Part shown: positions 1-47,384 of the stretch, one piece after another
How positions within the stretch are numbered: the stretch's first letter is position 1
Layout of the letters: each line of letters begins with the position of its first letter
Assembly: GCA_022572465.1 (NCBI GenBank)
Contig: JACZVV010000009.1
Span: 1-47,384 of the forward strand
Reading direction: 5' to 3'
Source of the DNA: Chloroflexota bacterium
GTDB lineage: Bacteria > Chloroflexota > Dehalococcoidia > SHYB01
DNA: 47,384 nt
Made by a program: the position numbers and the translations under genes
The notes under the pieces: model-generated
Database searches by the model: none
What the model saw: only the letters and a program-made list of their open reading frames with translations
What the model was told of the DNA's origin: nothing

Positions 1-5
1 AGCAG

Positions 6-281
6 ATGTTTGGCATGTTCTTCAGCGCTTTCCCCGACCTCAGCGTCACCATCGACCATATGATCGCCGAGGGTGACCTGGTAGCCGTCCACACCACGAC
101 GCAAGGGACCCACAAAGGCGAGCTGATGGGCATCGCGGCGACGGGGAACCAGTTCAGCAACCAAGGCATCGACCTCATTCGAATCGCCGGCGGCAAGGCC
201 ACCGACATCTGGCACTACGAGGAGGAGCTCTCGTTCTACCAGCAGCTAGGCGTCACCACCATCCCCGGCGCCGAGGAGTAG
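6..281 (+). CDS. SnoaL-like / ester cyclase (NTF2-fold) protein, 5' truncated by window edge
   Basis: Translation FFSAFPDLSVTIDHMIAEGDLVAVHTTTQGTHKGELMGIAATGNQFSNQGIDLIRIAGGKATDIWHYEE is typical of a SnoaL/ester cyclase C-terminus. Confidence 0.8.
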   Translation: MFGMFFSAFPDLSVTIDHMIAEGDLVAVHTTTQGTHKGELMGIAATGNQFSNQGIDLIRIAGGKATDIWHYEEELSFYQQLGVTTIPGAEE

Positions 282-289
282 CCAGCCCC

Positions 290-1621
290 TCACTTGATGT
301 GGGCCGCGTAATCCTCGCCGATGTGGCCCTCCCGCTCCAGGCGGTCGTAGGTCTCGCCGGTCACGCCCAACAGCTCGCGGTAGACGTAGCCGTTGTGCTC
401 GCCCAGGCGGATCGGCGGCTGCCGAATGCTGTTGGGCGTCGCCGAGGCCCGCCACATGATGCCGGGGTAGGGATAGGCGCCGATGTCGGCCTGGGTGATC
501 GTCTGGAAGAATCGCCGCGCCTCCAGGTGCGGGTCCCGGTAGGCGTCGGCGTCGCTGATGACCGCGCCGGCGGTGACCCCGGCCCGTTGCAGACGCTCCA
601 TGGCCTCGTTGGGATCGCGCCGCGCCGTCCAACCGGCGATGATCTCGTCCAACGCGTCGTGGTTGCGCCTGCGAGCAAGGATCGTGCGGAAGCGCGGATC
701 GTCCAGGAGGACGGCCCGCCCGATAGCCCGCGCAAACCGTCTCCACTCCGCCTCGCCGCCGACGGAGATGGTGATCCAGCGGTCGTCGCCTCGGCAAGGG
801 TAGCAGCCCTGGGGCGTGCGATACGGGTCCCGGTTGCCCAGAGTATCCTGCACGCGGCGGTTCATGGTGTAGTCCATGATGGCCTCGCCGAGGTTGGGGA
901 TCATGTTCTCCACCAGCGACAGCTCAACGTGCGCCCCCTCGCCGGTCGACCGCCGCCGGTGCAGCGCCGAGACGGCCGCGAAGGCGGCCACCAGGCCCCC
1001 TGATGCGTCGGCGAACAGCACCTCGTCCTTGCTGGACATGTCCAGGTCGGGGTAGCCCCGGATGTAGGTGTGGCCCGAGACCGCCTCCACGTGGCTTCCA
1101 TAGGAGCGATAGTTCTTGTACTCGCCCTCGAGGCCGTAGGCCGGCATCTGCACCATGACGATGTCGGGCCTGATCGACCGCGCCCACTCGTAGGTGACGC
1201 CGAGCCCCTCGGCGGTCTCGGGGACGTTGTTCTCGATCAGCACGTCGGAGACTCGCAACACCGACTCCAGCACCTCCATGCCCTCAGGCCGCCGCAGGTC
1301 GACGGTGAAGCTCCGCTTGTTTCGCGAGTGGTTCTGAAACAACGAGAACCGGTTCCAGGGCCGCTCGCCGGGCTCGTCGTTGGGGTAGGCATGGCGCCAA
1401 CTCCGGAGCGCGATGACCTCTTCCTTCGAGGGCCGGGCGACGTTGCCCCGGGTGGCCGTCTGGAAATGCTGCGTCGACTCGACCTTCAACACGTCCGCTC
1501 CCCAATCGGCCAGAAACATCGTCGCCGAGGGCCCGGCCCACACGAGGGTCATGTCGACGACGCGCACGCCTGCCAGAGGCAAGCGGACGGCGGGTCCACC
1601 GGCCGGCGATGGCGACGCCAC
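290..1621 (-). CDS. CaiB/BaiF CoA-transferase family protein
   Basis: LPLAGVRVVDMTLVWAGPSATMFLADWGADVLKVES N-terminus and class III CoA-transferase architecture; 443 aa ORF. Confidence 0.9.
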   Translation of the reverse strand: MASPSPAGGPAVRLPLAGVRVVDMTLVWAGPSATMFLADWGADVLKVESTQHFQTATRGNVARPSKEEVIALRSWRHAYPNDEPGERPWNRFSLFQNHSRNKRSFTVDLRRPEGMEVLESVLRVSDVLIENNVPETAEGLGVTYEWARSIRPDIVMVQMPAYGLEGEYKNYRSYGSHVEAVSGHTYIRGYPDLDMSSKDEVLFADASGGLVAAFAAVSALHRRRSTGEGAHVELSLVENMIPNLGEAIMDYTMNRRVQDTLGNRDPYRTPQGCYPCRGDDRWITISVGGEAEWRRFARAIGRAVLLDDPRFRTILARRRNHDALDEIIAGWTARRDPNEAMERLQRAGVTAGAVISDADAYRDPHLEARRFFQTITQADIGAYPYPGIMWRASATPNSIRQPPIRLGEHNGYVYRELLGVTGETYDRLEREGHIGEDYAAHIK

Positions 1622-2830
1622 TCAGATCACCCCCGCGGCGCGGAGCCTGCCCAGGTCACGCCGGCTGAACCCCAGCTCGCCGCACAGCACCTCTTCGTTG
1701 TGCTGGCCGAGGGTCGGCGCGGCGCGCCGGGGCTGACGGTCCATGGTGTGCACTCGAAACGGACGGCCGGGATACTCGATCGAGCCGGTAGCGGAATGCG
1801 AGATGGTCTCCCAGTACCGCCGCTGACGAAAGTACGGGTCTTCGATGGTGTCGCGGGAGCTATAGACCGGCCCCGAAAGCAGCTTGCGGCTCTGGGCCTC
1901 TCGCCAGATATCCCGCATGCCCCGCTCCATCCACCACGGCAGGATGTACGGCTCCAGTTCCTCTGCCGCTTCGACCCTGTTGCGAGCCTCCACCGTCGCG
2001 AAACGCGGGTCCTCCGCCAGCTCGGGGTGGCCGACCATATCCATCACGATGGGAAACCAGTGGGCCTGGGCCGCGACGCTAAAGTAGCCGTCGGCGCAGG
2101 GCCGCACGCCGCCTCCCAGCGCGCCGGGCCTGCGCGCGCGCCCGTTCACATGGCCGATGAATTGATAGGCGATCAGCATCGTGGCGCGGCGGTCCTGGCC
2201 CGCTGCCTGGGTCTCCATGATGGAGACGTCCAGGTGATCGCCCCGCCCGGCGTCGTCGACGCCGAACAGCGCGATGACGGTCGCCAGAGCGGCCGCCTGG
2301 CCCGCGTGGCTCTGGACCACGCTGCCGCCCAGCTTCATCGGCTCGCGGCCGGGGTAGCCCGTGGCGAACATCGGCCCGCCCATGGCGTACTCCGTGATCT
2401 CGCCGGCCCGGAAGTCCCGGTAAGGGCCGTCCTGCCCGAAGTTGGAGATCGAGGTCAGCACCAAACGAGGTTGCAGGGCCGACAGGGCCTCGTAGCCGAT
2501 GCCCAGGCGGTCCATCGTCCCCGGGCGGAAGCTCTCGATCACCGCGTCGGCGCCAGCGGCCAGCTCGCGGAAGATCGCGCGGCCGGTCTCGTGCCGCAGG
2601 TTGAGCGTGATGCCTCGCTTGCTGGTGTTGAGGTGAAGAAAGAGGCCGCTTCGTTCGGGGTGCGGCAGGTCGCCCTGGAACGGCCCCCTGGTGCGCGCCG
2701 GGTCGCCGCCCCAGGGCCGCTCGACCTTGATGACGTCGGCGCCGTAGTCGGCCAACAGCTTGGCAGCGAGGGGCCCGGCGACGTGGTGCGTCAGGTCGAG
2801 GACGCGGAGGCCGGCCAGGAGCGCGGTCAT
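1622..2830 (-). CDS. CaiB/BaiF CoA-transferase family protein
   Basis: MTALLAGLRVLDLTHHVAGPLAAKLLADYGADVIKVERPWGGDPAR; abuts the downstream CoA-transferase; internal ATG start preferred over 2866. Confidence 0.88.
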   Translation of the reverse strand: MTALLAGLRVLDLTHHVAGPLAAKLLADYGADVIKVERPWGGDPARTRGPFQGDLPHPERSGLFLHLNTSKRGITLNLRHETGRAIFRELAAGADAVIESFRPGTMDRLGIGYEALSALQPRLVLTSISNFGQDGPYRDFRAGEITEYAMGGPMFATGYPGREPMKLGGSVVQSHAGQAAALATVIALFGVDDAGRGDHLDVSIMETQAAGQDRRATMLIAYQFIGHVNGRARRPGALGGGVRPCADGYFSVAAQAHWFPIVMDMVGHPELAEDPRFATVEARNRVEAAEELEPYILPWWMERGMRDIWREAQSRKLLSGPVYSSRDTIEDPYFRQRRYWETISHSATGSIEYPGRPFRVHTMDRQPRRAAPTLGQHNEEVLCGELGFSRRDLGRLRAAGVI

Positions 2831-2877
2831 GGGGGAAGAGTACTTCGAATGGGGAACGAGAGACAAGGGAGGCAGGG

Positions 2878-2917
2878 GACCTCACCCCTGTCCCCTCTCC
2901 GCGAGCGGAGAGGGGAA
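2878..2917. repeat. Left terminal inverted repeat with REP-like palindrome (CCCCTCTCCGC-GA-GCGGAGAGGGG)
   Basis: gacCTCACCCCtgtCCCCTCTCCGCgaGCGGAGAGGGGaatt; reverse complement matches 3286-3328. Confidence 0.85.
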
Positions 2918-3217
2918 TTGAAGAGCCGCGGCGATGCGCTCCATGACGCCTTCCATGCCGCCGTTAACCTCGTCGTTCGTGAAGCGCAGGACGCGCAGCC
3001 CCAGGCTTTCCAGGAACGCCTGCCGGACGGAGTCTTCCTGGCGCGTGTACTGGTGCACCGGTCCCTCGATCTCGACGACCAGGCTGGCCTCGGCGCAATA
3101 GAAGTCCACGAGGAAGCGATCGATGGCGTGCTGGCGGCGGAATCTGGAGCCAAAAAGGCACCGGTGTCGCAGGCGCTTCCACACCGCGGCCTCCTCCGGG
3201 GTAGGATTGCGGCGCAT
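2882..3217 (-). CDS. DUF559 domain-containing protein (endonuclease-like)
   Basis: MRRNPTPEEAAVWKRLRHRCLFGSRFRRQHAIDRFLVDFYCAEASLVVEIEG...RVLRFTNDEV is the DUF559 signature; C-terminal residues are encoded by a flanking palindromic repeat. Confidence 0.88.
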   Translation of the reverse strand: MRRNPTPEEAAVWKRLRHRCLFGSRFRRQHAIDRFLVDFYCAEASLVVEIEGPVHQYTRQEDSVRQAFLESLGLRVLRFTNDEVNGGMEGVMERIAAALQFPSPLAERGQG

Positions 3218-3285
3218 CTGGCGCGCCAGCGGCTTCAGCCGTTCCCAGAGTTCGGGAGCTGTCGCCCAGGGAATCTCTCCCGAAG

Positions 3286-3328
3286 ACCCCCTCTCCGCAG
3301 GCGGAGAGGGGGATTAGGGGGTGAGGTC
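3286..3328. repeat. Right terminal inverted repeat with REP-like palindrome (CCCCCTCTCCGC-AG-GCGGAGAGGGGG)
   Basis: CCCCCTCTCCGCagGCGGAGAGGGGGattaGGGGGTGAGGtc, inverted relative to 2878-2917. Confidence 0.85.
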
Positions 3329-3333
3329 GTCCC

Positions 3334-4254
3334 CTACAGCACCTCTCGCAGGAAGCCGCGGAGCGTGTCGGCGAAGGCGATGGGCTGGTCGCCCTGGACG
3401 GTGTGGCCCGCGCCCTCGATGGTGACGCAACGGCCGTTGGGCAGCGTCGCGGCCAGCTTCTCGGCGTCCTCGCGGTGGAACACGGTGCTCTCGCTGCCGT
3501 GGATCACCAGCGTGGGGCAGGGAATGCGCGGGACCTCTTCCCACAGCTTCTCGTTCGCCTGGAGCGCCTTCTGAGCCTGCTTCTCCCGCTCCTCCTTCGA
3601 CACCTCGCCCTGGGGCTGGCCGTACTTCCACGTCCACCGGCCGTCGTCCCGTTGCTTCAGGGCGTGGAGCAGGCTGTAACGCAGGTGGGCCTTCGGGCGC
3701 AGCGGGTTGAACTGGTGAGCGTACTCCAGGGCGTCGTCGATGGAATCGAACTCTCGGCGCCCGCGGATGAAATTCCCCACCTCGTCGAAGCCCTTCCGCT
3801 GGATGGTGGGGCCGACGTCCACGATGGCCACCGCCAGGAGCCGGTCGGGATAGCGCCCCGAGTAGGCGATGGTGTTCAGGCCGCCCATGGACATGCCCAC
3901 CAGCGCCAGCCGCTCAAGGCCCAGCGCCTCGATCGCCTCGCGGACGTCCTCCCTCTGAGCTTGGGGCGAGCCGTCGCTGTCTTTCGGCGCCTCGGTCTCG
4001 CCGTGTCCACGCTGGTCCAGGGCCAGACAGTGAAACTCGTCGCGGAGCTGGAGACAGACCAGGTCCCAGGTGTGGGCCGTCTGGTTCCCGCCGTGAAGGA
4101 ACAGCACGGGCGTTCCCGTGCCGCCCCAATCCAGGTAGTGCATGCGAAGGCCGTTGGCCTGGACGTAGCCTTCGCCGGGGGCCGACGTGTCGGGAAGCTC
4201 GAGGCCGAAGGCCTGGGCCGCGTCCAGAAGCGCGTCGTGCGTCTCTTGCGTCAT
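3334..4254 (-). CDS. alpha/beta hydrolase
   Basis: GTGTPVLFLHGGNQTAHTWD, LALVGMSMGGLNTIAYS (GxSxG), PTLVIHGSES and GAGHTVQGDQP motifs; start at MTQETHDALL (ATG at 4254). Confidence 0.9.
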   Translation of the reverse strand: MTQETHDALLDAAQAFGLELPDTSAPGEGYVQANGLRMHYLDWGGTGTPVLFLHGGNQTAHTWDLVCLQLRDEFHCLALDQRGHGETEAPKDSDGSPQAQREDVREAIEALGLERLALVGMSMGGLNTIAYSGRYPDRLLAVAIVDVGPTIQRKGFDEVGNFIRGRREFDSIDDALEYAHQFNPLRPKAHLRYSLLHALKQRDDGRWTWKYGQPQGEVSKEEREKQAQKALQANEKLWEEVPRIPCPTLVIHGSESTVFHREDAEKLAATLPNGRCVTIEGAGHTVQGDQPIAFADTLRGFLREVL

Positions 4255-4304
4255 CTCGTTAGCTCCTCGGTGTGGGCCGGAAATGCCGATGCGGCTCAGC
4301 CGCC

Positions 4305-5396
4305 TCAGGCGAAGTGGTAGAGCTCGGAGGCGTTGTCGCACACGATCCGCCGCTTCTCGGCCTCCGGGACCCCTTCGAACAGCGATACTATCACCTCGCG
4401 GGAATGAGGCCAGATGCTGTCGGTATGCGGATAGTCGTTGGACCACATGATGTTGTCCAGTCCGATGCGGTGACGGATTTCGATCCCGGTGTGGTCCCGC
4501 ATGAACGTCAGGTAGACGTGGTCGTGGAAGTAGTCGCTGGGGCGTCGCGTCAGCCCCGCGCTGGTGCTGGACCAGTGGCGGTGCCGCTCGTAGGCATGAT
4601 CGATACGCTCCAGGAACGTCCCCGCCCACCCGATGTCGTTCTCCACCGAGATGACCTTGAGGCGGGGAAAGCGGACGAAGACGCCGCCGAAGATCAGCGC
4701 CGCGACCGATTGCTGCACCCAGTGAGGCGACACGGTGTACTCGACCAGCCAATGGTCGATGGTTGTGTGAGCCTTGGAGCCCGTGAACAGGTGAAGGCTC
4801 ACCGGAAGGTCCAGCTCCTGGCACAGCGACCAGAACGGATCGTAGCGGAGGTCAGTGTAGAGCTCATGCTCCTGGGGCGTCGACGAGACCATGACGCCGC
4901 GAAGGCCGAGCGCGGCGGCGCGGCGCGTCTCGGCCATGCCCCGCTCGATATCGTCCAACGAGACCACGGCGATCCCCTTGAGCCGCTCGGGGTAAGCGTT
5001 GCAGAAGTCCGACAACCAGGAGTTGTAGGCGCGGAACAGCGCGTCCTGGAACTCGACGTCCGCCACCTTGTACATCCGCATCGCCAGCGTGGGGTAGATC
5101 ACCTCCGCGTCCACGCCGTCGGCCGCCATGTCCTTCATGCGCTCGTGGGGGTCCCATCCTCCCTTGCGGCTGTCGGCATAGCGCCCCTTGCGGCTGAGCT
5201 TCTCCGGATCGGTGCCCGCCGGGGCCAGCAGCCCCACGTTGAAGTCGTCCAGCCCTTCGCAGACGAAGACGTCGGTGTCGGCCTCGACCCGCACGTGGGG
5301 CGCCCGCTGGCGCAGCGGCGACTCCATGTAGTTTTGCCACAGATCGCCGGGCTCGGCCACGTGGGAGTCGGCGGAGATGACGTCGTACTTTGCCAT
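4305..5396 (-). CDS. amidohydrolase family protein (TIM-barrel metal-dependent hydrolase)
   Basis: MAKYDVISADSHVAEPGDLW...YPTLAMRMY...AYNSWLSDFC...MWSNDYPHTDSIWPHS; amidohydrolase-2 features. Confidence 0.9.
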   Translation of the reverse strand: MAKYDVISADSHVAEPGDLWQNYMESPLRQRAPHVRVEADTDVFVCEGLDDFNVGLLAPAGTDPEKLSRKGRYADSRKGGWDPHERMKDMAADGVDAEVIYPTLAMRMYKVADVEFQDALFRAYNSWLSDFCNAYPERLKGIAVVSLDDIERGMAETRRAAALGLRGVMVSSTPQEHELYTDLRYDPFWSLCQELDLPVSLHLFTGSKAHTTIDHWLVEYTVSPHWVQQSVAALIFGGVFVRFPRLKVISVENDIGWAGTFLERIDHAYERHRHWSSTSAGLTRRPSDYFHDHVYLTFMRDHTGIEIRHRIGLDNIMWSNDYPHTDSIWPHSREVIVSLFEGVPEAEKRRIVCDNASELYHFA

Positions 5397-5617
5397 GATT
5401 CGCTCCTGTAACGATTCGGCCAAGCGGCTCTCGACACGCCCAGCCGCCCCGCCCGCGTGGGCCGGATAATGCTGATGCGGCTCAGCCGCCTCAGCCGCCT
5501 CAGGCGAAGGTAGCTCCGGCCCCCTGCGTTGTCAAGCAGATTGTCTCGACGCTCCCGGCGCGATGGGGTAACATCCGTGACAACCTTGGCCGTGACAACA
5601 TCGGCGCGGAGGCCGCG

Positions 5618-6520
5618 ATGACGCTGACCCTGGACTGGCTGGGCGTTTCCACCTACCGTCTCAAGATCGACGACCTGGTCATCTTCCTCGATGCCTACCT
5701 GGACCGGGTGCCCGGCGCGCCGCCGGTGGGGCTGAGGGCCGCCGAAGTCGACCGGGCAGACTACATCTTCGTCGGCCACTCCCACTTCGACCACCTCTGG
5801 GGCGCGGAGACCATCGCCCACAACACCGGCGCCGCCGTCGTCGGCTCCTACGAGACGATTCGGATCATGCACGACGAGGAGGTGCCCGAGGCGCAGCTCG
5901 TCTGCGTCGCCGGGGGCGAGCGCATCCGCCTGTCGGACCGGGTGACGGTGCGGGTCTTCCCCAGCCAGCACTCCTGCATCTGGGCCAAGGCCGGGAAGCC
6001 CGACGAGGTCTGCCTGGGCGAGATGGGCCTCTCGCTCCAGGAACGCCACGCCAACCTCGAGGCCCGGCCCCTTCGCCGGCGCCCTTCCGATCGGCCAGGC
6101 GCCGCCGAGCTGCAGGCTCACCTCCAGGAGTCGGACCAGCACGCCAGGGGCGACGGCGGCGCTCTGGCCTACCTGATCGAGACGCCCGAAGGCTCGGTGC
6201 TGTGGAAGGACACCTCGGGCCACTGGACCGGGATCCTCCGCGACCTGCGCCCCGACGTCGCGCTGCTCGCCGCCGCGGGCCGGGGCAACATCGACGGCGA
6301 TCCGATCCAGGGCTCCCTCGCCCAGTTCGTCGCGCGGGAGGTGGACCTGGTCCGCCCCCGCCGCGTGGCCCTGTGCCATCACGACAACTGGATGCCGCCC
6401 TTCACCCGTGAGACGGACGTCGAGCCCATCCGGTCCGAGCTGGCCCGCCACTTTCCCCACGTCGAGTTCCTGGAGATGGGCTACCTGGAAGACATGCCGG
6501 TCCTGAGCCGCGATTGGTAG
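5618..6520 (+). CDS. MBL-fold metallo-hydrolase
   Basis: ADYIFVGHSHFDHLWGAETIAHNTGAAVVGS (HxHxDH) and VALCHHDNW. Confidence 0.85.
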   Translation: MTLTLDWLGVSTYRLKIDDLVIFLDAYLDRVPGAPPVGLRAAEVDRADYIFVGHSHFDHLWGAETIAHNTGAAVVGSYETIRIMHDEEVPEAQLVCVAGGERIRLSDRVTVRVFPSQHSCIWAKAGKPDEVCLGEMGLSLQERHANLEARPLRRRPSDRPGAAELQAHLQESDQHARGDGGALAYLIETPEGSVLWKDTSGHWTGILRDLRPDVALLAAAGRGNIDGDPIQGSLAQFVAREVDLVRPRRVALCHHDNWMPPFTRETDVEPIRSELARHFPHVEFLEMGYLEDMPVLSRDW

Positions 6521-6557
6521 CCGCCAAGAGGCGGCCCACCACAAGCGAGCATCCGCC

Positions 6558-7259
6558 ATGCCACGAGAGCACCCGAACACGGCAAGATCCCGCAGGCACT
6601 TCGATGCGCTGGCGGCCGACTACGACCAGAGGCTGGTCGCCCACATGCCCGCGTACGACGAGATGCACGACGCCATCATGGCCTTGCTGCCCGCCGACGA
6701 CGGCCCGGTGCGGCTCCTCGAGCTCGGCGTTGGCACCGGCGCCCTGACCCGGCGAGTCCTCCAGCATTTCGCCCGCGGCGCCGTCGTCGGCTACGACCTT
6801 TCAAAGGAGATGCTGGCCCGCGCGCGACCCAAGCTGGCCTTCGCCGGCGCCCGTATCGAGCTCCATCATGCCGACATCAGCAACGCTTCGTTTCGCGGGC
6901 CGTTCGACGCCGTCGTCTCCGCCATCGCGGTGCACCACGTGCCCCCTCGTTCCAAGCCGAAGCTCTTTCACCGCCTGTTCGAAGCGCTACGTCCCGGCGG
7001 CGTCCTTATCCTCGGCGACGCTTTCCGGGCGCCCTCGGCCGAGCTCGACGAGGTCTATCGCCGGCAGGCCGCCAAAGAGGTCGAGCGGCGCGGGATGGAC
7101 CAGCAGGCCCGCGACTCCTTTCACCGGCGCGCCGACCGTTCAGGGGGAACGCAAGCCCGCGTCGAGGACTACCTGCGGTGGCTCCGTCAGGCGGGGTTCG
7201 TCTCTGTCGACTGCGCCTGGAAGCGCTTCAACCTCGGCGTGGTCTACGCCGTCCGCTGA
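6558..7259 (+). CDS. class I SAM-dependent methyltransferase
   Basis: VRLLELGVGTGALTRRVLQHFARGAVVGYDLSKEMLARARPKL; AIAVHHVPP. Confidence 0.9.
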   Translation: MPREHPNTARSRRHFDALAADYDQRLVAHMPAYDEMHDAIMALLPADDGPVRLLELGVGTGALTRRVLQHFARGAVVGYDLSKEMLARARPKLAFAGARIELHHADISNASFRGPFDAVVSAIAVHHVPPRSKPKLFHRLFEALRPGGVLILGDAFRAPSAELDEVYRRQAAKEVERRGMDQQARDSFHRRADRSGGTQARVEDYLRWLRQAGFVSVDCAWKRFNLGVVYAVR

Positions 7260-7377
7260 CCCGCCGGCCCGAGGCCCTGCGCCGGTGAGCCGGCCCCGTC
7301 AACATCACGCCAAGAGTGGCGCTGGCGCACTGCCATTTCGGGCCGGCGTATGGTAGGTTGGATGGCAAGGAGTTGCC

Positions 7378-8202
7378 GTGCCACGCAACGATTGGGAACA
7401 GTTCCTGGCCGTCGCCCGCCTGCCCGACGAGCAGATCGAGTTGGCGCGGGCGGCGTTGCTGCTGGCGACGTTCGAGGACCCGGCGCTGGACGTCGAGCGC
7501 GAGCTTGGCCTGCTGGACTCGCTCGCCACCGCCGCCGCCACCCGCATGGGCACCGAGCGCGACCCCTTCGGTTCGGTCAACACCCTCAACGAGTACCTTT
7601 TCGACGAGGTGGGCTTTCGAGGAAACGAGGAAGACTACTACGACCCTCGCAACAGCTATCTCAACGAGGTCCTGAAGCGCCGCCTGGGCATCCCCATCAC
7701 GCTCTCTCTGGTGTATATCGAGACGGGGACGCGTTTGGGCATTCCCCTGGTAGGCGTGGGGATACCCGGCCACTTCCTGGTCCGGCACCGGGATGTCGAG
7801 GACCTGATCGTCGACCCGTTCCATGCCGGCATCCTGCTGTCGCAACGGGAGTGCGCCGAAAGGCTGCGCCAGGCGGTCGGGGAGGGCACGGCCTGGGACA
7901 AGAGCTACCTGGCGCCCATAGGCAACCGCGATTATATCGCCCGGATTGTGCGCAACCTGAAAGGTTGCTTCCTGCGGCTCCACGACTATCCGCGGGCGCT
8001 GCGGATGTTCGAGTGGCTGCTGCGCATGGACCCGCCGGCGCCCGCGGACCAACGAGAGCGCGGCGTGGTCCGCTTGCGTCTGGGCGAGTACCAGGAGGCC
8101 GTGGACGACCTGCGAGCCTACCTGGCCGCCGAGCCCGACAGCCCCGAGGCCGACGCCGTCCAGCAGCTCATCGACCGCGTGCAGCGCCGCATGGCGGAGT
8201 GA
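7378..8202 (+). CDS. transglutaminase-like SirB1 family protein with TPR-like C-terminus
   Basis: LNEYLFDEVGFRGNEEDYYDPRNSYLNEVLKRRLGIPITLSLVYIETGTRLGIPLVGVGIPGHFLVRH is the SirB1 signature. Confidence 0.9.
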   Translation: MPRNDWEQFLAVARLPDEQIELARAALLLATFEDPALDVERELGLLDSLATAAATRMGTERDPFGSVNTLNEYLFDEVGFRGNEEDYYDPRNSYLNEVLKRRLGIPITLSLVYIETGTRLGIPLVGVGIPGHFLVRHRDVEDLIVDPFHAGILLSQRECAERLRQAVGEGTAWDKSYLAPIGNRDYIARIVRNLKGCFLRLHDYPRALRMFEWLLRMDPPAPADQRERGVVRLRLGEYQEAVDDLRAYLAAEPDSPEADAVQQLIDRVQRRMAE

Positions 8203-8434
8203 CTGCCCCCCAAACCGGCCAGTCCGCCTCGTCCCTGCATCGCTCTCGCCGCCCTTGCTCAACACCCGCGGAAGATGCGTCGCCTTCCGCAAACGGCGCC
8301 GCTCCGTCCCCGAAAAGCTGGTCACAACCTTCCGTTGTGGCCACTTGCCTGTCGCAGGAGGCGTACCGTATGCTGCCAACGATGGCAAGCGCTGTCGGCG
8401 CCGAAAAAGCGCACGGCAAGCCGATGGGGGCTGA

Positions 8435-11098
8435 ATGGCGATGCGAAAGATCGTTATCGTCGGTGGAATCGTGGCGTTAAGCATCGTGCTAGCGGCATGC
8501 AGCTCGACTGAATCCAAACCGACGGCGACCTCCGCGCCGGCTCTGGCGCCGACCATACTAACGCCAATCGTCGAAGGTGACCAAGAGGCCCCTTCTGGTC
8601 TCCCCTCCTTCTTTGCAGGCGTTCTGGACAGGCTCGGCATTGAGAGAAGCAACTTTGCCCTGGCTGCCATGGAGACATGGGCAGGCATGGAAAACACCCG
8701 GGCCACGTGGAACCCGCTGGCAACGACGTGGAAGATGACCGGGAGCACGGCCTTCAACTCGGCGGGCGTGCAGAACTACCCGGACCAGGCCACCGGCATT
8801 GAGGCTGCGGCCAACACATTGGCACTCGCCTATTACGATGCCATTCGAGCGATGCTACGGGAGGAATCCATTGTGCGCGAGCGAGTCCAGGATTCTCTGA
8901 ACACCTGGAGTGGAAATGGCGCATATGTCCCTCATCTTCTGGCCGAGTGGGCAACCCTGTGGGTAAACCAGGCGAATCCCAGTCAGCCACCCCCCGAAAA
9001 ACCTGGTGGGCACACGGAATTCTACTTACGTGACACCCAAACACCGTCTCGTGGACCTTTTCGCGAGCTCAAGGCAGGAGAGCATGACTCTCTGCTGGTG
9101 GGCATTACGAACAACGAGGAAGTGGTCATCAGTTATGGCGTAGTGATTACCCTTGAGGGGTCGCTAGTTCAAACCATCGATAACCTTGTGCTTGAGCCCG
9201 GGGAAACGTGGGAGCAGGAGGTGAGGGTTGGCCCTGTAGAACCAGGGCCGAATCAGGACGTTCAGTTCTCCCTTTTCAAGGGAGACGAACAGGCGGACTA
9301 TTCATCACTTAGAGTCTGGTTGGAAGTTGGAACAGAGCCCGATCCAACGACAGTCATATACTACCCTGAAAAGCTTTGGGAAGTTTCGCTCCCTGTCAGC
9401 CTGCCCACCAACCAAGTCAGTGTCGACCGGCAGGGGACGATCTATAGCTGCACCGGCGATGTCGTCGTGGCTATAGACCGGAACGGCGTATTGCGCTGGA
9501 CTACTCGTTTAGCCGATACAAGGTGCAATAACGGTCTCGCCGTCGGTCATGACGGGACCATATTCGTGCCAGGGAACGGTCGAACTTACGTTTTAGACAC
9601 AAATGGTCAAATCGTCGGAGAATGGTCGATCTCCGGACGGCCGTACCTCACGGCGGATGCCATCTACTTTGGCGGCCAGAACCATATCACCGCGTACAAG
9701 AATAAATTAACGGACTACAATGGCTGGGGCTCCCTAGAGTGGACCATCCCGACACATTATGGGACTGGGCTTACAAGCTTTTACCGTCTTGCATTTTCCG
9801 GGGATGGGGCTATTTACGCCTATTCCACTAACATAAGCGGTACATCCCAGACTGACGCAATCTATGAGCTATATAGGATAACGCCCAACGGCAAAGTGGA
9901 CTGGGTCCTGGAGCTGGATGAGCGCCAACCGGGCACACGGGGTGGAATGGGTCCATTCGTATCATCGGACGGTACGGTCTATGTGGTCACACGCCAGAAC
10001 AAACGAATGTATGCGGTCTCTCCAGAGGGCACGGTTTTATGGTCCAAAGACTTGGAGACCCCACTAGGCACCGAGAATAGTTTGAGAGGGGCGTTCGTGA
10101 GTCCGGAAGGGACTGCATATATCTATAACGGTGTGACAAGCTTTGCGATGGACGCAAACGGAGAAACCTTATGGGAGTCAACGATGTTCTGGCACGCTAC
10201 GTTGCGTGGCCTGCCGGATGTCACTGGAACAGGGACGCTAATAGCGGGTAACGACGGGGGCACCATCTTTGCACATGACCAGACAGGAAAGACAAGATGG
10301 GAAGTTTACTTGTACCAAACCGGTGATCGATTTAGAGGGATACCAACGGTAAAGGCAACCGAGGATGGGAGGGTCTACGTCGTAGCCAGACCACTGGAAA
10401 AGGACGAGTCAACATTATATGCATTTGGCCCCGCCAGCTTCACGCAACTCCCCAGAACGCTGCACGTGTTCGCTGGTGACGGCAATAAACTTGAGGCAGA
10501 CCACCACTTCGAGTCCATTCAAGAAGCCATCGACCTAGCGCTTCCGGGAGGCGCAGTGCTTGTACATGGAGGCGATTACCGAGAGAACGTTGTTGTAGAC
10601 CGCCCCCTTACGCTTAGGGGTCTTGATCTTCCCACCATAGACGCTCGCGGTAACGGCTCAGCCCTCTGGCTTCAGGGAGGCCGGGCCGACGTCGCCGGGT
10701 TTCGCTTGACAGGTGCAGCGGAGATCTCTTCGCTGTTCGTGACCTCCAGCTATAATATTATCGAGCGGCTGGTCATAGAAGACAACGCATCGGACGGGTT
10801 GGAACTCTCTCTTGCCTATTACAATCGGTTGAGTGATATCCAGATCCGGAGAAGCAACTGGGGTGTGAATGCTCCTTATTCATCGTCAAATACTTTCCGT
10901 GATATCCAGACTACAAACAACGTTATTGGTTTCTACGTCTACGGAGTTGAAAATACCCTTGACTGTGTATTGTCTGAAAATAATAGTGCAAAGGATCTCA
11001 CCTTCAATGATGACTATTTCAGGCTTAACACCACCGTCCAACCCTGTAAAACGCTGCCACCACCGCCGACGCCTACTCCTACCCAGACGCCTCCGTAG
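8435..11098 (+). CDS. large lipoprotein: PQQ-like beta-propeller repeats followed by a parallel beta-helix (NosD/CASH-like) domain
   Basis: Lipobox GIVALSIVLAACSS; repeated SxDGTVYVVT / SPEGTAYIY blades; C-terminal IQEAIDLALPGGAVLVHGGDYRENVVVDRPLTLRGLDLPTIDARGNGSAL; ends in PPPPTPTPTQTPP. Confidence 0.8.
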   Translation: MAMRKIVIVGGIVALSIVLAACSSTESKPTATSAPALAPTILTPIVEGDQEAPSGLPSFFAGVLDRLGIERSNFALAAMETWAGMENTRATWNPLATTWKMTGSTAFNSAGVQNYPDQATGIEAAANTLALAYYDAIRAMLREESIVRERVQDSLNTWSGNGAYVPHLLAEWATLWVNQANPSQPPPEKPGGHTEFYLRDTQTPSRGPFRELKAGEHDSLLVGITNNEEVVISYGVVITLEGSLVQTIDNLVLEPGETWEQEVRVGPVEPGPNQDVQFSLFKGDEQADYSSLRVWLEVGTEPDPTTVIYYPEKLWEVSLPVSLPTNQVSVDRQGTIYSCTGDVVVAIDRNGVLRWTTRLADTRCNNGLAVGHDGTIFVPGNGRTYVLDTNGQIVGEWSISGRPYLTADAIYFGGQNHITAYKNKLTDYNGWGSLEWTIPTHYGTGLTSFYRLAFSGDGAIYAYSTNISGTSQTDAIYELYRITPNGKVDWVLELDERQPGTRGGMGPFVSSDGTVYVVTRQNKRMYAVSPEGTVLWSKDLETPLGTENSLRGAFVSPEGTAYIYNGVTSFAMDANGETLWESTMFWHATLRGLPDVTGTGTLIAGNDGGTIFAHDQTGKTRWEVYLYQTGDRFRGIPTVKATEDGRVYVVARPLEKDESTLYAFGPASFTQLPRTLHVFAGDGNKLEADHHFESIQEAIDLALPGGAVLVHGGDYRENVVVDRPLTLRGLDLPTIDARGNGSALWLQGGRADVAGFRLTGAAEISSLFVTSSYNIIERLVIEDNASDGLELSLAYYNRLSDIQIRRSNWGVNAPYSSSNTFRDIQTTNNVIGFYVYGVENTLDCVLSENNSAKDLTFNDDYFRLNTTVQPCKTLPPPPTPTPTQTPP

Positions 11099-11236
11099 GA
11101 AGCATCCACCACCGGGTCCAGAAATTCAGCTTACCGTAACCTCGACCCGATCGTTGGGCATGACACGGCGTTGCCAGCGTTCCCGCGATCTGGCCCCTCG
11201 GCCAGCGTCAACCGAGCGCCGACCTCTCCCCCCCGC

Positions 11237-12595
11237 TCACTTCACCGCCAGGAGGTCGTAGGCCAGGGCCAGCATGCACTTGGCGCTGTTGACCAGGCTC
11301 TTGATGCCGATGGACTCGTCGGTGCCGTGGACGCGGTTGTGGGCCGGGTCGTCGTCGGGGTGGGAGCCGGCGAAGCCGTAGGTCGTGACGCCCAGGGGCC
11401 GCATGAAGCGCGAGTCGGTGAAGCCGGTGCTGATGGCGGGGACCCACTGGATGTTCTCGCGGTCCAGGGCCCTAGCGGCGGCGGTCTTGATGCGCTCCGC
11501 CAGGTCCGTCTCGAACGGCGACGAGCTGGGCACGGCCATGTAGTCGATCTCGATTCCCACGCCCGGCACCTCTTCGAGCACTCGCTCCAGCTCCCGGCGA
11601 ACGTACGCTTCGTCCTGGTGCGGCAGGATGCGAACGTCGCAGGTGACCTGGACCGACTCCGGCACCACGTTGGACTTGATCCCGCCTCGGACCATCGTCG
11701 GCGTGATCGTCATCCGGGAGAGCCCCCGCATTAACGATGCGACGCTGGGGTTGGTCTTCTCGGTCTCCTGGATGACCTGGTCGATATTGGCCGGTGAGAC
11801 CTGGTGCTCGATGGCGAACGTGCTGAGATAGTCGAAGAGGCTGGCCGACGTGTCGAGCTCCGGTTGGTACGCCTCGATCCGCTGCAGCGCCTGACCGGCG
11901 CTCAACAAGGCGTTTTCGCCACGCCAGGGCACCGACGCGTGAGCGCTGGCGCCCTTGATCTGAATCTCGACCTGCAAGCGCCCCTTCTCGCCGACGCCGA
12001 GAACGTAGGTGAGCGCCCCGCCGGAGTAGATCGGCGTGCCTCCGCCCTCGTTGATGGCGCACGGCGCGGTGATGGCGTCCCGATGCTCTTGGGCCAGCCA
12101 GCCGAAACCGTACCGGCCTCCGTGCTCCTCGTCGGCGCCCGAGGCCAGCACCAACCCGTCCTGGAGCTCGACGCCGTTGCGGCGCAGCACGGCCATCGCC
12201 ACAAGCTGGGCCGTCAGCAACCCCTTGCAGTCGAACGCGCCGCGACCGTGGATGCGCCCGTCGGCGATGGTGGCGCTGAACGGCGGGAACCGCCACTTGC
12301 TCTCGTCTTCGACGGGCACCACGTCGGTGTGGGACATGAACACCAGGCCGGCGTTGCCCGAGCGTCCATCCAGACGGGCGATGAGATTGCCTCGGTTCGG
12401 CGCCCGTTCGAGGATGTCGGCCTCGATCCCTTCGCGGGCCAGCCAGTCCCGAGCGTACTCGCACACCGGTGTCTCATCGCCCGTCGGCATGACCCCGGTG
12501 TTGATCGAGGGAATCTGGACCAGGGCGACCTCCAGCGCGACGATCTCGTCGCTGGCGGCTTCGACCTGGTTCAGCAGCTCATCGAGGTCCGGCAT
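11237..12595 (-). CDS. M20 family metallopeptidase / amidohydrolase
   Basis: GLVFMSHTDVVPVEDESKWRFPPFSATIADGRIHGRGAFDCKGLLTAQL; SGADEEHGGRYGFGWL; start at MPDLDELLNQV. Confidence 0.92.
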   Translation of the reverse strand: MPDLDELLNQVEAASDEIVALEVALVQIPSINTGVMPTGDETPVCEYARDWLAREGIEADILERAPNRGNLIARLDGRSGNAGLVFMSHTDVVPVEDESKWRFPPFSATIADGRIHGRGAFDCKGLLTAQLVAMAVLRRNGVELQDGLVLASGADEEHGGRYGFGWLAQEHRDAITAPCAINEGGGTPIYSGGALTYVLGVGEKGRLQVEIQIKGASAHASVPWRGENALLSAGQALQRIEAYQPELDTSASLFDYLSTFAIEHQVSPANIDQVIQETEKTNPSVASLMRGLSRMTITPTMVRGGIKSNVVPESVQVTCDVRILPHQDEAYVRRELERVLEEVPGVGIEIDYMAVPSSSPFETDLAERIKTAAARALDRENIQWVPAISTGFTDSRFMRPLGVTTYGFAGSHPDDDPAHNRVHGTDESIGIKSLVNSAKCMLALAYDLLAVK

Positions 12596-12720
12596 CGACG
12601 CTCCGCTCCCCCGCTGTGCCCCCGTGCGCCCGCCTAGATAATACCAGCCCACGGGGACCAGGGAGGAGATCAATAGTTAAGGAAGAAGCGACGTGCGGCT
12701 GCGATGGACCGGCGGCGGGC

Positions 12721-13575
12721 CTACGTCCGGCTCGCCAACAGCTCCTGTTGGAACGCCAGGTCCTCGTCCGGCAAGGCCTCGCCGGCGGGGAAGCCCCGCG
12801 ACTCCTTGATGATGCCGTCGAGCTCGCCCGACGCGGTGAGGCGGCCCAGGGCCTCCATCACCTCCGACGAGACCAGGCCACGCTCGCGGAACCCCTCCAG
12901 CGTCGTGAAGACCTCTCGAAGCCGCTCCCCCTGGCGGCCGTAGTAGTCCCGGCCCCGGCGCTGGTTGTTGTACGCCTCGAAGTTCTCGCACGCCACCAGC
13001 AGCATCCCCATCGTCCGCACGTCTCCGGGCTGGCCTTCCATGCCGTGGGGGTAGTAGTAGTACAGCATCACCGTCTCCATCCACGGCTTCACGGCGATGC
13101 CCAGGCGGTCCAACTCCGCCCTGCGTTGGTCCAGCATCCGTCGCAGGCGTCCCTTGAAGTCCATGCGCATCGCCACGTGGTCCGTCACCGCGTCGGTCAC
13201 AGGGATGCCTTTGTCGCGCAGGGCCGGCGCCAGCAGGTCGAGGAAGAACGGGACGGCCTGCTCCTCGGTCACGCCGGGGTAGCGGGCGCGGAGCTCCGCG
13301 ATACGAACGGGGAGGCCTAGCTCCTGCGCGAGGCCGAAGACGGCGCCGAACAGCTCGGGGTCCATGCCCGTGCGGCCCAGGTCGTGCAGCAGCGTCGTAA
13401 TCTCCAGGTCGGCAAGATGCCGGCCATCGAGGCCCACGGCCTCGGCGACCCGCAGCACGATGCGCGTCGTCCGCTCGGCGTGCTCCTTGTCGTAGCCGGG
13501 GATGACCCGGCCCGGGTGAGCCGGATCGGGCACGTCGTACATCGCCAGCAGGGCGTCCCTGGTCGTTTGGTCCAT
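12721..13575 (-). CDS. HD domain-containing protein
   Basis: YDKEHAERTTRIVLRVAEAVGL...DLEITTLLHDLGRTGMDPELF (H...HD). Confidence 0.8.
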   Translation of the reverse strand: MDQTTRDALLAMYDVPDPAHPGRVIPGYDKEHAERTTRIVLRVAEAVGLDGRHLADLEITTLLHDLGRTGMDPELFGAVFGLAQELGLPVRIAELRARYPGVTEEQAVPFFLDLLAPALRDKGIPVTDAVTDHVAMRMDFKGRLRRMLDQRRAELDRLGIAVKPWMETVMLYYYYPHGMEGQPGDVRTMGMLLVACENFEAYNNQRRGRDYYGRQGERLREVFTTLEGFRERGLVSSEVMEALGRLTASGELDGIIKESRGFPAGEALPDEDLAFQQELLASRT

Positions 13576-13681
13576 GGTGTCGGAGTGTAATCGAGCGCGT
13601 CGTCTGCAACCGGCCCAAAAGCCGCGAGGCCCCTGCCAGCAGGAGCCCCGTCATGCTTCACGGCAACCGCGAGCCGGAGAG

Positions 13682-14119
13682 CTACGACTCTTTCAGCGGC
13701 GTCAGGTCCATGTCCGGCGGCGGGTACTCGGGCAGCTTCCACTGAAGCAACGGCTTGTCCGCCGCCTTGTGGTAGTCGTTGGCGTTCTTCACCGCCTGCT
13801 GGTAGACCTCCTCGAACTCGGCCCAGTCCTGCTTCTTGATGGCCGCCTTCACCGCACCGAGATCGTCTTTGATGAAAGGCTCCATCCATTCGGCGTACTT
13901 GGGGCGGGTGATCATGCTCATGTCGATGAGCTCTTCCACCTCTTTGGTCTCGAACTCGGCCAGGGGCCAGTTGCCTTCCTTGGCCGCGTAGTAGACCTTC
14001 CACCACCGGTTGCCCACCTCCGGCATGAGCCGGGCCGGACCCGGGAGCATCGCCGCGATATCGTCGATGGTGAAGTAGGCGTGGCCGTTGTAGCCGCTGG
14101 GTTTTTCTTCTGATGTCAT
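13682..14119 (-). CDS. hypothetical protein
   Basis: Intact 145 aa ORF MTSEEKPSGYNGHAYFTIDDIAAMLPGPARLMPEVGNRWWKVYYAAKEGNW...; family not recognised. Confidence 0.6.
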   Translation of the reverse strand: MTSEEKPSGYNGHAYFTIDDIAAMLPGPARLMPEVGNRWWKVYYAAKEGNWPLAEFETKEVEELIDMSMITRPKYAEWMEPFIKDDLGAVKAAIKKQDWAEFEEVYQQAVKNANDYHKAADKPLLQWKLPEYPPPDMDLTPLKES

Positions 14120-14353
14120 CGAAGGAACTCCCTCCAAGAAGAGCTATGGTCGCGGTCGAAAGGCGCCCGTCGCGGGCTCGAACGGGCTACCATACTAGCA
14201 GGGGGCCGCGGGTAGTGACAAGGGCGTCGTCGTTGACCCGCGCCTGCCTCGCTGCTACCGTGGAGCGTTCCGTACCCCCCTTTGATTCGACATCTTGGGG
14301 GAGCATCGAGAGGGTATTCCCATACCCCATCGAGAACCTAGAAAGGCTGAAAA

Positions 14354-16402
14354 ATGCCGAACCGTCTCGCCGGCGAGACCAGCCCCTACCTGCTACAGCA
14401 CAAGGACAACCCCGTCGACTGGCACCCCTGGGGCCCCGAGGCGCTCCAGCTGTCCCGCGACGAGGACCGACCCATCATGCTCAGCATCGGCTACGCCGCG
14501 TGCCACTGGTGCCACGTCATGGCCCACGAGTCCTTCGAGGACCCCGATACCGCCGAGGTCATGAACGCCCTGTTCGTCAACATCAAGGTCGATCGCGAGG
14601 AGCGGCCGGACCTGGACAGCATCTACATGCAGGCCGTCCAGGCCCTCACCGGCAGCGGCGGATGGCCCATGACGGTGTTCATGACGCCCGACGGCCGCCC
14701 TTTCTACGGCGGCACCTACTTCCCCAAGGTCGCCCGGCCCGGCATGCCCGCCTTCGTCGAGGTGCTCAAGTCGGTGGCCGATGCGTACCACTCCCGCCGG
14801 GACGACGTGGTCCAAGCGGCTAACCAGATCGTTTCGCGTTTGGAGAGTCCCAAGCCGCAGACGAGCGGCGAGCTCCTGACCGCCGGCCTGCTCGCCCAGG
14901 CGCTGACGCGCCTGACCTCGAGCTTCGACTACGACCACGGTGGGTTCGGCGGCGCGCCCAAGTTCCCCCAACCGATGGCGCTGGAGTTTCTCATGCGGTC
15001 CTACCGGCGCCAGCCCGACCCGCGTCTGCTCCAGATGCTGGACCTCACCTTGACGCGCATGGCCCGAGGCGGGATGTACGACCAGATCGGCGGCGGCTTT
15101 CACCGCTACTCCACCGACGCCCGGTGGCTCGTCCCCCACTTCGAGAAGATGCTCTACGACAACGCGCTCCTGAGCCAGGCCTATCTCCACGCCCACCAGC
15201 TCACCGGCAACGCCTTCTACCGGCGCGTCGTCGAGGAGACTTGCGACTACGTTATGCGGGAGATGACGCATCCCTCCGGCGGATTCTACTCGACCCAGGA
15301 CGCCGACAGCGAGGGCGTCGAGGGCAAGTTCTTCGTCTGGTCGCCGCAAGAGGTCATCGAGGTCCTGGGCCAGGAGGATGGCCCGCTGTTCAACGCCTAC
15401 CTCGACGTGACGGAGTCCGGCAACTTCGAGGGCGACAGCATCCTGAACGTCCCAACCGAGGCGTCGGCGGTCGCCGCCGAGCTGGGAGTCGCCGAGGACC
15501 GCCTTGCCGCCGCCTTTGAAGCCGGGCGCCCCAAGCTGTATGAAGCGCGAGAGCGCCGGGTCCACCCTGGGCGCGACGAGAAGATCCTGACGTCGTGGAA
15601 CGCGATGATGATGAAGGGCCTCACCGAGGCCGGAGCGGGCCTGGGCCGCTCCGACTACCTTGCCGCCGCCTCGGCCAACGCCGAGTTCCTGTTGGAAAAC
15701 CTGCGCGCCGATGGGCGGCTCCTGCGCACGTGGAAAGACGGCCGGGCCAAGCTGCTGGGCTACCTCGAAGACTACGCGATGCTCATCGACGCGCTTATCG
15801 TCCTGCACGGGGCGACGTTCCAGCGCCGCTGGCTCGACGAGGCCAGGAGCCTGGCCGACTCGATGATCGACCTGTTTTGGGACGAGTCCCAGGGCTTCTT
15901 CTACGATACCGGACGAGACCACGAGAAGCTGGTGGTCCGCCCCAGGGACATCTTCGACAGCGCCGTCCCCTGCGGCGGCTCCGTGGCGGCCGACGCGCTG
16001 CTCCGCCTGGCGGTGATCACCGGCGAGCTCGACTACCAGCGCAAGGCGGTGACGTCGCTGCGCACCGTGGCGCCGTTTCTCGCCAACCAGCCCACGGGCC
16101 TGGCCCACTGGCTCGGCGCCCTGGACTTCTACCTCTCGCAGCCCGTCGAGGTGGCCATCGTCGGCCCGTCGCAGGACCCGGCGACGGCGGCGCTGGCCGC
16201 GGTGGTGTTCACGGCCTACCGGCCCAACAAGGTCGTGGCGAGCCTGGACACGGACGCCGGCGATGAAGCCGCCGCCGGTCTGCCGCTGCTGGAGGCGCGA
16301 GGCCTGGTCGACGGCCGGCCCGCCGCCTACGTGTGCGAGAACTACGCCTGCCAGACGCCCGCCACCGACGCCGAGACGCTGATGGAGCAGCTGGGAGTGT
16401 AG
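14354..16402 (+). CDS. thioredoxin domain-containing protein, YyaL/DUF255 (spermatogenesis-associated protein 20-like)
   Basis: [31 protein letters not shown]...[23 protein letters not shown]...[13 protein letters not shown]. Confidence 0.95.
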
Positions 16403-16486
16403 CGATCACCGCCTCGGCGACCTTGCCGCGACGCGACGATGGAACTATGATGGCCCGCAATACGATAGGCACAATGGAGGCGAGCG

Positions 16487-17047
16487 ATGACGCAGCAATC
16501 GATGCCCAACATGGCGGAGCTGTATGAGGCGGCGGTCGCCCAGACACGGAAGTTCGTCGCCGGCGTCAAGTCCGACCAGCTCGGCACCCAGACGCCCTGC
16601 GCCGAGTGGAACGTGCAAAAGCTGCTGGAGCACATCAACGACGCGACCAACTACCTGACCGGGTTCATGGGCGGCTCCAAACCCGATATCGCCGCTGGCC
16701 AGAGCGCCCTGGCGGCCTACGACGCCGTCACCCATGCGGCCCTGGCCCTGGTCAAAGCACCTGGCGCAATGGAAAAGAAGGGCCCCGGCCCCATGGGCGG
16801 CGAGACGACCGGCGCGCAGTTCACCGGCTTGATCTTTGGCGACAACCTGCTCCACGGGTGGGACGTAGCCAAGGCCACCGGGCAGGACACGGCCATGGAC
16901 CCCAGGCTCGTCGACGCCTGCGCCTCGATGATCGAGCCCACCATCGAAGGCGGTCGGTCTCGCGGCGCCTTCGGGCCGGCGGTGCAGCCGCCGCCCGACG
17001 CCAGCGCCCAGGACAAGTTCCTGGGCATGACCGGACGGAAGGCGTAG
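16487..17047 (+). CDS. TIGR03086-like / mycothiol-dependent maleylpyruvate isomerase-like metal-binding protein (DinB-like)
   Basis: TPCAEWNVQKLLEHINDATNYLTGFMGG and GDNLLHGWDVAKATGQD. Confidence 0.85.
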   Translation: MTQQSMPNMAELYEAAVAQTRKFVAGVKSDQLGTQTPCAEWNVQKLLEHINDATNYLTGFMGGSKPDIAAGQSALAAYDAVTHAALALVKAPGAMEKKGPGPMGGETTGAQFTGLIFGDNLLHGWDVAKATGQDTAMDPRLVDACASMIEPTIEGGRSRGAFGPAVQPPPDASAQDKFLGMTGRKA

Positions 17048-17060
17048 CCAGCGGCGGCGT

Positions 17061-17528
17061 TTACGCGCCCCGGCCCATCGCGCGCACCGCCTCGAACTCT
17101 TGCTGCGTCACCGGCTGGATCGAGAGCCGCATGCCCCGCTTCAGGAGCATCATCCCGGCAAGGGCCGGGTTCCCGCGCATCTCGTCCATCGACACCTGCC
17201 GGTCGAACCGCTCCGCCGCCTCGATGTCGACCATGTACCACACGGGGCCGGCCGGCGTGCTCTTGGGGTCGGGATGCGCCGACCTGGGGTCCCACGCCGT
17301 GTGGTCGGGGTAACCGCTCCTGACGACCGTGGCCGTGCCGATCACGGCGTTGGGCTTGGCGCTGCTGTGGTAGAACAGCACCCCGTCGCCCTCCTTGATC
17401 TCGTCCCGCAGCAGGTTGCGCGCCTGATAGTTCCGCACCCCGTCCCACTCCGCCACGACGTCGCGGACCAGGTCGTCGTAGGAGTAGGCGCCGGGCTCCG
17501 ACTTGAACAGCCAGTGCCGTTTGGGCAT
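17061..17528 (-). CDS. EVE domain-containing protein
   Basis: MPKRHWLFKSEPGAYSYDDLVRD...WDGVRNYQARNLLRDEIKEGDGVLFYHSS. Confidence 0.92.
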   Translation of the reverse strand: MPKRHWLFKSEPGAYSYDDLVRDVVAEWDGVRNYQARNLLRDEIKEGDGVLFYHSSAKPNAVIGTATVVRSGYPDHTAWDPRSAHPDPKSTPAGPVWYMVDIEAAERFDRQVSMDEMRGNPALAGMMLLKRGMRLSIQPVTQQEFEAVRAMGRGA

Positions 17529-17609
17529 GGGGACGCTCCTTGGCTAGCCCACCCTGAACTCCGCCGACCACCGCGTGAGTGTTATTCTACCCGGGCGACC
17601 TGCCCGTGG

Positions 17610-17682
17610 TGGGCGCTGTAGGATTCGAACCTACGACCCCTTCCTTGTAAGGGAAGTGCTCTAACCCCTGAGCTAAGCGCCC
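17610..17682 (-). tRNA. tRNA-Val (anticodon UAC)
   Basis: RC gggcgcttagctcaggggttagagcacttcccttacaaggaaggggtcgtaggttcgaatcctacagcgccca; cloverleaf, loop CTTACAA; encoded CCA follows (17607-17609). Confidence 0.95.
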
Positions 17683-17690
17683 CTCGCTCC

Positions 17691-18041
17691 CTACTCGTCC
17701 TCGGCGCCGTCCAGCGCCTTGCTGCACGTCGGGCAGAACTGCCAGTACTCGTAGTCGAACATATAGCACGTGTGCAGGTAGTTGGTCTCCACCTCGATGC
17801 GCTCCCGGCAGCCCGGGCAGGTCCACTCGAACAGATTTGCGCCCTTGACCGTCAGGCTCAAACGGACTTCGAACCACTTTCGCGCGGCCTCGGGCGGCGG
17901 CTCCGCGGATGGGAAGGGCGACTCGTTCATCCGGTCGTAGGCCCACCACTCAAGCACCGCCTCGATCAGCTCGTCGACGCTGCCGATCGTCCGCCCACCC
18001 TCTTCCGGGCTTTTCAAGAACGGCCCAGCCCGTTGCGTCAT
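17691..18041 (-). CDS. small zinc-ribbon-like hypothetical protein
   Basis: 116 aa with CPGC...CPTC pairs (WTCPGCRERIEV...QFCPTCSKAL). Confidence 0.6.
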   Translation of the reverse strand: MTQRAGPFLKSPEEGGRTIGSVDELIEAVLEWWAYDRMNESPFPSAEPPPEAARKWFEVRLSLTVKGANLFEWTCPGCRERIEVETNYLHTCYMFDYEYWQFCPTCSKALDGAEDE

Positions 18042-18205
18042 CCGCTGCTCCCAGGAAAACGTACCTTGTGTTGAAGCTACCGTCCCGTCTGCCGCGTGTC
18101 AACCGTGAACCCCGGCGGGGTCGGAGCGCATCTCACCTGTGTCCATCACTCATGGTACGATCGATTCCAAATGAGCCCCTTGACGACCTCTTCCCACCTT
18201 CGCTT

Positions 18206-18232
18206 CCCCTCTCCATTCCAAATGGAGAGGGG
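18206..18232. repeat. Palindrome CCCCTCTCCATT-CCA-AATGGAGAGGGG
   Basis: Perfect 12-bp stem with 3-nt loop, 36 bp upstream of the ATG at 18269; arms share CCCCTCTCC/GGAGAGGGG with the DUF559-flanking repeats. Confidence 0.85.
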
Positions 18233-18268
18233 CCAACTGCCGGCCAGCTCGGTCGCAAACTCAAGCCA

Positions 18269-19414
18269 ATGAGCAAGCTGCTTGCGTTCGCGGTCGTCGG
18301 CGTCCTCGTTTTGGGGGCCTGCACCTCGGGGCGGGGACAGGAGTCCACGCCCGCCGTGGAGCGTTCGCCGACGGCGCCTACTACAGCCAAGCCCACCGCG
18401 GTCGCTTCGACTGCCACGCAGCAGCAGCCGCCGCCATCGGCCACGGCCACGCCACAGCCGACGGCTACCCCTGAGCCGGTCATCGCGGCCAACGTCATTA
18501 CGGCGCCGCCGGCGTCGCTACCCGAGATCGACCTGAGCCAGATGTACCAGCTCCTGGGCATCGACACCATCGCACCCATCTACGATCCGCAATTCGTCCC
18601 GGCCGATCGCGCCACCATCGGGGACCTCGACCTGGTCCTCGGGGTCGAGATCAACGGCGAGGCCAAAGCCTATCCCATCGCGCCGCTGATAAGACGGGAG
18701 ATGGTCAACGACGTGGTGGGCGGGGTGCCGATCCTGGTCACCTGGTGACCCCTCTGCTTCACCGGTCTGGTGCACGACCGGCGGATCGATGGCGAGGCGG
18801 TGGTCTTCGGCAACCAGGGCGCCCTGTTCATGAACGCCATGACCTGGTTTGACCACAGCACCGCCAGCATCTGGTCTCAGCCCTGGGGCCTGGCCATCGA
18901 AGGCGAGCTCAAAGGCACCCGTCTCCGGCAGCTCCCCATGAACCTGGTCGAGTGGGGGGGCTGGAAGGTGGACCACCCCGACACCCTGGTCTTGAACGTC
19001 CCCGGCCTGCGGCTGGGAAACTTCGGCCAGCGCTTCAGGGAGGACTTCGTGATCGGCATCGCGTTAGGCGACCATGCCCGGTCGTACCCTTACCCCATCC
19101 TCGCGGAAGAGGTTGTGGTCAACGATGCCGTCGGGCCCTTCCCCATCGTCCTGCACACCAACCCCGAGAGCAGCAACGTGCAGGTGTTCGTCCGCCGAGC
19201 CCAGGGCCGGGTACTGACGTTCGTGCCCGACGGAACACAGATGCGCGACCGGGAAACCGGGAGCCTCTGGGACCCGATCCGAGGCCTCGCCGTGGAAGGC
19301 CCCTTGCGCGGCCAGGGACTTCAGCGGGTCTCCGGCAACAGCTCCACCGACTGGTCCTGGCGCGACTTCTACCCCCAGTCGACAGAGTATCAGGGGCGCG
19401 CCGCCCGCAATTGA
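18269..19414 (+). CDS. DUF3179-like lipoprotein, putative selenoprotein with in-frame UGA (Sec) at 18746-18748
   Basis: Lipobox FAVVGVLVLGACTSG; one frame from 18269 to 19414 broken only by TGA; read-through VNDVVGGVPILVTW-U-PLCFTGLVHDRRIDGEAVVFGNQGALFMNAMTWFD fits DUF3179 with U in place of the first Cys of CPLC. Confidence 0.82.
18746..18781 (+). promoter_or_regulatory. candidate bacterial SECIS element
   Basis: UGA followed by perfect stem CCGGTC(18762-18767)/GACCGG(18776-18781) with loop TGGTGCAC; G at loop position 2, about 20 nt after UGA. Confidence 0.65.
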
Positions 19415-19437
19415 CCCCGGCGCGGCGGCAGGGTCGG

Positions 19438-20544
19438 CTACAGCTTGAAGAGCTCAGCGGCGTTCTCGCCCAGAATCCTGCCCTTGGCCTCGCCCGAGAG
19501 GTCGTCCCGGCCGGCGAGATACTCCACCGTGCCCGGAAACTTGGCGTCGATGTGCCAATAGTCCGACGCGTACAGAATGTTGCCCGCGCCTAACGCGTCG
19601 ACCACCTGCGGCAGCGTCGTTTCGTCGTAGTCGCACGTGACCATCACCCGGCCGCTCTCAACGTACTCACTGGGCCTGAGCTTCGCCGGAACCTGCTTGC
19701 CGAACTTCTCATATTGGCTATCCATGCGATTCAGCCAGAACGGCAGCCACCCCACGTAGCCCTCCATGATGCCGACCCGCAGCCGGGGAAACCGGTCGAG
19801 GACGCCGCCGCAGATAAAGCGGCTCATGGCCGTCATCAGCTCGAAGGGGAAGGTGTACAGGTTGAGATAGAACTGGTTGGGAGATCGCGGGCCCGCCATG
19901 TTATCGATGCCCGGCATCAGGTAGCCGCCGTGGGAGCAGACCGGGACGTCGAGGTCCTGAGCCACGGCGTACACCGGGTCCAGAGCCGCGTCGTCCAGGT
20001 CGCGGCCGTGGACGTTGGTGGGAAAGTGCGCGCCCACCAGGCCCAGCTCGGTGACGCCGCGGTGAAGCTCGGCGGCGGCGCCTTCGGGGTTCTGGAGCGG
20101 CAGCGCGCACATCCCTTTGAGCCGCTCGGGATAGGCGGCGCAGTATCCGGCCAGCCAGTCGTTGTAGGCCCGGCACAGCGCCAGGGCGAGATCGCCGTCG
20201 TCCAGGCCCGAGGCCGCCAGCGCGAGGACGCCGCCGAAGAGCACCGCCTGATCGATGCCATCGAGGTCCATGTCCTCGATGCGGACGTGCGGGTCCCACA
20301 TTCCGGGGCGGGTCGAGTGGACCGCGAAGTTGTCCTCCTCGGCGGGCACGCCCGCATCGACGCCGGGGATGGGCTCGAACCAGATCTTGCCCTCCAGAAA
20401 CATGCGTCCACCGCCGGTGGGAAACGGGATGTAGCGTGGCGCTCGGTCCCGGTACGCCGGGCCCATCGCGTCGCGCCACTGGACGGCGTCAGGATGCGTC
20501 TCCATCACGTGGCCGTCGGCGTCGATAACACGATGCTTCGGCAT
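19438..20544 (-). CDS. amidohydrolase family protein
   Basis: MPKHRVIDADGHVMETHPDAVQWRD...AYNDWLAGYCAAYPERLKGMCALPLQNP...ILYASDYWHIDAKFPG. Confidence 0.92.
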   Translation of the reverse strand: MPKHRVIDADGHVMETHPDAVQWRDAMGPAYRDRAPRYIPFPTGGGRMFLEGKIWFEPIPGVDAGVPAEEDNFAVHSTRPGMWDPHVRIEDMDLDGIDQAVLFGGVLALAASGLDDGDLALALCRAYNDWLAGYCAAYPERLKGMCALPLQNPEGAAAELHRGVTELGLVGAHFPTNVHGRDLDDAALDPVYAVAQDLDVPVCSHGGYLMPGIDNMAGPRSPNQFYLNLYTFPFELMTAMSRFICGGVLDRFPRLRVGIMEGYVGWLPFWLNRMDSQYEKFGKQVPAKLRPSEYVESGRVMVTCDYDETTLPQVVDALGAGNILYASDYWHIDAKFPGTVEYLAGRDDLSGEAKGRILGENAAELFKL

Positions 20545-20605
20545 GGCTTCTCCTCGGGGGCCTCCGATCGATGAACGTGGAGGACGAAAGGTCGGGCTTG
20601 GCTGG

Positions 20606-20679
20606 TGCGCTTGGCGGGAATCGAACCCGCAACCTCAGCCTTCGCAGGGCTGCGCTCTGTCCGATTGAGCTACAAGCGC
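20606..20679 (-). tRNA. tRNA-Arg (anticodon GCG)
   Basis: RC gcgcttgtagctcaatcggacagagcgcagccctgcgaaggctgaggttgcgggttcgattcccgccaagcgca; loop CTGCGAA; encoded CCA follows. Confidence 0.93.
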
Positions 20680-20756
20680 GCGACCAGGGTCAAACGCCTG
20701 AACCGAGAGGCCTACTATAGCAAAATCCCGCTGCTCCCGACAAGGAGCCCGCCCGT

Positions 20757-21797
20757 TCAATACCCTGCATCGCGGTCGACCTCGTTCACCAGCCGGTGAC
20801 CGTCCAGGTAGAGTCGCAGATTGGCCACGAACAGGTCGACGACCCGAGCGTCGTAGCTCTCGAAGAGACCGGCGATGTGGCCTGAGATCACCACGTTGGG
20901 CAGATCCCACAGGGGGCTGTCCGAGGGCAAGGGCTCGGTCTCGAACACGTCCAGAGCCGCGCCGGCAAGGCGTCCCCTTCGCAGAGCGTCGATCAGCGCC
21001 GCCTCGTCCACCACGTCGCCCCGTGAAACGTTGATCAGGCAGGCCGAGGGACGCATCGCCTCCAGCTCCGCGCGGCCGATCATCCCCACGGTCTCGCCGG
21101 TCGCCGGCACGGCAAGCACGACGAAGTCGCTGGCGGCCAACAGCCGATGCAGCTGGTCGTGAGGCAAGACCCACGAAGGCAGGTGGGCCTCGGGATCGAC
21201 GTGCCGCTTGGTCGCCAGCACGTTCATCCCCAGTCCCTGGGCCAGCCGGGCCACCTCGCCGCCGACGGCCCCCAGGCCCACGATCCCAAGGGTGGTCCCC
21301 CGGACCGGCCCCAGCTCAAACCTGTCCCACTCCCGCCTGGCCTTGCTGGCCAGCATCCGAGGCACGTTCTTGGCCAACGAGAAGATCGCGGCGACGACGT
21401 ACTCGGCTACCGGGGTCGAGTTGATGCCCGCGCCGCTGGTGATGGTGACCTCCGGTGCGTCCCAAAGGTCCGTCTGGCGAAAGATCTCGACGCCCGCCAG
21501 CGGCGACTGGACCCAGCGGACGTTGGGCGCCCGGGACGCGACGTCGGCGGGCAGACGCCGCGCCGACAGCAAGACCTCGGCTTCGGCCAGAAGGTCGTTC
21601 AGCGAACGCCCCGGCTCTCGAAGCGGCGCCGGCGTCTGCCCGGGCCGCAGGGCCGACGGCAGCTCCTCCAGGAGCTGGGCCGCGGCATCGTGGACCTTCG
21701 CCCGCTCGTCCACCGCCACGATCCGCGCCAGCAGCTCGTCGGGCAGGCTGGTGCAGACCAGAACGTTTACCGGGCGATCATCAACCGGCAAGGTCAC
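20757..21797 (-). CDS. D-2-hydroxyacid dehydrogenase (NAD-binding)
   Basis: GTTLGIVGLGAVGGEVARLAQGLGMNVLATKR; CLINVSRGDVVDEAALIDALRRGRLAGAALDVFETEPLP; GTG start inferred. Confidence 0.9.
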   Translation of the reverse strand: MTLPVDDRPVNVLVCTSLPDELLARIVAVDERAKVHDAAAQLLEELPSALRPGQTPAPLREPGRSLNDLLAEAEVLLSARRLPADVASRAPNVRWVQSPLAGVEIFRQTDLWDAPEVTITSGAGINSTPVAEYVVAAIFSLAKNVPRMLASKARREWDRFELGPVRGTTLGIVGLGAVGGEVARLAQGLGMNVLATKRHVDPEAHLPSWVLPHDQLHRLLAASDFVVLAVPATGETVGMIGRAELEAMRPSACLINVSRGDVVDEAALIDALRRGRLAGAALDVFETEPLPSDSPLWDLPNVVISGHIAGLFESYDARVVDLFVANLRLYLDGHRLVNEVDRDAGY

Positions 21798-22402
21798 TGC
21801 TCCGAAGCCAGCGCAAATCGAGCCGAGACCAGCCGCGCCAGAACCACCGCGTTGGTCAGGCTGGCGAGAACGATGAGCGTTGCCAGCCCCAGTCCCGCCA
21901 CGCCCCCGATCATGACGATAAACAAGCGGATGTCCCGCGAAGCGACGGACGTGAGTCCGCGATCGAATATCGTACGGGGAGCTCCCTCGATGCGCGCTCG
22001 GGTGTAGCTGACGGTAAAGACGCCCACCAACGCCCACAGCCCGACGATCCACACCCCAGTCTCGGCGCCGTCGGCCGCCCATATCGTCAGCCCAAGAATG
22101 ATGAGCGCGTCGGCGTATCGGTCCAGCACCGCGTCCATGAATCCGCCGAAGCGCGAGGTTTTCCCGGTGAGGCGCGCCAGGTCTCCATCGACGCCATCGG
22201 CGACGGAGGAGGCCTGGGCAAGGAGTCCGCCAAGGATGGGCAGCCCAACGACGAAGGACACCATTGCTCCAGCGGCGATTCCCAGGCTGGAGATGGAGAC
22301 GAGGTTCGGAGTAACCGGCGTATGGCTGAGAGCCCGGGCCAGCGGTCGCGAAATCCGCCGGTTCAGGTGGCGGGAGACGAATCCGTCATACACCGGTTCC
22401 AA
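21794..22402 (-). CDS. CDP-alcohol phosphatidyltransferase family protein
   Basis: ADGVDGDLARLTGKTSRFGGFMDAVLDRYAD matches the D-G-x2-A-R-x8-G-x3-D-x3-D motif; several TM segments. Confidence 0.88.
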   Translation of the reverse strand: MEPVYDGFVSRHLNRRISRPLARALSHTPVTPNLVSISSLGIAAGAMVSFVVGLPILGGLLAQASSVADGVDGDLARLTGKTSRFGGFMDAVLDRYADALIILGLTIWAADGAETGVWIVGLWALVGVFTVSYTRARIEGAPRTIFDRGLTSVASRDIRLFIVMIGGVAGLGLATLIVLASLTNAVVLARLVSARFALASEQ

Positions 22403-23120
22403 CGGAACGCTCCAAGAGCCCCACGATGGAGTCGTAGTCGTCTGGCGTGTCGATGTCCGACCAGAATAGACCGGTGATGTCGCAGGTGCCGAATGGAGGA
22501 GAGTGCGACACGACGTACCGCACCATCTGGCTCAGCTCAACCTCGAGTCCATGCTCGTCCCTCAGACGATCGATCACCGTAAAGACCGTGGGGCTCAGGA
22601 GAAATACACCAATGTCGACGGCGTTCCACTCGGCGATGCCTTTGCCGATCTCCCCGACCTGTCCCAACCCAGCGGTCTGGACCCGTGTCGCGTCGTCGAT
22701 CTGGCTGGCGTGGGTAGCTTCATAGTCCACGCACACGGCAAGGCTGCTACCCCCGCGTTCCAGCAGCCTCGTGACGATGTCCCGGTGAATGACGTGATCG
22801 CCCATGCACAGAACGAACCAGTCGTTGCCCACGAATTCCCGAGCCGCAGCGACGGAGATGGCGTTGCCCCAACGGTAATCGGGGTTGGCAATGAACTCGA
22901 CGGTCATGCCGACCGGAACGCAGAAGGGGACCTCGTCGACGATCCGCTCGGCCCGGTGCCCCACGACGATGCCGACGTTCGTGATCCCGGCCGCCGCCAG
23001 GGCCTCCAATGGATAGGCGATCACCGGCCGCTCGAACACGGGAAGGAGCACCTTGGGATAGCCGCGGGTGACGGGCCAGAGCCGGCCGCCGTCACCCGCC
23101 GCCAGAATAACGCCTTTCAT
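22386..23120 (-). CDS. sugar-phosphate / inositol-phosphate-type nucleotidyltransferase
   Basis: MKGVILAAGDGGRLWPVTRGYPKVLLPVFERPVIAYPLEALAAAGI; start at 23120. Confidence 0.88.
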   Translation of the reverse strand: MKGVILAAGDGGRLWPVTRGYPKVLLPVFERPVIAYPLEALAAAGITNVGIVVGHRAERIVDEVPFCVPVGMTVEFIANPDYRWGNAISVAAAREFVGNDWFVLCMGDHVIHRDIVTRLLERGGSSLAVCVDYEATHASQIDDATRVQTAGLGQVGEIGKGIAEWNAVDIGVFLLSPTVFTVIDRLRDEHGLEVELSQMVRYVVSHSPPFGTCDITGLFWSDIDTPDDYDSIVGLLERSVGTGV

Positions 23121-23280
23121 AGCTCGGTAGCCTCCTTGCCGGGCCAACAACGGGACGCGGGCATTCGCCGGATCGCCGGGGTCTCCAGAATCAAGGACTC
23201 CGGGTCAGCTCCCAGCTACGACGACGATGACTCGTCCCCAACGCTCGAGGAAAGCGACTGGCCGGGCATTCCGCCTCGCA

Positions 23281-24083
23281 TCAACCATCCCATTCCAACA
23301 CCCGGCGCCCATCGCCGATGGGGTGTCTTCGGGCGACGACCAACAGATTCTCTTCATACCAGGTGATACGCCTGGTATTGGGGAAGCATTTTCTGAGGTT
23401 CCACACAAACTGTTCCCGCGACCGTTCGAGCTCTTCGTCGCTGTAGAGGCCAAAGGTCGAATAATGCCGATGTTCTGCTTGCTCGAGGAGCCGGTCCATA
23501 CTCGCAACCCGCCTCTGAGAGAACCGCCGGACCGTTTCAATATGGAAGCCACCGGTACTTCCGATCGCCGTGGCCAGCTCATCGTCCTCGTACAGCCGGC
23601 TCTCCTTCTCCGCGAACCGGGGGAAGTGCCGGCGCCCCAGACCGACCGCTGGTTCTGGCTACGCGAACGCGTGTAGATGAAAAGGTAGCCTCCATCCTTC
23701 AGGACCCGATGGCTCTCCTGGAGAAACCCAGGAAGCGGGAAGTGATGGATGGCATTGAACGTCAGGACACAATCGAGCGTCTCCGTCCTTATGGGGAGGT
23801 CGTCGGCGGGCGCCCGAGTCGTGGCAAACCGGCGGACACCGCTATTGCGCAGGTAGCTCTTCAGCTCCGCCAATATCAGGTCGCTCTGGTCGACGCAATG
23901 GAGGAAGAGGCGTTCTCCCAGGTGCTGGAACAGCAAGAAGTCGTACCGGCCGGCGCCACACCCAACGTCGACGGCCTCGATAGCTGGAAGCCCTTCCAGC
24001 GTCTCCTGAATCAACCCGATCGGCTCGGCGTCCGTCGCCCGCAGGTCCCGGTATCGGGGAGCGATCCGAGCAAAATGCTCCTG
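23281..24083 (-). pseudogene. class I SAM methyltransferase, frameshifted near 23634
   Basis: IEAVDVGCGAGRYDFLLFQHLGERLFLHCVDQSD...FNAIHHFPLPGFLQESHRVLKDGGYLFIYTRSRSQNQRSVWG continues in another frame as RRHFPRFAEKESRLYEDDELATAIG...MDRLLEQAEHRHYSTFGLYSDEELERS...ARRHPIGDGRRVLEWDG. Confidence 0.7.
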
Positions 24084-24395
24084 TAAATGCTCCAGCGCTT
24101 ACCTCCTGGCCTATCCGCGCGGGTCCCGAAGGCGTAGCCCACAACAGGCAGAATCGCCGTCCGGTCTCACCCGTTCACACCCGCGGGGATGTGTTCCTCA
24201 ACGATCCAGTGGGAAGTCCTCGCTCACTTCGCTCGACAAAGTCTAACGGCGCTGTCAAGCCTCAGCAAATCGCCCCTCAACCCTGGAGAACCCGCACATC
24301 GACCCTGTCGAAATAGCCGGACCCATCGTGCTCCAAAGCCCACGGGCCCGGCACACGTCCGCCCGGGTCGGGCGGCGACCGGGGAGAGGGGGTGG

Positions 24396-24479
24396 TGCCG
24401 AAGGTGAGACTCGAACTCACACGCCCGTACGGGCACTACGCCCTGAACGTAGCGCGTCTGCCAATTCCGCCACTTCGGC
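24396..24479 (-). tRNA. tRNA-Leu (anticodon CAG)
   Basis: RC gccgaagtggcggaattggcagacgcgctacgttcagggcgtagtgcccgtacgggcgtgtgagttcgagtctcaccttcggca; long variable arm; encoded CCA (24393-24395). Confidence 0.95.
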
Positions 24480-24747
24480 GTCTTGGAATCCATCCGTATT
24501 GTAGCCAACGGCAACCGCGTTGGCAATCGGACCGTGCCACGGCGCCGAGCGGCCCACAACGCCGTCTGTCCTCGCACTCCCGGCCCCCATCCTCTCGGTT
24601 TGACGCCTTCGCACGCCGCTGATACACTCGGCTGAGCGTACAACCCGCGCCGGACCGCCTCGCTGGAGACGGCCGGCCCGCACAACGGCGGCAATTCGCA
24701 ACGCCTGCACATTGGTCACCGCCTTCAGAGGGAAAAGGAAAGCTGCT

Positions 24748-27051
24748 ATGACCACCACGGCTGATCGAACGACGAAGACGAATAGGAAATACCGCGTCAT
24801 CGGCACCAGGCCGATTCGCCACGACGGCCACGACAAGGTTACCGGCCGGGCCAAATATGGCGCCGACATTCAGCTGGCCGGGCTGCTCTTTGGAGCCGTG
24901 CTGCGCAGCCCCCACCCTCACGCCCGGATCCGCTCCATCGACACCTCGAAAGCCGCGGCGTTGCCAGGCGTCAAGGCCGTCATGACCGGCAAGGACCTGC
25001 CTGAGAAGGCCACCCCGCCCGGCAACTTCATGGAGACGCTTGCGGACCCCCAGGTCCTGACGGAAAACGTGATGGCTCGCGGCAAGGTCCTGTACAAGGG
25101 CCATGCGGTGGCCGCGGTGGCCGCCGTCGACCGCCACGTGGCCGAGGAGGCCCTGGAGCTGATCGAGGTGGACTACGAGGTCCTGCCCCATGTTCTCGAC
25201 GTTCGCGAGGCGATGAAGCCCGGCGCGCCGATCCTCCACGAGGACCTGCGGACCAGGACCACGGCGCAGATGCCCGGGGACACGCCGGACACCGACGGGC
25301 CGACCAACATCGCCTCCCACGTCCAGTTCGTGCAAGGCGACGTCGCCCAAGGGTTCAAAGAGGCCGACGCCATCGTGGAGCGAACGTTCGAGACGAAGCC
25401 GGTCCACCAAGGGTATATCGAGCTCCACAACTCCACGGCTTCCTGGTCGACCGATGGCAACCTCACGATCTGGAAGAGCACCCAAGGTCCGTTCATCGTG
25501 CGCCACCAGGTGGCCTGCATCCTCAACCTTCCGCCCTCTCAGATCAAGGTCGTGCCGATGGAAATCGGCGGCGGTTTCGGCGGCAAGATCAACACCTATA
25601 CCGACGCCGTGGCGGCGGTCCTTTCGAAGAAGACCGGCCATCCGGTGCAGGTGGTGATGAGCCGAAAGGACGTCTTCGAGGGGACCGGGCCGACCTCGGC
25701 CACCCACATGCGCGCCAAGATCGGCGCCACGAAGGACGGGCGGATCACCGCCGTCGAAGTCAATCTGACGTATGCCGCCGGTGGATTTCCCGGCTCGCCG
25801 GTGGGCTCTGGCGCGGGCACCTGTCTCGCGCCCTACAAGGTCGAAAACTTGAAGATCGACGGGTACGACGTGGTGGTGAACGAGCCGAAATCGGCCGCCT
25901 ACCGGGCGCCGGGCTCGCCCCAGGCCGCCTTCGCGGTCGAGCCGGTCATCGACGAGCTGGCCGACAAGCTCGGCATGGACCCCATGGAGTTCCGCCTGAA
26001 AAACGCGACCCGAACCGGCGACCGCCAGGCCAGCGGCGTGCCCTTCCCCAGCATCGGGTGCGTCGAGGTTGAGGAGGCGATGATCAACCACCCCCACTAC
26101 AAGGCGCCTCTGGAGGGCCCGAACCGAGGCCGCGGCGTCGCCTTGGGCTACTGGGGCAACGCGGGGATGAACTCTTCGGCCACGATTAACGTCACGCCCA
26201 ACGGCTCGATCACGTTGGTGACCGGCTCGGTGGACATCGGCGGCTCCCGCCCGGCCCTGGCCATGCAGGCCGCAGAGGTCCTGGGCCTCGCCGCGGAAGA
26301 CGTGCATCCTTCCGTCGGCGACACCGACTCGGTGGGGTACACCGGCGTCACCGGCGGCAGCCGGACGACCTTCGCCACGGGCATCGCCGTCATCAAAGCC
26401 GCCGAGGACGTGCGCGACCAGATGATCAAGCGCGCCGCCCTGGTTTGGGAGACGCAGCCCGAGGACGTGGAGTTCAAGGACGGCGTCTTTACCTCGAAGA
26501 AGAACCCCGAGGACACCCTCACGTTCCAGAAGCTCGCCTCCCGGCTCATGGGGACCGGCGGGCCGGTCACCGCGTCGGCCTCTGCGGACCCCAAGCAGGT
26601 CGGCCCGTCCTTCTCTGGCATGATCGTCGACGTCGAGGTCGATCCCGAGACGGGCAAGGTCGATATCCTGCGGGCCACCTTGTTCCAGGACGTGGGCACG
26701 GCGGTCCATCCCAGCTACGTCGAGGGACAGATGCAAGGCGGCGCGGTCCAGGGCATCGGATGGGCGCTGAACGAGGAGTACTTCTACGGCGACAACGGCG
26801 TGATGGCCAACTCGAGCTTCCTCGACTATCGCATGCCCACCAGCCTCGACCTGCCGATGGTGGAGCCGGTGGTGATCGAGGTGCCGAATCCCGGCCATCC
26901 CTTTGGGCTACGCGGCGTCGGCGAGTCCTCCATCGTCTCCCCCATGGCCGCCATCGCCAACGCCATCTCCCACGCCATCGGCCAGCGATTGACCACGCTG
27001 CCCATGTCGCCGACGGTCGTCCGCGAGGCGCTGGTTAACGGAGACAAATAG
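24748..27051 (+). CDS. xanthine dehydrogenase / aldehyde oxidase family molybdopterin-binding subunit
   Basis: YRVIGTRPIRHDGHDKVTGRAKYGADIQLAGLLFGAVLRSPHPHARI; IGGGFGGKINTYTDAVAAVLSKKTGHPVQVVMSR; AYRAPGSPQAAFAVEPVIDELA. Confidence 0.95.
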   Translation: MTTTADRTTKTNRKYRVIGTRPIRHDGHDKVTGRAKYGADIQLAGLLFGAVLRSPHPHARIRSIDTSKAAALPGVKAVMTGKDLPEKATPPGNFMETLADPQVLTENVMARGKVLYKGHAVAAVAAVDRHVAEEALELIEVDYEVLPHVLDVREAMKPGAPILHEDLRTRTTAQMPGDTPDTDGPTNIASHVQFVQGDVAQGFKEADAIVERTFETKPVHQGYIELHNSTASWSTDGNLTIWKSTQGPFIVRHQVACILNLPPSQIKVVPMEIGGGFGGKINTYTDAVAAVLSKKTGHPVQVVMSRKDVFEGTGPTSATHMRAKIGATKDGRITAVEVNLTYAAGGFPGSPVGSGAGTCLAPYKVENLKIDGYDVVVNEPKSAAYRAPGSPQAAFAVEPVIDELADKLGMDPMEFRLKNATRTGDRQASGVPFPSIGCVEVEEAMINHPHYKAPLEGPNRGRGVALGYWGNAGMNSSATINVTPNGSITLVTGSVDIGGSRPALAMQAAEVLGLAAEDVHPSVGDTDSVGYTGVTGGSRTTFATGIAVIKAAEDVRDQMIKRAALVWETQPEDVEFKDGVFTSKKNPEDTLTFQKLASRLMGTGGPVTASASADPKQVGPSFSGMIVDVEVDPETGKVDILRATLFQDVGTAVHPSYVEGQMQGGAVQGIGWALNEEYFYGDNGVMANSSFLDYRMPTSLDLPMVEPVVIEVPNPGHPFGLRGVGESSIVSPMAAIANAISHAIGQRLTTLPMSPTVVREALVNGDK

Positions 27052-27078
27052 CGCGCGCCGGAACGGCCTCCCTCGCGC

Positions 27079-28200
27079 CTACCTGAACTGCGGGATCACC
27101 TTCTCGCCGAACAGCCGCAGCGAGTCCATGATGGCCTCGTGCTGGGTGGGGCCGTGCTGCACCAGAAACAGCATCTGGTCCACGCCCTGGGCCTCGAACT
27201 CCCGGATGATCTGCTCGCACTTCTGCGGCCCGCCGATACAGAGGATGGCGTCGTCGGCCATCCGCTCGATGTCGGTTGCCTCCTCGCCCCGGGCCTGCCG
27301 GACACCCAGGAACGCGCCCTCCTTGTGCGCCTTGGCATACCAGCCGTAGGAGTGCGCCCGGTCGGTCTGCGTCCACTGGCCATAGATATTGTTGGTGGCG
27401 GTCACGTACCACGCGATGCCCGGCCCACCGAGCTCCAGGGCCTCGCGGTCGTCGCGGCCGCAGTGCATCATCGTAAAGGCGGCGAAGCTGTTGTTCTTGC
27501 ACCCTCCAACCGGCTCCGAGCGCTCCATCGTCTCCCGATACAGGGCGATCTTCTGGCTCAACTCCTCGGGTTGGGAGTAGGTGAAGTGCAGCAGCCCCAG
27601 GCCCCGTTGGGCCGCGACCTCGATGGACTCGGGCTGCGTCCCGGCCATCCACAGAGGCGGATGAGGCTTCTGCTGCGGCTTGGGCAGCACCTGCCGCTCG
27701 GGGATCGTAAAGGCCTCGCTGTTCCAGGAGAACGGCCCCGGCTCCCACATCTTCACGATCATCCGCAGCGACTCGTCCCACTGCTGGCGATTGGTCACTG
27801 GGTCGACGCCGAAGCCGTCCATCTCCGTCAGCGACGCCGAGCGTCCGGTGCCAAACTCCAGCCGCCCGCCGCTGAGGATGTCCAGCGTCGCCGCCCGCTC
27901 GGCCACGCGGATCGGGTGGTTGTAGCCGAAGGGCAGCAAGACGACGCCGTGGCCGATGCGAATTCGTGACGTCTGCTGGCTGACGGCGCTCAGAAAGACC
28001 TCCGGCGCCGACGACACCGAGAAGTCGCCCAGGAAGTGATGCTCCACCTGCCAGACGTAGTCGAAGCCCGCCTCGTCGGCCAGCTTGATCTGCTCCATCG
28101 ACTCCCGGAAGACGTCTTGCATGCGCTGGTCGTTCACCAACCCGGTGTCCGGATCGATCAGGCCTATCTTCTCGATCTCATACAACAGTCCGAATTTCAT
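27079..28200 (-). CDS. LLM class flavin-dependent oxidoreductase
   Basis: MKFGLLYEIEK...EQIKLADEAGFDYVWQVEHHFLGDFSVSSAPEVFLSAVSQQTSRIRIGHGVVLLPFGYNHPIRVAERAATLDILSGGRLEFGTGRS. Confidence 0.95.
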   Translation of the reverse strand: MKFGLLYEIEKIGLIDPDTGLVNDQRMQDVFRESMEQIKLADEAGFDYVWQVEHHFLGDFSVSSAPEVFLSAVSQQTSRIRIGHGVVLLPFGYNHPIRVAERAATLDILSGGRLEFGTGRSASLTEMDGFGVDPVTNRQQWDESLRMIVKMWEPGPFSWNSEAFTIPERQVLPKPQQKPHPPLWMAGTQPESIEVAAQRGLGLLHFTYSQPEELSQKIALYRETMERSEPVGGCKNNSFAAFTMMHCGRDDREALELGGPGIAWYVTATNNIYGQWTQTDRAHSYGWYAKAHKEGAFLGVRQARGEEATDIERMADDAILCIGGPQKCEQIIREFEAQGVDQMLFLVQHGPTQHEAIMDSLRLFGEKVIPQFR

Positions 28201-28335
28201 GCTCTGCCACCCATCGTTTGATTCCTGCCCCGTTGAACCACGTGTAGCCGGGCAATCATGGGCTTCGGTCGATGACCTGTCAACGTGAATCGAGCCGGGC
28301 CGGCCTGGGGCTTCCCACAGCGGACCCGCGTCGCC

Positions 28336-28800
28336 TCAGGGGCTGGAGTTCAGCTCCCGTAGCCCCGTCAAGACATCGCCCTGGTTCTTGCCGATGGCCA
28401 GCTCGTGGTGGTAGACCCCTCTGATCGTGCCGCCCTTGGCGATCAGGTAGGTCACCCGCTTGGTGGAGGTCGGGCCGATGCGCCGGCGGACGTCATAGAG
28501 ATCGATCAGCTCGCGCTCTCCGTCGGCCACCAGATGGAACGGGAGCCCGTTCCGCTCCCTGAAACGCTGGTGGCTCTCATCGGAGTCGGGGCTGACGCCG
28601 ATCACGATGGCGTTTTGATCGTTGATGGCTTCATGATTGTCACGGAAGCCACGCGCCTCGCGGCTTCACCCCGGAGTGAAGTCCTTGGGGTAGAAATAGA
28701 GGACGACGTGCCTCTCCTCTACCGATTCAGACAACCGGAACGTGCTGCCGTCGTCGAGCGTCGCGGTGAAGTCTGGGGCCTGTTCGCCTACTTTGCGCAT
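28336..28800 (-). CDS. peroxiredoxin (Bcp/AhpC-TSA type), putative selenoprotein with UGA (Sec) at the peroxidatic position, 28666-28668
   Basis: [104 protein letters not shown]; frame open on both sides of the single TGA. Confidence 0.88.
28626..28668 (-). promoter_or_regulatory. candidate bacterial SECIS element
   Basis: Downstream of UGA on the minus strand: TGGCTTC / GAAGCCA 7-bp perfect stem (28645-28651 and 28626-28632) with 12-nt loop CGTGACAATCAT; G at loop position 2, about 23 nt after UGA. Confidence 0.65.
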
Positions 28801-28850
28801 CGGTCTCTCCTTCCCGTGGTTCGTCTCCCGGTCTCCTCTCGGACTCGGCC

Positions 28851-29059
28851 TCAGGACGTGCGGTTGCGGTAACGGTCCATGATGGCCTCGGCCTCCCCCG
28901 GCTCCTCGAACTGGACCAGTTTACCGTCCGGGTCCACAAAAAAGCCAGGCCCGGCGGCTTCAGGCCCACCATGTCCCGGTAGAAATGCAGCGATCCGTCC
29001 AGGTCCCGGACGGTCATGCTGATGTGGTTGATGCCGGAGAAACGAGGGTCCTGCGCCAT
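28851..29059 (-). pseudogene. VOC/glyoxalase-family gene remnant (internal deletion plus frameshift)
   Basis: MAQDPRFSGINHISMTVRDLDGSLHFYRDMVGLKP joins out of frame to PGFFVDPDGKLVQFEEPGEAEAIMDRYRNRTS, lacking the central part of the VOC domain. Confidence 0.65.
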
Positions 29060-29322
29060 CCCTATGCCTCCTTCGCTTCGGATCGTGGGCGTTTCGGACG
29101 GTGGGCTCGACGCCGTGTCGATCTGCCAGCGCCATTCTATCCAACAACCAGCGCCCGTGTCACAGCCGGCCTCCTCGTCAAGGTCAGCGAAGGGCGGTGG
29201 CCGCCGTCATGGCGAGGCCTCGACATCGTACAATGCCAGGCGACGGCTGACAGACGCCCTCGGCTAAAGGATGCACAGGCTTGGCCGGAGGTGCGGGCCC
29301 GGAGGTACAGGATGGTAAAAAC

Positions 29323-30309
29323 ATGGTAAAGGTCGCGGTCCTGGACGACTACCAGGACGTCGCTTTGAAGATGGCGGACTGGGGCGCCCTACCGGACGAT
29401 GCCGAGGTCCAGGTGTTCAAGGACCATCTCTCCGGCGTCGGCGACCTGGTGGAGCGGCTTCGCGACTTCGAGATCGTCGCGTGCATGCGCGAGCGGACTC
29501 CCTTTCAGCGCGACCTGCTGTCGCAGCTTCCAAATCTCCGGCTCCTCGTGACCACCGGTCTCGGCAACGCGGCCATCGACCTCGACGCCGCCACCGGCCT
29601 GGGGATCGTCGTCTGCGGCACCAATGGACGGGGATACCCCACCGCCGAGCTGACGTGGGGGCTGATTCTCTCTCTGCTACGCCACATCCCCAGAGAGCAC
29701 GATGCGATCCAACGAGGCCTGTGGCAGACGACGGTCGGAGAGGACCTGAACGGCAAGACGCTGGGTCTCCTCGGGCTCGGCCGGTTGGGGTCCCGCGTGG
29801 CTGCCGTTGGCCTGGCCTTCGAGATGTCGGTCATCGCCTGGAGCCAGAACCTGACCGCCGACACAGCCGCGCGGCACGGCGCGGCGCTGGTGTCACGGGA
29901 CGAGCTCTTCGCCCGCTCGGACGTTCTGTCGGTCCATCTCGTGCTCAGCGATCGGACCAGGGGCCTGGTAACCGCCCGGGAGCTGGGTCTGATGAAGCCA
30001 ACGGCGTTTCTGATCAACACGTCGCGAGGGCCGATCGTGGAGGAGCCGGCCCTGGTCGACGCCCTGCGGTCGCGGTCGATCGCCGGCGCCGGCCTCGACG
30101 TCTTCGACGAGGAGCCATTGTCACCGGACCACCCGTTCAGGGAGTTGGACAACGTGGTGCTGACGCCCCACGTCGGCTACGTCACGCGGGCCACCTACGA
30201 GCTGTTCTTCGAGCACACGGTGCAGGGGATCGCCTCGTATCTTGCCGGAACGCCGGTGCGCGTGTTGAACCCGCCGGTCCTTCCGAACGCCCGGCGTTTA
30301 GAGCGTTGA
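29323..30309 (+). CDS. D-2-hydroxyacid dehydrogenase family protein
   Basis: MVKVAVLDDYQDVALKMADW; LGLLGLGRLGSRVAAVGLAFEMSVIAWSQN; AFLINTSRGPIVEEPALVDALRSRSIAGAGLDVFDEEPL. Confidence 0.93.
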   Translation: MVKVAVLDDYQDVALKMADWGALPDDAEVQVFKDHLSGVGDLVERLRDFEIVACMRERTPFQRDLLSQLPNLRLLVTTGLGNAAIDLDAATGLGIVVCGTNGRGYPTAELTWGLILSLLRHIPREHDAIQRGLWQTTVGEDLNGKTLGLLGLGRLGSRVAAVGLAFEMSVIAWSQNLTADTAARHGAALVSRDELFARSDVLSVHLVLSDRTRGLVTARELGLMKPTAFLINTSRGPIVEEPALVDALRSRSIAGAGLDVFDEEPLSPDHPFRELDNVVLTPHVGYVTRATYELFFEHTVQGIASYLAGTPVRVLNPPVLPNARRLER

Positions 30310-30319
30310 GGCGGGGTCC

Positions 30320-30349
30320 CCGATAGCCCCGACGTGTCGGGGCTATCGG
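30320..30349. terminator. perfect hairpin after the dehydrogenase stop; terminator or intergenic repeat
   Basis: CCGATAGCCCCGAC-GT-GTCGGGGCTATCGG, 14-bp perfect stem 11 bp after the stop codon; no obvious T-tract. Confidence 0.55.
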
Positions 30350-30611
30350 AGAGTCTCGATGAGCGTCCCCAATCATCGGGATCCTCGACAAGTCTGGAAA
30401 GCATCGTCGGACCATGCAGCACCTGGGTAGCGAACATCCTTGGCGTCATCGGCGGTGATGAGGTAGCCAAGGGGGGGTACGCGCCTGGACGAGTTGGAGG
30501 GGAGCGCGAACATCGTGAAGGCTGCCTCCGTTGCCTGGCGAACGCTACCTTACGACGCCGAGAGACGGCTTTTTGAGCTTGATCGGATGGTTGACGGCAT
30601 TCGTGAGTGAT

Positions 30612-30679
30612 ACTACCATGCCTCTCGTCGAAGATGGTGCGTTATTTGGGTCCAGGCACCTTGATACGGGGAATTCCGG
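30612..30679. repeat. dispersed repeat copy A
   Basis: 68-bp ungapped match to 43563-43630 (56/68 identical by hand count). Confidence 0.75.
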
Positions 30680-30751
30680 TTCAATGCGGGGAGCTCGTAA
30701 CGTTAAACCAAAGAATCGCCAAGCAGGCGGCTTTGGGGTAGAGTAACGGCT

Positions 30752-31132
30752 ATGAAGAGATTGTTAACAATTGACAGCGTTATGTTCTTCGTGACAGACC
30801 TTGATTCCTCTGTAATATTCTACGAGGAAGTTCTTGGTTTAAAGCGGGTTTGGACTGACAAAAAGAGAGAGATGATTGGTTTTATTTTTCCTCAAAGCGC
30901 ATCCGAAATTGTTATTCATCATGACTCAACTATCCCGAACCCAGATTTTAGCTTCTTGGTGGAAAATGTAGAAGCCTTCTGCAAGGAGTTTCGCAAACAG
31001 GGGTATAAAATTCTGCACGAACCAGTTGAGATACGATGCGGTAAGTTTGCCGTTCTCGCTGACCTTGATGATAATAAAATACCAATTGTCGACTTAACCA
31101 AGTTTGGTGGTAAGCCAAAGTACGATCCATAA
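30752..31132 (+). CDS. VOC (glyoxalase/bleomycin-resistance) family protein, AT-rich
   Basis: IDSVMFFVTDLDSSVIFYEEVLGLKRVWTDKKREMIGFIFPQ...KILHEPVEIRCGKFAVLADLDDNKIPIVDL. Confidence 0.85.
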   Translation: MKRLLTIDSVMFFVTDLDSSVIFYEEVLGLKRVWTDKKREMIGFIFPQSASEIVIHHDSTIPNPDFSFLVENVEAFCKEFRKQGYKILHEPVEIRCGKFAVLADLDDNKIPIVDLTKFGGKPKYDP

Positions 31133-31567
31133 CACGATACATGCTCTAACATCATCTCGGCAAACAATTCCTCTATGTCTCTAGTCAAGCTTTCTGGGCT
31201 TGCAATATTTTCAATTCAGCGAAAAGTTCGATACTCGTCACACCAGCGCAGCGATGAGTATTATTTTATTTGAGCGCATTTTTCTCAATCAGCCCATACG
31301 CATGTCCGTTCAAGGACTTTTTCTATAACGCATTGCGTTACAGAAAACTGAACTGCCCCAAGTATTTTTACCACAGCTATGTTAACCCCCTTGCCCCACG
31401 TGCCCCTTTGGAAAATGCCGTCCAGATTTCCTCCTGCGCCAACGGTGATCCAGTCTAATAGCTCAGGATGCATCCTGCTGGGTTCGTCGCGTACGCGCTG
31501 GCGTCGAAGACGGTGATACGGAGACACTCGGACTCGATGCAAGATCTTAAAACCTGGACATCGATTC

Positions 31568-34087
31568 CTAAGAAGTCTCCAGCACGCCCTCCTCCAACAG
31601 AACGCCCACTTCGCTGCCCGGCATGCCGAGGAACTCCTCGAGGATCCGCAGGTTGTGCTCGCCCACCAACGGGGCCGCGCTCGACAGCTCGCCGGGCGTC
31701 TCACTCAGATGAAAGGGCAGCGCTTCGTATGGCATGGGGCCGCATTCCGTGTGGTTGAGCTGGCGAAAGTGGCCCCGATGGGCCAGCTGAGGGTCCGACG
31801 AGAGGTCTGACCCCTTCTGGACAACGCCCGCGGGCACGCCCGCCTCCTGGAGGCTTCGCATCACCTCGAAGCTATCCCGCGAGCTCGTCCATTCGCCGAT
31901 CGCCTGCTCCAGCTCGGCCTCGTGGGCCTTGCGCCCTTCCAGCGTGGCGAACCGGGAGTCTTCGACCCAGTCCGCGCGGCCCATGATTCCAGCCAGGGCG
32001 CGCCACTCCTCGTCGCCGGTGACGGCTATGGCGCACCACGAGCCCCCTTCCGGGAACCGTTCCGACTCCCTGCACGGGAAGATGCCGTGGGGCGCGTAGA
32101 AGTCGTCTCGATTGCCGTTGCGGCCCAGAACGCGGCCGTTGACGCGGTAGTCCAGCACCGCGGGCGCCAGGTAGTGCACGGCGCACTCGTACTGCGACAG
32201 ATCGATGTGCTGGCCCTTGCCCGTCCGGCGCCGGAACTCCAGGGCCGCGATCACCGCCGCCGCCGCGTTCGGCGGGTTCACGAAGTCGGTGTACGCGCCG
32301 TATGGCCCCGCGGGGTCTCGATCCGCCCAGCCGGTGATGTGGGCGAACCCGGAGAGGGCCGACGCTTGGGGGCCGTAGCCGGCGAAGGCCGCGTGGGGTC
32401 CGGTCTGGCCTTGCTGGCAGGTGCTGAAGTAGATGATGTCCGGCCGGTAGACGCTGACGCTCTTGTAGTCCAGCCCCCACGAGCGCATCGCCTTGGGCGT
32501 GAAGCTCTCCGCGATGACATCCGGCCTCCATTCACGCAGCAGCCGCTCGATGATCTCCCGCGCCTTGGGCTTGGCCAGGTTCAACCCAAGGCCGAGCTTG
32601 TTGGTGTTGAACTTCGAAGAGAAGGCGCTCCGGTTGAAGCCGGGCGTGGCGCCCCCGAACGGCGGGACGCTCCGGGCCGGGTCCGGCCTCGTCACCGACT
32701 CCACACGAACGACCGTCGCGCCGTGATCGCCCAAGAACTTCATCGTGATGGGGCCCACGGCGACCCAGGTGAGGTCCAGGACCTTGAGCCCTTCGAACGG
32801 CATTGCATCGTCGCTTGCAGCCGTCGGCGAGGGCGGCTCGCTGGTGTGTGGTGCAGCCTGCTCCCACAGACCATCGTTGTGCTGGCCGATCAGCGGCGCC
32901 GGCCTCTGGATGCGGACCGGACTTTCGCTGAGCTTCACGTACGGGCCGGGATAAGAGATCGTGGCGTCGAGCTCCGGGTGATGGATCGTAGCCCAATAGT
33001 CTCGGGCCTCGAGCTGCGGGCTCTCCGCGATGTCGCGGACGGTGTTGCATGGAGCGAGGATGATGCGCTCGGCCACGGCCCGCTGGTAGAGCTCGGCCTT
33101 GTCCTTGGTAGCGAAAAACTGCTCGGCTTGGTCCTGGGCGGCGTTGAACTCGTCCGCCTCCGGGCCTCCCTCGAGCATGAGGCGGTACACGTCCCACGTC
33201 ACCCAGTCCCGCTCCCGCATGGCCTGCGTGGCGAAGCCTTCCTGGTCCATCCATTGGACCAGGCGCGCCGTCGAGCGGCCCATCGCGATCCCGCCGGCCA
33301 TCCCGGAAGCGACGTGGCCGTCCTTGCATTTCCAATGCATCTGCCGCTTGATCGTTTCGCTGGTCGTCGAGGCCCCGGACCGTTGGACGTTCTCTCCTTG
33401 CAGTCCGGGGTAGGCGGCGGCGTTCATGATCGTCCACACCACGGCGCTCTGGACCGAGACGTCGATGTGCTGGCCTCGGCCCGTTCGCCCGCGGCGCCAC
33501 AGCGCGATCAGCGACGCCGCCGCGGCGTGGGCGCCGGCGTGGAGCTCGGCCTGGGGGAAACCGACCCGCACGGGTGGGCGGTCCTCGTCGCCGGTGACGA
33601 AGGCCATGCCGCCCATGGACCACGCCACCAGGTCCGGCGCTTTATACCCGGCGTACGGGCCCGTCTGCCCGAAGGGCGTCACCGATGTCACCACGACGCC
33701 GGGGTTCGCCGACCGGAGGTCCGCGTAGCCCAGGCCGAGGCCTTCGAGGTAGCCGGGGGGAAAGGACTCCAGGACCAGATCGGCGCGGGCGGCGAGCTCT
33801 CGAAAACGCTGTCGCCCGGCAGGGGACTCGAGGTCGAGCGTGATGCCTCGCTTGTTGGCGCAGTAGGCGAACCAGAACAAGCTTCGTTCCGGATGGGGTG
33901 CGTCCCCGTAGAACGGCCCCCTGCGCCGGGTTGGACTTCCCCCGGGAGGTTCGACCTTGACGACGTCGGCCCCAAGGTCGGCCAGCACACGCCCGGCCCA
34001 ATTGATGCCGCCTTCCGTGAGGTCCAGCACGCGGTACGGCGGCAGCGGCGGGGGCCTATCGTCTCCCTCAGGTCTTTGGCTGCTCAT
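31568..34087 (-). CDS. tandem (two-domain) CaiB/BaiF CoA-transferase fusion
   Basis: Domain 1 YRVLDLTEGGINWAGRVLADLGADVVKVEPPGG; domain 2 GLKVLDLTWVAVGPITMKFLGDHGATVVRVESVTRPDP; 839 aa; start MSSQRPEGDD at 34087. Confidence 0.9.
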   Translation of the reverse strand: MSSQRPEGDDRPPPLPPYRVLDLTEGGINWAGRVLADLGADVVKVEPPGGSPTRRRGPFYGDAPHPERSLFWFAYCANKRGITLDLESPAGRQRFRELAARADLVLESFPPGYLEGLGLGYADLRSANPGVVVTSVTPFGQTGPYAGYKAPDLVAWSMGGMAFVTGDEDRPPVRVGFPQAELHAGAHAAAASLIALWRRGRTGRGQHIDVSVQSAVVWTIMNAAAYPGLQGENVQRSGASTTSETIKRQMHWKCKDGHVASGMAGGIAMGRSTARLVQWMDQEGFATQAMRERDWVTWDVYRLMLEGGPEADEFNAAQDQAEQFFATKDKAELYQRAVAERIILAPCNTVRDIAESPQLEARDYWATIHHPELDATISYPGPYVKLSESPVRIQRPAPLIGQHNDGLWEQAAPHTSEPPSPTAASDDAMPFEGLKVLDLTWVAVGPITMKFLGDHGATVVRVESVTRPDPARSVPPFGGATPGFNRSAFSSKFNTNKLGLGLNLAKPKAREIIERLLREWRPDVIAESFTPKAMRSWGLDYKSVSVYRPDIIYFSTCQQGQTGPHAAFAGYGPQASALSGFAHITGWADRDPAGPYGAYTDFVNPPNAAAAVIAALEFRRRTGKGQHIDLSQYECAVHYLAPAVLDYRVNGRVLGRNGNRDDFYAPHGIFPCRESERFPEGGSWCAIAVTGDEEWRALAGIMGRADWVEDSRFATLEGRKAHEAELEQAIGEWTSSRDSFEVMRSLQEAGVPAGVVQKGSDLSSDPQLAHRGHFRQLNHTECGPMPYEALPFHLSETPGELSSAAPLVGEHNLRILEEFLGMPGSEVGVLLEEGVLETS

Positions 34088-34347
34088 GGCCAGCTCCCCG
34101 GCCGCCTTCCAGGCCCCGGCCGTTATCCAGAGATGTCCCGCGAGGACGCGTTGAGACCGTGCATCGCCGTGGTCTGCTTCACGAACGCCGATCGGAGGCG
34201 ACCCGATACTACCACAGTGCGCCTTTGCGGCACCCTCGCTTCGGCCACGTATGGCGAAGGCCGGCGCCGTTTGACACATCCGGGACGAACTGTCACGCTT
34301 TCGCGGGCCACCCGGTATCGATCGACACCACACCTCCCACCGCTCCC

Positions 34348-35244
34348 ATGCAAATCGAAACGTTCAGCCAGGGCCTCAGCCGGCTGATTGATGAGACCGC
34401 ATCGTTCGAGCCCATCGCCATCGGTTTCGTCTTCACCGAGGGGCCGGTCTGGAGCCAAAAGGAAAGCTGCCTCTACTTCAGCGACATCCCCAGCGGCCGG
34501 ATCCATCGCTGGTCCCCATCGGAAGGCGTCACCGTCTACCGAGACCCAAGTTTCAAGGCCAACGGCCTCACGCTGGACCGTGAAGGCCGCCTCATCTCCT
34601 GCGAGCACGTCGGGCGGCGCGTCTCTCGCCAGGAGGCCGACGGCACGCTGACGGCTTTGGCCAAGGACTACGATGGCGGCCGCCTCAACAGCCCCAACGA
34701 CGTCGTGGTGGCCTCCGACGGCAGCATCTACTTCACCGACCCGGATTCGGGCATCACGCATCCGCGGTCGGGCGTGCTCGCCCCCAGAGAGCAACCGGTA
34801 GAGGGCGTCTATCGAATCTCCCCCCAGGGCGACCTGACGCGCGTGGCCGATGATTTCGAGCACCCCAACGGACTCGCGTTCTCACCCGATGAGAAGACGC
34901 TCTACGTCGACGACACCCGCCTCAAACATATTCGCGCGTTCGACGTGCTGGCCGACGGCTCCCTGGGCGATGGCCGTGTCTTCGCGGCGTTGGAGGGAGA
35001 CGAGGCCGGGGCCGTGGACGGCATGAAGGTGGACGTCGAGGGCAACGTCTACTGCACGGGGCCGGGCGGCATCCACATCTTCGACGCCGCGGGCGTCAAG
35101 CTTGGGCGGCTGAAGATTCCGCCCGCCGGGCCGTCCAACGTGGGCTGGGGCGGCGCCGATTGGAGGACGCTGTACGTCACCTGGCGTGAGGCCGTATGCT
35201 GCATCCGCATGAAGGTCCCGGGCATCCCCGTGGGGCCTGAGTAG
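34348..35244 (+). CDS. SMP-30/gluconolactonase/LRE family protein
   Basis: FVFTEGPVWSQKESCLYFSDIPSGRIHRWSP...RLNSPNDVVVASDGSIYFTDPDSGI...GLAFSPDEKTLYVDDT. Confidence 0.92.
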   Translation: MQIETFSQGLSRLIDETASFEPIAIGFVFTEGPVWSQKESCLYFSDIPSGRIHRWSPSEGVTVYRDPSFKANGLTLDREGRLISCEHVGRRVSRQEADGTLTALAKDYDGGRLNSPNDVVVASDGSIYFTDPDSGITHPRSGVLAPREQPVEGVYRISPQGDLTRVADDFEHPNGLAFSPDEKTLYVDDTRLKHIRAFDVLADGSLGDGRVFAALEGDEAGAVDGMKVDVEGNVYCTGPGGIHIFDAAGVKLGRLKIPPAGPSNVGWGGADWRTLYVTWREAVCCIRMKVPGIPVGPE

Positions 35245-35265
35245 GCGCACCAGGGGGGGCCGACG

Positions 35266-36960
35266 TTGGAATACGACCTCGTTATCAAAAACGGCGCCGT
35301 CGTCGACGGCTCGGGTCTGCCCATGACCCACGCCGACGTGGGCATCAAGAGCGGTGTCGTTGCCGACGTCGGCCGCATCCGGGGGCGCGCTCATCGAACG
35401 ATCGATGCTGACGGTCTCGTCGTCGCCCCAGGCTTCATCGACCCTCACACCCACTACGACGCCCAGCTTTGCTGGGACCCCCTGGCGCTCACGTCGACCT
35501 GGCACGGTGTGACTACCGTCGTCACCGGCAACTGCGGCTACACCCTGGCGCCAGTCCGCCCCCAAGACCGGGACTACATGACCAGGACCTTCGCCAAGGT
35601 CGAGGGGATGTCCCTGGAGACCCTCGAACGGGGTATCTCTTGGGAATGGGAGAGTTTTGCGGAGTACCTCGGCGTGCTGGAACGCCGGTTGGGCGTCAAC
35701 GTCGTCCCCTACGTCGGCCACACCGCGATCCGCCGCTACGTCCTTGGCGGCGAGGCGTCCGAGCGGCGGGCGACCGGCGGAGAGATCGAGCGCATGGAGG
35801 CCGAGGTCCGGCGGGCCATGGATGCCGGGGCCGCCGGTTTCTCCACCGCGCTGTCGCCGAGCGCCGTCGGGTGGTACGAAGAGCCCATTCCCAGCCGCCT
35901 CGCCAGCGACGATGAGGTCGAGCGGCTCTGTGGCGTCGTGGGCGAACTCCACGCCGGGTCTCTCATGATCCTGCCGCGGAGCAGCGTCTTCGGGATCGAC
36001 GACCACGATCGGGCCTTCCTCATCCGCGTGGCCCAGGAAACGGGGTGCAACGTCGTCATCCAGACCCGGCTGGTCCAGGAAGCCATCGACGCCGCGGCGC
36101 CGGTCTTCGGCCTGCTCCAGGTCCGGCAGTTCGATCGCGTGTTTAGCTTGAAGAAAACATCCAAGGGCACCTCGATCCTCGACGGCATGCTGAGCTGGGG
36201 TGAGGTGATGCGTCAGAACCTGGATGAGCGGCTGCGGCTGCTGAGAGACGATGCTTTTCGCCAGGCCATGCGGCGAGACGCCCTCCATCCGAACACGGAC
36301 CCGGCGAAGGGCGTCGTGCTCCCCGGACTTCCCTGGGACACCACCTACGTTCACCGGACGGCGCTGGAGAGAAACAAACGTCACGAAGGCAAGTCCATCG
36401 CCCAACTCGCCGCGGAGCAGCATAAGGAGATCGCCGACGCGCTGCTCGACCTCGCGCTGGACGAAGGCCTCGATACGCTGTTCAGGACGTGTCGAGCCCG
36501 CGACCACGACGCGGAGCAGGCGCTGCGTCGCGATCTCCGTTCGCCCTACGCGCTCGTGGGCATCTCCGACGCCGGCGCCCACCTCGACCGCGACGACGGC
36601 GCCGATTACACTACGTACTTCCTGCAAGAGTACGTTCGCAACCAGCAAGTCTTCACCCTGGAAGAGGCGGTTCGCATGCTCACCCTTGCCCCGGCGTCGG
36701 TGTTTGGCCTGCGCGATCGGGGGCTCTTGCGCCCGGGCTATGCCGCCGACATCGTCGTGTTCGACCCGCAGCGCATCGGCCTGGCCTCTAAAGGCTTGTC
36801 CGGCGAGATCCCCGGGGGCGATGAGCGCTACGCCGCGGTCCCCGAAGGTGTCGAGTACACCATCGTGAATGGAGAGGTGCTGATGCGGGGCCTCCACCAC
36901 GAGGGAGCATACCCTGGCCGTGTGCTTCGGGTAACGGAGAAGGGGGGAGCGCGCCGGTGA
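35266..36960 (+). CDS. N-acyl-D-amino-acid deacylase-like amidohydrolase
   Basis: MEYDLVIKNGAVVDGSG...VVAPGFIDPHTHYDAQLCWDPLALTSTWHGVTTVVTGNCGYTLAPVRP. Confidence 0.92.
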   Translation: MEYDLVIKNGAVVDGSGLPMTHADVGIKSGVVADVGRIRGRAHRTIDADGLVVAPGFIDPHTHYDAQLCWDPLALTSTWHGVTTVVTGNCGYTLAPVRPQDRDYMTRTFAKVEGMSLETLERGISWEWESFAEYLGVLERRLGVNVVPYVGHTAIRRYVLGGEASERRATGGEIERMEAEVRRAMDAGAAGFSTALSPSAVGWYEEPIPSRLASDDEVERLCGVVGELHAGSLMILPRSSVFGIDDHDRAFLIRVAQETGCNVVIQTRLVQEAIDAAAPVFGLLQVRQFDRVFSLKKTSKGTSILDGMLSWGEVMRQNLDERLRLLRDDAFRQAMRRDALHPNTDPAKGVVLPGLPWDTTYVHRTALERNKRHEGKSIAQLAAEQHKEIADALLDLALDEGLDTLFRTCRARDHDAEQALRRDLRSPYALVGISDAGAHLDRDDGADYTTYFLQEYVRNQQVFTLEEAVRMLTLAPASVFGLRDRGLLRPGYAADIVVFDPQRIGLASKGLSGEIPGGDERYAAVPEGVEYTIVNGEVLMRGLHHEGAYPGRVLRVTEKGGARR

Positions 36961-37039
36961 AGTCCCTCGTCGCCCACGACGCAGCGTCGCTCGGCGCCCT
37001 ACCCGCGCCAACGCGCGAGCCCTGGTCTGGAGGATTTCG

Positions 37040-38200
37040 ATGAGCACAAGTGCCGACGCGAATTCCAAAGTACGCCTCGTGGACGCCGACGGCCACGTTC
37101 TGGAGCCCCGGAACCTCTGGGTGGACAGCGTCCCCAAGAAGTACCGCGAAGACACGATCCGTGTCGTCTGGAACGACGAGCTGGAGCTGGAGCAGGCCCT
37201 CGTCTACGGGAAAGTCGTGCAGCGAATGGCCGCCAACAACGGGATGGCCAACCAGCCGCCCGAGGTCCGCATGCACCCCCGCGGCTGGAGGTGGGAGGAC
37301 CTGCCGGCGCCCGGGCTCGACCCCAAGGCCAGGGTTGCGGAGCTGGACCGGGAGGGGATCGACATCGCCGTGCTCTACCCGTCGTTGGGCCTGCTCCTGG
37401 GCGCGATCAAGGAGCCGGACCACGCCGCCGCCGCGTGCGCGGCCTACAACGACTGGCTGGCGGACTATTGCTCCGTGGCGCCCGACCGGCTCGTCGGCGT
37501 TGCGGCGATTCCCGTCCAGGACCCCGATCTAGCCGTCGTGGAGGCCCGCCGGGCCGTGGAAAAGCTCGGCATGCGCGGCGTGTTCGTCCGGCCCGTGGCC
37601 ACGCCCGACGGCCGAATGCTTCACGATCCAACGTTCTACCCGTTGTGGGAGACCATCGAGGGGCTCGGCGTCCCCGTCTGCATGCATCCATCCGGCACCA
37701 CGGAGGTCTTTGGCGCTTCTCAGGTCTACAAACCACGTTGGGGCGACCAGTTCTTCTACGTTGGCAAGCCCATTCACTTCCTGATCGACGACATGATGGC
37801 CTTGTACATGCTTCTGGGAACCGGCGTCCTCGAAACCTTCCCCAAGCTCAAAGTGCTGGTTCTGGAGTCGGGCGGCGGGTGGCTGCCGTTCTTCATAGGG
37901 AAGATCGAACATTGGCTCGAGGTAGTCCAGTGGCAGGTGCGCCACCTGAGTCTGACGCCCCGTGAATACATTCAACGACAGGTGTGGGTCTCCTTCGACC
38001 CCGACGAGACCACCATCCGCAGCGCCATCAACGACATGGGAGCCGAAAGGATGATGTGGGCCTCCGATTACCCTCACATGGACATCATGGACTCCTCGGT
38101 TACCCAAGCGCTATGGAAGAACCTCGAGGGATTGGGTGAATCAGAGAAAAGCCTCGTGCTGGGCGAGAACGCCCTTCAGGCCTACGGGATCGAGAGGTAG
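37040..38200 (+). CDS. amidohydrolase family protein
   Basis: VRLVDADGHVLEPRNLWVDSVP...AYNDWLADYCSVAPDRLVGVAAIPVQDP...MMWASDYPHMD. Confidence 0.93.
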   Translation: MSTSADANSKVRLVDADGHVLEPRNLWVDSVPKKYREDTIRVVWNDELELEQALVYGKVVQRMAANNGMANQPPEVRMHPRGWRWEDLPAPGLDPKARVAELDREGIDIAVLYPSLGLLLGAIKEPDHAAAACAAYNDWLADYCSVAPDRLVGVAAIPVQDPDLAVVEARRAVEKLGMRGVFVRPVATPDGRMLHDPTFYPLWETIEGLGVPVCMHPSGTTEVFGASQVYKPRWGDQFFYVGKPIHFLIDDMMALYMLLGTGVLETFPKLKVLVLESGGGWLPFFIGKIEHWLEVVQWQVRHLSLTPREYIQRQVWVSFDPDETTIRSAINDMGAERMMWASDYPHMDIMDSSVTQALWKNLEGLGESEKSLVLGENALQAYGIER

Positions 38201-38252
38201 TGCGCGCGATCTGGGCCGTTCGACCGAAACCCGCGACGCCGGAGCCAACGTG

Positions 38253-39278
38253 ATGACCGAGATGCTCGCCTTGCTTCCGGAATACAAAACGCTGTGGGAG
38301 CCCTCCGGCGCCGGTGCCGACGTGCAGCGGACCGAGCTCTTCGGCGACATGTACGCCGATACGATCCACTCCTTCCTCCCCGGCACGTGGGTCATCTCCG
38401 GGCACCACCGCGGCCGCGCCACCATTCTCAAACTGCTGGAGGCGGTGCGGAAAGTGTGGACCCAGCGATCGGTCTTTCACGACAATCAATACTGGGTGGG
38501 CGAGGACACGATCTGCACCGAATGGTTCTCCACCAACGGGACGTGGAACGGCCTCCAGTGCCGCAACAGCGGGCTCACCCGGCACGCGTTCCGCGACCGT
38601 AAAGTCGCCGAGTGGCAGGAGTACACCGACAGCGAGTTCTTCGAGGAGGTGCACGCCGGGTGGCGGACGATCGTGGGACCGGAGCTCGGCCGATGGCTTT
38701 CGCGGTATGAACGGACCGGAGCTCCCTGGTATCCAAATCCAGCGGAGAACGAATGGCCCCTAGACACATCGCTGACCGATGGAAAAGCCTGCGCGCCGAC
38801 CCACATGCGGGAGAACCTCGCCGCGGCCGCCGAATGGTGGCAAGCGCCCCGTGGCCAGTCCCACGCACTGTTCGCCGACGATGTGCACGTCCGCTTCCAG
38901 GGCAGGCGGTGGCCCCTGGGCGGCGACCACCGCGGCCGCGCCGCGTTGGAGCGTCTCTTCGAAGCAGCGCGGAAGGTGTGGCCCGAGGCGTCCGAGATCG
39001 TCAAGACGGAGCTCTGGGCCAACGACGATTCCGTCCTCGTGCACTGGTTTACCCGGAACAGGACATGGAACGGACAGCCATGCAGAAACAGTGGCTGGGC
39101 CGTTTGGCGGTTCGCCGGCGGCAAGGTTGTCGCCTGGCGCAACTACGTCGATACGAGCTTCTACGCCGAGGTGCTCGAAGGTTGGCGCGAGGCCGTCGGC
39201 GAGGCGATAGGCCGCCGGCTGCCCAGCTGGCCGGAGCCGGGAGAGCGCCGCTATCCTGACCCTATGGCGCATCAGTGA
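38253..39278 (+). CDS. tandemly duplicated SnoaL/NTF2-like domain protein
   Basis: Two homologous halves: CTEWFSTNGTWNGLQCRNSGLTRHAFRDRKVAEWQEYTDSEFFEEVHAGWR and LVHWFTRNRTWNGQPCRNSGWAVWRFAGGKVVAWRNYVDTSFYAEVLEGWR. Confidence 0.85.
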   Translation: MTEMLALLPEYKTLWEPSGAGADVQRTELFGDMYADTIHSFLPGTWVISGHHRGRATILKLLEAVRKVWTQRSVFHDNQYWVGEDTICTEWFSTNGTWNGLQCRNSGLTRHAFRDRKVAEWQEYTDSEFFEEVHAGWRTIVGPELGRWLSRYERTGAPWYPNPAENEWPLDTSLTDGKACAPTHMRENLAAAAEWWQAPRGQSHALFADDVHVRFQGRRWPLGGDHRGRAALERLFEAARKVWPEASEIVKTELWANDDSVLVHWFTRNRTWNGQPCRNSGWAVWRFAGGKVVAWRNYVDTSFYAEVLEGWREAVGEAIGRRLPSWPEPGERRYPDPMAHQ

Positions 39279-39324
39279 CCGGCGTCCAGACTCGCTCCGC
39301 CGATGGCGAATGGAGGAACGAAAG

Positions 39325-40149
39325 ATGGCCTACACGACGATCGTATATGAAAAAAGAGACAAGACGGCGTGCATCACGTTGGACCGGCCAGACCAGCTGA
39401 ACGCGATCAACGACGCGATGATCAAGGACCTGAACGACGCCTACGGCGACGCTGAGTCGGACCCCGACGTGTGGACGATCATCATAACCGGGAACGGGCG
39501 GGCCCTCTGCTCGGGCGCCGACGTGAACAAGATTCCCAAGGGCGATGCCAGCGGTCGAACGGTGGGCATCGACGACCAGGGTGAGCAGCTCCTGGGCTCG
39601 TTTCGGCAGTGGGATGCCCCACAGGAGGCGACCGCTCCCTACCGGCTCATGGCCAAGCCCTTCATCTGCGCGGTCAACGGCATCGCCGCGGGCGCCGGGT
39701 TGGACCTGATCACGACCTCCGACATCGCCATCGCCTCCGACCAGGCGACGTTCTTCGATCCCCACGTCAGTATCGGCATCGTGTCGGGCCGGGAGATGGT
39801 GCGGCTGGCGCGCGTGCTTCCCCTCAACGTCGCCATGCGCATGGCTCTGATGGGCAAACACGAGCGTGTCAGCGCGCAAAGGGCCTACGACCTGGGACTC
39901 ATCACCGAAGTGGTGCCCCACGACCGCCTGATGGAGCGCGCGTGGGAGATCGCAGCCACGGTGAACAAGAATGCTCCCCTCGCGGTCCGGGGCACCCGAA
40001 TGGCGATCCGCAAGGGCCTGTCCTTGCCTGTCTACGAAGCGGAGCTCCTGGCGGAAAGCTACCGGTTGCGGGTGGCGCAGACCGAGGACGCCCTGGAAGG
40101 CCCACGCTCGTTCCTCGAAAAACGCCCGCCTCGATGGCAGGCCAAGTGA
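39325..40149 (+). CDS. enoyl-CoA hydratase/isomerase family protein
   Basis: TACITLDRPDQLNAINDAMIKDLNDAYGDAESDPDVWTIIITGNGRALCSGADVNKI...KPFICAVNGIAAGAGLDL. Confidence 0.95.
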   Translation: MAYTTIVYEKRDKTACITLDRPDQLNAINDAMIKDLNDAYGDAESDPDVWTIIITGNGRALCSGADVNKIPKGDASGRTVGIDDQGEQLLGSFRQWDAPQEATAPYRLMAKPFICAVNGIAAGAGLDLITTSDIAIASDQATFFDPHVSIGIVSGREMVRLARVLPLNVAMRMALMGKHERVSAQRAYDLGLITEVVPHDRLMERAWEIAATVNKNAPLAVRGTRMAIRKGLSLPVYEAELLAESYRLRVAQTEDALEGPRSFLEKRPPRWQAK

Positions 40150-40176
40150 CCGCGAGCGGCCTCCGATCGCCCGATC

Positions 40177-40241
40177 GACGTGCCGGCGATTCGGCAACGA
40201 CATCGGAGGAGTCCGTAGGCCAAGGAGACCGCCGTGGCCCA
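40177..40241. repeat. direct repeat (copy 1) spanning the 5' leader and start of the 40234 amidohydrolase
   Basis: cgacatcggaggagtccgtaggccaaggagaccgccgtggccca matches 41384-41448. Confidence 0.8.
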
Positions 40242-41358
40242 GACCTATAACCTGGTTTCGGTGGGGACGCACGTCAACCCGCCGCCGGCGATGTGGCGTG
40301 AGCGCGTCGCGGCGCCGTTCCGCGCTCGCGCCCCTCGCCTTGGCCGTAAACGGATCGATCCCCACGGCGAGGTGGAGGTTCTCGTTTTCGAGGGGCGTGA
40401 GTTTCCCTGCAACCTGATCGCGGCCGACGCCGGCAAACGGTCCGAGGATCTGCGCGCTGTCGGTCGCACCTTCCGCGACGGCCACCAGGGTGGATGGGAC
40501 CCAGACGCCCGGTTGAAGGACCAGGCCCTGGACGCCGTCGACGTCGACGTGATCTTCGACGGCGTCATCCCGCTGTACACGGAGGACCTGGCGCTGAAGT
40601 TCGCGCTCATGCAAGCGTACAACGACTGGCTCTCCGAGTTTTGCGCTACCGCGCCGGACCATTTCCTCGGCGTGGCCGAGCTGCCCATGTGGGACATGAA
40701 GCTCGCCTCCAGCGAGGCCCAGAGGGCGCGGCGGATCGGACTGCGAGGCGTCCTCATTCCCGCCGTGCCGGGCATCCAGGGCCCCTACTCTTCACCGGCG
40801 CATCATCAGTACAACGACCCGTTCTACGGACCCCTCTGGTCGGTCCTCGAAGAGCTCGATATGCCCGCTCATATCCATCTCGGCACCCAGCCTTTGGGCA
40901 AGGGCCTCGAGAGCGACACCATCATCTCGATGTCGTGCAACAAGAGCATGCTCTCGGAGCCGATCGCGGTGTTGGCCTGCTCCGGGGTGCTCGAGCGGCA
41001 TCCGAAGCTCAAGATCGTCTGTGTCGAGAGCGGCGTGGGCTGGATGGCCTACTTCGTCCCCTGGATGGACCTGGTGTTCGAGCGCCACCGCCACTACACC
41101 AACGCCTCCCTCGATGAGCTGCCGAGCTTCTACTTCCACCGGCAGGTCTACGGGACCTACATCCAAGACCTGGTCGGCATTCGCATCCGGGACCTCATCG
41201 GTATCGAGAACATCATGTGGTGCAACGACTATCCCCACGCAGACGGCATTTGGCCTCATTCGAGGGACTCAATCGAGGAGCATATGGCTGGAGTCCCCGA
41301 GGACGAACGCCGCGCCATCCTCGCGGGCAACGCCGTGAACCTGTACGGGTTGCGTTGA
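40234..41358 (+). CDS. amidohydrolase family protein
   Basis: MAQTYNLVSVGTHVNPPPAMWRERVAAPFRARAPRLG...AYNDWLSEFCATAPDHFLGVAELPMWD...IMWCNDYPHADGIWPHSRDSI. Confidence 0.93.
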   Translation: MAQTYNLVSVGTHVNPPPAMWRERVAAPFRARAPRLGRKRIDPHGEVEVLVFEGREFPCNLIAADAGKRSEDLRAVGRTFRDGHQGGWDPDARLKDQALDAVDVDVIFDGVIPLYTEDLALKFALMQAYNDWLSEFCATAPDHFLGVAELPMWDMKLASSEAQRARRIGLRGVLIPAVPGIQGPYSSPAHHQYNDPFYGPLWSVLEELDMPAHIHLGTQPLGKGLESDTIISMSCNKSMLSEPIAVLACSGVLERHPKLKIVCVESGVGWMAYFVPWMDLVFERHRHYTNASLDELPSFYFHRQVYGTYIQDLVGIRIRDLIGIENIMWCNDYPHADGIWPHSRDSIEEHMAGVPEDERRAILAGNAVNLYGLR

Positions 41359-41383
41359 GCAGCGTTCGACCGATCGCCGGGAC

Positions 41384-41448
41384 GACGTGCCCGCGCATCG
41401 GCTGCGACATCGGAGGAGTCCGTTCGCCAGGGAGACCGCCGTGGCCCA
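41384..41448. repeat. direct repeat (copy 2), orphan copy of the amidohydrolase leader/start region
   Basis: cgacatcggaggagtccgttcgccagggagaccgccgtggccca; not followed by a homologous ORF. Confidence 0.8.
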
Positions 41449-41456
41449 CGGAGTGC

Positions 41457-41870
41457 TCACGGTCGTCCCCGGCGTGGCCGCCTCATCATCTCAGCCATCT
41501 CGAAACCGAACCGCCCGTATAGCCCGTGAGCGTCTCGCGTCGAGAGAATTTGAAGTGTTTCCCTGATGGACGGATGGTCGACGACACAGGCCATCATCCA
41601 CTTCCCCAGCCCCTCGCCTCGGATGTCGGAGCGAATGACAACGTCACAGATCCACGAGAACGTGCATCGATCCGTGACCACCCGCGCGAAGCCGATCTGC
41701 TCGTCCCCATCGAACATCGAGAAGCAGAGCGAGTTTGCGACCGACTCCGCCACCACCTCTTTCGATCGGCCCTGAGCCCAATACGTCTCCGTCAACCAAG
41801 CGTGGACCGTAGTCACGTCCACCCTCGACGAATCATCGGTTAAAAAGTAACGGCCGTGGCGCTGTTCCAT
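41457..41870 (-). CDS. GNAT family N-acetyltransferase
   Basis: FDGDEQIGFARVVTDRCTFSWICDVVIRSDIRGEGLGKWMMACVVDHPSIRETLQILSTRDAHGLYGRFGFE. Confidence 0.93.
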   Translation of the reverse strand: MEQRHGRYFLTDDSSRVDVTTVHAWLTETYWAQGRSKEVVAESVANSLCFSMFDGDEQIGFARVVTDRCTFSWICDVVIRSDIRGEGLGKWMMACVVDHPSIRETLQILSTRDAHGLYGRFGFEMAEMMRRPRRGRP

Positions 41871-42297
41871 ACTGTTTTGCCCTCGGAGTGCGGATTGGCC
41901 CGCGCGAACACCTCCACCTTGCCTATGGTGGCCGACACCGGAATCCGCCGAGTGATCCCTTGCGGTAGAAACCCAGGTCCCGGCGACCGTTGCCGTTGGC
42001 GACGGTTCGGCAACACGTATACTTTACCTCCCTTTATCCACCGTCGTCCCCTCACGTTCGCCGTTGGCCGCCCACGTTGCTGACAACGTTGCAGCCATCG
42101 CCGCGTACATGACGCAACCGGGCCTCGGCCTGCACATGCACAACATGGTGGTTGACGTCCGATGGCTCTCGTCGAAGATGACGGGCCTGGGCCGCTGTGC
42201 ATCCTGAATCGAGGAAGCCCTGATTTTCCCCAATGCCACCCGAGAAAATCAGACCCCGCCGGGACGCCTCAAGGAGGCTGAGCAACAAGGGTCAGCC

Positions 42298-43215
42298 TCA
42301 CCTGTAGTGGCGGCTCATCTCCGAAGCGTAGCTCACGCCGATGTCATCCGCATTCTGCTCCAGCCAGTCGCTCAGCTGCGTCTGACCCATTGGAGGGCCT
42401 TCAGCAATCAGCAGGTTCGCCATTAACCCCTCCATTTCGTCCCGGGTCAGGACCACGTCTCTGACTGCGTAGCCCATGAGCCTCGACAGAAACAGAGCCA
42501 GTCCCGGCCTTACGTGAATGAGCCGCGCACGGCTTCCGATCTTGTCGCCGATGAGGCGGACCAGCCCCTCGAACGTCATAGTCTCCGGGCCTGTAGCGTC
42601 CAATGTTACGTTGTCGCTCTGGTGAGCCGCACTGACCGCTATCTCAGCCACATCCTCCACGAAAATCGGCTGGATCCTATAGGCGCCCGACCCGAATATT
42701 GCGAACACTGGGACCCGTCTCAAAAACCAGGCTATGTTGTTGATCAGGATGTCTTCCATTCCGAAGATGACGGTTGGCCTGACGATGGCGTAAGACAACC
42801 TGGAGCTCCTGATGGCCTGTTCCACGATCCCCTTGCCTTTGAAGTAGGGCAAGGGAGAGTCGGCGGAGGCGTTGGTAATGCTGACGTGCACGATACGGCG
42901 GACACCCGCGTCCTCGGCGGCCTTGATGAGCGTCTTGGTGTTCTCCACGGCCTTATCGAAAGTGACCTGGCCGCGCGGAAAACGAATCCAATAGGTGTTG
43001 TAAAGGACCTCAGCTCCTTGCAGGCTCCTGACCAACTCCTCTGAGTCGCCGAAGTTCAGCGGGGCGACGCTGACCCGCTCTCCGAAGGGGTTGGGGTGAT
43101 TGGGGTGTCCGGTGAGGGTCTTGACCGTCTTTCCCATCGAAAGAAGTCGCTGAGCGATGTGCTTGCCGGTGTAGCCGAAGGCTCCCGTGACTGCGCTCAG
43201 GCCGGCTGTTTCCAT
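42298..43215 (-). CDS. NAD(P)-binding (NmrA/NDUFA9-like SDR) protein
   Basis: LSAVTGAFGYTGKHIAQRLLSMGKTVKTLTGHP...AEDAGVRRIVHVSITNASADSPLPYFKGKGIVEQAIRSSRLSYAIVRPTVIFG. Confidence 0.9.
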   Translation of the reverse strand: METAGLSAVTGAFGYTGKHIAQRLLSMGKTVKTLTGHPNHPNPFGERVSVAPLNFGDSEELVRSLQGAEVLYNTYWIRFPRGQVTFDKAVENTKTLIKAAEDAGVRRIVHVSITNASADSPLPYFKGKGIVEQAIRSSRLSYAIVRPTVIFGMEDILINNIAWFLRRVPVFAIFGSGAYRIQPIFVEDVAEIAVSAAHQSDNVTLDATGPETMTFEGLVRLIGDKIGSRARLIHVRPGLALFLSRLMGYAVRDVVLTRDEMEGLMANLLIAEGPPMGQTQLSDWLEQNADDIGVSYASEMSRHYR

Positions 43216-43426
43216 ACCTGCACCTGGATTGCGAACCGAGATTCCCCATATGGGCTGGGACCGCTCTAGTCCGATAGAATGATGAGAACATATCCTTCCT
43301 TCAGAAGCCCGTCAACCATCATCTCCCCGGTCCTCAGGCACGATTTCGGACTTGCCCCGGCCCGTGTCAGCACGCTTCATCGTCAGCCAGGTCCCGTGCA
43401 GACCCCGGAGCCGTGGGCGGAAGGCG

Positions 43427-43530
43427 CCTCACCGTCTCAGCCGTCTCGAAACCGAACCGGGCCTAGCGCCCGTGGGCGTCTCGCAACGAGAGCATTTCAC
43501 CCATTCCCCTGATGGCCGCACGCTAATGCG
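43427..43530 (-). pseudogene. GNAT acetyltransferase C-terminal remnant
   Basis: Minus strand reads AIRGMGEMLSLRDAHGR*ARFGFETAET, ungapped against SIRETLQILSTRDAHGLYGRFGFEMAEM of the 41457 GNAT, with in-frame TAG. Confidence 0.75.
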
Positions 43531-43562
43531 GGATTAATGGGAAGGCTGACGCCATGCATGAA

Positions 43563-43630
43563 ACTACGCTGACTCTCTTCGAAAATGGTGAGGCGCTTGG
43601 GTCCAGGCAGCTTGATATGGGGAATTCCGG
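43563..43630. repeat. dispersed repeat copy B
   Basis: 68-bp ungapped match to 30612-30679. Confidence 0.75.
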
Positions 43631-43770
43631 CTGTTATAGTTGATAACGACGCATGAACCACTGTTTCTCTCGTTACACCCTCCACCGTTGACCCGTTGCT
43701 GAATTTTGCGAAAAACTGACATCGGGCTGAGAGCTAAGCTTGGCTCAGTGGAGTCAAAGGAGTTCTCCCC

Positions 43771-45093
43771 GTGGCTTTTGAACAATTCCATCTAGAACCG
43801 GATATTCTGTCCGGAATTCGGGAGATGGGGTGGGAACATCCCACCCCTATCCAACAGCAGGCCCTGCCGAAAGCTCTCCAGGGCCATGACATACTAGGCT
43901 TGGCTCAAACCGGCACCGGCAAAACCGCCGCCTTCCTGCTGCCGATTCTGCAAAAGCTGCGCCGCCGCCGGTCCCGCACACCGAAGAGTCTGGTGTTGGT
44001 ACCCACCAGAGAGCTGGCCGAACAGGTATACCAGGACGCCCGGGTTCTGGGCAAGCAAACCGACGTGAGAAGCGTGACTATCTATGGCGGAGTGAGCAAA
44101 GTACCACAGACCAAAGCATTGAAGCACGGTGTGGACCTGGTTATCGCCTGCCCCGGCCGTTTGCTTGACCACCTGTCCGAAGGCAATCTCCGGCTCACCG
44201 CCGTGGAAATACTCGTCCTGGACGAGGCCGACACCATGTGCGACATGGGTTTCCTACCCGATGTACGCCGAATTCTTCAGCACCTACCCCAAAATCGCCA
44301 GACCCTGTTTTTTTCCGCCACCATGCCTGACGACATACGGGAGCTTTCCCTACAAATTTTGAAGAACCCGGTCACCGTCCAAGTAGACCCCATAGCGCCC
44401 GCCGCCACCGTTTCCCATGCTCTATACCCGGTGCCCGCCACTCTTAAAAAACAGCTTCTGCTGGACATGATTCGGCAGACCCCCACTGGCAAGGTGCTGA
44501 TCTTTACCCGCACCAAACATAGGGCACGGCGTTTGGCCGCCGACCTCCAGCGGGAGGGCCACAAAGTGTCGGCGTTACAGGGCAACATGTCCCAAAACCA
44601 GCGACAGAAGTCCATGGACGGCTTCCGCCAGGGGAAGCACGATATCTTGGTGGCCACCGATCTCGCGGCCCACGGCATCGACGTGCGCGAAATTACGCAC
44701 GTCATCAACTTCGACATGCCCAATACCGTTGATGCCTATACGCATCGCATCGGACGCACCGGCCGCGCGCTCAACGAAGGCGAGGCCTTCACGCTAGCAG
44801 CGGAAGAAGATGCGTCCATGGTGCGGGCAGTGGAGAGGGTCCTGGAAGAGCCGATCGAGCGGCGGCGCCTGCCCAACTTCGACTACGGGGATTTCAATCC
44901 AGAGAGCCAATTCCCCACACAGCATCAAAGCGCCAACCATCAAAACCAATCCCGGCGCAACGGCGTTCCTGCCAGCGCAACAACCACCCGGACCCGCCAA
45001 ACTGCACAGCGAGGCAATCCAACGGGCGGCGTTGGCTCTCTCCGGCGCCCGTATCGTCGAGCGCCTCGACGAGCTCGTGGCCAAGCTCGATAA
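43771..45093 (+). CDS. DEAD/DEAH box RNA helicase
   Basis: GLAQTGTGKTAAFLLPIL, VPTRELAEQ, VLDEADTMCDMGF, FSATMPDD, DLAAHGIDV, HRIGRTGRA. Confidence 0.97.
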   Translation: MAFEQFHLEPDILSGIREMGWEHPTPIQQQALPKALQGHDILGLAQTGTGKTAAFLLPILQKLRRRRSRTPKSLVLVPTRELAEQVYQDARVLGKQTDVRSVTIYGGVSKVPQTKALKHGVDLVIACPGRLLDHLSEGNLRLTAVEILVLDEADTMCDMGFLPDVRRILQHLPQNRQTLFFSATMPDDIRELSLQILKNPVTVQVDPIAPAATVSHALYPVPATLKKQLLLDMIRQTPTGKVLIFTRTKHRARRLAADLQREGHKVSALQGNMSQNQRQKSMDGFRQGKHDILVATDLAAHGIDVREITHVINFDMPNTVDAYTHRIGRTGRALNEGEAFTLAAEEDASMVRAVERVLEEPIERRRLPNFDYGDFNPESQFPTQHQSANHQNQSRRNGVPASATTTRTRQTAQRGNPTGGVGSLRRPYRRAPRRARGQAR

Positions 45094-45395
45094 AGTCGCC
45101 ACAGACCTTCGGGGCCGCTGAGTCACACTGTCTCTTCTCTATCGAAGCGACATCGTGCAGGCACGCGAGCGGCCGACCGATCCCACGGGTTAGGGAAGCT
45201 GAGCTGAGCGCCCACCAGCGTGCTCCCAACACCCGCCGCACCCAGTCCCCCCGACTGTTTTACGCCCGCGCCATCATCTAAGCTGCGCGTAGTGGCCCGC
45301 CGCCTGGTGGATGACGCCGAAAACGCGTGCTAATGCTTCCTCTCAACAATCGGCGCAGCGTTCTTCATCTTCCCTTGGCAACCGGATTCGCCCAT

Positions 45396-46367
45396 CTACG
45401 ATCTCACGATAACCAGGTCATCGACGTAGAACTTATCGCCGCCGTCGTCCATTCCTGAGTTGAACGCAATCCAGAACTCGGATGACATGGTGTATGACGA
45501 TAGATCGATGTCGACGAATTTGTAGGTATCGTCGCTGTCGGCGCTGGTCCACGTCTTGACCGTCGTCCAGTCGGTATGGTTCGAGCTGACCAACGCCACT
45601 GCGGTGTCGCCGGCTTCGAAGGAGTCGACCTTGGCCCAGAATTGCAGGCGCAGGTTCGACATGCCCGCCAGGTTGGCCGACCGCTCGATATAGCTCGACG
45701 AGTTTTGCAGCCTGAGGTGGTGCGTCCCGCCGTGGGGAGTTCCAATGGTCGTTACCGAGGCGTTGCCCGTGGCAGCCCAATCGGCGAGCCATCCATACCC
45801 GCCGGTCAGTCCGCCGCTCTCGAAGTCGTCGCTGGGCAGATACAAGAACTGGAACGTTTCCGAAAGCGTTGCGCCGTTGGGCGCCGCGATGTTGATCGTT
45901 GCGTTCGTTCCGTCGCCCATCGCGGGGGCCAACTTTAGCCTGATCACCATCTCTTCACTGGCGCCGAGGACGTTGGGCTCGAAGATCTCGCTGATGGCGC
46001 TGGCGGTGTCGATGTAGATCCCGGTGATCTTCCACTCATCGTTCGCCAATCCCGTGGTCGTCCTGGGCAGCCACTTCACCATGTAGTTCCCGCTGGCGTC
46101 GTAATACTGCACCGTCAGGTCCCAGGCATCGAAGTCCGCTAGAGAAACCTGGCCCGAGTTCTTGAGGGTATAGTCCAACGAGTCGTTGTCCACGGTGTCC
46201 CTTTTGACGGCTGCGAGGCTCGTGCGGTAGATCTCCCCGTGACGGACCTCCATGGCTTTCCAGGCGTCGGCCACTGTCCCCACCGATGAGACCGAGGAGT
46301 TGGTAAGGAGCCCGGTGCCGACGACGATCGCCGCCACCGACAACATCATTGCGATGATAATTCCCAT
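45396..46367 (-). CDS. archaellin/type IV pilin-like protein with C-terminal jelly-roll-like domain
   Basis: N-terminal (RRA)MGIIIAMMLSVAAIVVGTGLLTNSS; middle TLKNSGQVSLADFDAWDLTVQYYDASGNYMVKWLP; C-terminal DDFESGGLTGGYGWLADWAATG...FYVDDLVIV. Confidence 0.55.
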   Translation of the reverse strand: MGIIIAMMLSVAAIVVGTGLLTNSSVSSVGTVADAWKAMEVRHGEIYRTSLAAVKRDTVDNDSLDYTLKNSGQVSLADFDAWDLTVQYYDASGNYMVKWLPRTTTGLANDEWKITGIYIDTASAISEIFEPNVLGASEEMVIRLKLAPAMGDGTNATINIAAPNGATLSETFQFLYLPSDDFESGGLTGGYGWLADWAATGNASVTTIGTPHGGTHHLRLQNSSSYIERSANLAGMSNLRLQFWAKVDSFEAGDTAVALVSSNHTDWTTVKTWTSADSDDTYKFVDIDLSSYTMSSEFWIAFNSGMDDGGDKFYVDDLVIVRS

Positions 46368-47298
46368 TGCTCGTCTTTGAAGCAGAACGTGTCATCCGGG
46401 CCCGGCGATATGACCATCCAGGCGGGCAGGCGTCCGAGGCTAGCGTGGAGGCATAGCGGATCGTGATTTTGGCCGTCCCTGGGTGGTCCCATTCGGCGTG
46501 GCTATCGACGGCGTAGGTCATTTGCGCTTGGGCTGAGCATGCAACAGATTCGTAGACAGCTTAATGGCAGAGACACCCAATCTTGTATCGGGAAAACACG
46601 TCAAACCGCTGCAGGTGGCCAGCCTTCCTGGTAGGTGCAACCGCCCAAGCAAGCGCCGGGCCCAGACGCTGGATTTGCCAGAGCTGCCGCAGAATGCCAT
46701 CTCTGCACGGCAGCCGTCGCTCGCGTGTCGCAGCGCCGCCGACTGCTCTTCATAGTGCAACCGGCAGCGGCCGTCGTATGAGCGGGCGGCACAGGTGCGT
46801 CGCAGGCGATAGGCCCGGACGTTGGGGGTCACGTCATACCGGGCGCACGCGACGCTGCCCGTGCGCCATCCTGGTTGGAATGGCGTGGCGTGGGTACAGA
46901 CGGGAGTGCTGCCTGGCCATGCGGTCGCGACGCGTGGCGCAGTTGTCCCGCGATGTAGCCCTTATTCTCCGCGCGTCCAGTACAGAAAGGAGTACAGCAC
47001 CGCCCTGAGGGGCGCTTCGGATGCGTAGTGACATCACGCCGCGTCGCCCAGCGGTGACCGGTGGTGATCGATTCTTACAGCAGAAATCCCAACGGCGAAC
47101 AGCCGCTCCCAACGCGCGAAGCTCGGGGAGTTGAGGCCCAAAGACCAGGACCGGATGCGAGGGCGCGACGCCCTGGGCACTACAACATTCCGGTCTGTGA
47201 GCCGTGCTGTTCCGAGGCCACGACCGTCCCTGCCACCGTTGGACGGTGACCGACGCCGGTCGTGGCCCGGACGTTACTTCGCCGTCAGCGCTAAGGGG

Positions 47299-47384
47299 CT
47301 ACCAGCGGCCGCCGCCACCGCCACCGCCGCCTTGCCGAGGCTCCCGGGGGCGAGCTTCATTCACCGTGAGGGTGCGCCCCTGGA
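47299..47384 (-). CDS. glycine-rich RRM RNA-binding protein, C-terminal fragment cut by window edge
   Basis: Minus strand reads QGRTLTVNEARPREPRQGGGGGGGGRW*, typical of bacterial RRM proteins (GRxLxVNEARPR then Gly tail); not in the ORF track. Confidence 0.85.
   Translation of the reverse strand, partial: QGRTLTVNEARPREPRQGGGGGGGGRW

Follow-up and report, generated by a model that had tools for sequence, protein, structure and literature searches.

Stand-alone DUF559 nuclease genes are paired with tagged BoxC/TM-type palindromes across bacterial phyla

Introduction

Why does a short DUF559 gene lie exactly between two inverted, tagged palindromes, and do gene and palindromes belong together? 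The question is raised by positions 2878-3328 of the window, i.e. the whole stretch of 47,384 nucleotides of Chloroflexota DNA that was analysed. A sequence-only reading of this locus had likened it to RAYT genes and REP palindromes, and had proposed that the unit moves with its own palindromes, the DUF559 endonuclease being the candidate mobiliser.

Two bodies of earlier work bear on the question. BoxC/PIT/TM_ECO repeats have the consensus CCCTCNCCC-N3-6-GGGNGAGGG-N3-GGGNGAGGG, that is, a hairpin plus a third strand (Holder et al., 2015, PMC4666352). Intrastrand-triplex repeats were found in more than 260 genomes, genetic variability was higher around them, and triplex formation was shown in vitro with E. 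coli oligonucleotides (PMC4666352). Among DUF559 proteins, YcjD of E. coli was assigned to the PD-(D/E)XK nucleases (PMC1189080), and Caulobacter VsrA, for which a role as repair nuclease was proposed, causes DNA damage in vivo in the absence of the methyltransferase ScmA (PMC12907096).

Results

Layout of the unit

The features of the unit are as follows (window coordinates):

2878-3328: whole unit, tag-hairpin-DUF559 gene-hairpin-tag, 451 bp, with an exact 11-bp terminal inverted repeat (TIR) and two palindromes of 24-26 bp
2878-2888: left tag GACCTCACCCC, defined by the exact 11-bp TIR
2882-3217, minus strand: ORF of the DUF559 (PF04480) Vsr-like nuclease, 111 aa from the ATG
2891-2916: left palindrome TCCCCTCTCCGC-GA-GCGGAGAGGGGA, 12-bp perfect arms and 2-nt loop
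3287-3312: right palindrome CCCCCTCTCCGC-AG-GCGGAGAGGGGG
3318-3328: right tag GGGGTGAGGTC, defined by the exact 11-bp TIR

The earlier description of an ORF bounded by inverted palindromes in a unit of about 450 bp was therefore accurate, and the ends of the unit are terminal inverted repeats such as those of an insertion sequence or MITE. The core of the left palindrome (2892-2915) is CCCCTCTCCGC-GA-GCGGAGAGGGG. The final DUF559 codons run through this palindrome, as had been read, and the TGA of the tag (GGGGTGAGG) serves as its stop codon. The sequence of the unit showed no target-site duplication.

Within the left tag, the stretch 2880-2888 mirrors the 5' hairpin arm (8/9), and a mirror of 8/9 is present at both ends of the unit. 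Because the tag mirrors the 5' arm, hairpin and tag can be assigned from their sequence to the intrastrand-triplex architecture of BoxC/PIT/TM_ECO, with the triplex itself predicted here and the tag as its putative third strand. In its general form, the left palindrome agrees with the consensus published for TM_ECO. An 834-aa ORF (1070-3574, plus strand) lies antisense over the CoA-transferase gene, the DUF559 unit and part of the hydrolase gene, and is probably a spurious GC-rich frame.

The DUF559 protein

The window ORF matched the DUF559 Pfam profile with an E-value of 1.4e-31. ATG 3217 is its only standard start codon. The Pfam match continues upstream of this ATG, up to 3238, and residues common with relatives (PW.T.PELWE.LKPLARQM) extend to about 3274, in a stretch that holds no ATG, GTG or TTG; the start is therefore uncertain, and the real N-terminus may lie as far upstream as about 3274. 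The family-invariant residues E16, D45, E56 and H62 (numbered on the 118-aa translation of 2882-3238; pattern E...D...E..H) are all present, and D58 of the family is replaced by E. An AlphaFold model (pLDDT 85) was compared using Foldseek and matched 3hrl (NGO0050; E 3.8e-6) and I-Bth0305I (E 1e-4); its matches to AbaSI and Vsr were weaker. Profile, catalytic pattern and modelled fold identify the protein as a predicted Vsr-like PD-(D/E)XK nuclease. The top NCBIfam match was PRK09767 (E 3.4e-21, below the curated cut-off of that model). PADLOC returned weak matches alone, to DpdF, a methyl-directed REase and a HEase, and filing under defence systems was dropped for this reason. DUF559 genes are under purifying selection, with dN/dS values of 0.03-0.24 for nearly all measurable pairs.

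The palindrome family in the genome of the window

The genome (G000) consists of 2.9 Mb in 160 contigs and is 83% complete. Seven palindromic sites were found in it at up to 2 mismatches, and the tag plus 5' arm pattern CCTCACCCN{2,7}CCCTCTCC occurred in 22 copies (11+11); the reversed-pattern control gave 0 in each case. The copies are not due to chance, and the palindrome, far from occurring only at this locus, forms a dispersed family. Several solo copies have the tag-hairpin form, and a second hairpin of the GTGGCCCGATnnnATCGGGAC-GGGGTTGAGG type is present in three. In the solo elements L001, L009 and L010, the tag-hairpin precedes a second hairpin TCCCGATnnnATCGGGA and an end of the GGGG(T)TGAGG type, giving a MITE-like element of about 70 bp. 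Another copy (L007, contig C26, 5574-5623) is a near-perfect palindrome of about 53 bp, tagged on both sides (CCTCACCCCCATCCCCCTCTCC...GGAGAGGGGGATGGGGGTGAGG). An Rfam search gave no match. Profile searches of this 83% complete assembly detected a single DUF559 gene, that of the window, and no Y1_Tnp (PF01797) gene.

Pairing of DUF559 genes with tagged palindromes

DUF559 loci were drawn from 294 genomes of the same class, from 80 named loci of many phyla (picked for closeness to the window query) and from annotated records. Pairing was tested on 152 unique stand-alone DUF559 loci, using 250-bp flanks. The two flanks had an identical word of 15 nt or more in common in 72/152 loci (47%) vs 2/591 control windows (0.3%) from the same loci; 36 of the shared words were direct and 36 inverted. 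Hairpins with pyrimidine/purine arms stood on both sides of 78/152 loci vs 0/331 controls, and on at least one side of 131/152 (86%) vs 17/331 (5%), by a hairpin criterion that was fixed after part of the loci had been seen; the shared-word test is independent of this criterion. At the tag position, 5' of the pyrimidine arm, 30% had mirror matches and 21% direct matches of at least 7/8; the opposite side gave 2%, and shuffled sequences 3-4%.

The repeats vary in sequence from locus to locus (CCTCACCCC..CCCCTCTCC; CCTAACCCCCTGACCCCCTTCCC; ATCCCCCTTAATCCCCCTTT; CCCCTCAGTCGCTTCGCGACAGCTCCCCC) and their theme is constant. Flank repeats were shared by 38-42% of DUF559 pairs at 55-70% protein identity and by 2-4% of pairs at 30-45%; in the next flanks outward, 3-6% of the same high-identity pairs shared repeats. 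For DUF559 genes of different lineages within one genome, flank repeats were shared in only 3/25 pairs, and the five DUF559 genes of genome G061 have largely different flanking repeats. Since sharing tracks protein identity and differs within one genome, the repeat type goes with the DUF559 gene lineage and not with the genome.

Particular arrangements were seen at two further loci. On S. meliloti pSymB (CP090106.1, W04), five inverted TM pairs have a spacing of exactly 105 bp (e.g. 2671404/2671509), which corresponds to a miniature element of fixed size, and one of these pairs adjoins a DUF559 gene; the 105-bp pairs may be the known RIME repeats. In N. gonorrhoeae (NZ_CP119142.1, L164), the DUF559 gene homologous to 3hrl lies between direct repeats of about 85 bp that contain CCTCTCCCTGTGGGA(A/G)AGAG-TAGAGAGAGGGC.

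Repeat number and DUF559 presence

Among the 294 same-class genomes, which are phylogenetically non-independent, the median repeat number was 10 with a strong DUF559 match (n=81) and 0 without (n=187). Genomes with only weak or partial DUF559 matches had a median of 1 (n=26), not different from those with none. Permutation within taxonomic families gave p=5e-5, the lowest value that this test can give. The effect was present in Y1-positive and in Y1-negative genomes (RAYT-negative, p=3e-11). Y1 in genomes without DUF559 made no clear difference to repeat number (medians 1 and 0). Twenty sampled Y1 loci had different terminal hairpins of their own: 16/20 shared words of at least 15 nt, and 1/20 had TM-type hairpins on both sides. 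RAYT was rejected as the mobiliser of the palindromes on three grounds: the genome of the window has no detected Y1 gene, Y1 adds no effect, and the hairpins of Y1 loci are different. Many repeats were also found in some genomes without a detected DUF559 gene: G001 (31 copies, 97% completeness), G066 (190), G120 (123) and G214.

ycjD and BoxC in E. coli

The E. coli DUF559 gene is ycjD (b1289), which lies beside BoxC, with CCCCTCACCCTAACCCTCTCCCCAGAGGGGCGAGGGG downstream; in strain ECA64, a second, inverted repeat copy lies at the 3' end of ycjD. The fabI-ycjD-sapF stretch was held at 80% or more by 3331/5426 E. coli genomes, and about 2000 others matched at the fabI end only. Two fabI-only genomes were read (O157:H7 JEONG-1266 and strain 4/0) and both have an efflux operon after fabI; strain 4/0, read as far as sapF, has no ycjD. 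The operon in the place of ycjD in strain 4/0 (L233) is of the RND/MFS type, and many fabI-only genomes are apparently arranged likewise. In strain ETEC6 (L232), ycjD is a decaying copy split by IS1.

TM-like places had a median of 18 in ycjD-positive (n=37) vs 5 in ycjD-negative strains (n=23; p=5e-10 after subtraction of the ycjD copy), in a 60-row spread of related strains with few independent events; a small number of lineage events may account for the difference. One ycjD-negative strain has 18 TM-like places. BoxC is present or absent by E. coli lineage at the adk-hemH, hrpB-mrcB and tauD-hemB sites. No clean empty allele or target-site duplication was found at these three sites, where the alternative alleles are unrelated short sequence with no insertion boundary.

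Turnover of the DUF559 locus

One genus of Dehalococcoidia, g24, varies at the intergenic site that follows an acyl-CoA synthetase gene: six genomes hold a DUF559 unit there, of type one in G127, G116 and G204 and of type two in G075, G193 and G103. The unit is inverted in G222 and is missing from G024, G160, G214 and G231, of which G160 and G231 keep short C-rich remnants; G089 and G171 have other genes at the site. The DUF559 gene of G116 (L235) has a broken frame, and looks like a frameshifted, decaying copy. The same TIR unit was found in distant Chloroflexota (L055, L063 and L197).

DUF559 copies within one genome are mostly 38-56% identical; more similar copies were found in G048 (81%), Viridilinea (81%) and G023 (93%, tandem). 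Multi-copy transposition of the whole unit was mostly rejected, because duplicates are rare and paralogues mostly diverged. From the variation at the g24 site and the rarity of recent paralogues, we conclude that turnover of the DUF559 gene is slow and that the short repeats are numerous, a pattern shared with RAYT and REP.

These results divide the earlier proposal. The RAYT/REP analogy stood as an association, in that DUF559 genes across bacteria lie between cognate tagged palindromes, and was not supported as an account of a 450-bp hopping element: mobility of the unit itself was not borne out, the window gene being the sole copy in its genome and no target-site duplication being seen. As for empty-site alleles, presence and absence do vary at the g24 site and in E. 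coli, and none could be defined at the window locus, where the hydrolase orthologue of same-family genome G002 adjoins different genes.

Discussion

A model of cognate enzyme and repeat

We propose that stand-alone DUF559 proteins are the cognate enzymes of BoxC/PIT/TM repeats, acting on them and probably spreading them in trans; we put the probability of this reading at roughly 0.55. It is built on the architecture of the unit, the generality of the pairing, the lineage-matched repeats, the link with repeat number, the purifying selection and the fold, and from these we infer recognition, cleavage and trans-mobilisation of the repeats by DUF559. The gene would bear its own repeats as its boundaries. 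The nuclease would recognise the repeat in its folded form, a hairpin with a C-rich third strand, when exposed during replication or transcription, and would nick or break it; repair or recombination could then copy or shuffle short repeats into new intergenic sites, in trans. The gene itself would stay mostly single copy and vertically kept, being gained, inverted or lost now and then. A recombination hotspot or a passenger gene could lie behind part of the pairing pattern.

The strongest competitor has the nuclease maintain or police the repeats, by resolving hairpins or triplexes at forks or through an addiction-like dependence, while the repeats spread by another route. Purifying selection, the mostly single copy, the conservation of ycjD in E. 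coli and the proposed repair role of Caulobacter VsrA are all in keeping with such a function. Lineage-matched flank repeats, however, suggest an origin in cis at the gene, which housekeeping would not need, and most genomes without DUF559 have few repeats; we regard this explanation as unlikely. Alternatively, the whole unit could be an element that moves autonomously, in the manner of an insertion sequence or a homing element, in the form tag-hairpin-DUF559-hairpin-tag. The recurrence of the TIR unit in distant Chloroflexota, the g24 site (unit present, inverted, absent or replaced), the diverged but similar copy pairs in G048, Viridilinea and G023 and the precedent of Vsr-like homing endonucleases would suit such an element, whereas the single copy in most genomes, the low identity of most same-genome copies, the missing target-site duplication and the want of a clean empty allele at the window locus make it improbable.

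We give little credence to a capture of DUF559 between two hairpins moved by a Y1 (RAYT/IS200) transposase: despite the REP/RAYT precedent and the REPIN-like layout, no Y1_Tnp was detected in the 83% complete genome of the window, Y1 adds nothing to repeat number without DUF559, Y1 loci carry different terminal hairpins, and recurrent capture of one gene family across phyla would be unexpected. The palindromes might also be ordinary bidirectional terminators, or gene and common intergenic repeats might be co-located by chance. GC-rich hairpins at gene ends and a stop codon within the tag recall terminators, but PIT and BoxC had no terminator activity in published tests (reported in PMC4666352), control windows almost never show the pairing and repeat type tracks protein lineage, which leaves this explanation with hardly any weight.

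Relation to known systems

BoxC/PIT/TM repeats have the same architecture as the window repeats, and are dispersed, intergenic and often in inverted pairs; no mobility gene linked to them is reported from their contexts in the literature (PMC4666352), whereas the present analysis pairs them with a DUF559 nuclease in many phyla. The DUF559 system resembles REP/REPIN-RAYT in that dispersed short tagged palindromes bound a mostly single-copy gene and the repeat type co-varies with the gene. It differs in its enzyme, a PD-(D/E)XK (Vsr-like) nuclease instead of a Y1 HUH transposase, and in its tag: the GTAG or CGTC at the foot of the RAYT/REP hairpin is absent from the window unit, which has the tag CCTCACCCC and a C-rich third strand. 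The Vsr-like homing endonuclease I-Bth0305I shares the fold and offers a precedent for mobility, but the window unit has no intron, and short dispersed palindromes take the place of one long target site. E. coli YcjD/PRK09767 and NGO0050 (PDB 3hrl) belong to the same protein family and both loci have flanking C-rich repeats, in variants that differ from those of the window in sequence and spacing. Caulobacter VsrA, of the same DUF559 family, was read as a mismatch-repair nuclease tied to ScmA methylation, and repeats were not considered (PMC12907096). A link between DUF559 and BoxC/TM repeats was not found in the open literature; most subscription papers were outside the scope of this search, and priority is not certain.

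Significance

Knowledge of BoxC/TM repeats goes back to the 1990s; they abound in E. coli and cyanobacteria and have been linked with genome instability, and DUF559 is the first good candidate for the machinery that spreads BoxC-type repeats. The DUF559 family, for its part, is very common and has no known function, and the pairing gives repeats and enzyme each a testable role, including in E. coli K-12. It also suggests that REP-like systems arose with a nuclease unrelated to HUH transposases. More tentatively, and with somewhat less confidence than in the cognate pairing itself, DUF559 genes and C-rich tagged palindromes may form a second, RAYT-independent class of REP-type systems across phyla, in which a PD-(D/E)XK nuclease acting on triplex DNA would spread repeats in trans. 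If true, such a class would explain the origin of BoxC in E. coli and of many unnamed C-rich repeats.
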